NCBI GenBank assembly: GCA_963402885.1
Contig: OY727102.1
Span: 20,336,001-20,400,000 of the forward strand
Reading direction: 5' to 3'
Length of the DNA stretch: 64,000 nt
Source: Antedon bifida
Lineage: Eukaryota > Echinodermata > Crinoidea > Comatulida > Antedonidae
Positions 1 to 64,000 of the stretch are shown one piece after another; positions within the stretch are counted from its first letter, which is position 1, and each line of letters starts with the position of its first letter. The notes below the pieces were generated by a model. It was given only the letters and a program-made list of their open reading frames with translations. It made no database searches and was not told where the DNA came from. The position numbers and the translations under genes are program-made.

Positions 1-659
1 TCAAATAACAAGGTGTGTCATAATACATTATATCTTCATATATTAAGATACGCTATTCTTAAAGAAACAATAAAATGTAACAAGGGCGCTTAAAAATGTT
101 TGTTTTATAGATTTTTGATTTGATAGATTATTGTTCAGATATATCAAATTTTAAATTATTCGGTGGATAATACATATTTTAGCGCAAACATATTTCGTTT
201 TAGAGTTTAATATACAGTCTGACTGACTGATGTTGTCAGGCATGTGAATAAAGTCACATTGAAATAGTCACTTTGTAATATTTTCTTCAAATAATATGCA
301 TGCAATACTCTATGCTCTAGAGCACATAACATTTCAAATGTTGTTTAATAATGGTTTATGTAAATCATGGTGTAGTGTTGAAATGACAGTATAGTTTGCC
401 TACTGGGGGTTTCAGATGCTTTAGGTTTTTTGCATTTAAAAATTGTTATTTACATTTGTGCTCTTTAGGAGGTGATGAATGCATTGTGTCATTTTAACAA
501 ACTGTATTTATTTATGTCTTATATTAAATGGAAAAGGTTTAGAAATAAATCACAAATTAAAAACCCTTCTTTGAGACATCCCTATTTAAGAGACACACAA
601 TTTTTTAACCTATTTGTAGTCATAGGGCGCTTTAAGTGCAATTATCAGTGTTATTTTTA

Positions 660-815
660 TGTCTGAGAACCCCAATGGAAGTAAGTTTTCTTTTAAACTT
701 TCTTGGGTTATTCCTCGGTTCATTCTATTAATATTGTTATCTTGTGCTTTTTCTATGTTATGTTTGTCTTTGTATTTTTGAGTGAACCGAATAAAACTGA
801 ACTGAACTGATTTTA
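660..815 (+). mobile_element. Possible non-LTR element 3' end
   Basis: T-rich sequence ends in AATAAAACTGAACTGAACTG, a polyadenylation-like word followed by a short tandem tail. It lies in the UNC13 intron at the left edge. The rest of 1-1044 shows nothing else recognisable. Confidence 0.4.
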
Positions 816-1044
816 AGTTGAATTTAGTGTTAAATAATATAGATAAAGGAAATCTATAGTATGAAAGTACTTTGTAAAGTTAAGTGATGTTTTTGTAATA
901 ATGTTATATTATATGTTCGTGTTGTCAATATGATCAGTTATAACATGACATGTTTCCCGAGGGAGAAAACATTAATTTCATCAGCCATCTATAATGATTA
1001 TGTTTACATTGCATCATTTTGTTGTTATTTTCTTTTCTATACAG

Positions 1045-4000
1045 AGAAGTGTTCACTATTCCAAAACAATCACATTCTGGACATATGCAAGTGGTCAAGC
1101 AGAGTGTGCTGGACGGGACATCCAAATGGTCAGCAAAATTAGCCATAACTGTAGCAAGTGCCCAAGGCTTAATTGCCAAAGATAAAACAGGAACTAGTGA
1201 TCCATATGTTACGGTACAAGTGGGCAAAGTTAAGAAACGTACTCACACCGTGCAACAGAACTTGAACCCTGAATGGAATGAGAAATTTTATTTTGAATGT
1301 CATAACTCATCGGATAGAATAAAAGTTCGGGTTTGGTAAGGTTTAACTTTTAACGAATTTAGAGAAACTAATTATTCTATTATTAATATTGATTATTAAA
1401 ATGTTCCAATATACAGAATTCTCATCTGACAAGAATATAATTAAAATGTGTAGAAAATTAAAATATTTTAATTTTATGCACATTTTAATTTATATATTCT
1501 TTTTGAACCCTTGATGTCAACATCTGAACATTCTATATTGTCTATCTTAAGCCACAATCACTGTGAACTTACTTAGTGAGTAAGGAGTTCTTGCCAAAAA
1601 AAGTTTTTTAAGTGTGATTATAGCTAAAGTCTAAAGCTCTGTCTACACTATCAAATTAGTTTGACAAAAAAAGTGTGATGTGCCCAAATATGGTAGTGAT
1701 ATTCCCAAATATGGACGTATGTTTGTCAGATAAAGTTTGATAGTGTAGCTTTATAGTGGTAAATAGTTTCATTTCAAATGTATTGGCCCCCATATCAACA
1801 AGATTCTACCTTAAGTTAGTTTATATATTTATTTGTAATATTAAACTATGATAACATATAAAAAAACAAGTACCCTTAGGCATCATGTTCTATATAAATC
1901 AAAAAATATAATGTACAATTATCAATAATGTAACTTTAATACTCTATCTTATAAGTAATCGGCCTGAGGTACCCCTTACCAGATGAAAAATAGAATAATT
2001 ACTTGTAAGAATTGATTTTTGTTTGTGATAGGGATGAAGATGATGACCTTAAATCTAAGCTGATGCAGAAACTAACGAGAGAATCGGATGACTTTTTGGG
2101 TCAGACAATAATTGAAGTAAGAACCTTAAGTGGTGACATGGATGTATGGTACAATCTTGGTAAGCTATCGCAGTCATTTTATTTTTCTTCATTCAAATCA
2201 ATCATATATAAGGTGTACAAGATGTAGTGTTGCATACAAATTTGGTGAGCAAGCTTTTGTTTTCCGTTTGTCTTTGTGCAATTTATTGTTTAGGCTGTGT
2301 TTCCGGCACCAATAATTAACCAATAATTAACCGATAAAAATTAACCAATATTTAACTAAACTGCCTGTGGAAACTGGGTTTAACCGATTCCACTCGAGAA
2401 AAATTAACCAATAATTATCTCATGCAAACCGGATAAATGGGACAATATTTAACCTTTGACCTGGAGGACAAATTGTTGCATTGTGATTGGGCATCTGGTT
2501 GTTTGGTATTAACTGATCATGCACACTTCATTGGTTTAGAGATTTACCGATAATGTTGTTTTTGGTGCAAAAACATGCAGCCTTAGGGTGGATTGCAAGC
2601 GAACATGACCGTATGAAGTCTATTAGGGTACCTAGAATACACAACAAGCAGCAGACTCAGTTGTTGCTATACTTTGAACTCTTTTATTGTTCAACTATCA
2701 TACATGTCGATCATTTCAAAGATTTTAACAAATATTTGTATGCAAGTTGATTACCAGATCCATCAGTCTTGTCACATTTCATTTGATTGTCAGGAATATT
2801 TCAAAATTTACATTGAAAAATAATATTTGCTATAATGATGCATATTTTATCTTTCTGTTGCCTCAGTTGATGATGGAATGAAAATGGACATATCATCATC
2901 CTCGTCATCATAGCATGTCTCATCCATAGGCTTTAATCTTTTACTCTCTGATACCACTCTCCTTTTATTGATGATGATTTTGACCCTTTGTTGTTTGCGC
3001 TGTCTTCTGTTTCCGTTTCCTTCCTTTGGTGTCCAAACTAGCAGTATTGTACTCAATCTGCTTTTCAATATATGATGTCTATTCCTGAATCTAAATGTTA
3101 GATGAAAAACCTGTGTGTAGGCAAGGATGATTATAGCTGCAGCTTTCACTAGAGCACAGCCACTCCCATACTACTAGACCACAGCCACACCCATACTACT
3201 AGACAACAGTCACACCCATAATACATTTCACCATGTTTTAATATTTCACAATAGCAAACCTTCTCAGTTTGATATTTAATCAAGCTTGTGAAATAAAAAC
3301 ATCTGCAAAGCTGATATGTTTCTCAGTTTACAAAAAAGCTCCTAATTATCAACTTTATGATTATTTTTGCAGAGAAACGAACTGATAAATCGGCAGTATC
3401 TGGTGCTATTAGGCTACAAATTAGTGTTGAGATTAAGGGTGAGGAGAAGTCATTAGCTCCCTACCACGATCAATACACATGTCTTCATGAGGTAAGGTTA
3501 TTATAAACATTGTGTTTACCAAATAATTCTTTACTGTAATGAATGCTGATGAATGCCTCTAATGACATTTCTATCCCAATAGTGCCAGTCCTGTGGCAAA
3601 TATCCACCATTCACATTTAATAGAGAAACACTCTCAAAATCAAGAACAAATTATCCTTTATACTGTAAAAAAGTAAATACCACTTAAGTGAAATAGTTAC
3701 TAAATAGTTTTTAAAGGAAATATCTTAGTGTGATAGGTGAATATTGTCAATGGGCTCAATCCTGGACTTATAATTTTCAAGTATAATAAATTTGCATTTT
3801 TATAGTATTCAAGTTCAAACATTCATATTAGATAGATTGGATAATAAAGTATAGTTTAAGTATAATATAAAATCTATGAATATGTTTCACAAATGGTTTG
3901 ACTTAATCAGTGGTATCATTTTTGACAAGGTGGAAAAAAGGGCAAAATGAATATTGGGATAACACTGTCATAGATGGATTGCTTAGGCATGAGTTTCGTC

Positions 4001-7000
4001 TTTTAACATACCCTACAAACTAACTGACGTCGGCTCAGTGTAGCACTTTAAAATGAATATATTGTAGGATAATATTAAGCAGCTCAGTTTAAATACTGAT
4101 TTATGCTCTTACTGTAGATCTAGGCTCCTATTGTGCCTTTTTATCTGATTAGGAATTATACTGAATCATCTTAGCTCCATGATGCAAAGCTACTTAAGTT
4201 AGGTTTGCGATACACGATGTGTTTCCAAAAGAAAATAAAGTATGTTTGATAATGTCTCTACATTTTGGTTCTTAAATACTAGGTATTTGCACTTAGACAA
4301 TGTACATAAACAGATATTATGAAAGCTAATGGATTTATACATCTCATGATGTTTGAAATTTAATATGTTTACCGTAAATTGATACCACCTATTTGTCTAG
4401 ACCATTTCATTATTGCATGTCGATTTTCAATAACTTATTTCATCAATAAATTAAAACAAACCTATATTGTTACCATAAAATGCAATGTATATACGTACAC
4501 AAAGTCTGGATACATTGGTAGTTAAATGCTCATCAACAGTTTAATATCACTAAATAGATTTCCAGAAACTTGGTTTACAGTTGTGTTCATATAATAAGTA
4601 GTAAAACTATGCTGAAAAGTTGATGTTATATAAATTGCACTCTCACTGGACCGTGTTGGTGCCAATATGACGCCTGCAATCAAGTTTTCCAAACTATCTG
4701 GCTAGACAGTTACTGTATACATGTGTGCATCACCAATTAACATTATCTAATACCATTACAAAGTAATATACTCAATTTTTCTTCAATTTTCAAGGTGTGC
4801 ATAAGAACAAATAGACATAACTACCAATTTTCTCTAAAACGTGATACAAATACTATCAATATATTTTCATTGTTTGATTTTGGCAGAATCTCTTCCACCA
4901 CCTCAGTGAAAAGGTAGGAGGCAACGTGAAATTACCCCCTGCTAAAGGTGACGACGCCTGGAAGGTGTATTTTGACGAGCCTGGCCAGGAAATAGTTGAT
5001 GAGTTTGCAATGAGATATGGAATTGAGTCCATCTATCAAGCAATGACGTGAGTAAATTTGTTATGTAGGGCAGTTTGTGAGGCTAGCTCGCACAAGGCCT
5101 CAATTAGGGTTGTAAATTGATTCTGCACATTATACTGTCGTATTTGTGTAATCTTATAGAGTCCATATAATACAAAAAATTACTTCTTAAAAGGCTTAAT
5201 TGCTCCTTTCAAATTCATTGATTGCAGTAACCTAGTCTGAGTGTCATCATATAAAAAAGCGTATATGATGCAAATTTAAGTTGTATATATATATTCCACT
5301 GCAACGGTATTGAGTAATTGCCTAATAATCTAATGATCATAATGTGTGGAATAATTTAAGGTGGCTCTATGGTATGATACTTGGCCTGTAAATAAGAAGT
5401 TGCTTGTTCGAATCCTGACAGGAACATTTTTATGCCACAACTTTGATCATTTCTTTATTATAAATATTTCATCTATTTTTGCAGTCATTTTTCATGTCTA
5501 CGTACTAAATACATGTGTAGTGGCGTTCCAGCTGTTATGAGTACCTTACTAGCAAATATCAACGCATTTTATGCACACACTACAGCTACCACGGCTGTTT
5601 CAGCAAGTGACCGGTTTGCTGCTTCCAATTTTGGGGTGAGACCAAGTTTCTATATTTGTAGTTTCAATATATGGATATTAAATTAACTAATTATCCTATC
5701 AGTACATAGATAAGTTCCCTTTACACTAACAGGTTTGATACAAACAAAGCCAGGACTGTTTAAAGCACCTTGATTGGTCTTAACATTGATCAAGGGCTTC
5801 TCTCGTCCAGTGCCCACCTTGACCAGAGGGGAGGCATGGACCAATACGTCTGAGGCAGATACTAGATGCAGGGGCTGCCATAAGAGTCAGCAATGCTGAT
5901 TTCAAATGCCTAACGGGACTCCAGCTCCATATACAGCACCCGATATTCCCAGATGGTCTCCCATCCAAGCACTAAAAGTCAGTCTCAATATATTTACTAA
6001 AGATAATTATGAAATTTGAATAGAACTAAAATAAATATGGTCGTAATGTGTATAGTCATAAATATGCTATTTCCACTTTAGGTAATTGAAAACTTCATAT
6101 GAAAATGAAATGTATTTAATGTTTCCAAACAAATAAAACATGAATTATGACATGTGGATTTACAGCTGACAATGAAATGAGTACTCCGTCCAAAAGACAA
6201 TAAAACGTAGAATGAAATTTGATATAAACATTACAATTATATAAGATAAGATAAGTTTTATCAGATCCAGTATCTGAAATTTTCATATAAACTAACTACA
6301 AGAAAAAAGCTATCTGCTTTATCATCAGTGGAAAATTACTTCCATTTATTGTCATTTGCATATAAAATATACATAGAAATTATGTTAATTTCTTAATTCT
6401 CTGACACAACGTGGGTCATTTACAGTAAAAATAATTATAGAATAATTTATTTAAATAAATTTTATTAAATTTTTAATGCGGAGTTTACCTAAAAAGTACA
6501 TTTTGTTGTTTATCTATAAATTACTTCTGAATCCTACATACAGATATGCATAAAAGTGAACAAAATAAGTATAAATCAACGTCTTCATTTATTGTTGACA
6601 TTGACAATTCATTTTCTGTTAAATTGTTTTTTTTTATTGATCATTCTCTGTCTGATCATAAACAATGTTATTATAGAACAAAACTGATTGTCAATCTCAA
6701 TAAACAATTAATAAATCATATGAGAGCAATTAACACTTTTTAAACAAATAATTTATCTCTGAGAAAACATCTGTAAAGACTATTAAAAAAATGTACACTA
6801 TTTAATACATGCAATCTGTGTGTAGTTATATAATGTTTCCATTGAAATGGATAGTATGCATTTTGTCCTATATTCAATTTAATGTCAAAATGTTTGTACA
6901 GTATATTACTGTGCTTTGCATGTCCACAATTTTCCAGTTATATTATATATAAACAGACTATCCTATTGATTTTCAATGAAATTATATATTTGGTGACGTC

Positions 7001-10000
7001 GCAAAAGATTAGTAAAATCTAGAGTATATCTTCAATTTGGGCCAAATTCTTAAATAGCACACCATCTTCTTTTGCTAAATTTTGGTCAGTTCACTTGCTA
7101 ATACTGTACATCATATTTCAATTTACAACTCATTGTATGAATGGACACATTTTGGCTATGATATTAAACATAATATCCTTTTGTATTAGACAAATTATTT
7201 TCAAATTGGCATGGGAATGCAGTTTAATTAGAAAATAAGTTTAGAAGAATAAAGATGTTTATAGATATTAATATGGGAATATTACAGGTGTCTAAACTAA
7301 AAAAAATCACGGGAAACCGACTGAGAAATTACTCATAAATAGACTTGCTGATTACCACCAAGATGACGAATGCATAAGAAAAAAAATTCATGCAATAGAT
7401 GGAAAATTATTGTATATTATTTATATCTCTTATTTTTGTATGTCACATATATTTATATTGAAGGGAAAAAGAATTAAGTTTTGATTAATAATGTTGTTTA
7501 TTTTGTCAACAGAAAGACCGATTTGTCAAGACGTTAGATGGACTACATAACGCAGTTAGGATAGACTTATCAATGTATAGGGTATGGCAACATTTTAATT
7601 AATGTTATTTCATTTTTTTATTGTATTTATTTCCTCCAGAGAATACAATATATACAGCAAAACAAATAAATATAAACACAAAATATATAAATATAAAATA
7701 GCTTTAGTGAAGGGCTGAGAGGAGGGAAGGAGGGCATACCAAGAAGGTACAGAGTTTACATAAATGTTTGCAATCCACAAAGCACCCATCAGCTAAACAC
7801 AAAATCAATCAAATATTAAACAAACAACCATTATTGGAAAATACAATTTAAACTATACAAACAATTCTTTTATAGTTTGTTTTTAAAATAAACTATGGAG
7901 TGTGGAATCTGTTTTTATATTGGTTCTTTTTTCGTGTGTGAACCCAATTCTGCTGGAAAGAGAAAGAAACCATTCTAGAAAAGAAGTGGTTTAAACTTGC
8001 ATCTTTCTGTTCTATTAATATATTTTAAAACAGGACCAAAAATACATTTCTTTTACAGGAGAATTTTCCAGCTGACAGCCAAGAGAAACTTGCCGATCTC
8101 AAGTCAATGGTTGACCTGCTTACAAGCATAGCTTTCTTCAGAATGAAGGTAAAATGTGCAGCAGATACCTTATCATTTCATTTAACGTTAGAAATTGAAA
8201 CTGTCATATAGGTTGCATTGCGACACATTTGACATGAAACCTTACTACACCACCCGTATATATTCTACTCTCTTCTTGACTGATTAGAAGTAACATTATA
8301 CTAGAACTCGTATTTTTTTACAAAATAATTGTTTGTCGTAGTTAGTCTGGGTCTCTTCTGTCTTGTCTTCATGTACAGTACAGTGTACAGACATTTGGTA
8401 TGGTTTCTTTAAGTTTTTGTATCAGTTGGCCTCTTAAACAAATACACCCACAAGAATTCATTTGTAAAATTTTACATAATTAACAAATTTATATTTAGTT
8501 AAGTTTTAAGATGTAAGGTAGGTCAAAGGTAAAATGCTCAAAAAGTGCAATTCAGTGACCCCAAAATGTCAACCCGTACATATACGGGCCTCGCATCCTG
8601 GGACATTAAATTACCCCGTATGGGATACGGGCTATGTTTTTGAAGGGTTAATTTTTAATAGAATAACTTAAATAAATTAATTTAATTCTAAAACAAAGGT
8701 GCAAGAGCTTGCTAGTCCTCCAAGAGCAGCGAATGTAGTTGGCGATTGCGTAACGGCGTGTTTAAAATCAACGTATACATACATGTATGACAACTGTCAT
8801 GAGACGTACGAGTTCCAGATGGGCCAAAGTGAACAACCCGAAGTGACGGACACAGACGCTAGTAACGGACCAAGTAATAAAAACCTGGATTTCTGGTCAA
8901 AGCTTATTCAACTTCTCACGTCAGTAATTGAACAGGACAAAACGACGTATACAGCCGTTCTAAATCAGTAAGTCCATTCTACTTTATGGCTGTAAAAATC
9001 CACATTTAAGTAAGAGAGCACCTGGAAAACAATATCTTTATATTATTCCATTCAAACATAATTATAATTTACAAATTACAAAGTAAATAAACTCATTTAA
9101 AGATCTATTTTCTCCACAAATTTGAAAAATTATTAGATAAATAAAATCAAATTTGTATAGACCAATTTGTAGTTTTAATAAAATTATTCACTACGCAGAA
9201 AAAAAAAGCAAACAAAAATAATTTTATTAATTGAATTAATGTTTTGTCTTACCAACAAGGAGTTTCTTGTTGACGATATTTTCATTTAAATTAAAATAAA
9301 TTTTTTCAGGTAAATAATTTTTTATCCAATTTTTTCCTACTGTATTCAACAAACAATTTTGTATTTTTTAATGATTTATCCTTATTTTGGTTATTTTCTT
9401 TGTATAGGTTTCCAAACGAATTGAACGTTGGTCAGAGAAGTGCGGACATTATGTGGACAGGGTTCGCTAATGATCTCAATAGCGCCCTCAGTGGTCAGTA
9501 TAAAATCCTTGTCTCGTTAACCGCCCTCGTTAATGATAATAATAATATGAACAAATTTTATTTATATAAAATTATATTTGATTGAAATTAACTTTTGGAA
9601 TAATAACTCTAATAATAATAATTGATTACTATGACTGATGATTTCTGTAAAATTTGATGTTAAGGATATTACCCATCTCTTTTAAACAATCCCAACATGC
9701 TTTAAATTTTTACATATTTTTCAATTTTTTTTGTTATTTTAAATTAAAATGTGAAATATGAAAAATATTTAAATTATGAATATCAAAATTTATTTATGTA
9801 TCTATGTTATTTGGCCTCATTTTTATGAGATCAATGTCTGTTTTTTATCTTGTCAAAATCAATATAGATTACATTATACCTACATTTTTTTCATCTAATT
9901 AATCAGCTTTCTGTTAAACCGAAACTGTTTTCATGAAATTGAATCGTGGATGTAATTTAATTTGTTAAAGCTAAATCGCAAAAAAAAAAAAAAATTATTT

Positions 10001-13000
10001 TTCACTCCAAATTCATTTCCAAATCAGTTTTTGTCACTCAAGCTTAAAGACAATCTGCATTCTTAGTTCGTAACCTTTGGTATGATAGTGGATCAACCAT
10101 TCATTTTTTACCTCTTTCTTTGACCTCTTTCTTTGACCTCCTTGGAAACCAATGTTCATTGTGGAATGGGTTTCTTGCTTTTGTTATACTTTACAATACT
10201 TGCACAAAATTTAAATTTGTTTAAAACTAAATTGATTGCTATTTTTCAGAACATGAACATGAACGACTGTGTACAAGTGCAGAGTATATGAACTTACATT
10301 TCAAAGTTAAATGGATGTACAAAGAATACGTGAAACCATTGATAAAATATAAAGAAGTCACGCCAGAATATCCAAAGTATGGGAATTAAATAAGATGATT
10401 TTACTTGTGAAAGATACTGTTAGATAGATAATGATAGTGCTACTATAGTTCTATTCATATAAAGTTACAATTTGGTTGCTTGAGTTGCAATTGGTTGCTT
10501 GAGTTGCAATTGGTTGCTTGAGTTGCAATTGGTTGCTTGAGTTGCGATTGGTTGCTTGAGTTGCGATTGGTTGCTTTAGTTGCGATTGGTTGCTTTAGTT
10601 GCGATTGGTTGCTTGAGTTGCGATTGGTTGCTTGAGTTGCGATTGGTTGCTTGAGTTGCGATTGGTTACTTTAGTTGCGATTGGTTGCTTGAGTTGCGAT
10701 TGGTTGCTTGAGTTGCGATTGGTTTCTTGAGTTGTATTCAGTGTTTTAGTGCACAATTCCTGTTGAGAACGATGCGTTATTTGATATGTTAACAATATTT
10801 CTTTGTGTTCTACTAGGTGGTTTCAACCATTTGTACTTCAATGGCTGGAGGAGAACGAGGCATTATCAATGGAATTTCTAATTGGTGCCCTTGATCGAGA
10901 TAAAAACACTGGTTTTGAAAAGAACTCTATTCATGCTAAGTTTTCATGTTCTGTAGTAGATGTCTTTACCCAATTGAATCAGAGCTTTGAAATTATCCGC
11001 AAACTTGACTGTCCAGACCCAAAATGTGTTACCGAATACTTACGGACATTTTCTCGGGTATGTTTATGAAACCAAATTGTACTATTGATGTTATATTATT
11101 ATTATATAATTTTATTATTTATGAGAAAGGAAATTAATCTAATCTAACCTAACTGGTTGATACCTAGTCTTTTGCTTAATCACAACTTATATATACGTGT
11201 GTACCAATTTGGCTAATATTTAATATAGTAATTTAATTGTTCTCTCTCTGTTTTATCTTGTTTTTAGACAATTAGTAAGGTGCTTCTAAGGTATGCTGAA
11301 ATAATTAGCAAAGAGTTTGATCAATATTGTGTTACAGAAAAGAGGGTAAGATATTGATCTATGGTAAACTGAAACATTTTCATTTCTCCTATATGATGGA
11401 ATACATTTACATAATTACGCATGATCATTAACTTGTTCATAAAAGTAGTATGTAGTATATAAAAAAATAATGAGCAAATTGTAATAATAATAATTAACTA
11501 CTATCAGAGTCAGATGTTTTTCCTACTCTAAAGTACTTGTACTCTTTATGTTAAGTAGGTATGAGAAAACTTGCGAATATATACTTAGCAGTAATTAAAT
11601 GACTATTCTGATGGTAGAGGAACCACTGCTTGTTTGGGCTCAAATCTAACCAGCCATCAGCGCAAACTCGGTGGAGGTATGGAAGCCATGCTAGTGATCT
11701 GGAGGTCATAAATTTGAGTCCCACTCAAGAATTACTTGAAAAAAAAGTGTTCTTCTTCTTCACAGAAGTACAATTACATCAGAGTAAGGCAAACATCTGA
11801 CCAATTGATAATGATAATAATGATAATGGTAATAAAAACAATTATTTTTATTTTTTTCAAAGTTGCAAGCATGTATTTTAATGAATAACATACAGCAGTT
11901 GCGAGTGCAACTCAACAAAATGTTTGAGAGCATGGGCGGAGAAAAACTGGATGAGAAAGCAGCAGAGACGTTGACAAAGCTGCAGGAATCACTCAACGAA
12001 GTGCTCGACAGACTTAGTCAGGTGTACGCCAAAAGGTATGCCCTCAATCAAACAAGCAAAATAAAATGATTTGCAATCACTAACTCAATAAAAATATACA
12101 CAAAAAAATAAATGTACACTATGTTTGAAACATTTACAATTTGCTTTTTTATCTTTATTTTAATTATCTTGTCTTCATACCTAGTTTGGAAAAACAAATT
12201 CAAGCAAAAATTGAGGAGTTTAGCGTAATACTTGCTAAGATCAAAGGTCAGGGCAACGTCGCATTGGGTCAACCCAGTCAGCGTAGCATCGTACAAGAGG
12301 AAGCTGATGCAGTACTCTGTCCCCTTGTTGGTCTCTTAGATGAAAAGTATGTACATTTATTCATTGTTTATATTAAGTAATTTGTGTTTTCAGTATATAG
12401 GATATTATAAGGCCATTGCCCATCCTAAATGGCTGAGAATTACCGATCCCAGCATTCGGCAGTTGCAAAGAAACTGGTCTAAAACGCATTTTTTTTACAA
12501 ATTTGCCATTCTAATATAGCTTAATGGATAAAGTGGAATTAAAAGGTGCCTCAACTCGAACAGCACTAGTATCGGACTTCGGGTTTAGGAGGAGATAGAG
12601 GAATGAATTTTGGCTTAGTGCTAAATAGAATATTAAGTGGGAGCACCTTGTTTTATTCAATAAATTGTATTTTATTATACTACTTTGGGGGCCCTCTGTT
12701 GTCTTTGAATGAGAGACAATTTATGTTGTAACGCTCAGCCAATTCAGAAGGCACCAATATTTGTTTGGTTCCGAAGCTTTTCCCTCAATAGGTGTTTTAT
12801 TGTATATCTTTCTCTATTGTCAATTGCTATTTTAACATAATAAATTTCAGGTAACATTCTAATTTAATTTTCTGAATATAGTCTCATGGATTTAAATCAA
12901 AATTGCGAGAAGACGGTCTTGAAGAAACTATTAAAAGAGATTTGGAAAATCTCGATGACTAATCTCGAAAAAACTGTTGTACTACCCCCTATGTCCGATA

Positions 13001-16000
13001 TGTCGGTAAGTGCTCAAAGTATTTTGGTGTTGTCAAAGTTATTTGTTATAATAATGTACTATTTAAACGAATTGAAATTGTTTTGCTAACAAAATGCTGA
13101 GAAGCATTTGGTTTGAAATTGTGTCAACCCTGCTGTCTGAACCAATTGCACCTGGCAACATTTAAGAATGACGACTAACACTTATGGTTATTAAAGTTTT
13201 TTAATTTTCTTAATTATATAATTTGTTTAAATGATCTGTTTTATCTGTGAGATGAATCCTACAGTTAAACCACACTAACAAATGATGTTTTTATTTCAAT
13301 TTTTATTTTAATTTTTTAACTTTTTGAGGTTCTATGTGAAGTATGTTCTATTTTGGGTCTAGGCTCTAAAGTTTAAATATACACCAATTAAAATCCATTA
13401 CATTTCAATATAATTAAGGAACTTTCAATTTGCGATGACCAAACTACGTCATGTTGGTTTATTGTTCACATGCAGGAATATTGGACGTGTGTACATAGAT
13501 TTGATGATGACACATCGATTGACCTGACCTGACCTAGGTTAGTTGTCAGTCGTCGTAAATCGAAAGCTTCCTATTTAAGTATAGTAGAACCTACTCCCCT
13601 ATTAAGGGGGACTCGTTTCCATCTAACAAATGTTTTATTACTATGGCCATTCCCTGTTTGGAAGACCCCTTTGTAAGAGACACTGTGTTGGGGCCTGAAG
13701 GTGTCCCCTTAATAGGGTTCTACTCTATATGAAAATAAACAATTACTTTTGAACCTCAACAAGTTAATGTTGTATATTTTTCTTTACTGATTTTTTTTTT
13801 TTAATTATATAATTTATAATATTGATGATTAACAATTTAGCTACCTTGTATACTATAGTTGATTAGTTTTATAATATATAGAGTGTTGATTTGAACAATT
13901 TAGTTACTATAATATAAAAACAAATTTTTATTTTTTTTATCCTGGATTAAAGTTGTTTTTATTTTTAATTATGTAAGTACAAATTAGACTTTTTGTTCAT
14001 CAAACGGTTCAAGTGCATGTGGGTTATCAAAAACACATTTCACTTTATTTTTTAGTTTTAATACATTTTTTTATGGTTTTTGGTAGGTGTTTTCTCCTTG
14101 TTTGTCAAAAGCCAAGTGTACAAAACAAAATACATTTACTTTAATATGACAAGAAAAATATGGAAATTAAATTTCAAGTAAAGAACCTCAAACCATTAAA
14201 TTAATTTAATTATTAAATTGATTTATCAAATTAAATTAATTAATAATACTCTCTGTTATTATATGAGCTGATGCAAATTAAAAGTATGGATAGTGTTATG
14301 AATGAAAAACTTAAGGAGACCCTGTCTTCTGTGCCATCGGTACCGGTAAGTATAAGGCTTGAAATTGCCGCCTAAAACCAGTTCAAACCAGTTCAAACTC
14401 ATGCTACATGTTTTTGCAAAGTAATTCTGTATCAGCATCTAAAGTAAAGATTAACCCTAATACATTGCTTGCTATCTGAAAAAAAAACTTTTATCAAATA
14501 ACATTATCTAATATTCAGTAAATAAATACTAATTAATTATTATAAAATATAAGTAAGTAAGTGTCACTACTCTGCTTAATAGAGTGACTCCAAAGAAGGC
14601 AGAGATGAATTGGCTCATATTGTTACCATTTTTACAAATTTTGAAATGCAAAAAACTCTAATATTATAAATCAAAAGGCGAATTACTGAAAAAATGATAA
14701 AGTAAAACAGCCAGATATAGATTGTACAGCTTTCGAGCAACACTAGCCCTCCCTCTAACTCTTAATTTATTTATTTATTTTATTTTATTTATTATTCAGT
14801 TGACAACCAAAAGCGATGAAACCGCCACTAACAGGTTGAATAATACACTCTGTAATGGAATCAACTACTTTCCATTATTAGGCCTATAATATGAATACTT
14901 ACAGTTTGATTTATTGTCAATTGACAAATATGAAATACACTAATATGCAATAAGCTTTTGTTAGCTTGTTATAGCTTAGTTTGCTTTTGCCTATTATGGA
15001 CAATAAATAAATTATCAGTTTTGCCGATTTATTTATTTTTTTCAACATTTATGTTGTCAATTAAGATCAGTAAGCATTAATTAACAATTGCTAATAAACT
15101 AAATGATGTATTTATCTATAACATTGCATTTTAAGGCTCTGTCTACAAACTTTATGTGACAAAAATGATGTGCTCATATATGGACATGATGATGTCATAT
15201 CACTACCATATTGAGCATTTTGTACTAGCAATGTAAATAATATTGGCCTTGTTAGTTCAGATACTAGCTAGTTGAAAGGTGTAGTTGTGTGTTGTAGCCC
15301 AAAGTACTATAAAATAAGGCTAAAATTATCTGTACCAAATTCATTGGAAGAGATAGCTAGATAATTATTATTGTCTCAGAAACAACAACAGTAATGAACT
15401 ATATCATCCATTAATGATCGCAACCTAATTATCTAGTACCTATTAACCTAAAACTGTATTGAGCTCTTGCGCCTGAATTAAAATATCAAAGGTCAACAAT
15501 GAGGAAAAACTTTAATTAGGCTTGGCACAAGACATAATAATTAACTTGGCTGGAGATCAGGGTGCAGAATAAGCTGTATGAATAGTACACCTATAATTTA
15601 TGCAACATTGCCATGAGTTTTCTATAAAAAAAAAAGAGTGGTTATATTACTTAGATGATATACAGGTACAGAAATGATTGAAAGAATTGAGTTGCATGTT
15701 TCAGTCCAAGATTCCCTAACATGGTTGTCATAAATAGGACTCCCTAGCTTGGTTGACATGAATAGAACAGTTCAGCCCAGAATAAAAGTACTTAACCTAA
15801 AAATCATACATACTGTAATGTTAGAATTCTAAAAGGAATAGATTTACAAAAGAAAAAGTGTGTGTGTTTTAACAATTTTAGTACAGATTTCAATAGCCCA
15901 TCCGGCCAAAATTGTATTTCTAATTGTTTTCCAACAATTCATCTTACAATTTACCCTACCTACCAAATTATGTAAACCATACTATCTTGTCTTGAAAAAA

Positions 16001-19000
16001 TCCTACTTTCCTTTTCCTGTTTTACCCCTCCTCATGTTATATAATTATAATTATCATTTTTCAACTGGACTTAATTATTTGTTGTTGCTTTTGCATAATG
16101 CTACTAATTGCAATCAGTAGGAAAATATTAATATGTACCAAAGATAATTAATAAAAAAATGCAAAACAACTGTTGTTTTTCCTTTCACATTTTTAATTAA
16201 TAATGGAAACATTATAGTGCAAAGATCTGGCTATTGCATTGTACTATATACAAATGGGTTTACAATGTTTTAATTCAATTATTCAGTATATCGCATTAAA
16301 ATAATAATAACTACTATACCTATTTTCTTATATACATTTATATTGTAATGTACACATAATTAAGGATTATTTTTTGTATTATTTTATATATTTTTAAATC
16401 TTTGTTTTTTTAATTTATAACTTATATTGGTGTTTTGTTGGTGTATTATTTTGATGCATTGTAAAATCTTGTACGGAGGATAAATGGTAAAATGTAACTT
16501 TTATTTCTTTTTGATTGCTGCTGCAGAAAAATTCTATATTAGCCTCATTCAATCCAAATACGTTAGTCAAATTACCGGGTCAGGACAATACAGTCGCACG
16601 GAAGTTAGCTCAGCATGCTGAGGGTAACAAATGGTTAACCACCGCTCTGGTAAACACCGATTTGCATAAATTTGCATATCACTAACATGTGCATATTTTG
16701 TGAACTTGTGAAAATGTGTGGTAAATGCTGAATATATTAGTTCATATTAAATACAATTTTAAGTAAATCTGTAAATATAAATTTTTGATGAAAAAAAAAT
16801 CCAATCAATAATATGAACTGATTTATTTAGTCGGACACGCTGTTTCTGTTTCGTATGCTATTTTCATTTTGTTGTTTTTCTTTCATTTGGTTGACAATAT
16901 TTCTCCCATTTTTAGTCTGCAATGGTTTAAATAATTGTGATATATATGAATGAAAATGCTGCTTTTTAAAAAAATAAAAATCTTGCTAAAAAACTTTATA
17001 CTTTCTGCGTTAAAAGCTGCTGTTCTGCAAAAAAATTAAATTTTTAATTGGAATAATGCAAAAGTTATACAAGTTTATTATTAATACAGAGTTAAATTCT
17101 GCAAAAATAAAATTGAATATTCATATGCGTGCATGATGACCAATCTTAGATTTCCTAACATATTTGTTCAAAGTACTGTATTTTTGTACCCCTGTTGTTA
17201 ATAGACTTTCCCAATTTACACCCAATATTACATGGTATATTACCCACAATTGTTGTGCACTACAGGAAATCACATTCACCTCACCTTAAAAATCTGCACT
17301 CAGTATTTTAGATTTAATCAGGAATAAGTTGGGGTACTTTATGATAAAACAGTGGTGGGTAACCAAGCATCAATAAGTCTTTAAAATATAAATTGAAATA
17401 CTGCAGGGATGCACAAAATTAAGACATATTCAACAGTTCTTATAGTTAATGAAAAGAACACTGCTCGCCTTACTTTAACAGAAATAAACCCATCAAATGA
17501 TGTGGTGTTTTCTGTGGCCCTTAATGTAATCCGCTGATCATTTTAAATCATAATCAAAATACTGTAATAACAGTATTCTGAATGGAAATAATTACCTTGA
17601 TTTGATTGGCTGAAAGTTGATAAATTAAATATTACTTATTTGATTGCATATATTTGATTGGTCACCTTGTTACTACATAATGCATACTACCAATTAAAAC
17701 TGAGCTATTTATTAAACTGTACTTTGATTGGACGTTATTTCAGCCAATGATATCTCAACTTACTAATTAAATCTGACTTTTTTAGAGAAGAATACATTAT
17801 TAATCAAACAATAAAAAATCGGTTAAAAATTATAATTTAATAAATAAATAAATAATCATGTTTTATCAACAACATTTTCTTATCTTGTGTATCCGTTGCT
17901 ATCACTTTGAGCATTAAACAGACTTGAAATTGTGACTGTATTCAGTGATGCTGTGGTTGTAATAGTACATTGCTTTCTAAACCTTTTGTATTTCTTGTTG
18001 TTTCCCTGTTTGGTCTTAGTGCTAAATTATTGTCCTTCATTTATTTTGTATTGGCTAACAATGATTGTATTAAAAAATTGTTTTTAAAGGATAAAATTAA
18101 TCTGTGTAATTGTTTTTTAATTGTTTGGTTGTAGTTATTTTGTATTCAAGAATTTTTATACTTCAAACTGTGTATAACAATAATAGCTTCCACGCAAGAA
18201 GAAACATAATGTCCTGGGATAGAATACCACATTATCACGAATCATTTAAAAATATATTACAAATAATATTTCTATGGTCACGCTATACCATATGAGAAGT
18301 TTTATTCCAGACCTATAACAAATAGACCTTGTTTATGGTTTTAAAACAAATACTGTCTTTGGTTTTTTTTTCCTTTTTGTTATCAACAAAAATGCCACTG
18401 TCATATTTTACAGCTATTTAGCAGGTGATTCTTTTGACTGTCCTCATGTGATTATTATTGTGTATTATTTTTGTTTTTATTTTTAGGATATGGGTAAAGA
18501 AGAAGGCAAGAACCTGACTCCAAAACAGTGTGCTGTCGTTGACATGGCACTGGATAAGATAAAGGTGTGTACTATTATACAAGGTGTCACATGCAACAAC
18601 ATAATAATAATCAAGAATTGGGTTGGAAATACAATTCTATTTTGAGAACGGAGAGGGCGTGCTTTCGACCTCTTTGATCAAGCACCCTCTCTGTTAACAC
18701 GATCACATTAAGTTGAAGACAATTTTCTTATATGTTCACAACAAAATGTGTTCTTCCACGAGGATGTATGAAAGAATTAATACTACAGTATCACAACTAT
18801 CAAAATGATGCATGCATTGTGTTGTGGATCGTAAAAACAAAAGTTTACAACTCTTTGGTCCTGTAATTTTTTTAACCATATCGGCTTCAACTAAAGAATA
18901 GTATTGTTTCTTGTCATTTATTACAGTCGTACTTCCATGCATCCGGTAGCGGTCTTAGAAAAGCATTTTTAGAGAGAAGTGAAGAGCTGCAGTCACTACG

Positions 19001-22000
19001 ATACGCTCTCTCCTTGTACACACAAACCACAGATACGTTAATAAAGACGTTTGTCAAGAACCAAACAAATCAAGGTAGGGTACAAGATTCTGACCTTTCC
19101 ATTTTAAAACTTTACAATTAATAGATCCATGTTGAAATTTTGAAAGCTCTAGAAGAAAATGGGATGACATAAAACAATGAAGAAAGTCTAAGAGTAAATG
19201 AAATTTCCTAGGTACAGTATAAAAAGTAAAGTAATCTGTGGTGACCTATGACCTATTCTCAGGGTAAGACCATTGTTCTTTATACAATTGTTCTTTTGTT
19301 ATGTATACACTATCTTAATTAGCCAAACAATATCCCTCCAAAGTTCTAAGTTATGCCAAAACTTTACAGAAAATTAAGGTAAGTAGTATAAAGTTTACTG
19401 TTTATACATTTTGTCTTTCTAAAGTTAAGCCATGGTTTTTCCAACATTCCAATAGCATCTGAGTATTTGTGTTTACTGTACAATACAAATAGTAGTCTAA
19501 AACTTCATAAAATATAATCGTTTTATGTATACTTTTTACTAAAATAGTCATTCGGAAAAATCGTATTGAGGCAACAGGTAAAACACTCATTTTAAAATTA
19601 GTTTGGTATTGTTGTTTACTAAATCTAACAATTATAACAGTTTTAAAATTGAAAAAAAAATCTCACGATAATATCAACACAATTCTAAGGTTTAATGTTT
19701 TTTTTTATTTCTTTATTTGATGTAAAAATATTCTTTAAAATGTTATTTTTCCTGTATCATTACAAAATAAATTGTAGTATTGTGTTGATCTGTTTCTTTC
19801 TCTTTTTTACAAAGCTTTTCTACTTCAATAAAGCGTTGTTCTACTTATAAGTACTATAATTAAGGACTTATACAGTATTACAAATGTTGTAGGACAATGA
19901 TGCATAATTTTACTCTGAATAGTGTATTTCATATGAGCAAAGGTCAAATACCTTCAAATTGAGTCCCTGCCACTACAACTCTGCTGACCACGATATACAC
20001 TAAGTACTAGGGATATTGTAAACATTTAAATAGGACCTTTTAAGTCTAGTGTGCACTAGCAAACCTTACTTGTCCACTCGAGCAAAGTTTGGCAAAAAAA
20101 GTTTTTCCAAACTTTGCTAGGGTAGACCAGTTGAAAAACTTCAGAAAACTGCAGAAAACTAGTTTTCAGCAGTTAGGTTGTGTCTGGAGAAACTAGTGCT
20201 AAGGTTTATAAACTCAACAGTTCTTAGGTGCTTTGTAGTCAACTGATTCTCCAGATAGAATAACAGATAAAAAACAGCCTCCATTAACTTCTGAAATCAC
20301 AAACTTTGGCAAACAGTGTCAAACTTAGCATTCACAAAAAAGTTTGGTGAAGTTTGCTAGTGTAGCTTTAGTGTTTGGAGGTAGCAGGAGCCATTATTTG
20401 TATCAAGAAATCAAATGTAGTAGCACTTTTCCCACAAGAGACATAGCCAGATAAAAAGCTCTGTTGATGACTTTGTTTGGATTGGATTGAAAAAATACTG
20501 CTATTGCCTGTAGAACATTTTTGTTTAAATAATTCTTTGTCATTTCAATCAAGAAACTCTACAAGTTCTTTATAGATATACTACCTCATTTTCAATAATT
20601 TAATCTGAATAATAAAGTAAAAATGAGAAGATGAAGATTGGATTTTCTTCTAACTGGTGCCGCTTTTATTGTAATATCTTTACTATTGTCTTTTGATTTT
20701 TGTCAATTTTTAAATGCATAAGCAGGTGCACCGACACATGTCTTTGCTTATTAACGATGGATGAATTAAACCAATTCTTAAAGTCAATATATTAATGTTG
20801 TACGTTCCAATAACAAAAATAAATGTATACAACTTTTTTTCTTTTTTGTTTTTTCTGCTTGCATTTGTTTAATGTTAAACATGTGTAACTGTGTAATTTT
20901 GTTGTCAAAGCAATAATAATATTGCTGAATAGCATCACTCTAAATAACACGATAAATAATTAAACAAACTTAAATTTCCAGATTTTTGTTTTGAACATTA
21001 CACTAGAAAAAAGTGCCAATAAATGGAGAAGCTAACATGTGAATAGAAAACTGAAACAACACCTCTAAAACAGCTCCTCCTCCTCAACCAAAGTTGAATT
21101 AGAACTAGATAAAGATAATTTTGCCTAGAGATATGATCTTGTGATTCCTCCAAACCAGTGTTGAGTCATTTTTGCTTGCCTCAAACTAGTCTACTAATCT
21201 CTTGCCGCAATCAGTGCTAGAGTTGTGACATGGAATGTTGGCTGTGTTTACTTGGGTTCTTATTGCTCTTTTTGACTGCATTCTTGTCGGCAATATGAGT
21301 GTTTTCACTTGATCTTTGATAAGTAAGATTGTGCATGATGTCTATAGTATACGGATAAAGTAAATAACTCTCTTCCATTTGTTGGTATAACTAGTGTACA
21401 TGAGCTGTGTGTTTTGTGCCAGTTATTCTACAAGTTCTATTGCAGTGTTTTGTGTTAAAACTGTTTCTACAGTTGTTGTTTCTCACGCTTTTTATGTTTT
21501 TATTCTGACAAACATTTATCACTACAATGTATGCAAATTAGGTATGTTTATTATGACATTGTAATATTTCATTACACGTTTGAATAGAACGGAAAAAAGT
21601 TGAAGAAGAAGAGCCTCCGCCACCAGGTAAATTTAAAATGTATTTGTACTAAATCATATCAAAATAGAAACTGAATTGTAGCAACACAATTTAACTAAGG
21701 TTCTAATGTATAATAATAATATGCTTTATTTAAACACGAAAACTTGGCTCAATTGACAGTTGTTTTTCTGCAAGGCCGTGTATAAAAACAAAAAGTTCAC
21801 AAACAAAAATCTTAACTACAATACATTATACTGAAATATAAATACTAATAAACAATCTTAACTTCTGTTTTTGATGTTCATTTATGCTTTAAAATAACTA
21901 CTGAATAGATTAAAAATATGTAGCTAAAGAAATTAAAAATTGAGTGACAAAAATGAAAGGTGTTTGGCAACCTTTTTACAGTATACATGACTATGATGTG

Positions 22001-25000
22001 TACACGATTTCAGTATAGTTTTATTCCCTGTACTTTAATTTATGATTACTTATTCCAACTAAAGATGAGAAAAAGAAAAAGAAGAGGAAAAAGAAAAAAG
22101 AGAAAGAGGGTGAAGCAAAGGCAGAACCAGGTAAATGAATACTGTAGCTGGTTTTGTAAAATGTCTTTGCTAACTAACAACATGGAATAATCTACTAGGA
22201 GTAGTAGGCTAATGTTCCAATAGTATATACAACAGTTACTCAAAAACTAATTTTGTCCCTAGCATTTGAAAAAAAATGTAAACTTTGCAAGTGTACGTAT
22301 AGTATTAAATAATTTATTTGGGTTTAAAGTAATTAGTAACATATTTTTCTTTTATTGTAAAATAGAAGCCAAACCAGCTGAACCTGGACCAACAGGTATG
22401 AAATGCCTTGTTATAATAAACATAACATATTTTTATGTTTCAAATTTTAACAATTTTCTATTTAGTGGCCTTTAGAAAATGATGCTGGGTCTCTCAGTGT
22501 AGCTTGGTGAAAATCTTATTTTCAACTTAATTATGTAAAAATAATTTACAAAATCAAAATATACAGTTTTACAGGTTTCTTTTACTTTTCCCCTGATTAA
22601 GATTAAAAATATGCCTATTTTCTAATCTACCATTTAATTGAAATTTGTCACAGTATGATTAATTTAATAAAAAAATTAAATCTTGATTTAAAAAAATTAG
22701 ACATATACAAACGTTTATTTCTTTTAAAATTTAAAAACAGTTGACTTGACTCCATTGACAGGTATCGTAACACTGCTTCTTGCTTTTAAGATATATATAT
22801 ATAAATTACGTATAAAAGAAAAGCTATAGTGTAACTTAATGTTGTTATAGATATAAATATAATGTGCACATGTAAATATTTGTACATTTTGATACTGCTA
22901 CAGCACAATTTAAAATTCTTTTATTAAACAATGAATACATTATTATGTAATGTATATAGATTTAAATATTTGGCTACAGTAGATGGCCATACAGCAGAGC
23001 ACATTGTCTGGGTGCATTGTTTGCTTGCAGGATCAAGCGGCTTTGCTTATAGCTACATAGTACTATATATCAATATGATACACACCATTTGTGACCAGCT
23101 TTGGTCCGGGTGCATGGGCATATCCCTATTGCTTTGTGTATTTAAACAAAAAAATCTATTCTAAAAGCTCTAGTGTGCCTTTCAAAATGTAAAATTTATT
23201 AAAACAATGAATACATTATAGAAAAATAATTATTCTAAAGTGCCCTGTTTGTTAAAACAATTATTGCTTTTTCCAAAATGTCATCAATAGTTTAGAAAAA
23301 AGAGTGACTGTGTTTTTGTACCATTTTAATATTACGTAAGCTATGCAAAATAATTCTTGTGGCTAATTCACAACTTGATAACATAATCATTAATTCGTAT
23401 TCTAATTATTATTTTATTATTTGTATTAAAAATAGATTTAGCACTATCCGATTCGACAGGGCCAAAAGGTAAACAGCAACCCCTTTAATTTGTTGTTTAT
23501 GTTACCATACAACATGAAAGATCACACTGACAATGTTCCAAAACATTCCTGTATATATTCCGGTTTTTAGCCAAACTTCATTATTCTTTACATATGATAT
23601 TCTACACATTATATTTCATAAAACCTTTTACACTTACATATTATATATGTTTAACAGTTTTATGACTGTTCAACATTTAACTGTGAACAAACCTGGTGAT
23701 CTCAAACATTTTTTTTTCACATTTACATAGTAACACTATTCTACACTATAATTGTAACAATATTCTTAAATTAAATTTAAAGAAAAATTAAACAAAACAT
23801 ATGTAATATACAAGTGGTATATGGTTTAATAATTATTTTTGATTTGTATTGTATTTTTTAATAGTACCATTTGAAATAATAGAAAAGATTGAACCAACAG
23901 GTAAAATGCATTATTTATTACAAACAAGTAGTCATTTTAAACTAAAGACTTGATTTTTATAATAAATAACTATATCCCAGTGCATGACAAAATCTACATT
24001 ACATTGTAGCATTAAAATTTAATTTAATTTTCTGATTAGACAAACTAGATTTGTTATTGTTTCTTTGAATGACCGTTTGGGAGGAAATACTTAGAAACAC
24101 TCAAAACCAAGTGAAATGTTCAAATATGTTTGAGAAAACATAATCTATACAAATTAGTAACTATAATAATAATAATAACTATAATAATATTAGAATTAGA
24201 ATTTCTTCTATGCCTGTAAATGTATATTAATAAATTTAAATAAATATTTATTTTTCTATCATACTATAGTAAACATACAAGGATTAGCTCCGCCAGGTAA
24301 CATAATTATCAGTATTATGTTGTGGATAATTTGATGTTGATTTAAGGTTTTTTTAGCTATGTTTTTGATAACTGTCTGTAGCAATCTGAACTTCATATAC
24401 TTTATCTTGTTACAATAAGAAAACATGTCAGATATAGAATAATCTGGATGTTTTAACTACTCACTTTTTTGTTGTAAAAGCAAAAATTGTTATTGTTAAA
24501 AGTGATTCTTAAATAAACTCTACTGTTTTCAAATTTAGTACATATTTTAATTCACTTTCTTCGTGTAAAGTGTTGACTCTTTGCTTTGACTTTAACAGCA
24601 TTGCAATTGTGGAGCACGTCTATTGCTTTGTATTTTATTGGAGAAGTTACATGTTTTTCGTTTTTAAAGATGTAATCTTAATCTTTGTTTTGTTCTAAAA
24701 CTGGACATTCAATCAATTTGAATGTTTTCTCTACTGTACATTTACATTCATATTCACTAATATTTCTAACATCAGTTGAGTAAGAATATGTCAAATTGTT
24801 CTTGAGCTACTTTACAAACTTTAATTACAATTTGGCTTTAGTAAAATGGTTGGCTGTGTGTAATTGAAATTGTTGATACAAAAAACAGGTTTGTGCCTTT
24901 TGATTTATTTTGGATGCAAATCTACCTTGCCAGGCAACTGTATGATAATAGTATCGGATTTATTCCTTTATAGAATTCCTTCTAAATATGTAGGTGTGGA

Positions 25001-27138
25001 AAAAGGTTTGTAAACATTCATCTGTTTAAATAAAAATGTGTCTGATTTTATCAACCAATATACTAAGGTTGCTTTCCATACTAAAGTTTCCGTAAAGTCC
25101 ACAACAATGAAATAACATCCAACACACTTAATATCATAACTTGGTTGGAAAACTTTCTTTAAAAAAGTAAGTATAGCTTTGATATTTAAGCTTTTAACTA
25201 ACCAAACAATATTCTTATTTGTTTTACAGAAAATGTCATTTTTTGTATAAAGAGTAAATTTAAGTGTATGCTTGATAAGTGTACTAATTTTAAATTTCAT
25301 TGTTTCAAGTTGTATAAAGTACTATTAATCATTAAAATTATCTTTTTTTTGTATGTACAAAATTTTATCACAAATTTTATGCGATGTTGCACAAGCTGAA
25401 ATACAATTGTCAATGTTCACATGGAATGCTGGTTTGGAAAGTATGTTGTGTGGTAACAAATTACAAATACAATTTTAGTAGCATTCCTGCTGCCAACTGC
25501 ACCATAGTGCACTTACTGCTGTTTTTTTCTGGGAACCATGGACAGACCAGAAGAGAACCTACTCCTTGGCTTTAACTGTTAACATTTTAACTGTTAACAT
25601 ATAACCTGGTCATCTCAAACAGTTTTTTAACTGTTAAACTGTTAACATTTAACTGTGAACATATAACCTGGTCATCTCAAACAGTTTGTAACTGTTAACA
25701 TTTAACTGTAACATTAACCTGGTCATCTCAAACTTTAACTGTGTTAAATTACTATTCATTAAATGCTAACTGGAACTATTTTTCTTTTTCAGATTTACCA
25801 AGTACGTCTGATGGTGTAGGAGAGGTATCTATTCAAGTTGATTTATTCACTCATCCAGGAACAGGAGAACATAAAGTAACAGTCAAAGGTATGCATGATT
25901 CTCAACAACCTTTTGAACTTTTATCTTCACTATACACCAAAAAATGAAAATAATAGATAATACTAAATAATTAATTGGTGACAATGGCTAAGACTGCTTT
26001 TGTGCTTTCCTGGCAGCTAGTGACTATGATTTTATATTTTCTCCTTGCGTCGTGTTTGTTTAATTTGTTGATTTGTATTATATTTTGTAAAATGTATCTT
26101 TTGCCTGAATAAATAATAATAATAAAGTATATTGTAATAACTGTAGAATGAAATCTTTGGATATTCCATTTTAGTTGTTGCTGCACATGACTTGAAGTGG
26201 CATACAACGAGTATGTTCCGACCGTTCGTAGAAGTTAATATGATTGGGCCGCATCTCAGTGATAAAAGACGCAAGCATTCCACAAAATCAAAGAGCAACA
26301 ACTGGGCTCCAAAATACAATGAAACTTTCCACTTGTAAGTATCATCCATCTTTGTTTTTTTAATATGTAGCATCAAATATTTCCTTTGATTTTTAATCTG
26401 TATAATTATATAAAAACTATTTTGGAACATTTTAAATCATTCTTGGGCCAGGTGAAGCTTTACACTACTATGCTTGGAAATGTGTAGCTGTAAAACAGCC
26501 AACAGTTGGAAAATGTTGTACAGCTCAGTAAAAAATTTATGGAGCAACAGAATGTTCTGACAAGGCAATATAACAACATGATTTTGAGCTAGCCTTGTCA
26601 AGATATCAACTCGTAGCAGTCTTTTTATCTTATGTCTGGCTGCGACAAACTTCAACAGTACTGTGTTATGTACATATTCTCTGTGTTGTGTGTTTCTGTT
26701 AAGGGGCGTGGAACTGATAGTGTTGCAGCCATAGATAAACCCTTTGATCTCCAGAGCTCAGCATCCTGTTGTTAGATTGCCTTAGTTTTAATCACAACAT
26801 TACATTGATTGTATAAAGAAACAAATTTATGAATTTCTTTTCAATTGTCTAGTATTCTTGGGAATGAAGATGAGCCAGATGCTTATGAATTGAACATTTG
26901 TGTAAAGGATTACTGCTTTGCGCGTGAAGATCACCTGATAGGAATTGGCATACTCCAACTACGTGACATCGTTGAACCTGGAAGCTGTGCATGCTGGACT
27001 TCCTTAGGTAAAAGTCTTTACATGAACGACACCGGCTGGACTATACTACGAATACTCTCACAGCGGACCAACGACGAAGTTGCAAGGGAGTTTGTCAGGT
27101 TGAAGTCAGAATGCAGATCTGTTGGTGGCGAGCCTTAA
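1045..27138 (+). CDS. UNC13: UNC13/Munc13 synaptic-vesicle priming protein, 3' portion (C2B-MUN-C2C)
   Basis: Munc13 proteins prime secretory vesicles at the plasma membrane by opening syntaxin and templating SNARE assembly (family knowledge). The window holds the last ~1162 residues. The 5' part with the C1 domain lies off the left edge. Deduced exons: 1045-1335, 2032-2159, 3373-3491, 4887-5047, 5485-5635, 7513-7581, 8059-8148, 8699-8967, 9408-9493, 10250-10376, 10817-11057, 11268-11345, 11863-12035, 12185-12346, 12882-13005, 14268-14345 (less sure), 16527-16649, 18487-18564, 18927-19074, 21588-21626, 22065-22130, 22366-22395, 22741-22761, 23436-23468, 23865-23900, 24270-24296, 25793-25888, 26175-26334, 26853-27138. 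Phases are continuous to the TAA at 27136-27138. The first exons give C2B ([17 protein letters not shown], then DEDDD and [19 protein letters not shown]). The middle is MUN ([62 protein letters not shown]). The end is C2C ([39 protein letters not shown]). The exon 8699 acceptor has a poor pyrimidine tract. Family assignment is very secure; the paralogue class is not resolved. Confidence 0.95.
1633..1757. mobile_element. Foldback MITE (family 'CTGTCTACACTATCAAA')
   Basis: Inverted ends AAAGCTCTGTCTACACTATC and GATAGTGTAGCTTTA flank an internal CCAAATATGG palindromic core. It lies in an UNC13 intron. Confidence 0.75.
3149..3222. repeat. ~25-bp x3 tandem repeat in UNC13 intron
   Basis: Three units read roughly CTAGA[G/C/A]CACAGCCAC plus CCATACTA. 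They follow a 100-codon minus-strand open segment (3149-2847, acidic [10 protein letters not shown] end) that might be a transposon remnant. Confidence 0.6.
5365..5440 (+). mobile_element. Possible tRNA-like SINE head
   Basis: TGGCTCTATGG resembles box A and TGTTCGAATCC is a good box B, about 40 bp apart. No convincing cloverleaf or tail is seen. It lies in an UNC13 intron. Confidence 0.4.
5757..5978 (-). mobile_element. 5S rRNA-derived SINE-like element, 5' truncated
   Basis: On the minus strand 5978-5931 reads TTAGTGCTTGGATGGGAGAC then CATCTGGGAATATCGGGTGC, which is the 3' third of eukaryotic 5S rRNA. It continues without a break into about 170 bp of unrelated body ending near 5757. The 5' two thirds of the 5S (including box A) are absent. 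It could be a SINE3-type element or a 5S pseudogene fused to other repeat DNA. Confidence 0.7.
10470..10735. repeat. 19-bp intronic minisatellite in UNC13, about 14 copies
   Basis: The unit TTGGTTGCTTGAGTTGCGA lies in the intron between exons 10250-10376 and 10817-11057. Early copies have GCAA and later ones GCGA, and a few have CTTTAG. It ends about 80 bp before the next acceptor. Confidence 0.92.
13580..13727. mobile_element. pogo/Tigger-like MITE with AGTAGAACCT ends
   Basis: AGTAGAACCTACTCCCCTAT at the left is mirrored by ATAGGGTTCTACT at the right. The central part reads like a degenerate palindrome (GACCCCTTTGTAAGAGACAC). Ends of the CAGTAGAACCT type are usual for pogo-like elements. 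Confidence 0.65.
14268..14345 (+). other. UNC13: Possible UNC13 exon in a divergent part of MUN
   Basis: This is a 78-nt open segment with an AG acceptor after a TC-rich stretch and a GTAAGT donor. It is phase 0-0 and so compatible with the exons on both sides (12882-13005 and 16527-16649). It encodes a charged helix-like piece containing [15 protein letters not shown]. Vertebrate UNC13 has a variable stretch here between the LPP...and LTPKQC motifs, so sequence similarity gives little help. It could be an alternative exon or a chance open segment. Confidence 0.45.
15134..15232. mobile_element. Foldback MITE, same family, partial
   Basis: The left end GGCTCTGTCTACA and the core GGACATGATGATGTCATATC are present; the right inverted end is lost. 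It lies in an UNC13 intron. Confidence 0.65.
19075..21587 (+). other. Long UNC13 intron before the microexon cluster
   Basis: AT-rich. At 20040-20380 there is a loose foldback region (CTAGTGTGCACTAGCAAAC, AGCAAAGTTTGGCAAAAAAA and mirrored CAAACTTTGCTAG words) that may be a second MITE family. No exon with acceptable splice sites and phase was found. Confidence 0.45.
21588..24296 (+). other. UNC13: Cluster of seven phase-1 microexons in UNC13 between MUN and C2C
   Basis: Seven exons of 39, 66, 30, 21, 33, 36 and 27 nt lie at 21588-21626, 22065-22130, 22366-22395, 22741-22761, 23436-23468, 23865-23900 and 24270-24296. Each has an AG acceptor and a G|GT(A/AA) donor. Each starts by supplying two bases to a codon opened by the preceding G and ends with that same G. 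All are therefore symmetric phase 1-1 cassettes, and any subset can be skipped without a frameshift. They encode short, low-complexity pieces: acidic-proline (EEEEPPPPG), a lysine run ([12 protein letters not shown]), PAEPGPTG, and segments ending TG, KG or PPG. The flanking constitutive exons 18927-19074 and 25793-25888 share the phase. The exon calls rest on splice consensus plus the uniform phase, and inclusion levels are unknown. Confidence 0.75.
25575..25740. repeat. ~55-bp imperfect tandem repeat in UNC13 intron
   Basis: About three units contain AACTGTTAACATTTAACTGT and AACCTGGTCATCTCAAAC. The same words occur once at 23655-23710, so the unit is dispersed locally. It ends about 50 bp before the exon at 25793. 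Confidence 0.75.
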
Positions 27139-27640
27139 CATTTCTAAAACATTCATTAATCACATGATCATGTCGTGGATAAACATGTTATGTAATCAAT
27201 GTGTCATGTGATCAACATGTTACGTGATTAATGCATCATGTAAAGCAACGTGCTAGGTGATCAATGTGTTTGATCAATATATTATGTAATCAATAAAGAC
27301 CAACATGTTCCACTAATGTCATGTGATCAACATGTCATGTGATTATTGATCCATGTATCATGTGATCAATGTATCATGTGATCAATTGTGATTATATTAA
27401 TAGAAGAAAACCAGTACGCACAAGTGGTTACCGTGAAAGCACTTCATGCACGTATACAGAATAGTCGGAAAATGTATGCGGACACACGGCCAACCGCAAC
27501 CAATTCATGTAACCGACTCCTGTTGGTTACGTATCTCAACACAGCTGTTCATAGCCAATGATTGGCTGTTTGAAAAGTGTAGATATGTGGCTAAATACGT
27601 GGAATTGTTTCGACTGAAATAAAGGAATAAAGTAGATCCT
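27139..27640 (+). other. UNC13 3' UTR with candidate polyadenylation signals and a degenerate TGATCA repeat
   Basis: Downstream of the UNC13 stop, 27150-27400 is a degenerate tandem repeat built on ATGTGATCAA/CATG words. Candidate AATAAA signals sit at 27292-27297, 27618-27623 and 27626-27631. Which one is used cannot be told from sequence. Confidence 0.5.
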
Positions 27641-30429
27641 GATAATAACTGTTGGATAACTGCTTTGAATTCAAACAGGTTGTTGAATATCTACATGTAT
27701 ATCAACAGCTTAATATTATTTACCAAATACTTTTATCAACTATTAAAAACATATTACCAAGGTTTTCATTGCTACTTGAGCACCGATTTTCTAATTGTAT
27801 TTTCTATATTTGACTTAATTTTCAGTGCATTTAGATTTTAAAGTTGAATGGAAGTATTTAGTTGGATGTTCAATCCATAATTAATGTTAACACTTTGTAA
27901 GCTATGGTTTCACTTTAGTATGTCTTTGGCATTCTATACATGGTATTTAGTAGTAGCATTTTATAACACACCTGAATGTATCCAATTTGATTGGTTGATT
28001 GATGTACAGTAACCATGAACCTGTAGCTTTATGATGATCTTAAATTTCTATTAAAAACAGCCTGTTTGTTTAAAACATTTTTAGATTTGTGTTATGAATA
28101 GTGAAACACCCCAACAACCAAAATGCAGCGTCTGTTATTTTTCTAACCCAAAATCTGAGCTGCACCAACACCTTTTTGTTTTGACCCAGCCTTTAGCATC
28201 CGAGTCAAAATTTCACATTTGTTTTAAATTTAGATTACAATTTACTTTAGGACATTTAGGTGTGTTATAAAAGAAATTGTTTATATTCGTTGAATGGAGA
28301 AAACATTTTCATTCGTTGACATATTTTACTGTTCCATCTTATTAAATATGGAACAGTCAAATCTTTCAGCTTATGATAATATTCTCTCCATTCAGTCCAT
28401 AAAGAAGTAATGCATCCCTTCATATACATAGATATATGTATATACTTATATATTATATAAATAATAATGCACAGAAGAGAATGAAAGTGAAAAGGTATGA
28501 GTTCGAGTCCGACTCGACTCCAAATAGAGGTGAATGCTTCATCATAAGACCTTCTGCTATGTTTAATATTCAAATATATAAATACAGTATATATATATAA
28601 ATATAAAATTATAATTATAGTAATTTATAGGTTAATTCATCATTAAATAATGAGTTAATTAATCATCAGTAAATAATGAATATTTTAATTGAAAGTGGAT
28701 GCAGGATGTAATTGGTCGGAAGCTAAAATGTTGTGGTTTTTTTATGCATCTACATAATACCAAATTGCTACACAATCCACATAGCAAGTTATTGATATAT
28801 TAGGAAGCTTTGTTTTTGTGACGATCTAACCTAGGCCAAGTAAGTCAATTAATGTCGGTCGTCGTCTGGCCCTAGAAACAATCAAAACTGTGTCGAGGTG
28901 ATGAACGAGGAAACACGTTCCTGCGTGCGCACAGTGAATTAACGCGTCATACATTCGTCGTCGCGAAACGAAAGCTCCCTATTACAGTATGGCAAATTGT
29001 TGTCATTATTTACAGTTTTCCAAATCAAATCTCAATTAAGAAAAATGATAACGATGTGTCAATTAAAGGCCAATATATGATATTCCTTGTCATCATGAAA
29101 AAATCACAATATACTTGAAGAATTCAAGACTTCATTACCTACAAAAATATGTTATTGTGTACCTGTACTCTGGGTGCATCGAGCAGATATAATAGAAATG
29201 TGCATTGTATCTGGGGTGTTGTGTAGATGTGCAATTGGAAAACCACCACCAAATATAGTGCAACTAGGAGGCTGTAAGTACCAAATAAGGCTGCTTAAGC
29301 GAATGTACGTGCAATATCGGTGTAGATCAGAGAGTATATTATATGATAGCATTGCAATAAATGTTTATAATGACAAATCATAAAAACACCTCATTTTACT
29401 TAATAATTGTATTTCATTGATATATTTACACTATACAAATACATGATGCTAGACTATTAAGTAGATAGTTTTGTATTAAGGTGATTGTTTATTCCAAAAA
29501 TTGTAAATATTACGTTTACTTATATTATTGTTAATAAGATGAATTGTATTGTAGCATTTGTTGATTGGATGTTTTTTTAAGATATGATATATATTTGTTT
29601 TTTTGTCACAGTCTGTTTTTTTTTCAGTCTATGCATTCCTGTATTTTCCCTTTATGCAATGGTTTTGCATATTACTCAAGATAATCACAATTACACGGGT
29701 CGACGACAACGTTAATTTAACTAACATTCAATGTTACATGTTTTCTGTATTGAAAGTGCCTACTCTCTAACACACTTGTTGAGTAATAGGAACCAACTAC
29801 TGTTTTATTGTACCCATCTCAACAAGTTGTGCTTACTATGTATATTTTAAGTTATAAAAAGCATGCTTATTACGTTACTAAAATGTAACCAACATTAACG
29901 GTTAAAAAAAACAGACAAAAATAATTTTAATACAGTATATGAATATGATACATATAGCATTCCAGTCATAATTTATACATTAAGATGTACAAATCTTTGG
30001 TTATATACAATATGATATGTTTAATAGATATTTATAGAGTACAACACAACTGACAACTGTGGTTATAACTTCTGAGAGGTGGGACTATGTATTTATTAGT
30101 TTTCATCGCATTTTAAGCTTAGCCACATAGCATATGACACAGGCTTTTATACAAAGTGTTGTTTGTGTGTAAAACAAATATTTTTTATTTCAAGAGTAGG
30201 TTTTTTTTTTTTTTAAAGCATTTGCATATTATGTGCGACTTGTATGCTATACGGCATAATGAATATCTCAGTTTGTATGACATAATTGTATTTCTATCCG
30301 TCTTTATTTTTGTGTTTATTTTTATTGACAATTCATGTACTCAACTTATCTAACATAGCTTTAGTTAATTCATTGTCAAATAAACTACATTTAAACTGTT
30401 AAACTGTTTTTTGTAATATCACAGTAATT
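27641..30429. other. Intergenic, no gene seen
   Basis: AT-rich DNA downstream of UNC13. A CpG-rich island-like patch at 28810-28985 shares GTCGTC...CGAAAGCT with 13.5 kb. GAGTTCGAGTCC at 28500-28511 resembles a Pol III box B without a matching head. Nothing coding is convincing. Confidence 0.5.
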
Positions 30430-33400
30430 TTAACTTGGTCCTATGACCCCCATACGATGTAACACAGTATATGTGCACATAACGTTAGTGTATAACAATT
30501 TATGGGGGCATATGTTGGTAACACTATAATATGTGCACATATAGCCATTATATCGAATAATAAATTAATTAAAATAATAAAAATGTCAATATTTTGAAAA
30601 ATGTTCCCCTTTATTTGAAATTTTTATTAAAAATTTACCACTTTTCTATGGCCCTATAAGATGATGATAACACAATATATGCGCATATATGGCAATATTG
30701 CATAATTATTGAATTAAAAAGATGGATATTTTGAACAATTTTCGAAAAAATCCCTGTAGGCCTACTAACAGTACAGGGAAATTTTCGAAAAATAGAAAAT
30801 TTCCGACCCTTTTATTTTTTTTAAATAACTAGTTACTATGGCCCTATAAGATGATGATAACACAATATATGTGCATATGTCAATATTATCGCATAATTAT
30901 TGAATTTAAAAAAGTGGATATTTTGGGCATTTTTCGAAAAAATCCCTGTACTATAGCACAGGGATTTTTTTTAAAAGATTTTTAAGAAAATTTTCGACCC
31001 TTTTATTTTTGGACAAAACTGCTTAATATGGCTCTATAAGATGCTCTAAAGCAATATATACCCATATTATTGCATAATAATTGAAATTGAAAAAGTCGAT
31101 ATTTTGGGCATTTTTCGAAAAATCCCTGTACTATAGCACAGGGATTTTTTCGAAAAATGGCAAAATTTCGACCCTTTTATTTCTCGACAAAACTGCTTAA
31201 TATGGCTCTATAAGATGCTACAAAGCAATATATACCCATATTATTGCATAATAATTGAATTTTAAAAAGTCGATATTTTGGGCATTTTTCGAAAAATCCC
31301 TGTACTATAGTACAGGGATTTTTTTTTATAAATGGCAAAATTTCGACCATTTTATTTTTCGACAAAACTGCTTAATATGGCTCTATAAGATGCTACAAAG
31401 CAATATATACCCATATTATTGCATAATAATTGAATTTTAAAAAGTCGATATTTTTGGCATAGTACAGGGATTTTTTTTTTAAAATGGCAAAATTTCGACC
31501 CTTTTATTTCTCGACAAAACTGCTTAATATGGCTCTATAAGATGCTATAAAGCAATATATACCCATATTATTGCATAATAATTGAATTTTAAAAAGTCGA
31601 TATTTTGGGCATTTTTCAGAAAATCCCTGTACTATAGTACAGGGATTTTTTTCAAAAAATGGCAGAATTTTGACCCTTTTATTTTTCGACAAAACTGCTT
31701 AATATGGCTCTATAAGATGCTACAAAGCAATATATACCCATAATATTGCATAATAATTGAATTTTAAAAAGTCGATATTTTGGGCATTTTTCGAAAAAAT
31801 CCCTGTACTATAGCACAGGGATTTTTTCGAAAAATGGCAAAATTTCGACCCTTTTATTTCTCGACAAAACTGCTTAATATGGCTCTATAAGATGCTATAA
31901 AGCAATATATACCTATATTATTGCATAATAATTGAATTTTAAAAAGTCGATATTTTGGGCATTTTTCAGAAAATCCCTGTACTATAGTACAGGGATCTCT
32001 TTCAAAAAATGGCAGAATTTTGACCCTTTTATTTTTCGACAAAACTGATTAATATGGCTCTATAAGATGCTACAAAGCAATATATACCCATATTATTGCA
32101 TAATAATTGAATTTTAAAAAGTCAATATTTTGGGCATAGTACAGGGATTTTTTTTTAAAAATGGCAAAATTTCGACCCTTTAATTTCTCGACAAAACTGC
32201 TTAATATGGCTCTATAAGATGCTATAAAGCAATATATACCCATATTATTGCATAATAATTGAATTTTAAAAAGTCGATATTTTGGGCATTTTTCAGAAAA
32301 TCCCTGTACTATAGTACAGGGATTTTTTTCAAAAAATGGCAGAATTTTGACCCTTTTATTTTTCGACAAAACTGCTTAATATGGCTCTATAAGATGCTAC
32401 AAAGCAATATATACCCATATTATTGCATAATAATTGAATTTTAAAAAGTCGATACTTTGGGCATTTTTCGAAAAAATTCCTGTACTATAGCACAGGGATT
32501 TTTTCAAAAAATGGCAAAATTTCGACCCTTTTATTTTTCGACAAAACTGCTTAATATGGCTCTATAAGATGCTACAAAGCAATATATACCCATATTATTG
32601 CATAATAATTGAATTTTAAAAAGTCGATATTTTGGGCATTTTTCGAAAAATCCCTGTACTATAGTACAGGGATTTTTTTTTATAAATGGCAAAATTTCGA
32701 CCATTTTATTTTTCGACAAAACTGCTTAATATGGCTCTATAAGATGCTATAAAGCAATATATACCCATATTATTGCATAATAATTGAATTTTAAAAAGTC
32801 GATATTTTTGGCATAGTACAGGGATTTTTTTTTAAAAATGGCAAAATTTCGACCCTTTTATTTCTCGACAAAACTGCTTAATATGGCTCTATAAGATGCT
32901 ATAAAGCAATATATACCCATATTATTGCATAATAATTGAATTTTAAAAAGTCGATATTTTGGGCATTTTTCAGAAAATCCCTGTACTATAGTACAGGGAT
33001 TTCTTTCAAAAAATGGCAGAATTTTGACCCTTTTATTTTTCGACAAAACTGCTTAATATGGCTCTATAAGATGCTACAAAGCAATATATACCCATAATAT
33101 TGCATAATAATTGAATTTTAAAAAGTCGATATTTTGGGCATTTTTCGAAAAAATCCCTGTACTATTATAGCACAGGGATTTTTTCGAAAAATGGCAAAAT
33201 TTCGACCCTTTTATTTTTCGACAAAACTGCTTAATATGGCTCTATAAGATGCTACAAAGCAATATATACCCATATTATTGCATAATAATTGAATTTTAAA
33301 AAGTCGATATTTTGGGCATTTTTCGAAAAATCCTTGTACTATAGTACAGGGATTTTTTTTTAAAAATGGCAAAATTTCGACCATTTTATTTTTCGACAAA

Positions 33401-33800
33401 ACTGCTTAATATGGCTCTATAAGATGCTATAAAGCAATATATACCCATAATATTGCATAATAATTGAATTTTAAAAAGTCGATATTTTGGGCATTTTTCG
33501 AAAAAATCCCTGTACTATAGCACAGGGATTTTTTCATAAAAATGGCAAAATTTCGACCATTGTATTTTTCGAAAAAAATGCTTAATATGGCTCTATAAGA
33601 TGCTACAAAGCAATATATACCCATATTATTGAATAATAATTGAATTTTAAAAAGTCGATATTTTGGGCATTTTTCGAAAAAAGACAAAATTTCGACCCTT
33701 TTATTTTTCAAAAAAAACTGGTTAATATGGCTCTATAAGATGCTACAAAGCAATATATACCCATATCATTGCATCGATATTTTGGGTATTTTTCGAATAG
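30430..33800. repeat. Satellite, ~175-bp monomer with internal palindrome and higher-order arrangement
   Basis: About 19 head-to-tail monomers are marked by ATGGCTCTATAAGATGCTA, GCAATATATACCCATATTATT and GACAAAACTGC. Most hold the near-perfect palindrome TCCCTGTACTATAGTACAGGGA flanked by A/T runs. A shorter monomer (~153 bp), lacking the left palindrome arm, recurs at about 31460, 32130 and 32815, i.e. every ~4 monomers (~680 bp). The leftmost units (30430-31020) are clearly more divergent. The short open frames in it are by-products of the repeat. Confidence 0.93.
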
Positions 33801-33825
33801 GAATTTTTCAAATGGCAAAATTTCC

Positions 33826-34497
33826 TCTTTGTCTTGTGTTGGTTGCATCTTTCCTCTTTGTCTTGTGTTGGTTGCATCTTTCCCCTTTGTCATGTGTTGG
33901 TTGCATCTTTCCTCTTTGTCATGTGTTGGTTGCATCTTTCCTCTTTGTCATGTGTTGGTTGCATCTTTCCTCGTTGTCATGTGTTGGTTGCATCTTTCCT
34001 CGTTGTCATGTGTTGGTTGCATCTTTCCTCGTTGTCTTGTGGTGGTTGCATCTTTCCTCGTTGTCATGTGTTGGTTGCATCTTTCCTCGTTGTCATGTGT
34101 TGGTTGCATCTTTCCTCATTGTCTTGTGTTGGTTGCATCTTTCCTCTTTGTCATGTGTTGGTTACATCTTTCCTCGTTGTCTTGTGTTGGTTGCATCTTT
34201 CCTTGTTGTCATGTGTTGGTTGCATCTTTCCTCGTTGTCTTGTGTTGGTTGCATCTTTCCTCGTTGTCATGTGTTGGTTGCATCTTTCCTCTTTGTCTTG
34301 TGTTGGTTGCATCTTTCCTCGTTGTCATGTGTTGGTTGCATCTTTCCTCGTTGTCTTGTGTTGGTTGCATCTTTCCTCTTTGTCATGTGTTGGTTGCATC
34401 TTTCCTCTTTGTCATGTGTTGGTTGCATCTTTCCTCGTTGTCATGTGTTGGTTGCATCTTTCCTCTTTGTCATGTGTTGGTTACATCTTTCCTCTTT
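33826..34497. repeat. 29-bp minisatellite, 23 copies
   Basis: The unit is TTTCCTCGTTGTCATGTGTT followed by GGTTGCATC. It begins where the satellite reads GGCAAAATTTC. Copies differ mainly at two sites, CTC[T/G]TTG and GTC[A/T]TG, in all four combinations. Because 29 is not a multiple of 3 and the unit lacks stops, all three + frames are open. This is not coding evidence. Confidence 0.95.
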
Positions 34498-34693
34498 AAC
34501 TGTTATACATGTTTACTATTGCACTGACAAATAACTGATCACTTTTATCATCTGAATAATAAAAAAAAATCATTGTGGATTAAAAATTGTTGGGATTGAC
34601 ATGCTCAGAAACTTATCTAAACTTAACTACGGATTAGCATAGTAGGAAACAAGATTAACAATGCTTTAGCAAATGGTCTTTGTTTTTATAAAT

Positions 34694-34907
34694 TTAGGCA
34701 AATTGCCAATAAGCGAATTCACTCACTATCCTTTTTAAAGGTAGCAATCCCATACACAAGATGCTCTACATAAACAAAGTCTTATTACATGTTTTTGGGA
34801 GTGGAGTTGTAAATTGTCATTCGAAAAAATCCTGACATATGACAGGACTTCAACCCAGGACCCAGGATTGGTAGCCAAACCTCACAGGCACCACAGCCAC
34901 AACTCCA
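34694..34907 (-). mobile_element. tRNA-derived SINE (family A), second copy
   Basis: This shares head, body and tail with the 60.4-kb copy. Box B is degraded to GGTTGAAGTCC. It lies just right of the 29-bp minisatellite. Confidence 0.72.
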
Positions 34908-35518
34908 CTGCAATCTAAGCCACTTCTTGATGTTTGCTATCAAAGAGACACAACTGCCATCAATGATAACTAAACATTTATTTCAAATGACAGATATTAT
35001 TAGGAATGTTAATCATTAAACACCACTAGTAAATGTACATCATACATTGAGTTAGATCAACAAAATTTATAACTGTTTTATTTAGTTGTACAAGTTTTTA
35101 TTTTAACAGCGTGATTAGTGTAATATGGAGTGGGCTTTGCTTACACTCCTGGTTATGTTTAATTGTTGATCGAATAAAAACAATTATATACTGTAATGAT
35201 ATATTAAAGCCAAACCATATACTAACCGGTTGTCCTAAGGTAGGCAGAGGAACAGAGTAACTGCACTGGTCTCTTTACTTTACTGCTTCTGCACAGCATC
35301 CATAGTAACTTTAGTACAGCATTACTCTAAAAATATTTGTAACAAAAAATAGAATAAAAATAAAATCATGTTAATAGTTTCTATTATATTATAGCTCAAA
35401 CATTTATCGTCTAGTGATTGGTTAAAATGATCAGGTGATCAAGTAAGTATGGATCTACAATTTTCAAAATTGTTACTCTTTGCAGTGCAGTTTGATGGGT
35501 GACATACTTTATAACAAT

Positions 35519-38500
35519 TCAAATTCTGTCAAAGGTCAAGGATTTTCTTGCAGCCAATAAAGCACTGATCCCATAATTAGTGAGTACGTTGCTGTTTAGT
35601 GTTACCTGATCATTTGTGGAATTAAAGAAGTTGAAATGGAATGGTCCATCAACCTGAACAACATCTAATATCTGCTGCCATCTTAGATGAGGAAGGCATA
35701 AGATGTATGCAAGCGACTTAGTGTCTGACAACCATACATTAACAGCAGCAGTTCCATCATCGATCAAAACTCTGAAATAACACATTTTTTTCCAGATCAT
35801 TATACTGTGGGGTAACAGTTATGAGCGCTCACTGGCTAAACCCAGGGGCCCCTGAGCAGTGGCCAGAGAAAAACAGGCATTAAAATATGTCGAAAAGAGA
35901 TAAAAAAGCTTGAGGCTTCCAGTGTTGGAGGGTCACTTATGGTTCCTAAACCTGGAGCCTCGGGCCTCTGTATTACACTACTGTCTTACTGTACATCCCA
36001 ATCTATGGAATTGGGGTGTATGTGGTTTAGTAGTGGCAAAGTGTTTTATCAATGGTCCTTCTGTGACATGTTAATGATTGAATACATTTTAATGCATTCA
36101 ATGGTATAATCCTGTTTGATTTCTTTTCACATGATTTTTCATTAAATTCCATATGAACAACATAACATTGACTACAACAAGTAAATAAGTTTACCTTGCT
36201 TTAAAACTCATTTCACCCTTAGCAGCCTGCGATTGTGCTGAGCATCTACACTGATTAGATCTGCACATATAGCATATCCATCTGTACAATAATAAAACGG
36301 TAACAGTAAGCGGAAAACTATGTAGCTTGTCTTACATATCATCTGTATCTATCCTGAGCGGAAACCCGCCCGTCCGCTCGGCATTGTGTGTAAATGGTCA
36401 TAAGAAATAACATAGACACTATATATTTTTATTACTGTTACCGCTCATCTGTTTAAATTTGCCTTTAAGCTCAGTCTACACTATAAAACTAGTTTGACAA
36501 AGTGATATGTCCAAATATGGTAGTGATATGACATCATCATGTCCATATATAGGCACATCACATGTTTTGCAACATAATGTTAATAATATAAATTCATTTC
36601 ACACATCTACATCTACAGAATGTTATCTGCACATAATATCAGCCATTTGGCAAAGAAAATAATAAAAGAAGAACTAGAAAAATGTACTGTACTACTTTTA
36701 CAATGGCCACAGCAACTTTGCCAACAGTAGTTCAAATGTGTGTAATGATGATGTTAATACTTTACTGCAGTAACTCTGATGATACAAAAGTATAAAGGAT
36801 TACTGCAGTAAACCGAAGATACTGCAATAAAATCTGTTGTAACCTTACCTGATTTCTAGACTGTATATTGTATTAATGTATCCATTTAAAATAAAATCAT
36901 TCTCTTTGTTTCCAGAAAGAAGTGAGTGCAATATATGAATGACATATCTTGGTGGAGCTTTAGAGAGGTCCTTTGTATCAAATAAGTTTGTTGTGCTGGG
37001 TAAAAAAAAAAGTTGTTGTTATATATTATAAATGAACAACTTCTCCAGGCAGTTATATATCAGTTTTGAATAAACAAAATAAAATGTATACAATGTAATA
37101 TTATCACATCTGTGATACCATAAAAACAACAAAAAATTGCCCAAACATGCATAACATTATAAAGAATTTGAGAATAAATATCAATATAGTTTCTCAAAAA
37201 ATTGTATCTGGTTTCAAATGGATGTTTAAAAATAAATGATACTTGGAAACTGGTTTAACAAAAAAGTTTTTTTTAACATTTATTTTTAAATATTAATATA
37301 TTTGTTACTGAGTAGTGGGTTTCATTATTCATGTAAGATCAAAGAAATATTTAGAATTAAATTTTTATCTAGTATATTATTTTAAAGAATATATAATAGG
37401 TCAACTTACCTATCATCAACACTACTGGGTATTTGTAATACCTGTATTGATGTTAAAGGTCAACTTACCTATCATCAACACTACTGGGTATGTGTAATAC
37501 CTGTATTGAAGTTAAAGGTCCACTTACCTATCATCAACGCTACTGGGTATTTGTAATACCTGTATTGAAGTTAAAGGTCCACTTTGACAACGTAACCGGC
37601 CTTTGTAACTATCAACTTCAATTCCTCTACAAAAATAAAAATGTCTACATGAATAAAATTAAAGGAAACATGATTTGGATAATGTACATTCTAGCTTTGT
37701 ATTGATTATAATATCTGTAATTTATGCACTTTAAATTACAATTAAAATTAGTCATTTTTTTTTTCATGAAGTTTTGGAAATTCAGACTGATTTTCATAAC
37801 ATTTCAAATAAAACATAGCAATTTCAATGCACTTTTATCTGCTAATCTTATTAACATAAAGAAAGAATTTGTTTTTGCTATCATTGGTGTACCTATCAGT
37901 GTATTCTCTTAAATCTAGCAATTTCATGGTAGCGCTCCTTCTACAAAATGTGTGATGTGCCCAAATATGGTAGTAATATTCCCAAATATGGTAGTGATAT
38001 GACATCATCATGTCCATATATGGGTACATCACATTTTGTGTCACATAAAGTTTGATGGTGTAGACAGAGCTTAATGATAGCAATGTAGTGATTATATGTA
38101 AACCAATCTTCAAAGTATACGTACTGTAGATATAATACAGCTTGTGGAACAAGTCCTAACGGATACTGTATCTTAGGACATTTGATATATATTGACAGAC
38201 TATCTGTTGCATCAAGACTAGATTTCATATCCACAATCCTTACATTCATGGATACTGTATCTGATTCGGTCGGTTGGTGTGACTTGTTACTTGAATCACA
38301 TGATACAATCACTCCAATCAAAGAAACAATACCTTTGGATGATTTAAATCTATAAAAACAAAGATGCTTATATGAAGATCCATCAACTATGACAATATGT
38401 ATATTGCAGAACAATATAAATGGAGTCTTTTCTGAAGAGGAATGGTATGACATCATAATGTCCATATATAGGCACACCCCTTTTTTTTCACATAAAGTTT

Positions 38501-41500
38501 GATAGTGTAGACAGAGCTTTATAAGGCAAAGTGGTGTGTGAACTTACCGTGAAATAACATCATTAACAGAATAAATATTAACTTGCTGATCCAAGGAATT
38601 CACCTAATGATTGAATAAAGTAGGAATGCTATGAACTACATAGATCACAAGGGAGCCATGTCATGCATAAATTTAATATCAAATCAAATCTTTATTTGTT
38701 CCATATATAAAATGTGTACATGGAAAAATTGTTTTCCTCGATAGAAAATATGGTAAAACATTCACAATTACATCATACATAGAACAAAATTACAATTAAA
38801 AACATTCATTAAAAAATACATCAATCCCACATAAAAATACTATGTTATATTTAGATTAACAATTATATTTCATTATTCATTTTTTGTTGGTGGAATACTG
38901 TATGTACATACCGCACATTGTTCAATGGCATCATGTTCAGTGACTGTAAACGTGTTGTGATTACTGAACCGTGACAACACTTTGCAGTTATTGTCTGCAT
39001 TCTGCTGTACTGTAATCCTGTACACAGATCCTATATACAGCACCGGGTACCATTTGACAGCTGTTCCTTCAAACCTTAATACGATATTTTGTTTGCTTTT
39101 ACAAGATGAACTGGTACGTTTGGCAGATGTAGAGGCAGCAAGATCTGGTGACCACTTCTTTGTGCTATCTTCACATACAATGCCATCAATTGTGAAAAAC
39201 AGACTGTTGTCAGTTTTTCTAAGCCTTCGAACAAGGTTCCCTTTCTTCATTATTTTAATTGTTAATAATTGTGAGGAGCTGTCGGTTTCTGAAATTTCCA
39301 AAGAATAGCATTATTTATCAATTTATGAAATTTAACAGGTTTGCAGTACACTACGTGTTTTAGTAAAATTGAGAAAAACTCAACATTTAACAGTTGCTGC
39401 TACAAGTAAAGCTCCGTCTTCACTATCAAACTTTATGTGACAAAATAATGTGATGTGCCCATGGACATGATGATGTCATATCACTACCATATTTGGGCAC
39501 ATCATACTTTTTTTTTCAAACTAGTTTGATAGTGTAGACAGAACTTTTCACTATGAAAATTATTTTTTGTACAAACTTGATAATATTGATGTAGGTATTT
39601 AGTGATACATGAGATACAGAAGGTGCCATGATTCTACAGTACCTTTTGTTGAGGCAGCCCCAGCAGCAGGTACATTCTGCAGTAGGTTCTGTGTGGTCAT
39701 ATAAACAACTTGTCTCATGTCAAATACAATGTATGACCTCCCTCCAATTACATCCTGTTGACCGTACTGCTCATGTACAACAATAAACCAAGTCATTTTC
39801 ACAAGCCCTTTCAAATTCCAAATATGGGCATATGGACAATTGCAAGAGTATGGTGCATGGAATGATTTGTGTTTTTGTAGGTAACATGTAGAGTTCTTGC
39901 AACTGTGGCTGGCAATTCCTTTAGATTGTACACAAGTAGCGATGCAGTCAATGGATCCTGTTTCATCATGAAGACGAAGGACTCCAGTGTCAGGATTTGA
40001 TGACAGAAATCCAACCAGTATCTATTTTTAGAAGTATTAAAAAATATATTAAGCAAAAGACAAGGTTGGGACAGGGCGCTAAACTGAAAGAATACAATTT
40101 AGACTCTGGAAATACCTTTTTTCAAAAACTAGAACAGGGAGCTTATACTTAAAAAATTAAATGTTTGTTCGTTTTATGCCATTGTCATAAGTGAATTCAT
40201 TCATTATCCTTCTGAAAGGTGGCAATCCTGTTCAAAAGAGAAACATACAAACAAAGTCTAAGTGAGTATTTGATTTACTTACCATTGAGTTGTTAACATC
40301 TGAATGACTAATGTATTGCTTATAGCTTTTCTCATCATGTTTATTTGCATCTCTAAATAATTGAAGGATTTCTTTCTTCAAGTCTGCTACACTTGGTAAT
40401 GTAATTCTACTCTGCAAAAACAACAAAATATTCTTTGACGTATAAAGCATTGTCATTTGTCAACAATTTCAAATGGTACCATAACTTATACTACACATGA
40501 TAAAGAATATCTCAATTAAAATTAATCAAATATTATCATGAAACAATTAATTTGATGTAGGATATTGTATTGACAATTTTATGAATTCCTTTCCTATGAA
40601 TTCCTATCAATTTTAATGCCTATACCATGTGTTTTTACCATTACCAATTTTTCATCATGTAGGCAAAGGAAAAGTTTGATTAGGGCAGTAATTAAGTACC
40701 ATACAGGAAGAACACGCACAGACGTGGGGACGTTTATAAACCATTTCAATGCAAAGATAAGGATCATGTTTACTGTACCTGCAACTGGTTTTTATGAACA
40801 TCATCCACTACACAGGATTGGTGAGGTGTATTAAAAAATTCAATATAAATATTTCTTTTCCATGGGGTTACTCTCTGCATACCATTACTTTCCAATATAG
40901 TTCCAATTATTAAACTTATTTTTCTGAAAAAGTAGTAAATAAATCAAAATTAAATTATTTAAAAAAATATTTATTATTGAGTAACAAATCTTGATTGAGG
41001 TACAGTAGTAAGCAGGAGAAGCAGGACAACATTTTTCTTGATATCATAGATCCCTAATTCTTTTTTACACATATAGATTGTCATACTTTCCAGAAAACCA
41101 GACAAATTAGGTCAGGCCAATGGTGTCAAGCATTGAAAGAGTTCACGGTACTGTACATTACATTTCAATAATGACAGTTATGTTTAATATTCCTGCTAAA
41201 CAAAAAAGGCATGGTATAATAACTCACCTGTGGACATTTTTTGGAAGCTTGAGTGTGAGTTGTTTTAGCATTTGGTGCATGTGGGTCAACAGGGAAAATC
41301 CAGGAACAAATTGTGTGATTAGCTTGATAACTGGGTCATCCAAAGAAACTAAACACTGGATTAAGAAACACACACAAAAATAATTAAAATAAAACAACAT
41401 TGAGAATAAGAGATTTAGATATTAGATTCTTCGTATAACCTGTCTTGTTTTACTTACCACAAAATCAGTTTACTAGCAAAATAGTAATTGTTTAAACTAA

Positions 41501-44500
41501 ATTTGTGAGTAAAAACTTTAAGTTAGTTTTACCGACCCGATATGTTACTGGTCAAATAAGTTCATATCCACCATATTTTGTCAAACTAGTTTGATAGTGT
41601 AGAAAAAGCTTGAAAGATAAGTTTACTAGACTGTCCACACTAACTAATCAATGGATTTGGTTAAAACAAAACATTCAGTGTAAACAAGGATTTAATAAAA
41701 AAGGTACACATAGGTAAACATAACAGGAGGCAAAAGAACATAAGGAAAGAAAACACAGTAAAAAACCCACAAATCAAAGGAATACATTGCAATCATTCAA
41801 GCATAACTTACTAATGGTGACCTGAATGGTAAAACCTCAACACAAGATCGCATACAACATACAAGATAAACAACCTGAAAGAACAATTTGTAAAACCTTT
41901 AACATAAAACATTAATGTAAAAGTGAAATGTACAATACAATTTAAAGATCATTTTTACCTTTGAAAGTTTTTTGAAGTGAGCATTGTATACAGTAACATA
42001 GCAACCAGCCTTAATGTTGGGCACAACACAGCCAACATCTTTATTAAGGTATGTCATATACAATCTATAAAGAAGGACAACAGCAATAATAAATGACAAG
42101 AAAAGTTTGCAATTAAAAATGACAATATACAAAACCAGAAGCACAATACTGTATAGGAAACTTTAAAGCTCTGCCTATACTATCAAACTAGTTTGACAAA
42201 AATAGTGTGATGTGCTCAAATATGGTAGTGATATGCCCGAATTAGTGATATGACATCATTATGTCCATGACACACACACATTTTTCTGTCACAAAAAATT
42301 TGATAGTGTAGACAGAGCTTTACACATGTAAAGTACAGTATTGATGTTTTTGTTTAGTTTTGGCAGTAAAACTCTTGAAATCAAATCAGATATGGAGAAA
42401 TAGATTACTAACCCAAAAGAAAGTACAAATCGCTGTAAACACCTCCAATCATAAAGTGGTTATCAGTAAAGTTGGTGCTAAGTAGGATACTGTATGTCAA
42501 CAGTGAGGTTATAAGTAATTATTTAGTTTCGAAACTAATTTTGATGAGTTATATTAATTTCTCTAATAGCATTCATTTACCTTATACTACCGTCTAGTTC
42601 ATAAATGCCAGCCTTAGCATCAATTATATCTGTCACCATTCCCTAAAAATACAATGGTTTGTAATATCATAATTGTTATATAAATATATATTTTGTTCTG
42701 ATTCCATTAGATATTTGGAATTTCATCTCATTGTATCTTTAAAGCCTTGTCTACACTATCAAACTTTATGTGACAAAAAAAATGTGATGTGACCATAATT
42801 GACATGATGATGTCATATTACTTCCATATTTGGGCATACCACTACCATATTTGGGCAAACCTGTTTGATAGTGTAGACAGAAAATAGATATGTTTATCTT
42901 GGTCTTACTTGGTATGATGTACCAGCTTCAGAATTGCATTCCTCAGTACAAAGTGAGTGTTTATTGGACTGGTCAGTGGCTTGTGGTGGTTTATTAGACT
43001 GGTCAGTGGCTTGTGGTGGTTTATTGGACTGGTCAGTGGCTTGTGGTGGTTTATTGGACTGGTCAGTGGCTTGTGGTGGTTTATTGGACTGGTCAGTGAC
43101 TTGTGGTGCATCTGGTACCATACAGTTTGTGTCTTCATCCTGTTCAAGTGATTGTAATTGGCTTTCATCTTTTACTGATATCTAGAAACATAGGAGGAAT
43201 CACCTCCATTATGGTATACTTAAAGGCAAATCCAAATGGGGATAGAATTTTTTGGTTTTTAGTAACATTCACAAAAACACTATTTTGAGGAACCACCTTT
43301 AATATACAAATAAAATGAATACCTCAGTTTTACTTGTGCAAGCATATACCTTGATTTTTTTTGGTTTTAGCAACATTCACAAAAACCCTATCTTTAATAA
43401 TACAATTTAAAAGAATACCTCAGTTTTACTTGTGCATGCATATACCTTGATTTTTTTTGGTTTTAGCAACATTCACAAAAACCCTACCTTTAATAATACA
43501 ATTTAAATGAATACCTCAGTTTTACTTGTGCAAGCATATACCTTGATTTTTTCTTCCAAACCCTGCAATTAAACATTACTATGTATTGAACAGTATTGTC
43601 ATTTCTAATAAAGCTCCTCAAAAACCAGAAACCTCCCCAGATAATCATCTCCATTAAAATGCAATTTCTCCTGATTATTTTTTTATATTAAACAAAATTT
43701 TGGTCCGTAAGCATTGTTTAATGCAGCAAAATGAAATGATTTCAATTGGTATGTTGGTTGGTAATTATAAATAGTAAATACTTACCTTTGTGATTGTAGT
43801 GGAAATCATGTTTGACAGGATAATATACTTGTGTACTTGTATTTCAGTGTACAACTTCCACTGTTGACCCTTTGAAAAAAGTATAAAGGATTTGTTAATT
43901 GTTGCAACTAGAAAACACAACGGTACCACAACCCTTCACTCAGGAAGTACGATTTTTAAATTAACATGCTTCCCTGAAATCCCCATAATTTTTGTTTTTT
44001 ACACTCGGCTGGTCAAGACTGTAAATCGTTTTCTAACTAGGTTACTAGTACCGGCATACATGGTAATACGACAGACAGTTAGTTTACTACACATACCTTT
44101 GCAACAACAAAGTGTCGGTTATGTCGCCATGACAACTCAAATAAAAACATTTTACTTCCATTCTTTCTAAAGATAAAAAACATAAAATGATATGATACAA
44201 TTAAATTAATATTTAATAATTAATTGCGCAATGAAATTCTTGCATAATAATTACAAATCGTGCAAATCATTGAAATTTGGCAACTACCCAGGCCTAGCTC
44301 TACTCGTTCTAGGCCTGGTCTAGCTAGTAAAAACTACTAATAGGCCTAGCTAGTTTAGCTCCCTCTTAAGCATGGTAGTGTAGCACCTTGACCCGGTCCA
44401 TTCAGACAAACAACAACAAGGCTAGCTAGCTAGGCCTAAACTAAATAAAACAGAAAATAAATCTTACTCTACAAGTGGACTTTTACAAACAACGAGTCCT

Positions 44501-44565
44501 ATTAAATTGAACGTAGACCTCGTAGACTTAGACCTGCATGCTGTTTTTACTTTTGAATGTGACAT
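35519..44565 (-). CDS. CTC1: CST complex subunit CTC1 (telomere maintenance component 1)
   Basis: CTC1 is the large multi-OB-fold subunit of CTC1-STN1-TEN1, which binds single-stranded DNA and recruits DNA polymerase alpha-primase for telomere C-strand fill-in (family knowledge). Deduced exons in transcription order: 44565-44468, 44166-44097, 43869-43786, 43562-43542, 43181-42909, 42642-42581, 42064-41959, 41874-41812, 41355-41228, 40923-40779, 40411-40283, 40021-39643, 39288-38912, 38603-38548, 38349-38125, 37626-37528, 36995-36849, 36281-36195, 35771-35519. The lengths sum to 2802 nt, 933 codons plus stop, with unbroken phase. Recognisable CTC1 segments include AGIYELDGSIRLY, NIVLRFEGTAVKWYPVLYIG, the Cys cluster CYMC...CRC (about residues 824-834) matching the zinc site, and VLIDDGTAAVNVWL. 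The human protein is about 1217 aa. Here an N-terminal OB region and about 90 C-terminal residues are not seen. The start ATG (44565-44563) has an in-frame TGA 18 nt upstream, but an AG just before it leaves an upstream exon possible. Confidence 0.88.
35818..35990. repeat. Dispersed repeat copy (CAGGCATTAAAATATGTCGA family)
   Basis: This shares CAGGCATTAAARTATGTCGA, GGAGGGYCAC and GGTTCCTAAACC with 55800-56065. It lies in the last CTC1 intron. Class unknown. Confidence 0.6.
36473..36576. mobile_element. Foldback MITE, same family, right end lost
   Basis: It starts CTCAGTCTACACTATAAAAC, has the ATGACATCATCATGTCCATA core and stops at GCACATCACA. It lies in a CTC1 intron. Confidence 0.7.
37400..37577 (-). 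repeat. CTC1: 59-bp tandem triplication covering a CTC1 exon end and its splice donor
   Basis: The 3' end of the CTC1 exon at 37626-37528, plus the first bases of its intron, is present three times at exactly 59 bp. Donor GTAAGT sites fall immediately below 37528, 37469 and 37410. Only the first donor gives an open product. Reading past it in frame meets TAA at once (AG|G TAA G), so the two downstream copies are non-coding unless reached some other way. Confidence 0.85.
37940..38073. mobile_element. Foldback MITE, same family, left end lost
   Basis: The core and the right end GATGGTGTAGACAGAGCTT are kept. The TATGGTAGTNATAT segment is duplicated at its left side. It ends about 50 bp from the donor of CTC1 exon 38349-38125. 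Confidence 0.7.
38444..38521. mobile_element. Foldback MITE half
   Basis: Only the right half is present: GGTATGACATCATAATGTCC to GATAGTGTAGACAGAGCTTT. Confidence 0.7.
38672..38870 (-). mobile_element. Probable non-LTR retrotransposon 3' end
   Basis: On the minus strand it ends AATAAAGATTTGATTTGATA, a short direct-repeat tail typical of non-LTR elements. No reverse-transcriptase coding is visible. It lies in a CTC1 intron. Confidence 0.45.
39410..39549. mobile_element. Foldback MITE, near complete
   Basis: Both inverted ends are present (AGCTCCGTCTTCACTATCAA and GATAGTGTAGACAGAACTT). The GGACATGATGATGTCATATC core is central. It lies 94 bp left of a CTC1 exon boundary. Confidence 0.75.
40178..40262 (-). 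mobile_element. SINE family A, tail fragment
   Basis: Only the distal part is present (GAATTCATTCATTATCCTTC, AGGTGGCAATCCTGTT, AACAAAGTCT). It sits in a CTC1 intron close to the donor of exon 40411-40283. Confidence 0.6.
41563..41612. mobile_element. Foldback MITE, end fragment
   Basis: CAAACTAGTTTGATAGTGTA and the following AGAAAAAGCTT are one decayed end. The core is missing. Confidence 0.5.
42166..42323. mobile_element. Foldback MITE, complete
   Basis: AAAGCTCTGCCTATACTATC and GATAGTGTAGACAGAGCTTT flank a core with CACACACAC variation. It lies in the CTC1 intron after exon 42642-42581. Confidence 0.75.
42742..42882. mobile_element. Foldback MITE, complete
   Basis: AAAGCCTTGTCTACACTATC and GATAGTGTAGACAGAAAA are the ends. 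It sits 26 bp from the donor side of the CTC1 minisatellite exon. Confidence 0.75.
42909..43181 (-). repeat. CTC1: CTC1 exon with a 30-bp coding minisatellite (TDQSNKPPQA x5)
   Basis: This 273-nt, phase 0-0 exon (about residues 92-182) sits between the first OB-like region and the AGIYELDG segment. Five near-identical 30-bp units at about 42955-43105 encode the decapeptide TDQSNKPPQA. Flanking residues are acidic and polar. The insert looks disordered and lies between conserved regions, so it is probably a loop expansion and liable to copy-number change. Confidence 0.8.
43247..43549 (-). repeat. CTC1: 96-bp tandem triplication covering a small CTC1 exon end and donor
   Basis: About 3.1 copies of a 96-bp unit carry the AATCAAG|GTATAT donor and a second possible donor, ACTGAG|GTATTC, 27 nt further on. 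The donor word recurs at exact 96-bp spacing (rightmost bases 43542, 43446, 43350). The exon can be read as 21 nt (43562-43542) or 48 nt (43562-43515), and both keep phase 0. Beyond the second donor the frame hits TAA. Confidence 0.75.
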
Positions 44566-45170
44566 TTTACTGTAAATTATTCATTAAGAGATGAGCGACA
44601 CCAGTCATGTTGTTATTGTTTACATTTTGAATCAACCGCGTCAAGAGAGGGAGCTGTTTAATTTACTACCAAAACGTTGAGGTCGCTTGACTTTGTTTTT
44701 GTTTACAAATTGCATGCATGAGTTGTTTTTCTAGCTACGCCGAACATACGGTGTTTTCTGACCTGTATTTATAAGTATATTTTTACATTTTAAACAACAA
44801 TTTATATAAAAATCACAAACTATATGAACATCACAATGCGTGACGTTAAATTTGCATAGCTAACATAAAGTAGATAAGCTACAGTGTATAGGCTAATTAG
44901 TGGCATGATACGCTACGCCAGGCAAGGCCCTGGCCTGGGCCTAGCTAGGCTAGCTAGGCTAGGCCTAGTCCTAGAATTGACTGGCGACCGAAATGATTTA
45001 CACGTACCTACCTCTAGACCTAACCCATGGTGTGGCGAAGAATATGATACTACAGTATATCCAAACTTTGTGCTGCTAAAATACGGTATTCCATTCACTG
45101 TAATAATATAATTTTTGTTAATGATTTTGTTTTTCTTTAAGATTGTATTGTGTAGAGATGCAATGTTAGC
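44566..45170. promoter_or_regulatory. Divergent CTC1 / LRR-gene promoter region
   Basis: About 600 bp separate the CTC1 start (leftward) from the LRR-gene start (rightward). It contains a dense cluster of CCTAGCTAGG/GGCCTAG words at 44925-44970. A 3' splice-like TTTTTCTTTAAG ends at 45141, suggesting that the LRR mRNA has an upstream non-coding exon. No TATA box stands out. Transcription starts are not determined. Confidence 0.5.
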
Positions 45171-46254
45171 ATGAAAATGGACAAGTCTGCCGGAGGAGAT
45201 CAACAGAATAGTGTCCTCTCCAACACACTAAGAGTTGAAGAGTATGTTGCAGAAATATCTATGAAACAGGAAAAAACTGTAAACCTTAGTCATCGTAACA
45301 TTAAAATATTACCTCCAGTTATCCAACGTCTTTCTCACTGCAAACGACTGCTCCTGAACAATAATGATCTCATTATGCCACCCACTGAACTTATCTCTTT
45401 GATAAACCTTCAAGAACTATCATTGGATTATAACAGCCTCACAGTTCTTCCCTCTGGGTTTGGTCAGCTTATCAATCTAAAGTACCTCAGTTTGAGCCAT
45501 AATCAATTTGGGTTTCTTCCACCAGAAATTGGGGATCTTAGCAGTTTGGAACAACTTTGGATCGTCAGTGCACAACTTACAGCACTACCTCCAGAGTTAG
45601 GCTTGCTGCAGAAACTAAAAAAACTGGGCGCAAGAGATAATCATTTACGAGACCTTCCTTCAGAACTCGGCAATCTTCAACAACTTCAGTGGTTAAGCCT
45701 AGCATCAAATAAACTAACGCACATTCCAGAATCCTTTTCAAAGCTTAGAAATTTCTCTTATTTTGACTTAAGCGATAATGATTTGGAAAGTGTACCGCTG
45801 TGTTGTTTGAAGCAAACTCGATTGAACACTTTGGTTTTGTCAAAAAATAATGTGTCTTGTGTACCAGATGATCACCTTGTTGGACTCGCAAAGCTCACCA
45901 AAGTTGACTTGCGTGACAATCCATTCAAAGATAGACCCAGTCACTGGAAGGTAAATCTTTTCACACTAAATGTACATTATATTCATTTTCTGTAATTACA
46001 AATACTTATTAAAATCTATATTTACAGTAAATGGTTCTGTTTTACATTGTAATTATAGTTTAATTTAAATATAAAAGCAAGTATAAGCATGTGAAAAGAA
46101 AAAAATATTCTTCTAATAAAATAAGTGAATAAGGGAGACTGGTTCCAATAATAGCATTTGTTTTATACAAATTGTTAATACAGTTTTATTTTGTTTGCAG
46201 GGTTTGGGATTCATCTTACTGGGATCATCCACTGAAAACACTGAAGATGAGTAG
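45171..46254 (+). CDS. Leucine-rich-repeat protein (277 aa), two coding exons
   Basis: Exons 45171-45950 and 46201-46254 (intron GTAAAT...TTTGCAG, phase 0) give 277 residues. The start could be ATG 45171 or 45177. From about residue 38 to 250 the protein is a run of about nine 23-residue LRRs of the LxxLxLxxNxLxxLPxx type (for example LQELSLDYNSLTVLPSGF, LQWLSLASNKLTHIPESF), ending in VDLRDNPF, a usual LRR cap. No signal peptide, transmembrane segment or catalytic domain is visible, so a cytosolic protein-binding scaffold of the SHOC2/LRRC type is likely. I cannot assign a particular orthologue. The C-terminal exon adds only 17 residues (GLGFILLGSS..., acidic end). A polyadenylation signal AATAAA lies near 46342. 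Confidence 0.85.
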
Positions 46255-46647
46255 ACATTTTAATGGATGGCAAATATTCTTTAACAAGTCCTTTTAATAG
46301 TCATCAAAAGTTGAAATGTCTGTATACTGTAACTTGCTTTAAATAAAACAAACATTGTGTTTTCAAATTGTTTCTCTTCAAATAGTTTTGCCTTTTAAAT
46401 CAGTGTTTTCAACACCACTTCTCAGTGCTTACACAAATTAGTATTGCAGTACACAAACTTTTAGCAATTGATTTATTTGATCAAATATAAAATATTACAT
46501 TTACAAGTTAAAACACTTCATAATTACAATTTATTTAATCAATCTAACTTATGTGATGACTAAAGGGAAAGAGGTAGTAAAAAGGTACATAGCCAACAAC
46601 AAGCTGGTGTTGATAAGTACACACTGAAACAAGCTACAATATAATGT

Positions 46648-46757
46648 CTTCACTATCAAACTTTATGTGACATGGACATGATGATGTCATATCACTACCA
46701 TATTTGGGCACATCACACTTTTTTTGTCAAACTAGTGACAGTGTAAACAGAGCTTTA
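46648..46757. mobile_element. Foldback MITE, internally shortened
   Basis: It keeps TCTTCACTATCAAAC, the ATGATGATGTCATATC core and GTGTAAACAGAGCTTT. It lies downstream of the LRR gene. Confidence 0.7.
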
Positions 46758-47979
46758 AATGGAGAGGGGTAACTTATTTATGGTGAGACACCTATAATCG
46801 GGGCCTAGATGTACATTTTAAAGAATATAGCTATAACAAAAAGCACCACCCTACATCTGCGTACAGCAAGACTGCTATATCTGCCTATACCTAATGCTGT
46901 CTTCTGGCAAGATTGTGCTTGATATGCCAAATAAATATTATTACAACTGAAAACATATATAAATTTCAAGATTTTAATTTACTAAAAACAGGTTAATGGT
47001 AACAATTGTCATAATTGTACAGAAAAAATAAAATTACTTTTTTTTTTTAAAGTTCATATTTTATGTAATATTTCAAATTTTAAAATATATATAAATTATA
47101 TCATATTGATCATTATGCACAAATAACTTAGCAAGAAAACAAATGTACCTAACTTTGTGAAATGTGTACCATTTAAAAATTACAAAATGCATGTATTAAG
47201 AGGAAGAGATCAAAGGATTGATTAATGGGGAAGGAATCAGGAAGACTATATATATAGTGTTGTTCAATAACATTTGATGATTATAAAAATAATGAATTGT
47301 ATATAAAATGGCAAAATCTAAAAACTTTTAAACACATACATGATTTTGTTGGAATCTGGCATAAATTGTACACAGGAAAGAGTGAATTTGTCAATCAAAT
47401 CTTATATTAATGACCCCTTATCTTAATTTAACAATAAATTTATTTTATTATCAAATTTAGTAACATTTCTGTATTATTTCTTTAATAAAATACATCAATA
47501 CACATTTTGTGCTTACAAAAGAAATCAAACCATATCATAAATCATAAACAAAATAAAATAATTTAAATCTTTGCAATCATTTGTTTGCTGAAAGACCAAT
47601 TTTTTTGACAATAAAACATTAGAAATGATTACACGATTTACAGAAAAACCTTTGATTTGTAAACTTTGATCTTTCTAATAATGTTTTCAATCGATGCGCG
47701 TCGTGAAAACAGAACATTGAGATTTGATTTTGTTTGCCGGAGCCGAAGCAGGTGTGAAAGACCTTATAGCAAGCTTTTGTTTTGGTATGGTAAAAAAAAA
47801 CAAACATTAAATTGACCAAACAGAGTCCTTATACAAACATTGTATATTGGGCTTGTACTTATTCAAGTCCATCTACCATCCTGAAAGCCCACCAACCGGA
47901 TTTGAATTAAGCCCAAGTTATGTCAAAACATTAAGACAGCATTTGAACATCGAAGCTATAGATGTTCCATAGTTTTTCA

Positions 47980-48255
47980 ATTACCGTATATTCTCTGGTA
48001 TAATCTCACTTCGGGTCTAATCCCACCACCTACTTTATGTCTGATTTCACAAACACACAAATCCCCTGGTATAGTCCCACTATTGACTTTTGGTCTGGAT
48101 GTAGGCCTCTCTAGCCAGTTCAGATGAGTTTTTACAAGAAATGCTTACCAATCATTTTCATTTGTCCTGAACCAGACATTCTCAGGGTATAGCCCCATCA
48201 GCTTAATTTTGTCTTCTGGGGGGGGGGGGGATTATACTAGAGGATATATGGTAAT
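47980..48255. mobile_element. Foldback element with 26-bp inverted ends and an internal G run
   Basis: ATTACCGTATATTCTCTGGT... on the left pairs with ...ATACTAGAGGATATATGGTA at the right end. Inside are repeated CTGGTATA/GTCCCAC words and a run of about 14 G. It sits just downstream of the LARGE stop. Confidence 0.7.
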
Positions 48256-48343
48256 GATCTAAATTCTTGCTTGCATTATAAACCTTTCATCTCAACTTTT
48301 ACACTTCAATAAATACTATAAAATAAATAGATGGCAGATTTCT

Positions 48344-51300
48344 TCATTCTGTGGCAACATATTTGAGAGCACCAAAACCGTATTTTTTGGACAGATCTTT
48401 TCTGAATTCATCTTTTAATATTTTCAAACATCTGTATCAAATGAAAAATAAAATATATTTAAAATACTGTAATTTATCAATGCCAATTTAAAAAACATAT
48501 ATTCTCATTAATGTGGTTCTTCTACTTTAGATTATTACTTTTATATAAAATACTATTTATTATTTTTAACAGATATATAAGTGATCATTTTAAGTCCTTG
48601 CCCTGTTAGGATCACTTCACTTTCACCTTAGTTCACTCTCTAGTTAATGATATAACCTTTTTGACAAAACCAGACACTGTGACCCAGAAAATGATGTCCA
48701 GTGGCTTTAAATATAATAAACATTGAACTTACTTTCTGTATGTTGAGCTTGATCTAAATTTTGCAATATCAAAACTTGGGGTATGCGGCATGTGGATAAT
48801 GAATGCGTTTGGAAGCACTACAAATTCATACCTAAAACAATAATAGGGAATCTATATACATTATGGTACAACAATACAGCTGTATCAAATCATATACTGT
48901 ATGTACAACAATCCATGAAGGCATGATTTGGTCATTTGATTGCAGAATTGTGTCACATGATATTCAATAGATATTCTATTGAACTATTCATTATGTTATC
49001 GAGAGTGCAATGGAAAAAATAATTTTTAGTTGATTTATTCCTTTCAGTGATACATAAAAAAGGGAGCCGCACTGAAAGATGACAACTTCTAACTATTTTC
49101 ATCTCATGAAATTATTTGTACTATTGCACTCAAAAACGTTCACTATTGTATAATAATTGATATGTGTGTGTATTGCTGATTTCGATATTTAAAGCTATTA
49201 ATCATGTTAAAGTCTGTTTTATAGAATGTTGTATGAGCCAATTGTTGTTATTATTTATTTATGTGTTTTGTGATGCAGCATCTACTAAACAAGTACAACT
49301 TACCCCTGGGCGTCAATTTCCATAATCTGTGCAACCTTGTTCCATCCAAAGCCAACGAACCGTTTATCATATTGAGGGCAGTCTTTCTTAATAACAATAT
49401 ATGGTTCAAAATCAGTATCCCATTGTATCTAAAAAAGGAAAAAAATGAACAAATCTGAGCATAGATAAGACAATTACTGTATAATTAGTCATTTTTTTTA
49501 TGTACAAAGAAAATAAAAGAAATTGTCAATTTCTTATTATTATTTCTTCTTTATAATTTGTAGCCTCTCTTCAGTCAAATGAGGGCCCAATGTATAGTAC
49601 TATGATGAGTTTGTGACAGTGGCTGTGTGTGAACTAGTACACCTAACTAGTAATTTGTCATAATGGAAAAAAAGACATACTAGTATAAGTAGTGGAGTCT
49701 TTCACTGTAGGAAGAAGACGTACACTATTCCATTACAGAATTTATTTATTTATTTATTAAGGCTTGCCCACCACAAGATGTTTATCTTCATCCTTCCGGG
49801 CATCTCCTTCATTCTCTGACCTATTATCATTATATTTATGCATTTTTTTTGCCAGAGTTTGTAAATAAATGTTATGAAATGAAAAAAGGATATGTTTACC
49901 TTATATGGCATTGTTGATATCCTCCATTTTGGAAAGTTTGTCGGAGCGTGACCCTTCTGCCACACGTGATAACGAAAGGTAAACAATGAACCCATGTCCA
50001 ACATGTGTAATAAATCAGTTTTGGATTTTGGAAAATTGATTCTGTAGTGAAGAGTTTCAAAAGCAGGAACAACCAAAGCCTGTAAAACAATTTATTTTGT
50101 CACAATTAGTACTCATTTACATTTTCTTTAATTCAGGAGTTTAATTGAGCATAAAATGACCAGCCTTAAGCTCTGTCTACACTACTAGTTTTAAAAGTAC
50201 AATCATAGAACAAAACAAAAAAGAGAATATTAAACTTAGATAGTATAAAGACACTCTTAAAGCTCTGTCTATCAAACTTTATGTGAAAACAAATGTGATG
50301 TGTTTGATAGTGTAGACAGAGCTTTCTATAGTGCATACTTAAAGCCCTAAATAATTTATGTATAATACCGTGTTAATACAGTACCTTATTAGTATTGGCT
50401 ACATCCAATGTACTGATCATCTTTCTAAGATAGTTATATAATCCATACATTGGTAGAAAGTCTATGTCAGCCAGGAACACATACGGCGTCTTGACCTCGT
50501 TTAAAGCTGTGTTGCGTAGGTGATTAACAGGGTAAAATTGCTATAGAAACAGACAGCAATAATGCACATGAAAGTGAAAAATGGTCGTTTTTTAATTATT
50601 TTATAATTTGAACTTATACTATAAAAAGCAGAAATTTCCAAAACCCAAGGGCTTTTAAAAAAAAAGGCAAAGATATTTGCATTTAAAGTTGCTATCAAAA
50701 GAAAAACATACAATAAAAGGCTAATGTAAAAAAGTGTAAAAGTCCCTTTCTTTGAGAATAATTCTACTTTTATAGTATTTTGTAAAGAAAGTGAAACATA
50801 CATTAAAACAGCATAAAAGGACAAAATATAATTTAAAAGAGTCAAGGATAATCTCATAAACACTAACTCTTTTCTACTTTTTAATATTTCGGATGTTTGT
50901 ACATGAGAGAACTTGTAGCATTAATTATAACAGATAAATAAATTCAAGCAACCTACCCCATCTTTATAAACAACATGATAACTAACGTCCTTTCTACTTC
51001 TTAATATTTCCGATGTTTGTACATAAATTAAAAACTGTTGAGCATCAGCGTCTGACATGTAAACTGCAAGACTCATTGGTCCTGTAAAAAAAAAAAAAAA
51101 TTTAATATGAATTGTGAATCAGTTTGATTAATGATATTTCGCTATATTGGTCTTAATTTCAATATTCATGATGTTTATTGACATTGGCTGTAGTGTGTGT
51201 TTACAGAGCAATGGCCTTTTCCAGCATAAAATAATGTTGTTATTAAGACTAAATTAGTGTTTACAAAAAATAAATAAAACAATAAATAGTTTTAATTTTA

Positions 51301-54300
51301 CAATAGCTATGATTGTATTAATAATCAGTACCTTAAATTATATTTCAACAAAGTATATATTTGCACCTAAGTAGTAGAAGTAGACCTACCATCCCAATGT
51401 TTACAGAGAGCTTCTAGCATTTGCAATCTATCCATTGAAAGCTGAGCTACTAACGTCACATCATTGCCATCTGGTTTCTGAAAAAAAAACATAGCATGCA
51501 TACCTCGTCAAAGGCTTTATTTACAATCAAATCTACACTGAAAGTTCTAGGCCCTGTCTACACTATCAAACTTGATATGACAAAACAAATGTGATGTGTC
51601 CATATATGGACATGATGATGTCATATCACTACCATATTTGGGCACATCACAATATAGATGTGTCCTGTGCATCAGTATTCTTAAGTAACTTACTGGTGTG
51701 TACTCATAATCTAGATAATATAGATGTCTCCTATGCATCAGTATTCTTAAGTAACTTACTGGTGTGTACTCATAATCTAGATAATATAGATGTCTCCTAT
51801 GCATCAGTATTCTTAAGTAACTTACTGGTGTGTACTCATAATCTAGATAATATAGATGTCTCCTATGCATCAGTATTCTTAAGTAACTTACTGGTGTGTA
51901 CTCATAATCTAGATAATATAGATGTGTCCTGTGCATCAGTATTCTTAAGTAACTTACTGGTGTGTACTCATAATCTAGATAATATAGATGTGTCCTGTGC
52001 ATCAGTATTCTTAAGTAACTTACTGGTGTGTACTCATAATCTAGATAATATAGATGTGTCCTATGCATCAGTATTCTTAAGTAACTTACTGGTGTGTACT
52101 CATAATCTAGATAATATAGATGTGTCCTGTGCATCAGTATTCTTAAGTAACTTACTGGTGTGTACTCATAATCTAGATAATATAGATGTGTCCTGTGCAT
52201 CAGTATTCTTAAGTAACTTACTGGTGTGTACTCATAATCTAGATAATATAGATGTCTCCTATGCATCAGTATTCTTAAGTAACTTACTGGTGTGTACTCA
52301 TAATCTAGATAATATAGATGTGTCCTGTGCATCAGTATTCTTAAGTAACTTACTGGTGTGTACTCATAATCTAGATAATATAGATGTGTCCTGTGCATCA
52401 GTATTCTTAAGTAACTTACTGGTGTGTACTCATAATCTAGATAATATAGATGTGTCCTGTGCATCAGTATTCTTAAGTAACTTACTGGTGTGTACTCATA
52501 ATCTAGATAATATAGATGTGTCCTATGCATCAGTGTTCTTAAGTAACTTACTGGTGTGTACTCATAATCTAGATAATATAGATGTGTCCTGTGCATCAGT
52601 ATTCTTAAGTAACTTACTGGTGTGTACTCATAATCTAGATAATATAGATGTCTCCTATGCATCAGTATTCTTAAGTAACTTACTGGTGTGTACTCATAAT
52701 CTAGATAATATAGATGTGTCCTATGCATCAGTATTCTTAAGTAACTTACTGGTGTGTACTCATAATCTAGATAATATAGATGTGTCCTGTGCATCAGTAT
52801 TCTTAAGTAACTTACTGGTGTGTACTCATAATCTAGATAATATAGATGTGTCCTGTGCATCAGTATTCTTAAGTAACTTACTGGTGTGTACTCATAATCT
52901 AGATAATATAGATGTGTCCTGTGCATCAGTATTCTTAAGTAACTTACTGGTGTGTACTCATAATCTAGATAATATAGATGTGTCCTATGCATCAGTATTC
53001 TTAAGTAACTTACTGGTGTGTACTCATAATCTAGATAATATAGATGTGTCCTATGCATCAGTATTCTTAAGTAACTTACTGGTGTGTACTCATAATCTAG
53101 ATAATATAGATGTGTCCTATGCATCAGTGTTCTTAAGTAACTTACTGGTGTGTACTCATAATCTAGATAATATAGATGTGTCCTATGCATCAGTATTCTT
53201 AAGTAACTTACTGGTGTGTACTCATAATCTAGATAATATAGATGTGTCCTGTGCATCAGTATTCTTAAGTAACTTACTGGTGTGTATTCATAATCTAGAT
53301 AATATAGATGTGTCCTATGCATCAGTATTCTTTCTCTTCTAAAATCATAGCACTCATCAGACTCGTCTAGGTCAGGTGGCTATCAGATACAAACAACACA
53401 TGATAAAAGCATAAATGAATGATGGTCAACAAGGGTCAAGGGTCAGTGGGCTGTAGCCATTCTTGGTTGCCGTTGCCATTGCCCATCAATAAATCAAAGA
53501 GCACATCAAGGTAGTCTAAGGCTCTGTATACACTATCAAACTTTATGTGTCAAAAAAATGTGATGTGCCCATATATGGAGATAATAATGTCATATTACTA
53601 CCATATTTGGGCACATCACACTTTTTTTGTCAAACTAGTTTAAATCGTTTATAAAATCGTAGCATTCATGGAACTATATCTTGGTAAGGTCAGATACACA
53701 AAAATATATGACATTGACATAAAAACATAATTTCATTTCTACATAGCTTGTTTTATTACCTTAGTTTCTTGTGTTGATATGTTGCTGTTTAGATGTTCAC
53801 AGCTAAATAATTCTCTTCGTAGTAAATTGCCGTCATATTCCAGAAAACTTAGGTAAAGGTTGCGAAAGAAATCAATGTGTTTGTTCTTCACCTGCAACTT
53901 TAATGGTGAGTTCCAGTGGATGGCTTGAATGTCACTGAGTTCAGTGTAGCATAGCTAAAGAAACAACAGAATTTTACACAGGATTTTATTAATTTATACT
54001 AAGCAGCGTGGTCAAATGTCAATTTTATGTATGTGTGTTTTATTTAACCTTTCTGCTTCTGTTTTGAATCTCATCTGGTATCTGGTTGTCCTGTCAATGG
54101 TATTCTTTAACAATGCGCGTCCCCTATTAATCCTGTCATGGTCTATTCGTCTATTTATTTATTCTTTTTATGGTATCTTAATTTATTAACTTGTTTGTAT
54201 TGGGCCTCCTATTACAAACCCTTAGGGTTCTGGAGGCCCCTTGGGTTTCTGGAGGCCCCTATCATCTTTAAAAATATGTCTTACTCCTGGTTTGTTTTGT

Positions 54301-57300
54301 GTTTTTGTTTGTTTATGAGATGAATAAAGAGAAATTATGTTATGATATGATTCAACAAATTGACATCATCATGAAGTATAATACATTAGTGAATTAAGCC
54401 AATTACATTGAATTGGATAGTACAGGCATTAAAGTTAACATTTTATGGATTCAAGATTTAAGAAAATGTTATTCTAGATAAAACATACATACATTAATTC
54501 ATGATACTCTGCAATTAAAGTTACATTACATGGAAGTGAGCAATTTAGCACATTAAAATAATTTTTTTTTTAAATTGGAAATTTAAAATTTATAAATGAA
54601 AATTTAAAATTGATTAAATTTAAAGTTAATTAATAAATAAATTAATATGATAGTTACCTCACTCCGAGTATGTTCACTTAACTGTACATTCCATGAACAA
54701 GGTAGGTTGTACACTATGTGAGGATGATTCTTAATAACAGCATTGAATATATCCTAAAGAAAAAAAAAGTACAATGTCAATGATCTCTGTGGTCACTAAT
54801 AAGTGCACTCGTCCCATATTTCAAAATAAAATATATTCTAGACACCTTGAACCATATGCAAATCTGGATGGAAATTATTTTCTAATTGATGCTATGCTTG
54901 GATATTTTTTAGGCCTAATTGTGTAAAAAAACCAATGGCATACATTATATAATACTGTAACATCATTGTGAAAAAAAAAGATGATATACCTGATCTGCTA
55001 GTGATGTGGATAATAAACTCATGAGTTCTTTCTCAGCAATCAACCTCCACATTTTCATCCAATCAATTTGTCTGAGCCTGTCAAGGGCCAACAGAATCAA
55101 ACCAGTGTTATAACCCCTACCCTGTAAAAAAGACATCATCATAGCAATTTAATACATTAGGAGAATAAACATTATAGAACATCTGACATCAGTAGTACAT
55201 GATGACCTATGAATAAATACTGCTACATAGGTTATTTCATGCCTGATGTTACTGGTGCCCAAAATATTTGCGCACCCTTTTTTCCAAGATGATTGTTATT
55301 GGCCAAAACCAACACAGTAGAACCTTCGTTTTATGTACCCTGGATTTTACGTCATGATGTCACATGTTTTTTTTTAGTAATTTATGTAACTTAAGTTTAA
55401 AATCCTATTTTTTACGTACATCTCTCGGTCCCGTGCTGTACTTAAAATGTAGGTTCTACACTACATAATATTTCTATGAACGAGTACTGTGCAGTCAACA
55501 ATATTCAATTGGACATTTCAATAATGCCTTGTGTGGTATAGACTTGATATTTATTGCTCGTTATTTCACTTGTACACACGATTGCTTATATCTTACCAGC
55601 GCTGGCCAGGGGTTATGTTTCTTCCAGATGGTACCTAGATACCAATCACTCTGGTTCTCAACAAGTCCAAACAGTTTAGGACTTGTCAAATGACGGAACA
55701 ACTGCCACAACTCGGCTATATCTCTTGCAAATGTTATGTCTGTGTCCAACACTATTACCTGAAAGAGGAAGTGGAAACCATCAGGGATCAGAAACGGGAG
55801 TTGGTTCCAGTGGCGTAACTTCTTTGAGCTTATGGAGCCCCTGAGCTTATGGAGCCCCTGAGCTTATGGAGCCCCTGAGCTTATGGAGCCCCTGAGCTTA
55901 TGGAGCCCCTGAGCTTATGGAGACCCTGAGCAGCGCCTAAAGGAAAAATCAGGCATTAAAGTATGTCGAAAAAGCTAAAAACACCTGAGGCCTCCAGCTT
56001 TGGAGGGCCACATAGGGTTCCTAAACCAGGGGCCTTAGGTATCTGTGTTACGCCACTGGTTCCTTACAAGAGGTTCAGCTGAAACGTATTATTGTTGAAG
56101 TTTTACTGTATTTATAAATAAAATATGTCCTAACACAGAAAAGGAAGAAAAGAATTCCATAGAATGAAAATACACAGTAATGCAATATTTTTGTTCCTAG
56201 AATTTATATGAACTCTTTAAAATCCCATGATCTTGGTAAAAACAAGGTCCCCTTTTACGCCCCCACTCCTGAATCCGCTCTTCTTAAAGTTACCTTTTCT
56301 AAATCTTTTGGTAATATTTTCATAAATACTAATTTCATTAATCCAAATATTCCAGAATAATGTTTGTTTGGAATCCAAGAAACATCACTCTGCAAAAAGA
56401 AAGAAAAATATTAAAATAACTTCATTTTCATAACATGCTCCTCAAACATCTGATGGCCAGCATACAGCAAGTATAAACGTATTCCTCTAGCTACAAAAGG
56501 ATCCATTCTTTAAGAAATGTCACAAACTAAATTGAATTTCTGAATAATTTTTAATAGTACTGTATATATTTTTATGATAATGATTGCCAGAAATTAGCAT
56601 AAGCTGAATTTGTTATTAAAATGTTTATATTTGTAATATAAGATAAATAATAAAAGATCTATATTTTTGTATTATCATTGTATCAATGTATTTTGTTGGC
56701 GACCCCTTTGTAAACAAGCCTTTGGGCCTAAAGTGTTATCCTCTGCTTTCAATGTTTAATTTCTCAATTTTAATGTTTGTATTATTCTATGTATTTATTT
56801 TCATTTTATATATTATGCTGTTTTATAAATTGTACTGTTCTTGGAAAGCAATAACTATTACTTACTTACTTATTTATGGTTTAATGTATCATACATTTGC
56901 ATGTATTCTGACTTGATTGAAACATACAGACAAAATGATGAACTTTATTAACGCATGTCCAAAGAATACCTTGATTGTCCAAAGTTCTTTAGAAGAGCAG
57001 TTTTATATTATTACTGACAGGGCTACCTTATTGAAAGAAAATGAAATAAATAAATTCACTTACCTTGTACGTTTCTGCTAAATAAAAACTAACTTCAACT
57101 AAAAGAAAACAAACAATAATATGATTAAAATCAATAATTCAAAGCTTTTCAAAATTGATATCCTTGCTATACCAGTATGGCTCAATTATCCATTTCACAG
57201 TCATGACTATAAGTACTGTAGGTAGCAGCTTATGAGTGCACATTTGAATTTGTTTTTATTTCTAATAATGAAAATAATTTTAAAGAATTTTCTTTTTTAT

Positions 57301-58789
57301 TTTATTCATTCATCTCAAAACAAGGACAGTACAAATGTACAAAAAAAATATATGAGTATTACAAATAACAGACAGAAATAGAGACACAAGACATCACATA
57401 TTATAGTTATTTACCTATTTAAACTTAAAGAAAAATAGTCAATTTTGGTTTGATTAAATTTAGCTGTTTATCTTGTTTTTTTTCATAAGCGAAATCATTA
57501 TTTTTTTAACCTTATTAAAACTACAAAATGGCCTATTAAAAATTTGATTTTATTCACCTTTATTTTTTTCATTTTTTGAGGGACAATACATCTTTAAATA
57601 CAATATACTTACGTCCTGGAAGATCCCATGTTTTGAACAAAGTGCTAAGAGTTAGTTGAGCTATTTCATCTGAGATAAAGTGAAAGTGTAGAGGATTTTT
57701 ACGATAGAAAAGAATGGATTTAATCAAGGTGATAACTTCACGACTTGAATTGTGACCAGCACATACTATTGCTATATGAATAACCTGTAAAAAACAGATA
57801 TGAAATGAATGATAATAATAATTATAATAGAATTATACTTTATTATATTATATTAAACACATAACAGGAATAGTATAACCAAGCTTGCTTTTAATAGTTA
57901 AAATGAATACAGCAGAAGTCCTTCTTTTGGAAAATTCATTACATTTTTTGTCACATAAAGTTTGATAGTGTAGACAGAGCTTTAGACTTTGGCCAATCAT
58001 ACCTCGCATTTTGGCATTGTTAGCTTACTCCGACAATCTGATTGGTTGACAGAAGATGATATATTTCGTTCTTCTTTGAGTTGTTCATACAATTCATAAG
58101 TATGTTGTAATTGGCTCTGAGATATTCTGTATAAAAATAGAAATATTATAAGTGCAATATAACATAATATAAATTAAATATAACATATAAACAACACAAT
58201 GAGATTGATACCTTAGCTGAGTTTTCAGCAACTGATTCTCATGTTCAGAATCTTGCACTTTCTTCTCCAAATCTAAATTTCTGTCCAATATTGGACCAAC
58301 ATTTCTTTGGTCTGAAATGTAAATAATATAAATAATAAAAAAATTATGCAAAATTAAATTCCACAAACAATCAATTTATGAATTGAATATGTAAATGTGT
58401 TTCTAGGCATTGTGCTGGTCGCTGTTTATACACATTCTATTTCTAATACAGTTCAAGTGCCAACAAGTTTTCCATTCTAAACCATGCAGTTAATACTGTT
58501 TGTTGGGGGTTTTTTTTTGGGAGGTGTAATTACTTCTTCCAAACTGTTTACTGTCACATATTATGTTTTAACCGGTTTGTAAATTGTGATGCAGTTTAAT
58601 AAAAAATAAAATAAATAAAGGTATGTATGTTGATAATCCTACACAGATGCTGTGTGAATTTGTAATCACAATTTAAAACTTACGTTGACTGTTGTTAGTC
58701 TTGCTGAAGTATAAACAAATAAGACATGTGGATATAAAAAGCAACAGTAGTCCCTTCTTCCAATGAATTTTCACAGCGGTCATGGTCAT
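48344..58789 (-). CDS. LARGE: LARGE xylosyl- and glucuronyltransferase
   Basis: LARGE is a Golgi type II enzyme. Its GT8-type and GT49-type domains alternate xylose and glucuronic acid to build matriglycan on alpha-dystroglycan, the laminin-binding glycan (family knowledge). Deduced exons: 58789-58684, 58311-58212, 58126-58003, 57784-57613, 57098-57064, 56389-56294, 55758-55597, 55121-54990, 54753-54658, 53954-53760, 53379-53278, 51477-51390, 51081-50957, 50540-50385, 50079-49900, 49428-49304, 48831-48733, 48431-48344. They total 2181 nt, 726 aa plus stop, close to the ~756 aa of human LARGE1. Visible parts are a signal anchor at about residues 13-28 after KIHWKK, a coiled coil at about 40-85, GT8 with VIVLDTD (DXD at 216-218), [10 protein letters not shown] and [12 protein letters not shown], and GT49 with FLADIDFLP (DXD at 536-538), GFGWNK and [11 protein letters not shown] 58789 is used because an in-frame ATGACC precedes ATG 58783. 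Exon 11 and what follows it are extraordinary (see the 66-bp array). Confidence 0.96.
50168..50326. mobile_element. Two foldback MITE remnants
   Basis: AAGCTCTGTCTACACTACTA at 50169 is an isolated end. A core-deleted copy at 50257-50326 has both ends (AAGCTCTGTCTATCAAAC and GATAGTGTAGACAGAGCTTT). They lie in LARGE intron 14. Confidence 0.65.
50863..50910 (-). pseudogene. LARGE: Degenerate duplicate of part of LARGE exon 13
   Basis: The bases match the exon 13 segment around 50983-51030 at a 120-bp offset (shared TTTCTACTT, TTAATATTTC, GATGTTTGTACAT on the + strand), with scattered substitutions. The copy lacks clear splice sites and lies in intron 13, so it looks like an old partial tandem duplication. 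Confidence 0.65.
51548..51652. mobile_element. Foldback MITE truncated by the LARGE 66-bp array
   Basis: The left end and core are present up to GGGCACATCACA. The next base already belongs to the 66-bp array, so the right ~35-40 bp including the inverted end are missing. Confidence 0.8.
51653..53335 (-). repeat. LARGE: 66-bp tandem array (about 25.5 units) made from LARGE exon 11 end plus its splice donor
   Basis: On the minus strand each 66-bp unit contains the coding end of LARGE exon 11 ([14 protein letters not shown]) followed directly by the donor CCA|GTAAGT and a few intron bases (TACTT), then returns to AAGAATACTGATGCA. Donor positions step by exactly 66 bp from 53278 down to 51694: the native one plus 24 copies. 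No unit has an indel or a stop in the LARGE frame. Units differ by a few substitutions that make RTH/RRH, RIL/RTL and a silent or Cys/Tyr-type change on the other strand. The native first unit is distinguishable by its upstream exon sequence ([17 protein letters not shown]). The left end of the array runs straight into a truncated foldback MITE. Confidence 0.97.
53519..53642. mobile_element. Foldback MITE, right end clipped
   Basis: It runs from GGCTCTGTATACACTATC to GTCAAACTAGTTTAAAT. It lies in LARGE intron 10, between the native exon 11 and exon 10. Confidence 0.72.
55316..55464. mobile_element. pogo/Tigger-like MITE, second copy
   Basis: CAGTAGAACCTTCGTTTTAT and AAAATGTAGGTTCTACACTA form the ends. 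The middle has TTTTACGTA words. It lies in LARGE intron 7. Confidence 0.6.
55800..56065. repeat. Dispersed repeat copy carrying a 17-bp x6 tandem
   Basis: GAGCTTATGGAGCCCCT is repeated six times at 55826-55927 inside a copy of the same dispersed repeat as at 35.8 kb, which has only one such unit. It lies in LARGE intron 6. Confidence 0.75.
57939..57984. mobile_element. Foldback MITE, end fragment
   Basis: TTTGTCACATAAAGTTTGAT then AGTGTAGACAGAGCTTT is a single right end, about 20 bp left of LARGE exon 58126-58003. Confidence 0.65.
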
Positions 58790-59400
58790 AACATTTGCAA
58801 CATTCTATTAGGGAAAAAAAGTGTTCAATGGCCTAACAGCAGTAAGTTAAATGATAACAAATAATATTAATAATACTAATAGCCTCCTATTCTATTCATT
58901 ATTTAATATTTGTATTTAAACAAATTTATTAGTAAACTGCTTACCTTCCGCCTACATAACATGCTACAGCCTACTACTTCTAGGTCTAGACTCTCTCTAG
59001 GCCTAGCTAGGCTATAATATAAAGTAGAGGCTCGGCCTAGCGACCCGGCCTAGCTAGCCCGAGTGTTAGTCACTTTATTTTAGCCTATCTGAGGCTATCC
59101 TATATAGGCTAGATAGTATAGTAGGCCTCTAACTAGGCCCCTACCTAGCCTATAACATATTACTTAAATTCTTCGGAAACGAACCTGTTTGTGTTATATC
59201 AAAAAGAGATATTGTTCTCTACTTGCTTTAGATATTTAGACGATACCCCTATATATAAAAAACAAAAAACGGTATTTAATGTTAGTCTACCTCTAGCTAG
59301 CTAGCCTAGGCCTACCTAGTAGATGTGTATATGCACCACCGCCGTGCCGCGTACGTACGGTTTGTTGTGACTCGACTTTTCCATGGATGAAGTGAGCCCT
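58790..59400 (-). promoter_or_regulatory. LARGE: LARGE 5' UTR intron and promoter region
   Basis: A CCCTAATAG acceptor ending at 58808 and a GGAAG|GTAAGC donor (last exon base 58945) point to a small 5' UTR intron. Upstream, 58970-59330 is rich in GGCCTAGCTAGG-type palindromic words, like the CTC1 promoter side, and 59335-59390 is relatively CpG-rich. The transcription start is not determined. Confidence 0.5.
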
Positions 59401-59992
59401 CAAGCTTATTTTATTTTCATAACTTTATATCTTTACTATTACTATCTTTGCATGCTTTTTAGTATTAAATGGTATGGGAAGAATTGAACGAATGAAATAT
59501 TCTTCCCATTTAACAAAAAAGTGGAATTTCGTCGCTGAGTAGATTCTGATTTTTTACAAAATTCTAATACAGTACTATTAGGGTAATTTCTGTAAACATT
59601 TTGAGAATTATATATAAAATAAAAACAATATGCATACTCATTATCATGTTAAATTATAACACACCTGAGTGTATCCTCTTGTCATTTGATTGGTTAATTT
59701 ATGTATCAGTTATTATTACTACCTAACAGAATACTGTACTGATATTTAAAGATATATTGTCCCCCTAACAATTGTTTTTTTTTTCAAATTGTTTGTTGAA
59801 TGTGCCATTTTAATGTAAAGAAATAGTTATTCACTTTCGTTTTTCATGTTTTTGAGGGACAATACATCTTTAATGGTAAAGTGACTTTGTAAAAAATGCA
59901 ATGTTTGTTGTGCATATCTCTATATACAATATCTATTATACACCACACCAACAATAAAATATTCTAGTGCTGCCTTTTAAAATTTGACATTG

Positions 59993-60325
59993 GTTGAGCG
60001 AGTCAAATGGCCGAGCGGCCAACAACATCGGCAAGGGTTCGAGGCCGACTCGCTCCAAGTTCTGGTGGTGGAACAAGTCTTCTCGGATAAGGACTATAAA
60101 CCGTAGGTGTATGCATATTGCTCGTGTGCACTTTTAAAAGAACCCAGTTCATTATTCGAGAAGAGTAGGGGGTTACCCCGGTGAACTGGTTCACAAAATA
60201 GCCTCTGCATCAGGGGGATTACCACCTATCTGATAAGGACAGTGATTAATTTACTGTTGGTAATCCTTGGCCACATTGCCTAAAGACATAAAATAAAAAT
60301 GTAAAAAAAAAAGAAAAAAAAAAGA
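59993..60325 (+). mobile_element. tRNA(Leu/Ser)-headed SINE (family B)
   Basis: The head AAATGGCCGAGCGGCC matches a class II tRNA box A, and GGGTTCGAGGCC matches box B, about 40 bp apart. A body with AACAAGTCTTCTCGGATAAG follows, and an A-rich tail with several A-runs ends near 60325. The acceptor-stem pairing is poor, so it is not a functional tRNA gene. Confidence 0.75.
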
Positions 60326-60394
60326 TGGAAATGAAAAAGTTGTTTTATAACAGTACATGTTTTGAGTGTATTTTTTTTTTTTTTTTTTTATTTA

Positions 60395-60627
60395 ATTTTA
60401 GGCAAATTGCCAAGGATAACCACAAGTGAACTCAATCACTGTCCTTCTCTCAGGTGGCTCTCCTGTTCACACGACAAGCATATACACAAGATACTCTACA
60501 TAAACAAAGTCTTATTACAAGTCTTTGGGAGTGGAGTTGAAAAATTGTCATGAGAAAAAATCAGGACTTGAACCCAGGACCCTTAGATTGGTAGCCAAGC
60601 ATCATAACCACCAAGCCACAACTCCAT
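60395..60627 (-). mobile_element. tRNA-derived SINE (family A)
   Basis: The minus strand starts TGGAGTTGTGGCTTGGTGG (box-A-like TGGCTTGGTGG). It carries a good Pol III box B, GGTTCAAGTCC, and ends in a region shared with two other copies in the window (GACTTTGTTTATGTAGAG, GGCAATTTGCC). A T-rich run on the + side marks its tail. Confidence 0.75.
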
Positions 60628-61169
60628 TAAATATGTGTGTTAAATAATGCATACTGTGTTGCGTTTACGAATAATATTATTCATGATTGACACAATTTCA
60701 CAAACATAAGCTAGCAACAAACTTTTTATTATATTTTACTTTAATTATTTTTGCCATTATTACATATTCAAACTTTTTCAAGTTTTTTCTATTCAATTAT
60801 TTGGAAATAAACTTTCAAACTTTGGCTGTTAATCTTCTATCAATGAGCTTTGTCATATTGCAGTACAGGTATAAATTATTAATATTTTCATTTCATTACA
60901 ATCCAACAGCAATACCGCCACCAATTACAGGGTGTCTTATATAAAATAAATATACACAACACTACACAACATGATCAAATTAATAGAAATGCAAATTCAA
61001 ATCTATGGATTTAAAGTCTTATAATTTACTAATAAGTCTTTCTTATAATGTTCTTAATGGTTTCCGCCAATATTTACATTGATGGACAGAGTGTGTATTT
61101 TACTATTAAATATGTTTTTAACTGGCCTAACTATAATTTCTTCCTAATATAATAATATAAAAGTTTTTG

Positions 61170-61558
61170 CATAGCGCCAAATTCCAACAAATGGATCATT
61201 GCTCATGGCGCTGTGGACTCAGATGTTACACTTTTCAACTACATGCTTCTTCCCAAAGGGTCATGTCATGTCAGTGTAGCCACTTTAAGGCTGTCTCATC
61301 TGTCCATGACACAGTGGCTGTGTGTGAACTAGTACACCGGGGTAATCCTCTACTCATCTCAAAAGATGTACTAGGTTCTTTAAAGTGCACATGAGCTATA
61401 TGTGTACACTGGACCCACAGGTTATAGTCCTTATCCGAGAAGACTTGTTCTACCACCAGAACTAGGAGCGAGTGAGGCTTGAACCCTTGCCGATGTTATT
61501 GCTACGTAATTACAGTTTCACTGTCTTAACCGCTCGGCCACTCACTCACTCAAATACA
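61170..61558 (-). mobile_element. tRNA(Leu/Ser)-headed SINE (family B), longer copy
   Basis: The minus strand begins GAGTGAGTGGCCGAGCGG and carries GGGTTCAAGCCTC. It shares the body AACAAGTCTTCTCGGATAAG with the 60-kb copy, then extends further (GACAGTGGCTGTG). A fragment of that last part also occurs on the + strand at about 49600-49640. Confidence 0.72.
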
Positions 61559-61600
61559 CTAATAAGTTGTCTCTAATTGTGTATTTTAATATAGTCACAT

Positions 61601-62947
61601 TCATACGTGTGCCTCCTTATGAATATGTTTTCTCAAATGTCTTTTCAAACGGCCATTTCGATTAAATTTCTTCCCACAATGTTTACATTTATAGGTGACT
61701 CCTGTGTGTATTCTCTGATGTTTTTTAAAATGGTGACTTCGTTTAAATTTTTTTCCACATTTTTCACATTCATAAGGTTTCTCTTTTTTGTGTTTTCTCA
61801 AATGTCTTTTCAGTGTAATTTTATGACTAAATTTCTTCCCACAATGTTCACATTCATGTGGTTTCTCTTTTATGTGTTTTCTTAAATGTACTTTCAAGGC
61901 AACACTTTGAACAAACTTCTTCCCACAATATTCACATTCATATGGTTTGGCTTTCTTCAAGTGTTTTCTCAAATGTCTCGTCAAACTCCCTTTATGAATA
62001 AATGTCTTCTCACAATGTTCACATTCATATGGTCTCTCTCCTGTGCGTATTTTTAAATGTGTTTTGAGACCATTACTTTGAGTAAATTTTTTCCCACAAT
62101 GTTCACATTCATACGGTTTCTCGCCTGTGTGTATTCTTAAATGTTCTGTTAAAGTGCTAGTTTGTTTAAATTTCTTCCCACAATGTTCACATTCATATGG
62201 TCTCTCTTCTGTGTGTATTCTTAAATGTATTTTCAGACCATGACTTTGAGTAAATTTTTTCCCACAATGTTGACATTCATATGGTTTCTCTCCTTTGTGT
62301 ATTCGCAAATGTTTATTTAAATCGGAAACTTGCTTAAATCTCCACTTACAATGTTCACATTCATATGGTCTTTCTTTCGTGTGCAATTTCAGATGTTCTG
62401 TCAAGTGGCTACGTTGCACAAATGTCTTCCTACAATGTTCACAGTCATATGGCATGTCTCTTATGTGTATTCTCAAATGCCTTTTTAGAGTACCTTCATG
62501 ATTAATTTTTTTCCCACAATATTCACATTCATATGGTTTCTCTCCTGTGTGTATTCTCAAATGTTCTATCCAATGGCTTTTTTTGTTCAATTTCTTCCCA
62601 CAATGTTCACATTCATATGGTTTTTTCTGCAAATGTACTTTCAATTGATCACTTTGCACGAAGTCCTTCCCGCAATGTTCACCAGGCACATCTTTAGTGT
62701 GTGTTTTTAAATGCTCTTTTAGAATGTCATTGCAATGGAATTCCTTTGCACAATATCTGCATTGATAGGTTGTCTGGTCTAAACACTTTGTATGTGTCTG
62801 GCAATGCAGCTCAAAATCATCTTCTTCATAAAATGTCTCTTCACAGTGTTGACATTGTAACTCTTTACTCTGTATATGTATTCCTAAATGTTCTTTTAAA
62901 GCATTTAATTCAAATTTCTCTCCACAATGTTCACATTCGTATTTCAT
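61601..62947 (-). CDS. C2H2 zinc-finger protein, 16 fingers, 448 aa
   Basis: This is a single open exon from ATG 62947 to TGA 61601-61603, probably a DNA-binding transcription regulator. Sixteen consecutive C-X2-C-X12-X3-H units are seen, mostly [10 protein letters not shown]...HLRIH joined by TGEKPYEC-like linkers. The first three fingers are more divergent (GEKFELN, EETFYEED, AKEFHCND). Finger 4 is damaged (first Cys and final His lost, linker shortened, around HLQKKPYEC). Finger 11 ends HLKIR instead of HLKIH. No KRAB, BTB or SCAN domain is visible. A short upstream exon may exist, since an A-run precedes the ATG. Such arrays evolve fast, and orthologue naming is not possible. Confidence 0.88.
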   Translation of the reverse strand: MKYECEHCGEKFELNALKEHLGIHIQSKELQCQHCEETFYEEDDFELHCQTHTKCLDQTTYQCRYCAKEFHCNDILKEHLKTHTKDVPGEHCGKDFVQSDQLKVHLQKKPYECEHCGKKLNKKSHWIEHLRIHTGEKPYECEYCGKKINHEGTLKRHLRIHIRDMPYDCEHCRKTFVQRSHLTEHLKLHTKERPYECEHCKWRFKQVSDLNKHLRIHKGEKPYECQHCGKKFTQSHGLKIHLRIHTEERPYECEHCGKKFKQTSTLTEHLRIHTGEKPYECEHCGKKFTQSNGLKTHLKIRTGERPYECEHCEKTFIHKGSLTRHLRKHLKKAKPYECEYCGKKFVQSVALKVHLRKHIKEKPHECEHCGKKFSHKITLKRHLRKHKKEKPYECEKCGKKFKRSHHFKKHQRIHTGVTYKCKHCGKKFNRNGRLKRHLRKHIHKEAHV

Positions 62948-63499
62948 GTTTTTTTTTTTGTTAAGGCAATGCCAATTACAAAAACAATAATCTGAAATAA
63001 TAATAATTTAGTTTAGTTTCATTCATACATAATTTTCAAAAACCAAAAATAAAATACGAAATCCATCGGCACATATAAATGTCAATGACTTATTTACAGC
63101 ACATCTTATCATGTAGGCCGATGGTTTGGAATGCATAAATTCATAATTATTACGTAATTAGTAAATCACATTGTATTTAGGCCGGCTTATACTGTTCCTC
63201 ACCAAACACAGGTGTGTTAATAAAGAATACGACAAAATATGACAAATGAAACAGTTTCTAGCAACTTATTTTATTCCAAATTATTTTTGTTTATTTGCAC
63301 AACCTGTACACTGGTACTACACTATGTCTATTTTTTGGCTATTTAAACTTTTAAAGATTGTTCAAACCATGGGAGCTTTTTGTATATACACTCTTTTAAA
63401 CAGTCTTTTATTGTTAAATAAATGATTTTAAAAATGTCTTCCCACAACATGGCCAATGTAAACTGTGTGTACTTTCTCAAATGATCATTGTTAAAGTTA
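62948..63499. other. Spacer between the intact and decayed zinc-finger copies
   Basis: AT-rich. Around 63430-63500 further decayed finger-like words (CACAACATGGCCAATG) may extend the pseudogene. Nothing else is recognised. Confidence 0.4.

Positions 63500-64000
<501 letters not shown>

Follow-up and report, generated by a model that had tools for sequence, protein, structure and literature searches.

A 66-bp array of 25 identical splice donors at an exon boundary of the crinoid LARGE gene, best read as a mirage-type minisatellite

An exon of the LARGE gene of Antedon bifida ends in a splice donor that is followed, at regular steps, by 24 identical copies of itself, each preceded by a copy of the exon end. 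The arrangement lies in the window, the whole stretch of 64,000 nucleotides analysed here, and raises the question of which donor the spliceosome uses and whether the protein is changed by the repetition. The 25-unit array is certainly a real repetition. Very probably, it is a recent minisatellite of the mirage type, in which the first donor is mainly used, the array is spliced out, and the product is ordinary LARGE. Mirages were described in amphioxus as tandem minisatellite-like copies of exon-intron boundaries, with regular splicing reported as undisturbed (PMC3087553, PMC3902484).

Host gene and anatomy of the array

The features on which the argument rests are given here in the reading direction of the gene.

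48347-57832, minus strand: ORFs of LARGE with matches to both catalytic domains (boundaries are those of ORFs, not of exons)
53519-53640, minus strand: foldback element within the intron preceding the native exon, related to the one at 51549-51651
53278-53379, minus strand: native LARGE exon of 102 bp, ending in phase 0, with its acceptor AG at 53381-53380
53272-53277, minus strand: native donor GTAAGT, phase 0, the proposed working donor
51651-53331, minus strand: 66-bp array, comprising the native unit, 24 extra units each with CCA/GTAAGT, and a 31-bp stub
51549-51651, minus strand: MITE-like foldback element without its outer left arm, aligned to the copy at 53620-53519 and to others in the window
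51390-51477, minus strand: following LARGE exon, preceded by TTTTTTTCAG and starting in phase 0, with its 3' end read by eye

By its sequence, the host gene is LARGE. Minus-strand ORFs match residues 3 to 620 of human LARGE1, in order and with gaps, in a search with the human sequence as bait. Three PF13896 matches lie downstream of the array, two of them above the cut-off, and the joined translations of the flanking exons align gap-free to the human LARGE1 chains 7zvj_A (E 5.6e-28) and 7ui6_A (E 7.8e-28). Together, the ORF matches, the structure match at the junction, and PF13896 place both catalytic domains, homologous to those of LARGE1, in the same order. Since the alignment is gap-free, the array occupies a site where LARGE1 has no insert; the junction falls directly before the DVTLVAQLS stretch. 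Genome-wide, at least six PF13896 matches fall in LARGE and in one other gene on contig C14, and the search with the 66-bp unit DNA returned at least 12 matches, none outside the LARGE locus. No second LARGE copy showing the ancestral intron is present among the matches listed in either search.

Along the minus strand, the starts of 26 units follow one another from 53331 at a spacing of exactly 66 bp, the last belonging to the stub that ends at 51651. TRF describes the same array as 51651-53332, period 66, 25.5 copies, with 98% matches and 0% indels. Each unit contains 54 coding bases of the exon end, then 12 intron bases beginning with the donor. All 25 CCA/GTAAGT donors are identical, and CCAGTAAGT occurs 25 times. 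When the native exon is read through, each of the 24 extra donors is in frame and is reached ahead of any stop. Most of what an earlier note had described from this DNA stands, including the LARGE assignment, the native exon at 53379-53278 ending in CCA/GTAAGT (donor at 53277), the exact period with 24 extra units, their openness in the LARGE frame, and the phase-0 start of the next exon at 51477. Its description of the unit as coding end, donor, and intron bases also holds, with the proportions revised from about 50 and 14 bases to 54 and 12.

Variation within the unit is confined to four positions, two of them silent and two changing the amino acid. The commonest unit type accounts for 12 of the 25 complete units, and the variants follow no simple higher-order period. 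The native unit is set apart at one silent base only: it reads GAA, and GAG stands in each of the 24 complete extra units, the pattern to be expected where homogenisation leaves out the edge unit. One antisense frame through the array is also open (51576-53342, plus strand, 588 aa).

The foldback element at 51549-51651 abuts the array stub directly, with one base shared or ambiguous, and may have helped to truncate the array. Such proximity is unremarkable, because the core motif of the family has 14,985 genome matches at up to one mismatch; many further copies with a hairpin core occur across the window. Other repetitive features of the window include a 30-bp array of five copies at 42959-43108, whose minus strand reads by eye as the 10-residue repeat PPQATDQSNK, and satellite-like blocks of about 152, 175, and 350 bp at 30696-33682 and 33821-34494, with a 29-bp array of 23 copies. 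A C2H2 zinc-finger ORF of 468 aa occupies 61601-63007 on the minus strand, and an 84-bp repeat at 63515-64000 resembles zinc-finger coding sequence.

Exon-end arrays elsewhere in the genome

The genome was searched as a chromosome-scale assembly of 315,563,634 bases in 27 contigs. Three copies of AGGTAAGT at steps of 30-60 bp occur at 74 places (35 + 39), which were grouped by hand into 15 arrays, with neighbouring clusters merged in two cases (C7 and C10) and C15:17912017 left outside the classification. Six of the 15 start in apparent exon ends. For seven others (L052, L059, L065/L072, L076, L077, L078, and L084), the printed stretch holds no clear exon. L058 has a possible exon, two extra donors that are not open, no Pfam match, and a best PDB match at E 0.24; it was omitted from the set considered below. 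Arrays at DUF2045 and C2-domain exons were found in a second search at steps of 60-90 bp. In total, the DNA of nine arrays of an exon end with its donor was examined, namely LARGE and eight others, one of which lies in the same window.

G000:C16:11963300-11964700, minus strand: MAPKAPK2-like array (L083), 51-bp unit, exon match E 6.7e-27
DHX8 array: 37-bp unit, exon match E 9.8e-20
Array whose exon is a weak match to Aa_trans (amino-acid transporter): 53-bp unit, E 0.016
Two arrays at exon-like frames without a Pfam match: 55-bp units
37398-37584, minus strand, same window: exon end with AG/GTAAGT, 59-bp unit, 3.2 copies, three donors, frame-shifting
DUF2045 array: 69-bp unit, exon match E 1.4e-9 (above cut-off), fetched in part
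C2-domain array: 66-bp unit, exon match E 8.8e-6 (above cut-off), fetched in part

Family support is weak or absent for four of the nine. In the MAPKAPK2-like array, which falls within the kinase activation segment, 13 exact donors follow one another every 51 bp, frame-keeping and open. The array at 37398-37584 probably belongs to CTC1, judging from a neighbouring ORF whose match (E 7.2e-5) is below the cut-off. At its seam, a nine-base near-repeat is visible, AGTGGACCT in the exon and AGTTGACCT at the donor. A third exon-end array in the window is possible at 43295-43552 on the minus strand, where a 96-bp array of 2.7 copies has a unit with AAG/GTATAT beside a short exon-like stretch after TTGCAG.

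Further candidates stand outside the nine. By-eye translation of 80-base strings points to an NHLRC2-like array (G000:C8:34299155-34301162, minus strand), with about two dozen copies at 80-bp steps, AG/GTAAGT, and a match to PDB 6g7w at E 6e-9. Another candidate from the same procedure has 73-bp steps and resembles a plasma-membrane calcium ATPase at E 0.061. Other places from the 60-90 bp search are C1:2677089, C9:684588, and C12:14096430, the last with a short MCM-like peptide.

Because the nine arrays were sought by their donors, they are silent on how often arrays avoid donors. A control with the reversed motif TGAATGGA at the same 30-60 bp steps gave 125 places (62 + 63); the 100 of these that were listed contain at least 21 arrays. 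The donor motif occurs 12,623 times in the genome and the control 15,844 times; steps of 60-90 bp gave 73 and 107 places, respectively. The idea that donors are hot spots of array formation was rejected on this comparison, since 15 arrays per 12,623 donor motifs against at least 21 per 15,844 control motifs leave no excess at donors.

The assembly also contains a mitochondrial genome (contig C27) of 15,844 bp and 26.9% GC. Its COX1 has five AAA at Asn places and four AGA or AGG at Ser places; with these places taken to be conserved, the usage matches the echinoderm and flatworm code. By reading of C27, nad4L lies between nad4 and nad5, a move of nad4L that crinoids share. Its size and composition fit the published crinoid mitochondrial genomes compared, which range from 15,792 to 15,916 bp, with 72.73% AT in Comaster. 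Together, these features indicate an echinoderm, probably a crinoid.

Donor choice and competing explanations

When extra donors are counted by exact donor strings only, they are in frame and open throughout LARGE (24/24) and the MAPKAPK2-like array (12/12), and in none of the cases in the CTC1-like array (0/2), L056 (0/3), DHX8 (0/8), L079 (0/12), and L082 (0/8). Within the fetched stretches, the counts are 1/1 for DUF2045 and 0/1 for C2. Each extra donor seen in six of the nine arrays thus shifts the frame or lies past a stop. As their use would break the product, these arrays should rely on the first donor. DHX8 is the best identified of these six, and the PDB titles of its relatives name the spliceosome. 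The open frame in LARGE, MAPKAPK2-like, and DUF2045 means that the protein does not force use of the first donor in these three. The simplest inference would be that the spliceosome chooses the first of many identical donors, in LARGE by analogy with the six. In-vitro work counts against first-donor choice, as among equal donors the one nearer the acceptor is reported to win. The passages of PMC8724738 consulted on this point do not state that the acceptor-proximal donor wins among equals.

On the favoured reading, a tandem duplication across the LARGE exon end and its donor would have started the array in mirage-like fashion, and slippage or unequal exchange may have enlarged and recently homogenised it. 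The spliceosome would mainly pick the donor at 53277, and the 24 further units would leave with the intron, yielding ordinary LARGE. The open frame can be seen as a by-product, because open coding sequence supplies 54 of the 66 bases and the period is by coincidence divisible by three. A rough simulation with random period class, phase, and intron letters, at 31% GC and with exon-part lengths taken by eye, indicates that about one array in six would keep the frame and lack stops by chance. It expects 1.4 fully open arrays where three of nine are seen (P = 0.15). LARGE entered the set on account of its openness; among the eight others, two are open (P = 0.36). Selection for an open frame was therefore considered and found unsupported, with openness no greater than chance in this rough model. 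Coding constraint within the LARGE array is likewise not indicated by its two silent and two changing sites.

Among the alternatives, noisy splicing would treat modest use of later donors as a cost, giving rise to a share of non-functional transcripts that are longer or degraded. The twenty-five identical donors in succession speak for it, and a passage of Ebner et al. (PMC3087553) was counted in its support. The per-motif frequency of arrays, about equal for donor and control motifs, speaks weakly against it, as it faintly suggests good tolerance of extra donors. We regard this cost as improbable.

The earlier note had raised a ladder of isoforms as one of two options. On this reading, many of the 25 donors would be used and LARGE would gain 0 to 24 added modules of 22 residues between its catalytic domains, with a possible effect of tuning matriglycan synthesis. 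All 24 extra donors are indeed in frame, open, and identical to the native one, and the point of insertion is the gap-free junction described above. However, this frame and openness are compatible with chance, two of the four variable sites alter the protein, and the same genome holds similar arrays in which later donors break the product. Amphioxus mirages are moreover reported as harmless to regular splicing (PMC3087553, PMC3902484). The ladder gained no support, and we consider it slightly more doubtful than noisy splicing. Of the note's two options, the better fit is the second, an intron filled with competing donors. If LARGE did use its other donors, the result would be a striking isoform ladder. 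In the most far-reaching version, the spliceosome would choose among the 25 donors to give a graded family of LARGE proteins with 0 to 24 modules of 22 residues, the MAPKAPK2-like and DUF2045 arrays would act likewise, and minisatellite length would become a heritable dial on protein architecture; we rate this lower still. Repeat lengths are often a weak point of assemblies, but an inflated copy number through misassembly is the least credible reading of all, since this assembly is chromosome-scale, the unit variants show no simple higher-order period, and the other arrays differ in unit and length.

Comparison with known systems

The mirage-type reading is grounded in the structure of the array. 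Its tandem units span exon, boundary, and intron (54 + 12 bases, including the donor), and concerted evolution is evident inside the array with the edge unit excluded, although GAA versus GAG is one site only. Amphioxus cases described in PMC3087553 and PMC3902484 include Adh3, the globins BflGb6 and BflGb9, troponin C, and PGBD5. As in LARGE, they span boundaries, carry splice signals, and are homogenised inside but not at the edge, with units of 10-160 bp. The LARGE array differs in its echinoderm host, in having 24 complete extra units where the amphioxus cases considered reach six or seven at most, and in its near-perfect, frame-keeping, stop-free units. In the literature searched, which covers a minority of subscription journals, no mirages by that name were found outside lancelets.

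Other systems share single features. Intron gain in potato (PMC4974935) likewise involved a tandem duplication across an intron-exon boundary that copied splice signals. A new intron arose there, whereas no new acceptor or intron is evident from the sequence of the LARGE array when read by eye. Internal tandem repeats in human segmental duplications (PMC2812944) resemble it as minisatellite expansions inside genes, but they are differences between paralogues. Human LARGE1 structures have no insert at the junction that holds the array here.

Each of these arrays is a natural experiment on the choice among identical donors, and in six of the nine the protein indicates the first donor. Donor choice among equals thereby becomes directly testable in vivo. 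The best reading files the LARGE array as a mirage, unusually long and frame-keeping, in a genome that contains several. Mirages would thus extend from amphioxus to an echinoderm genome, with several of them in conserved genes.
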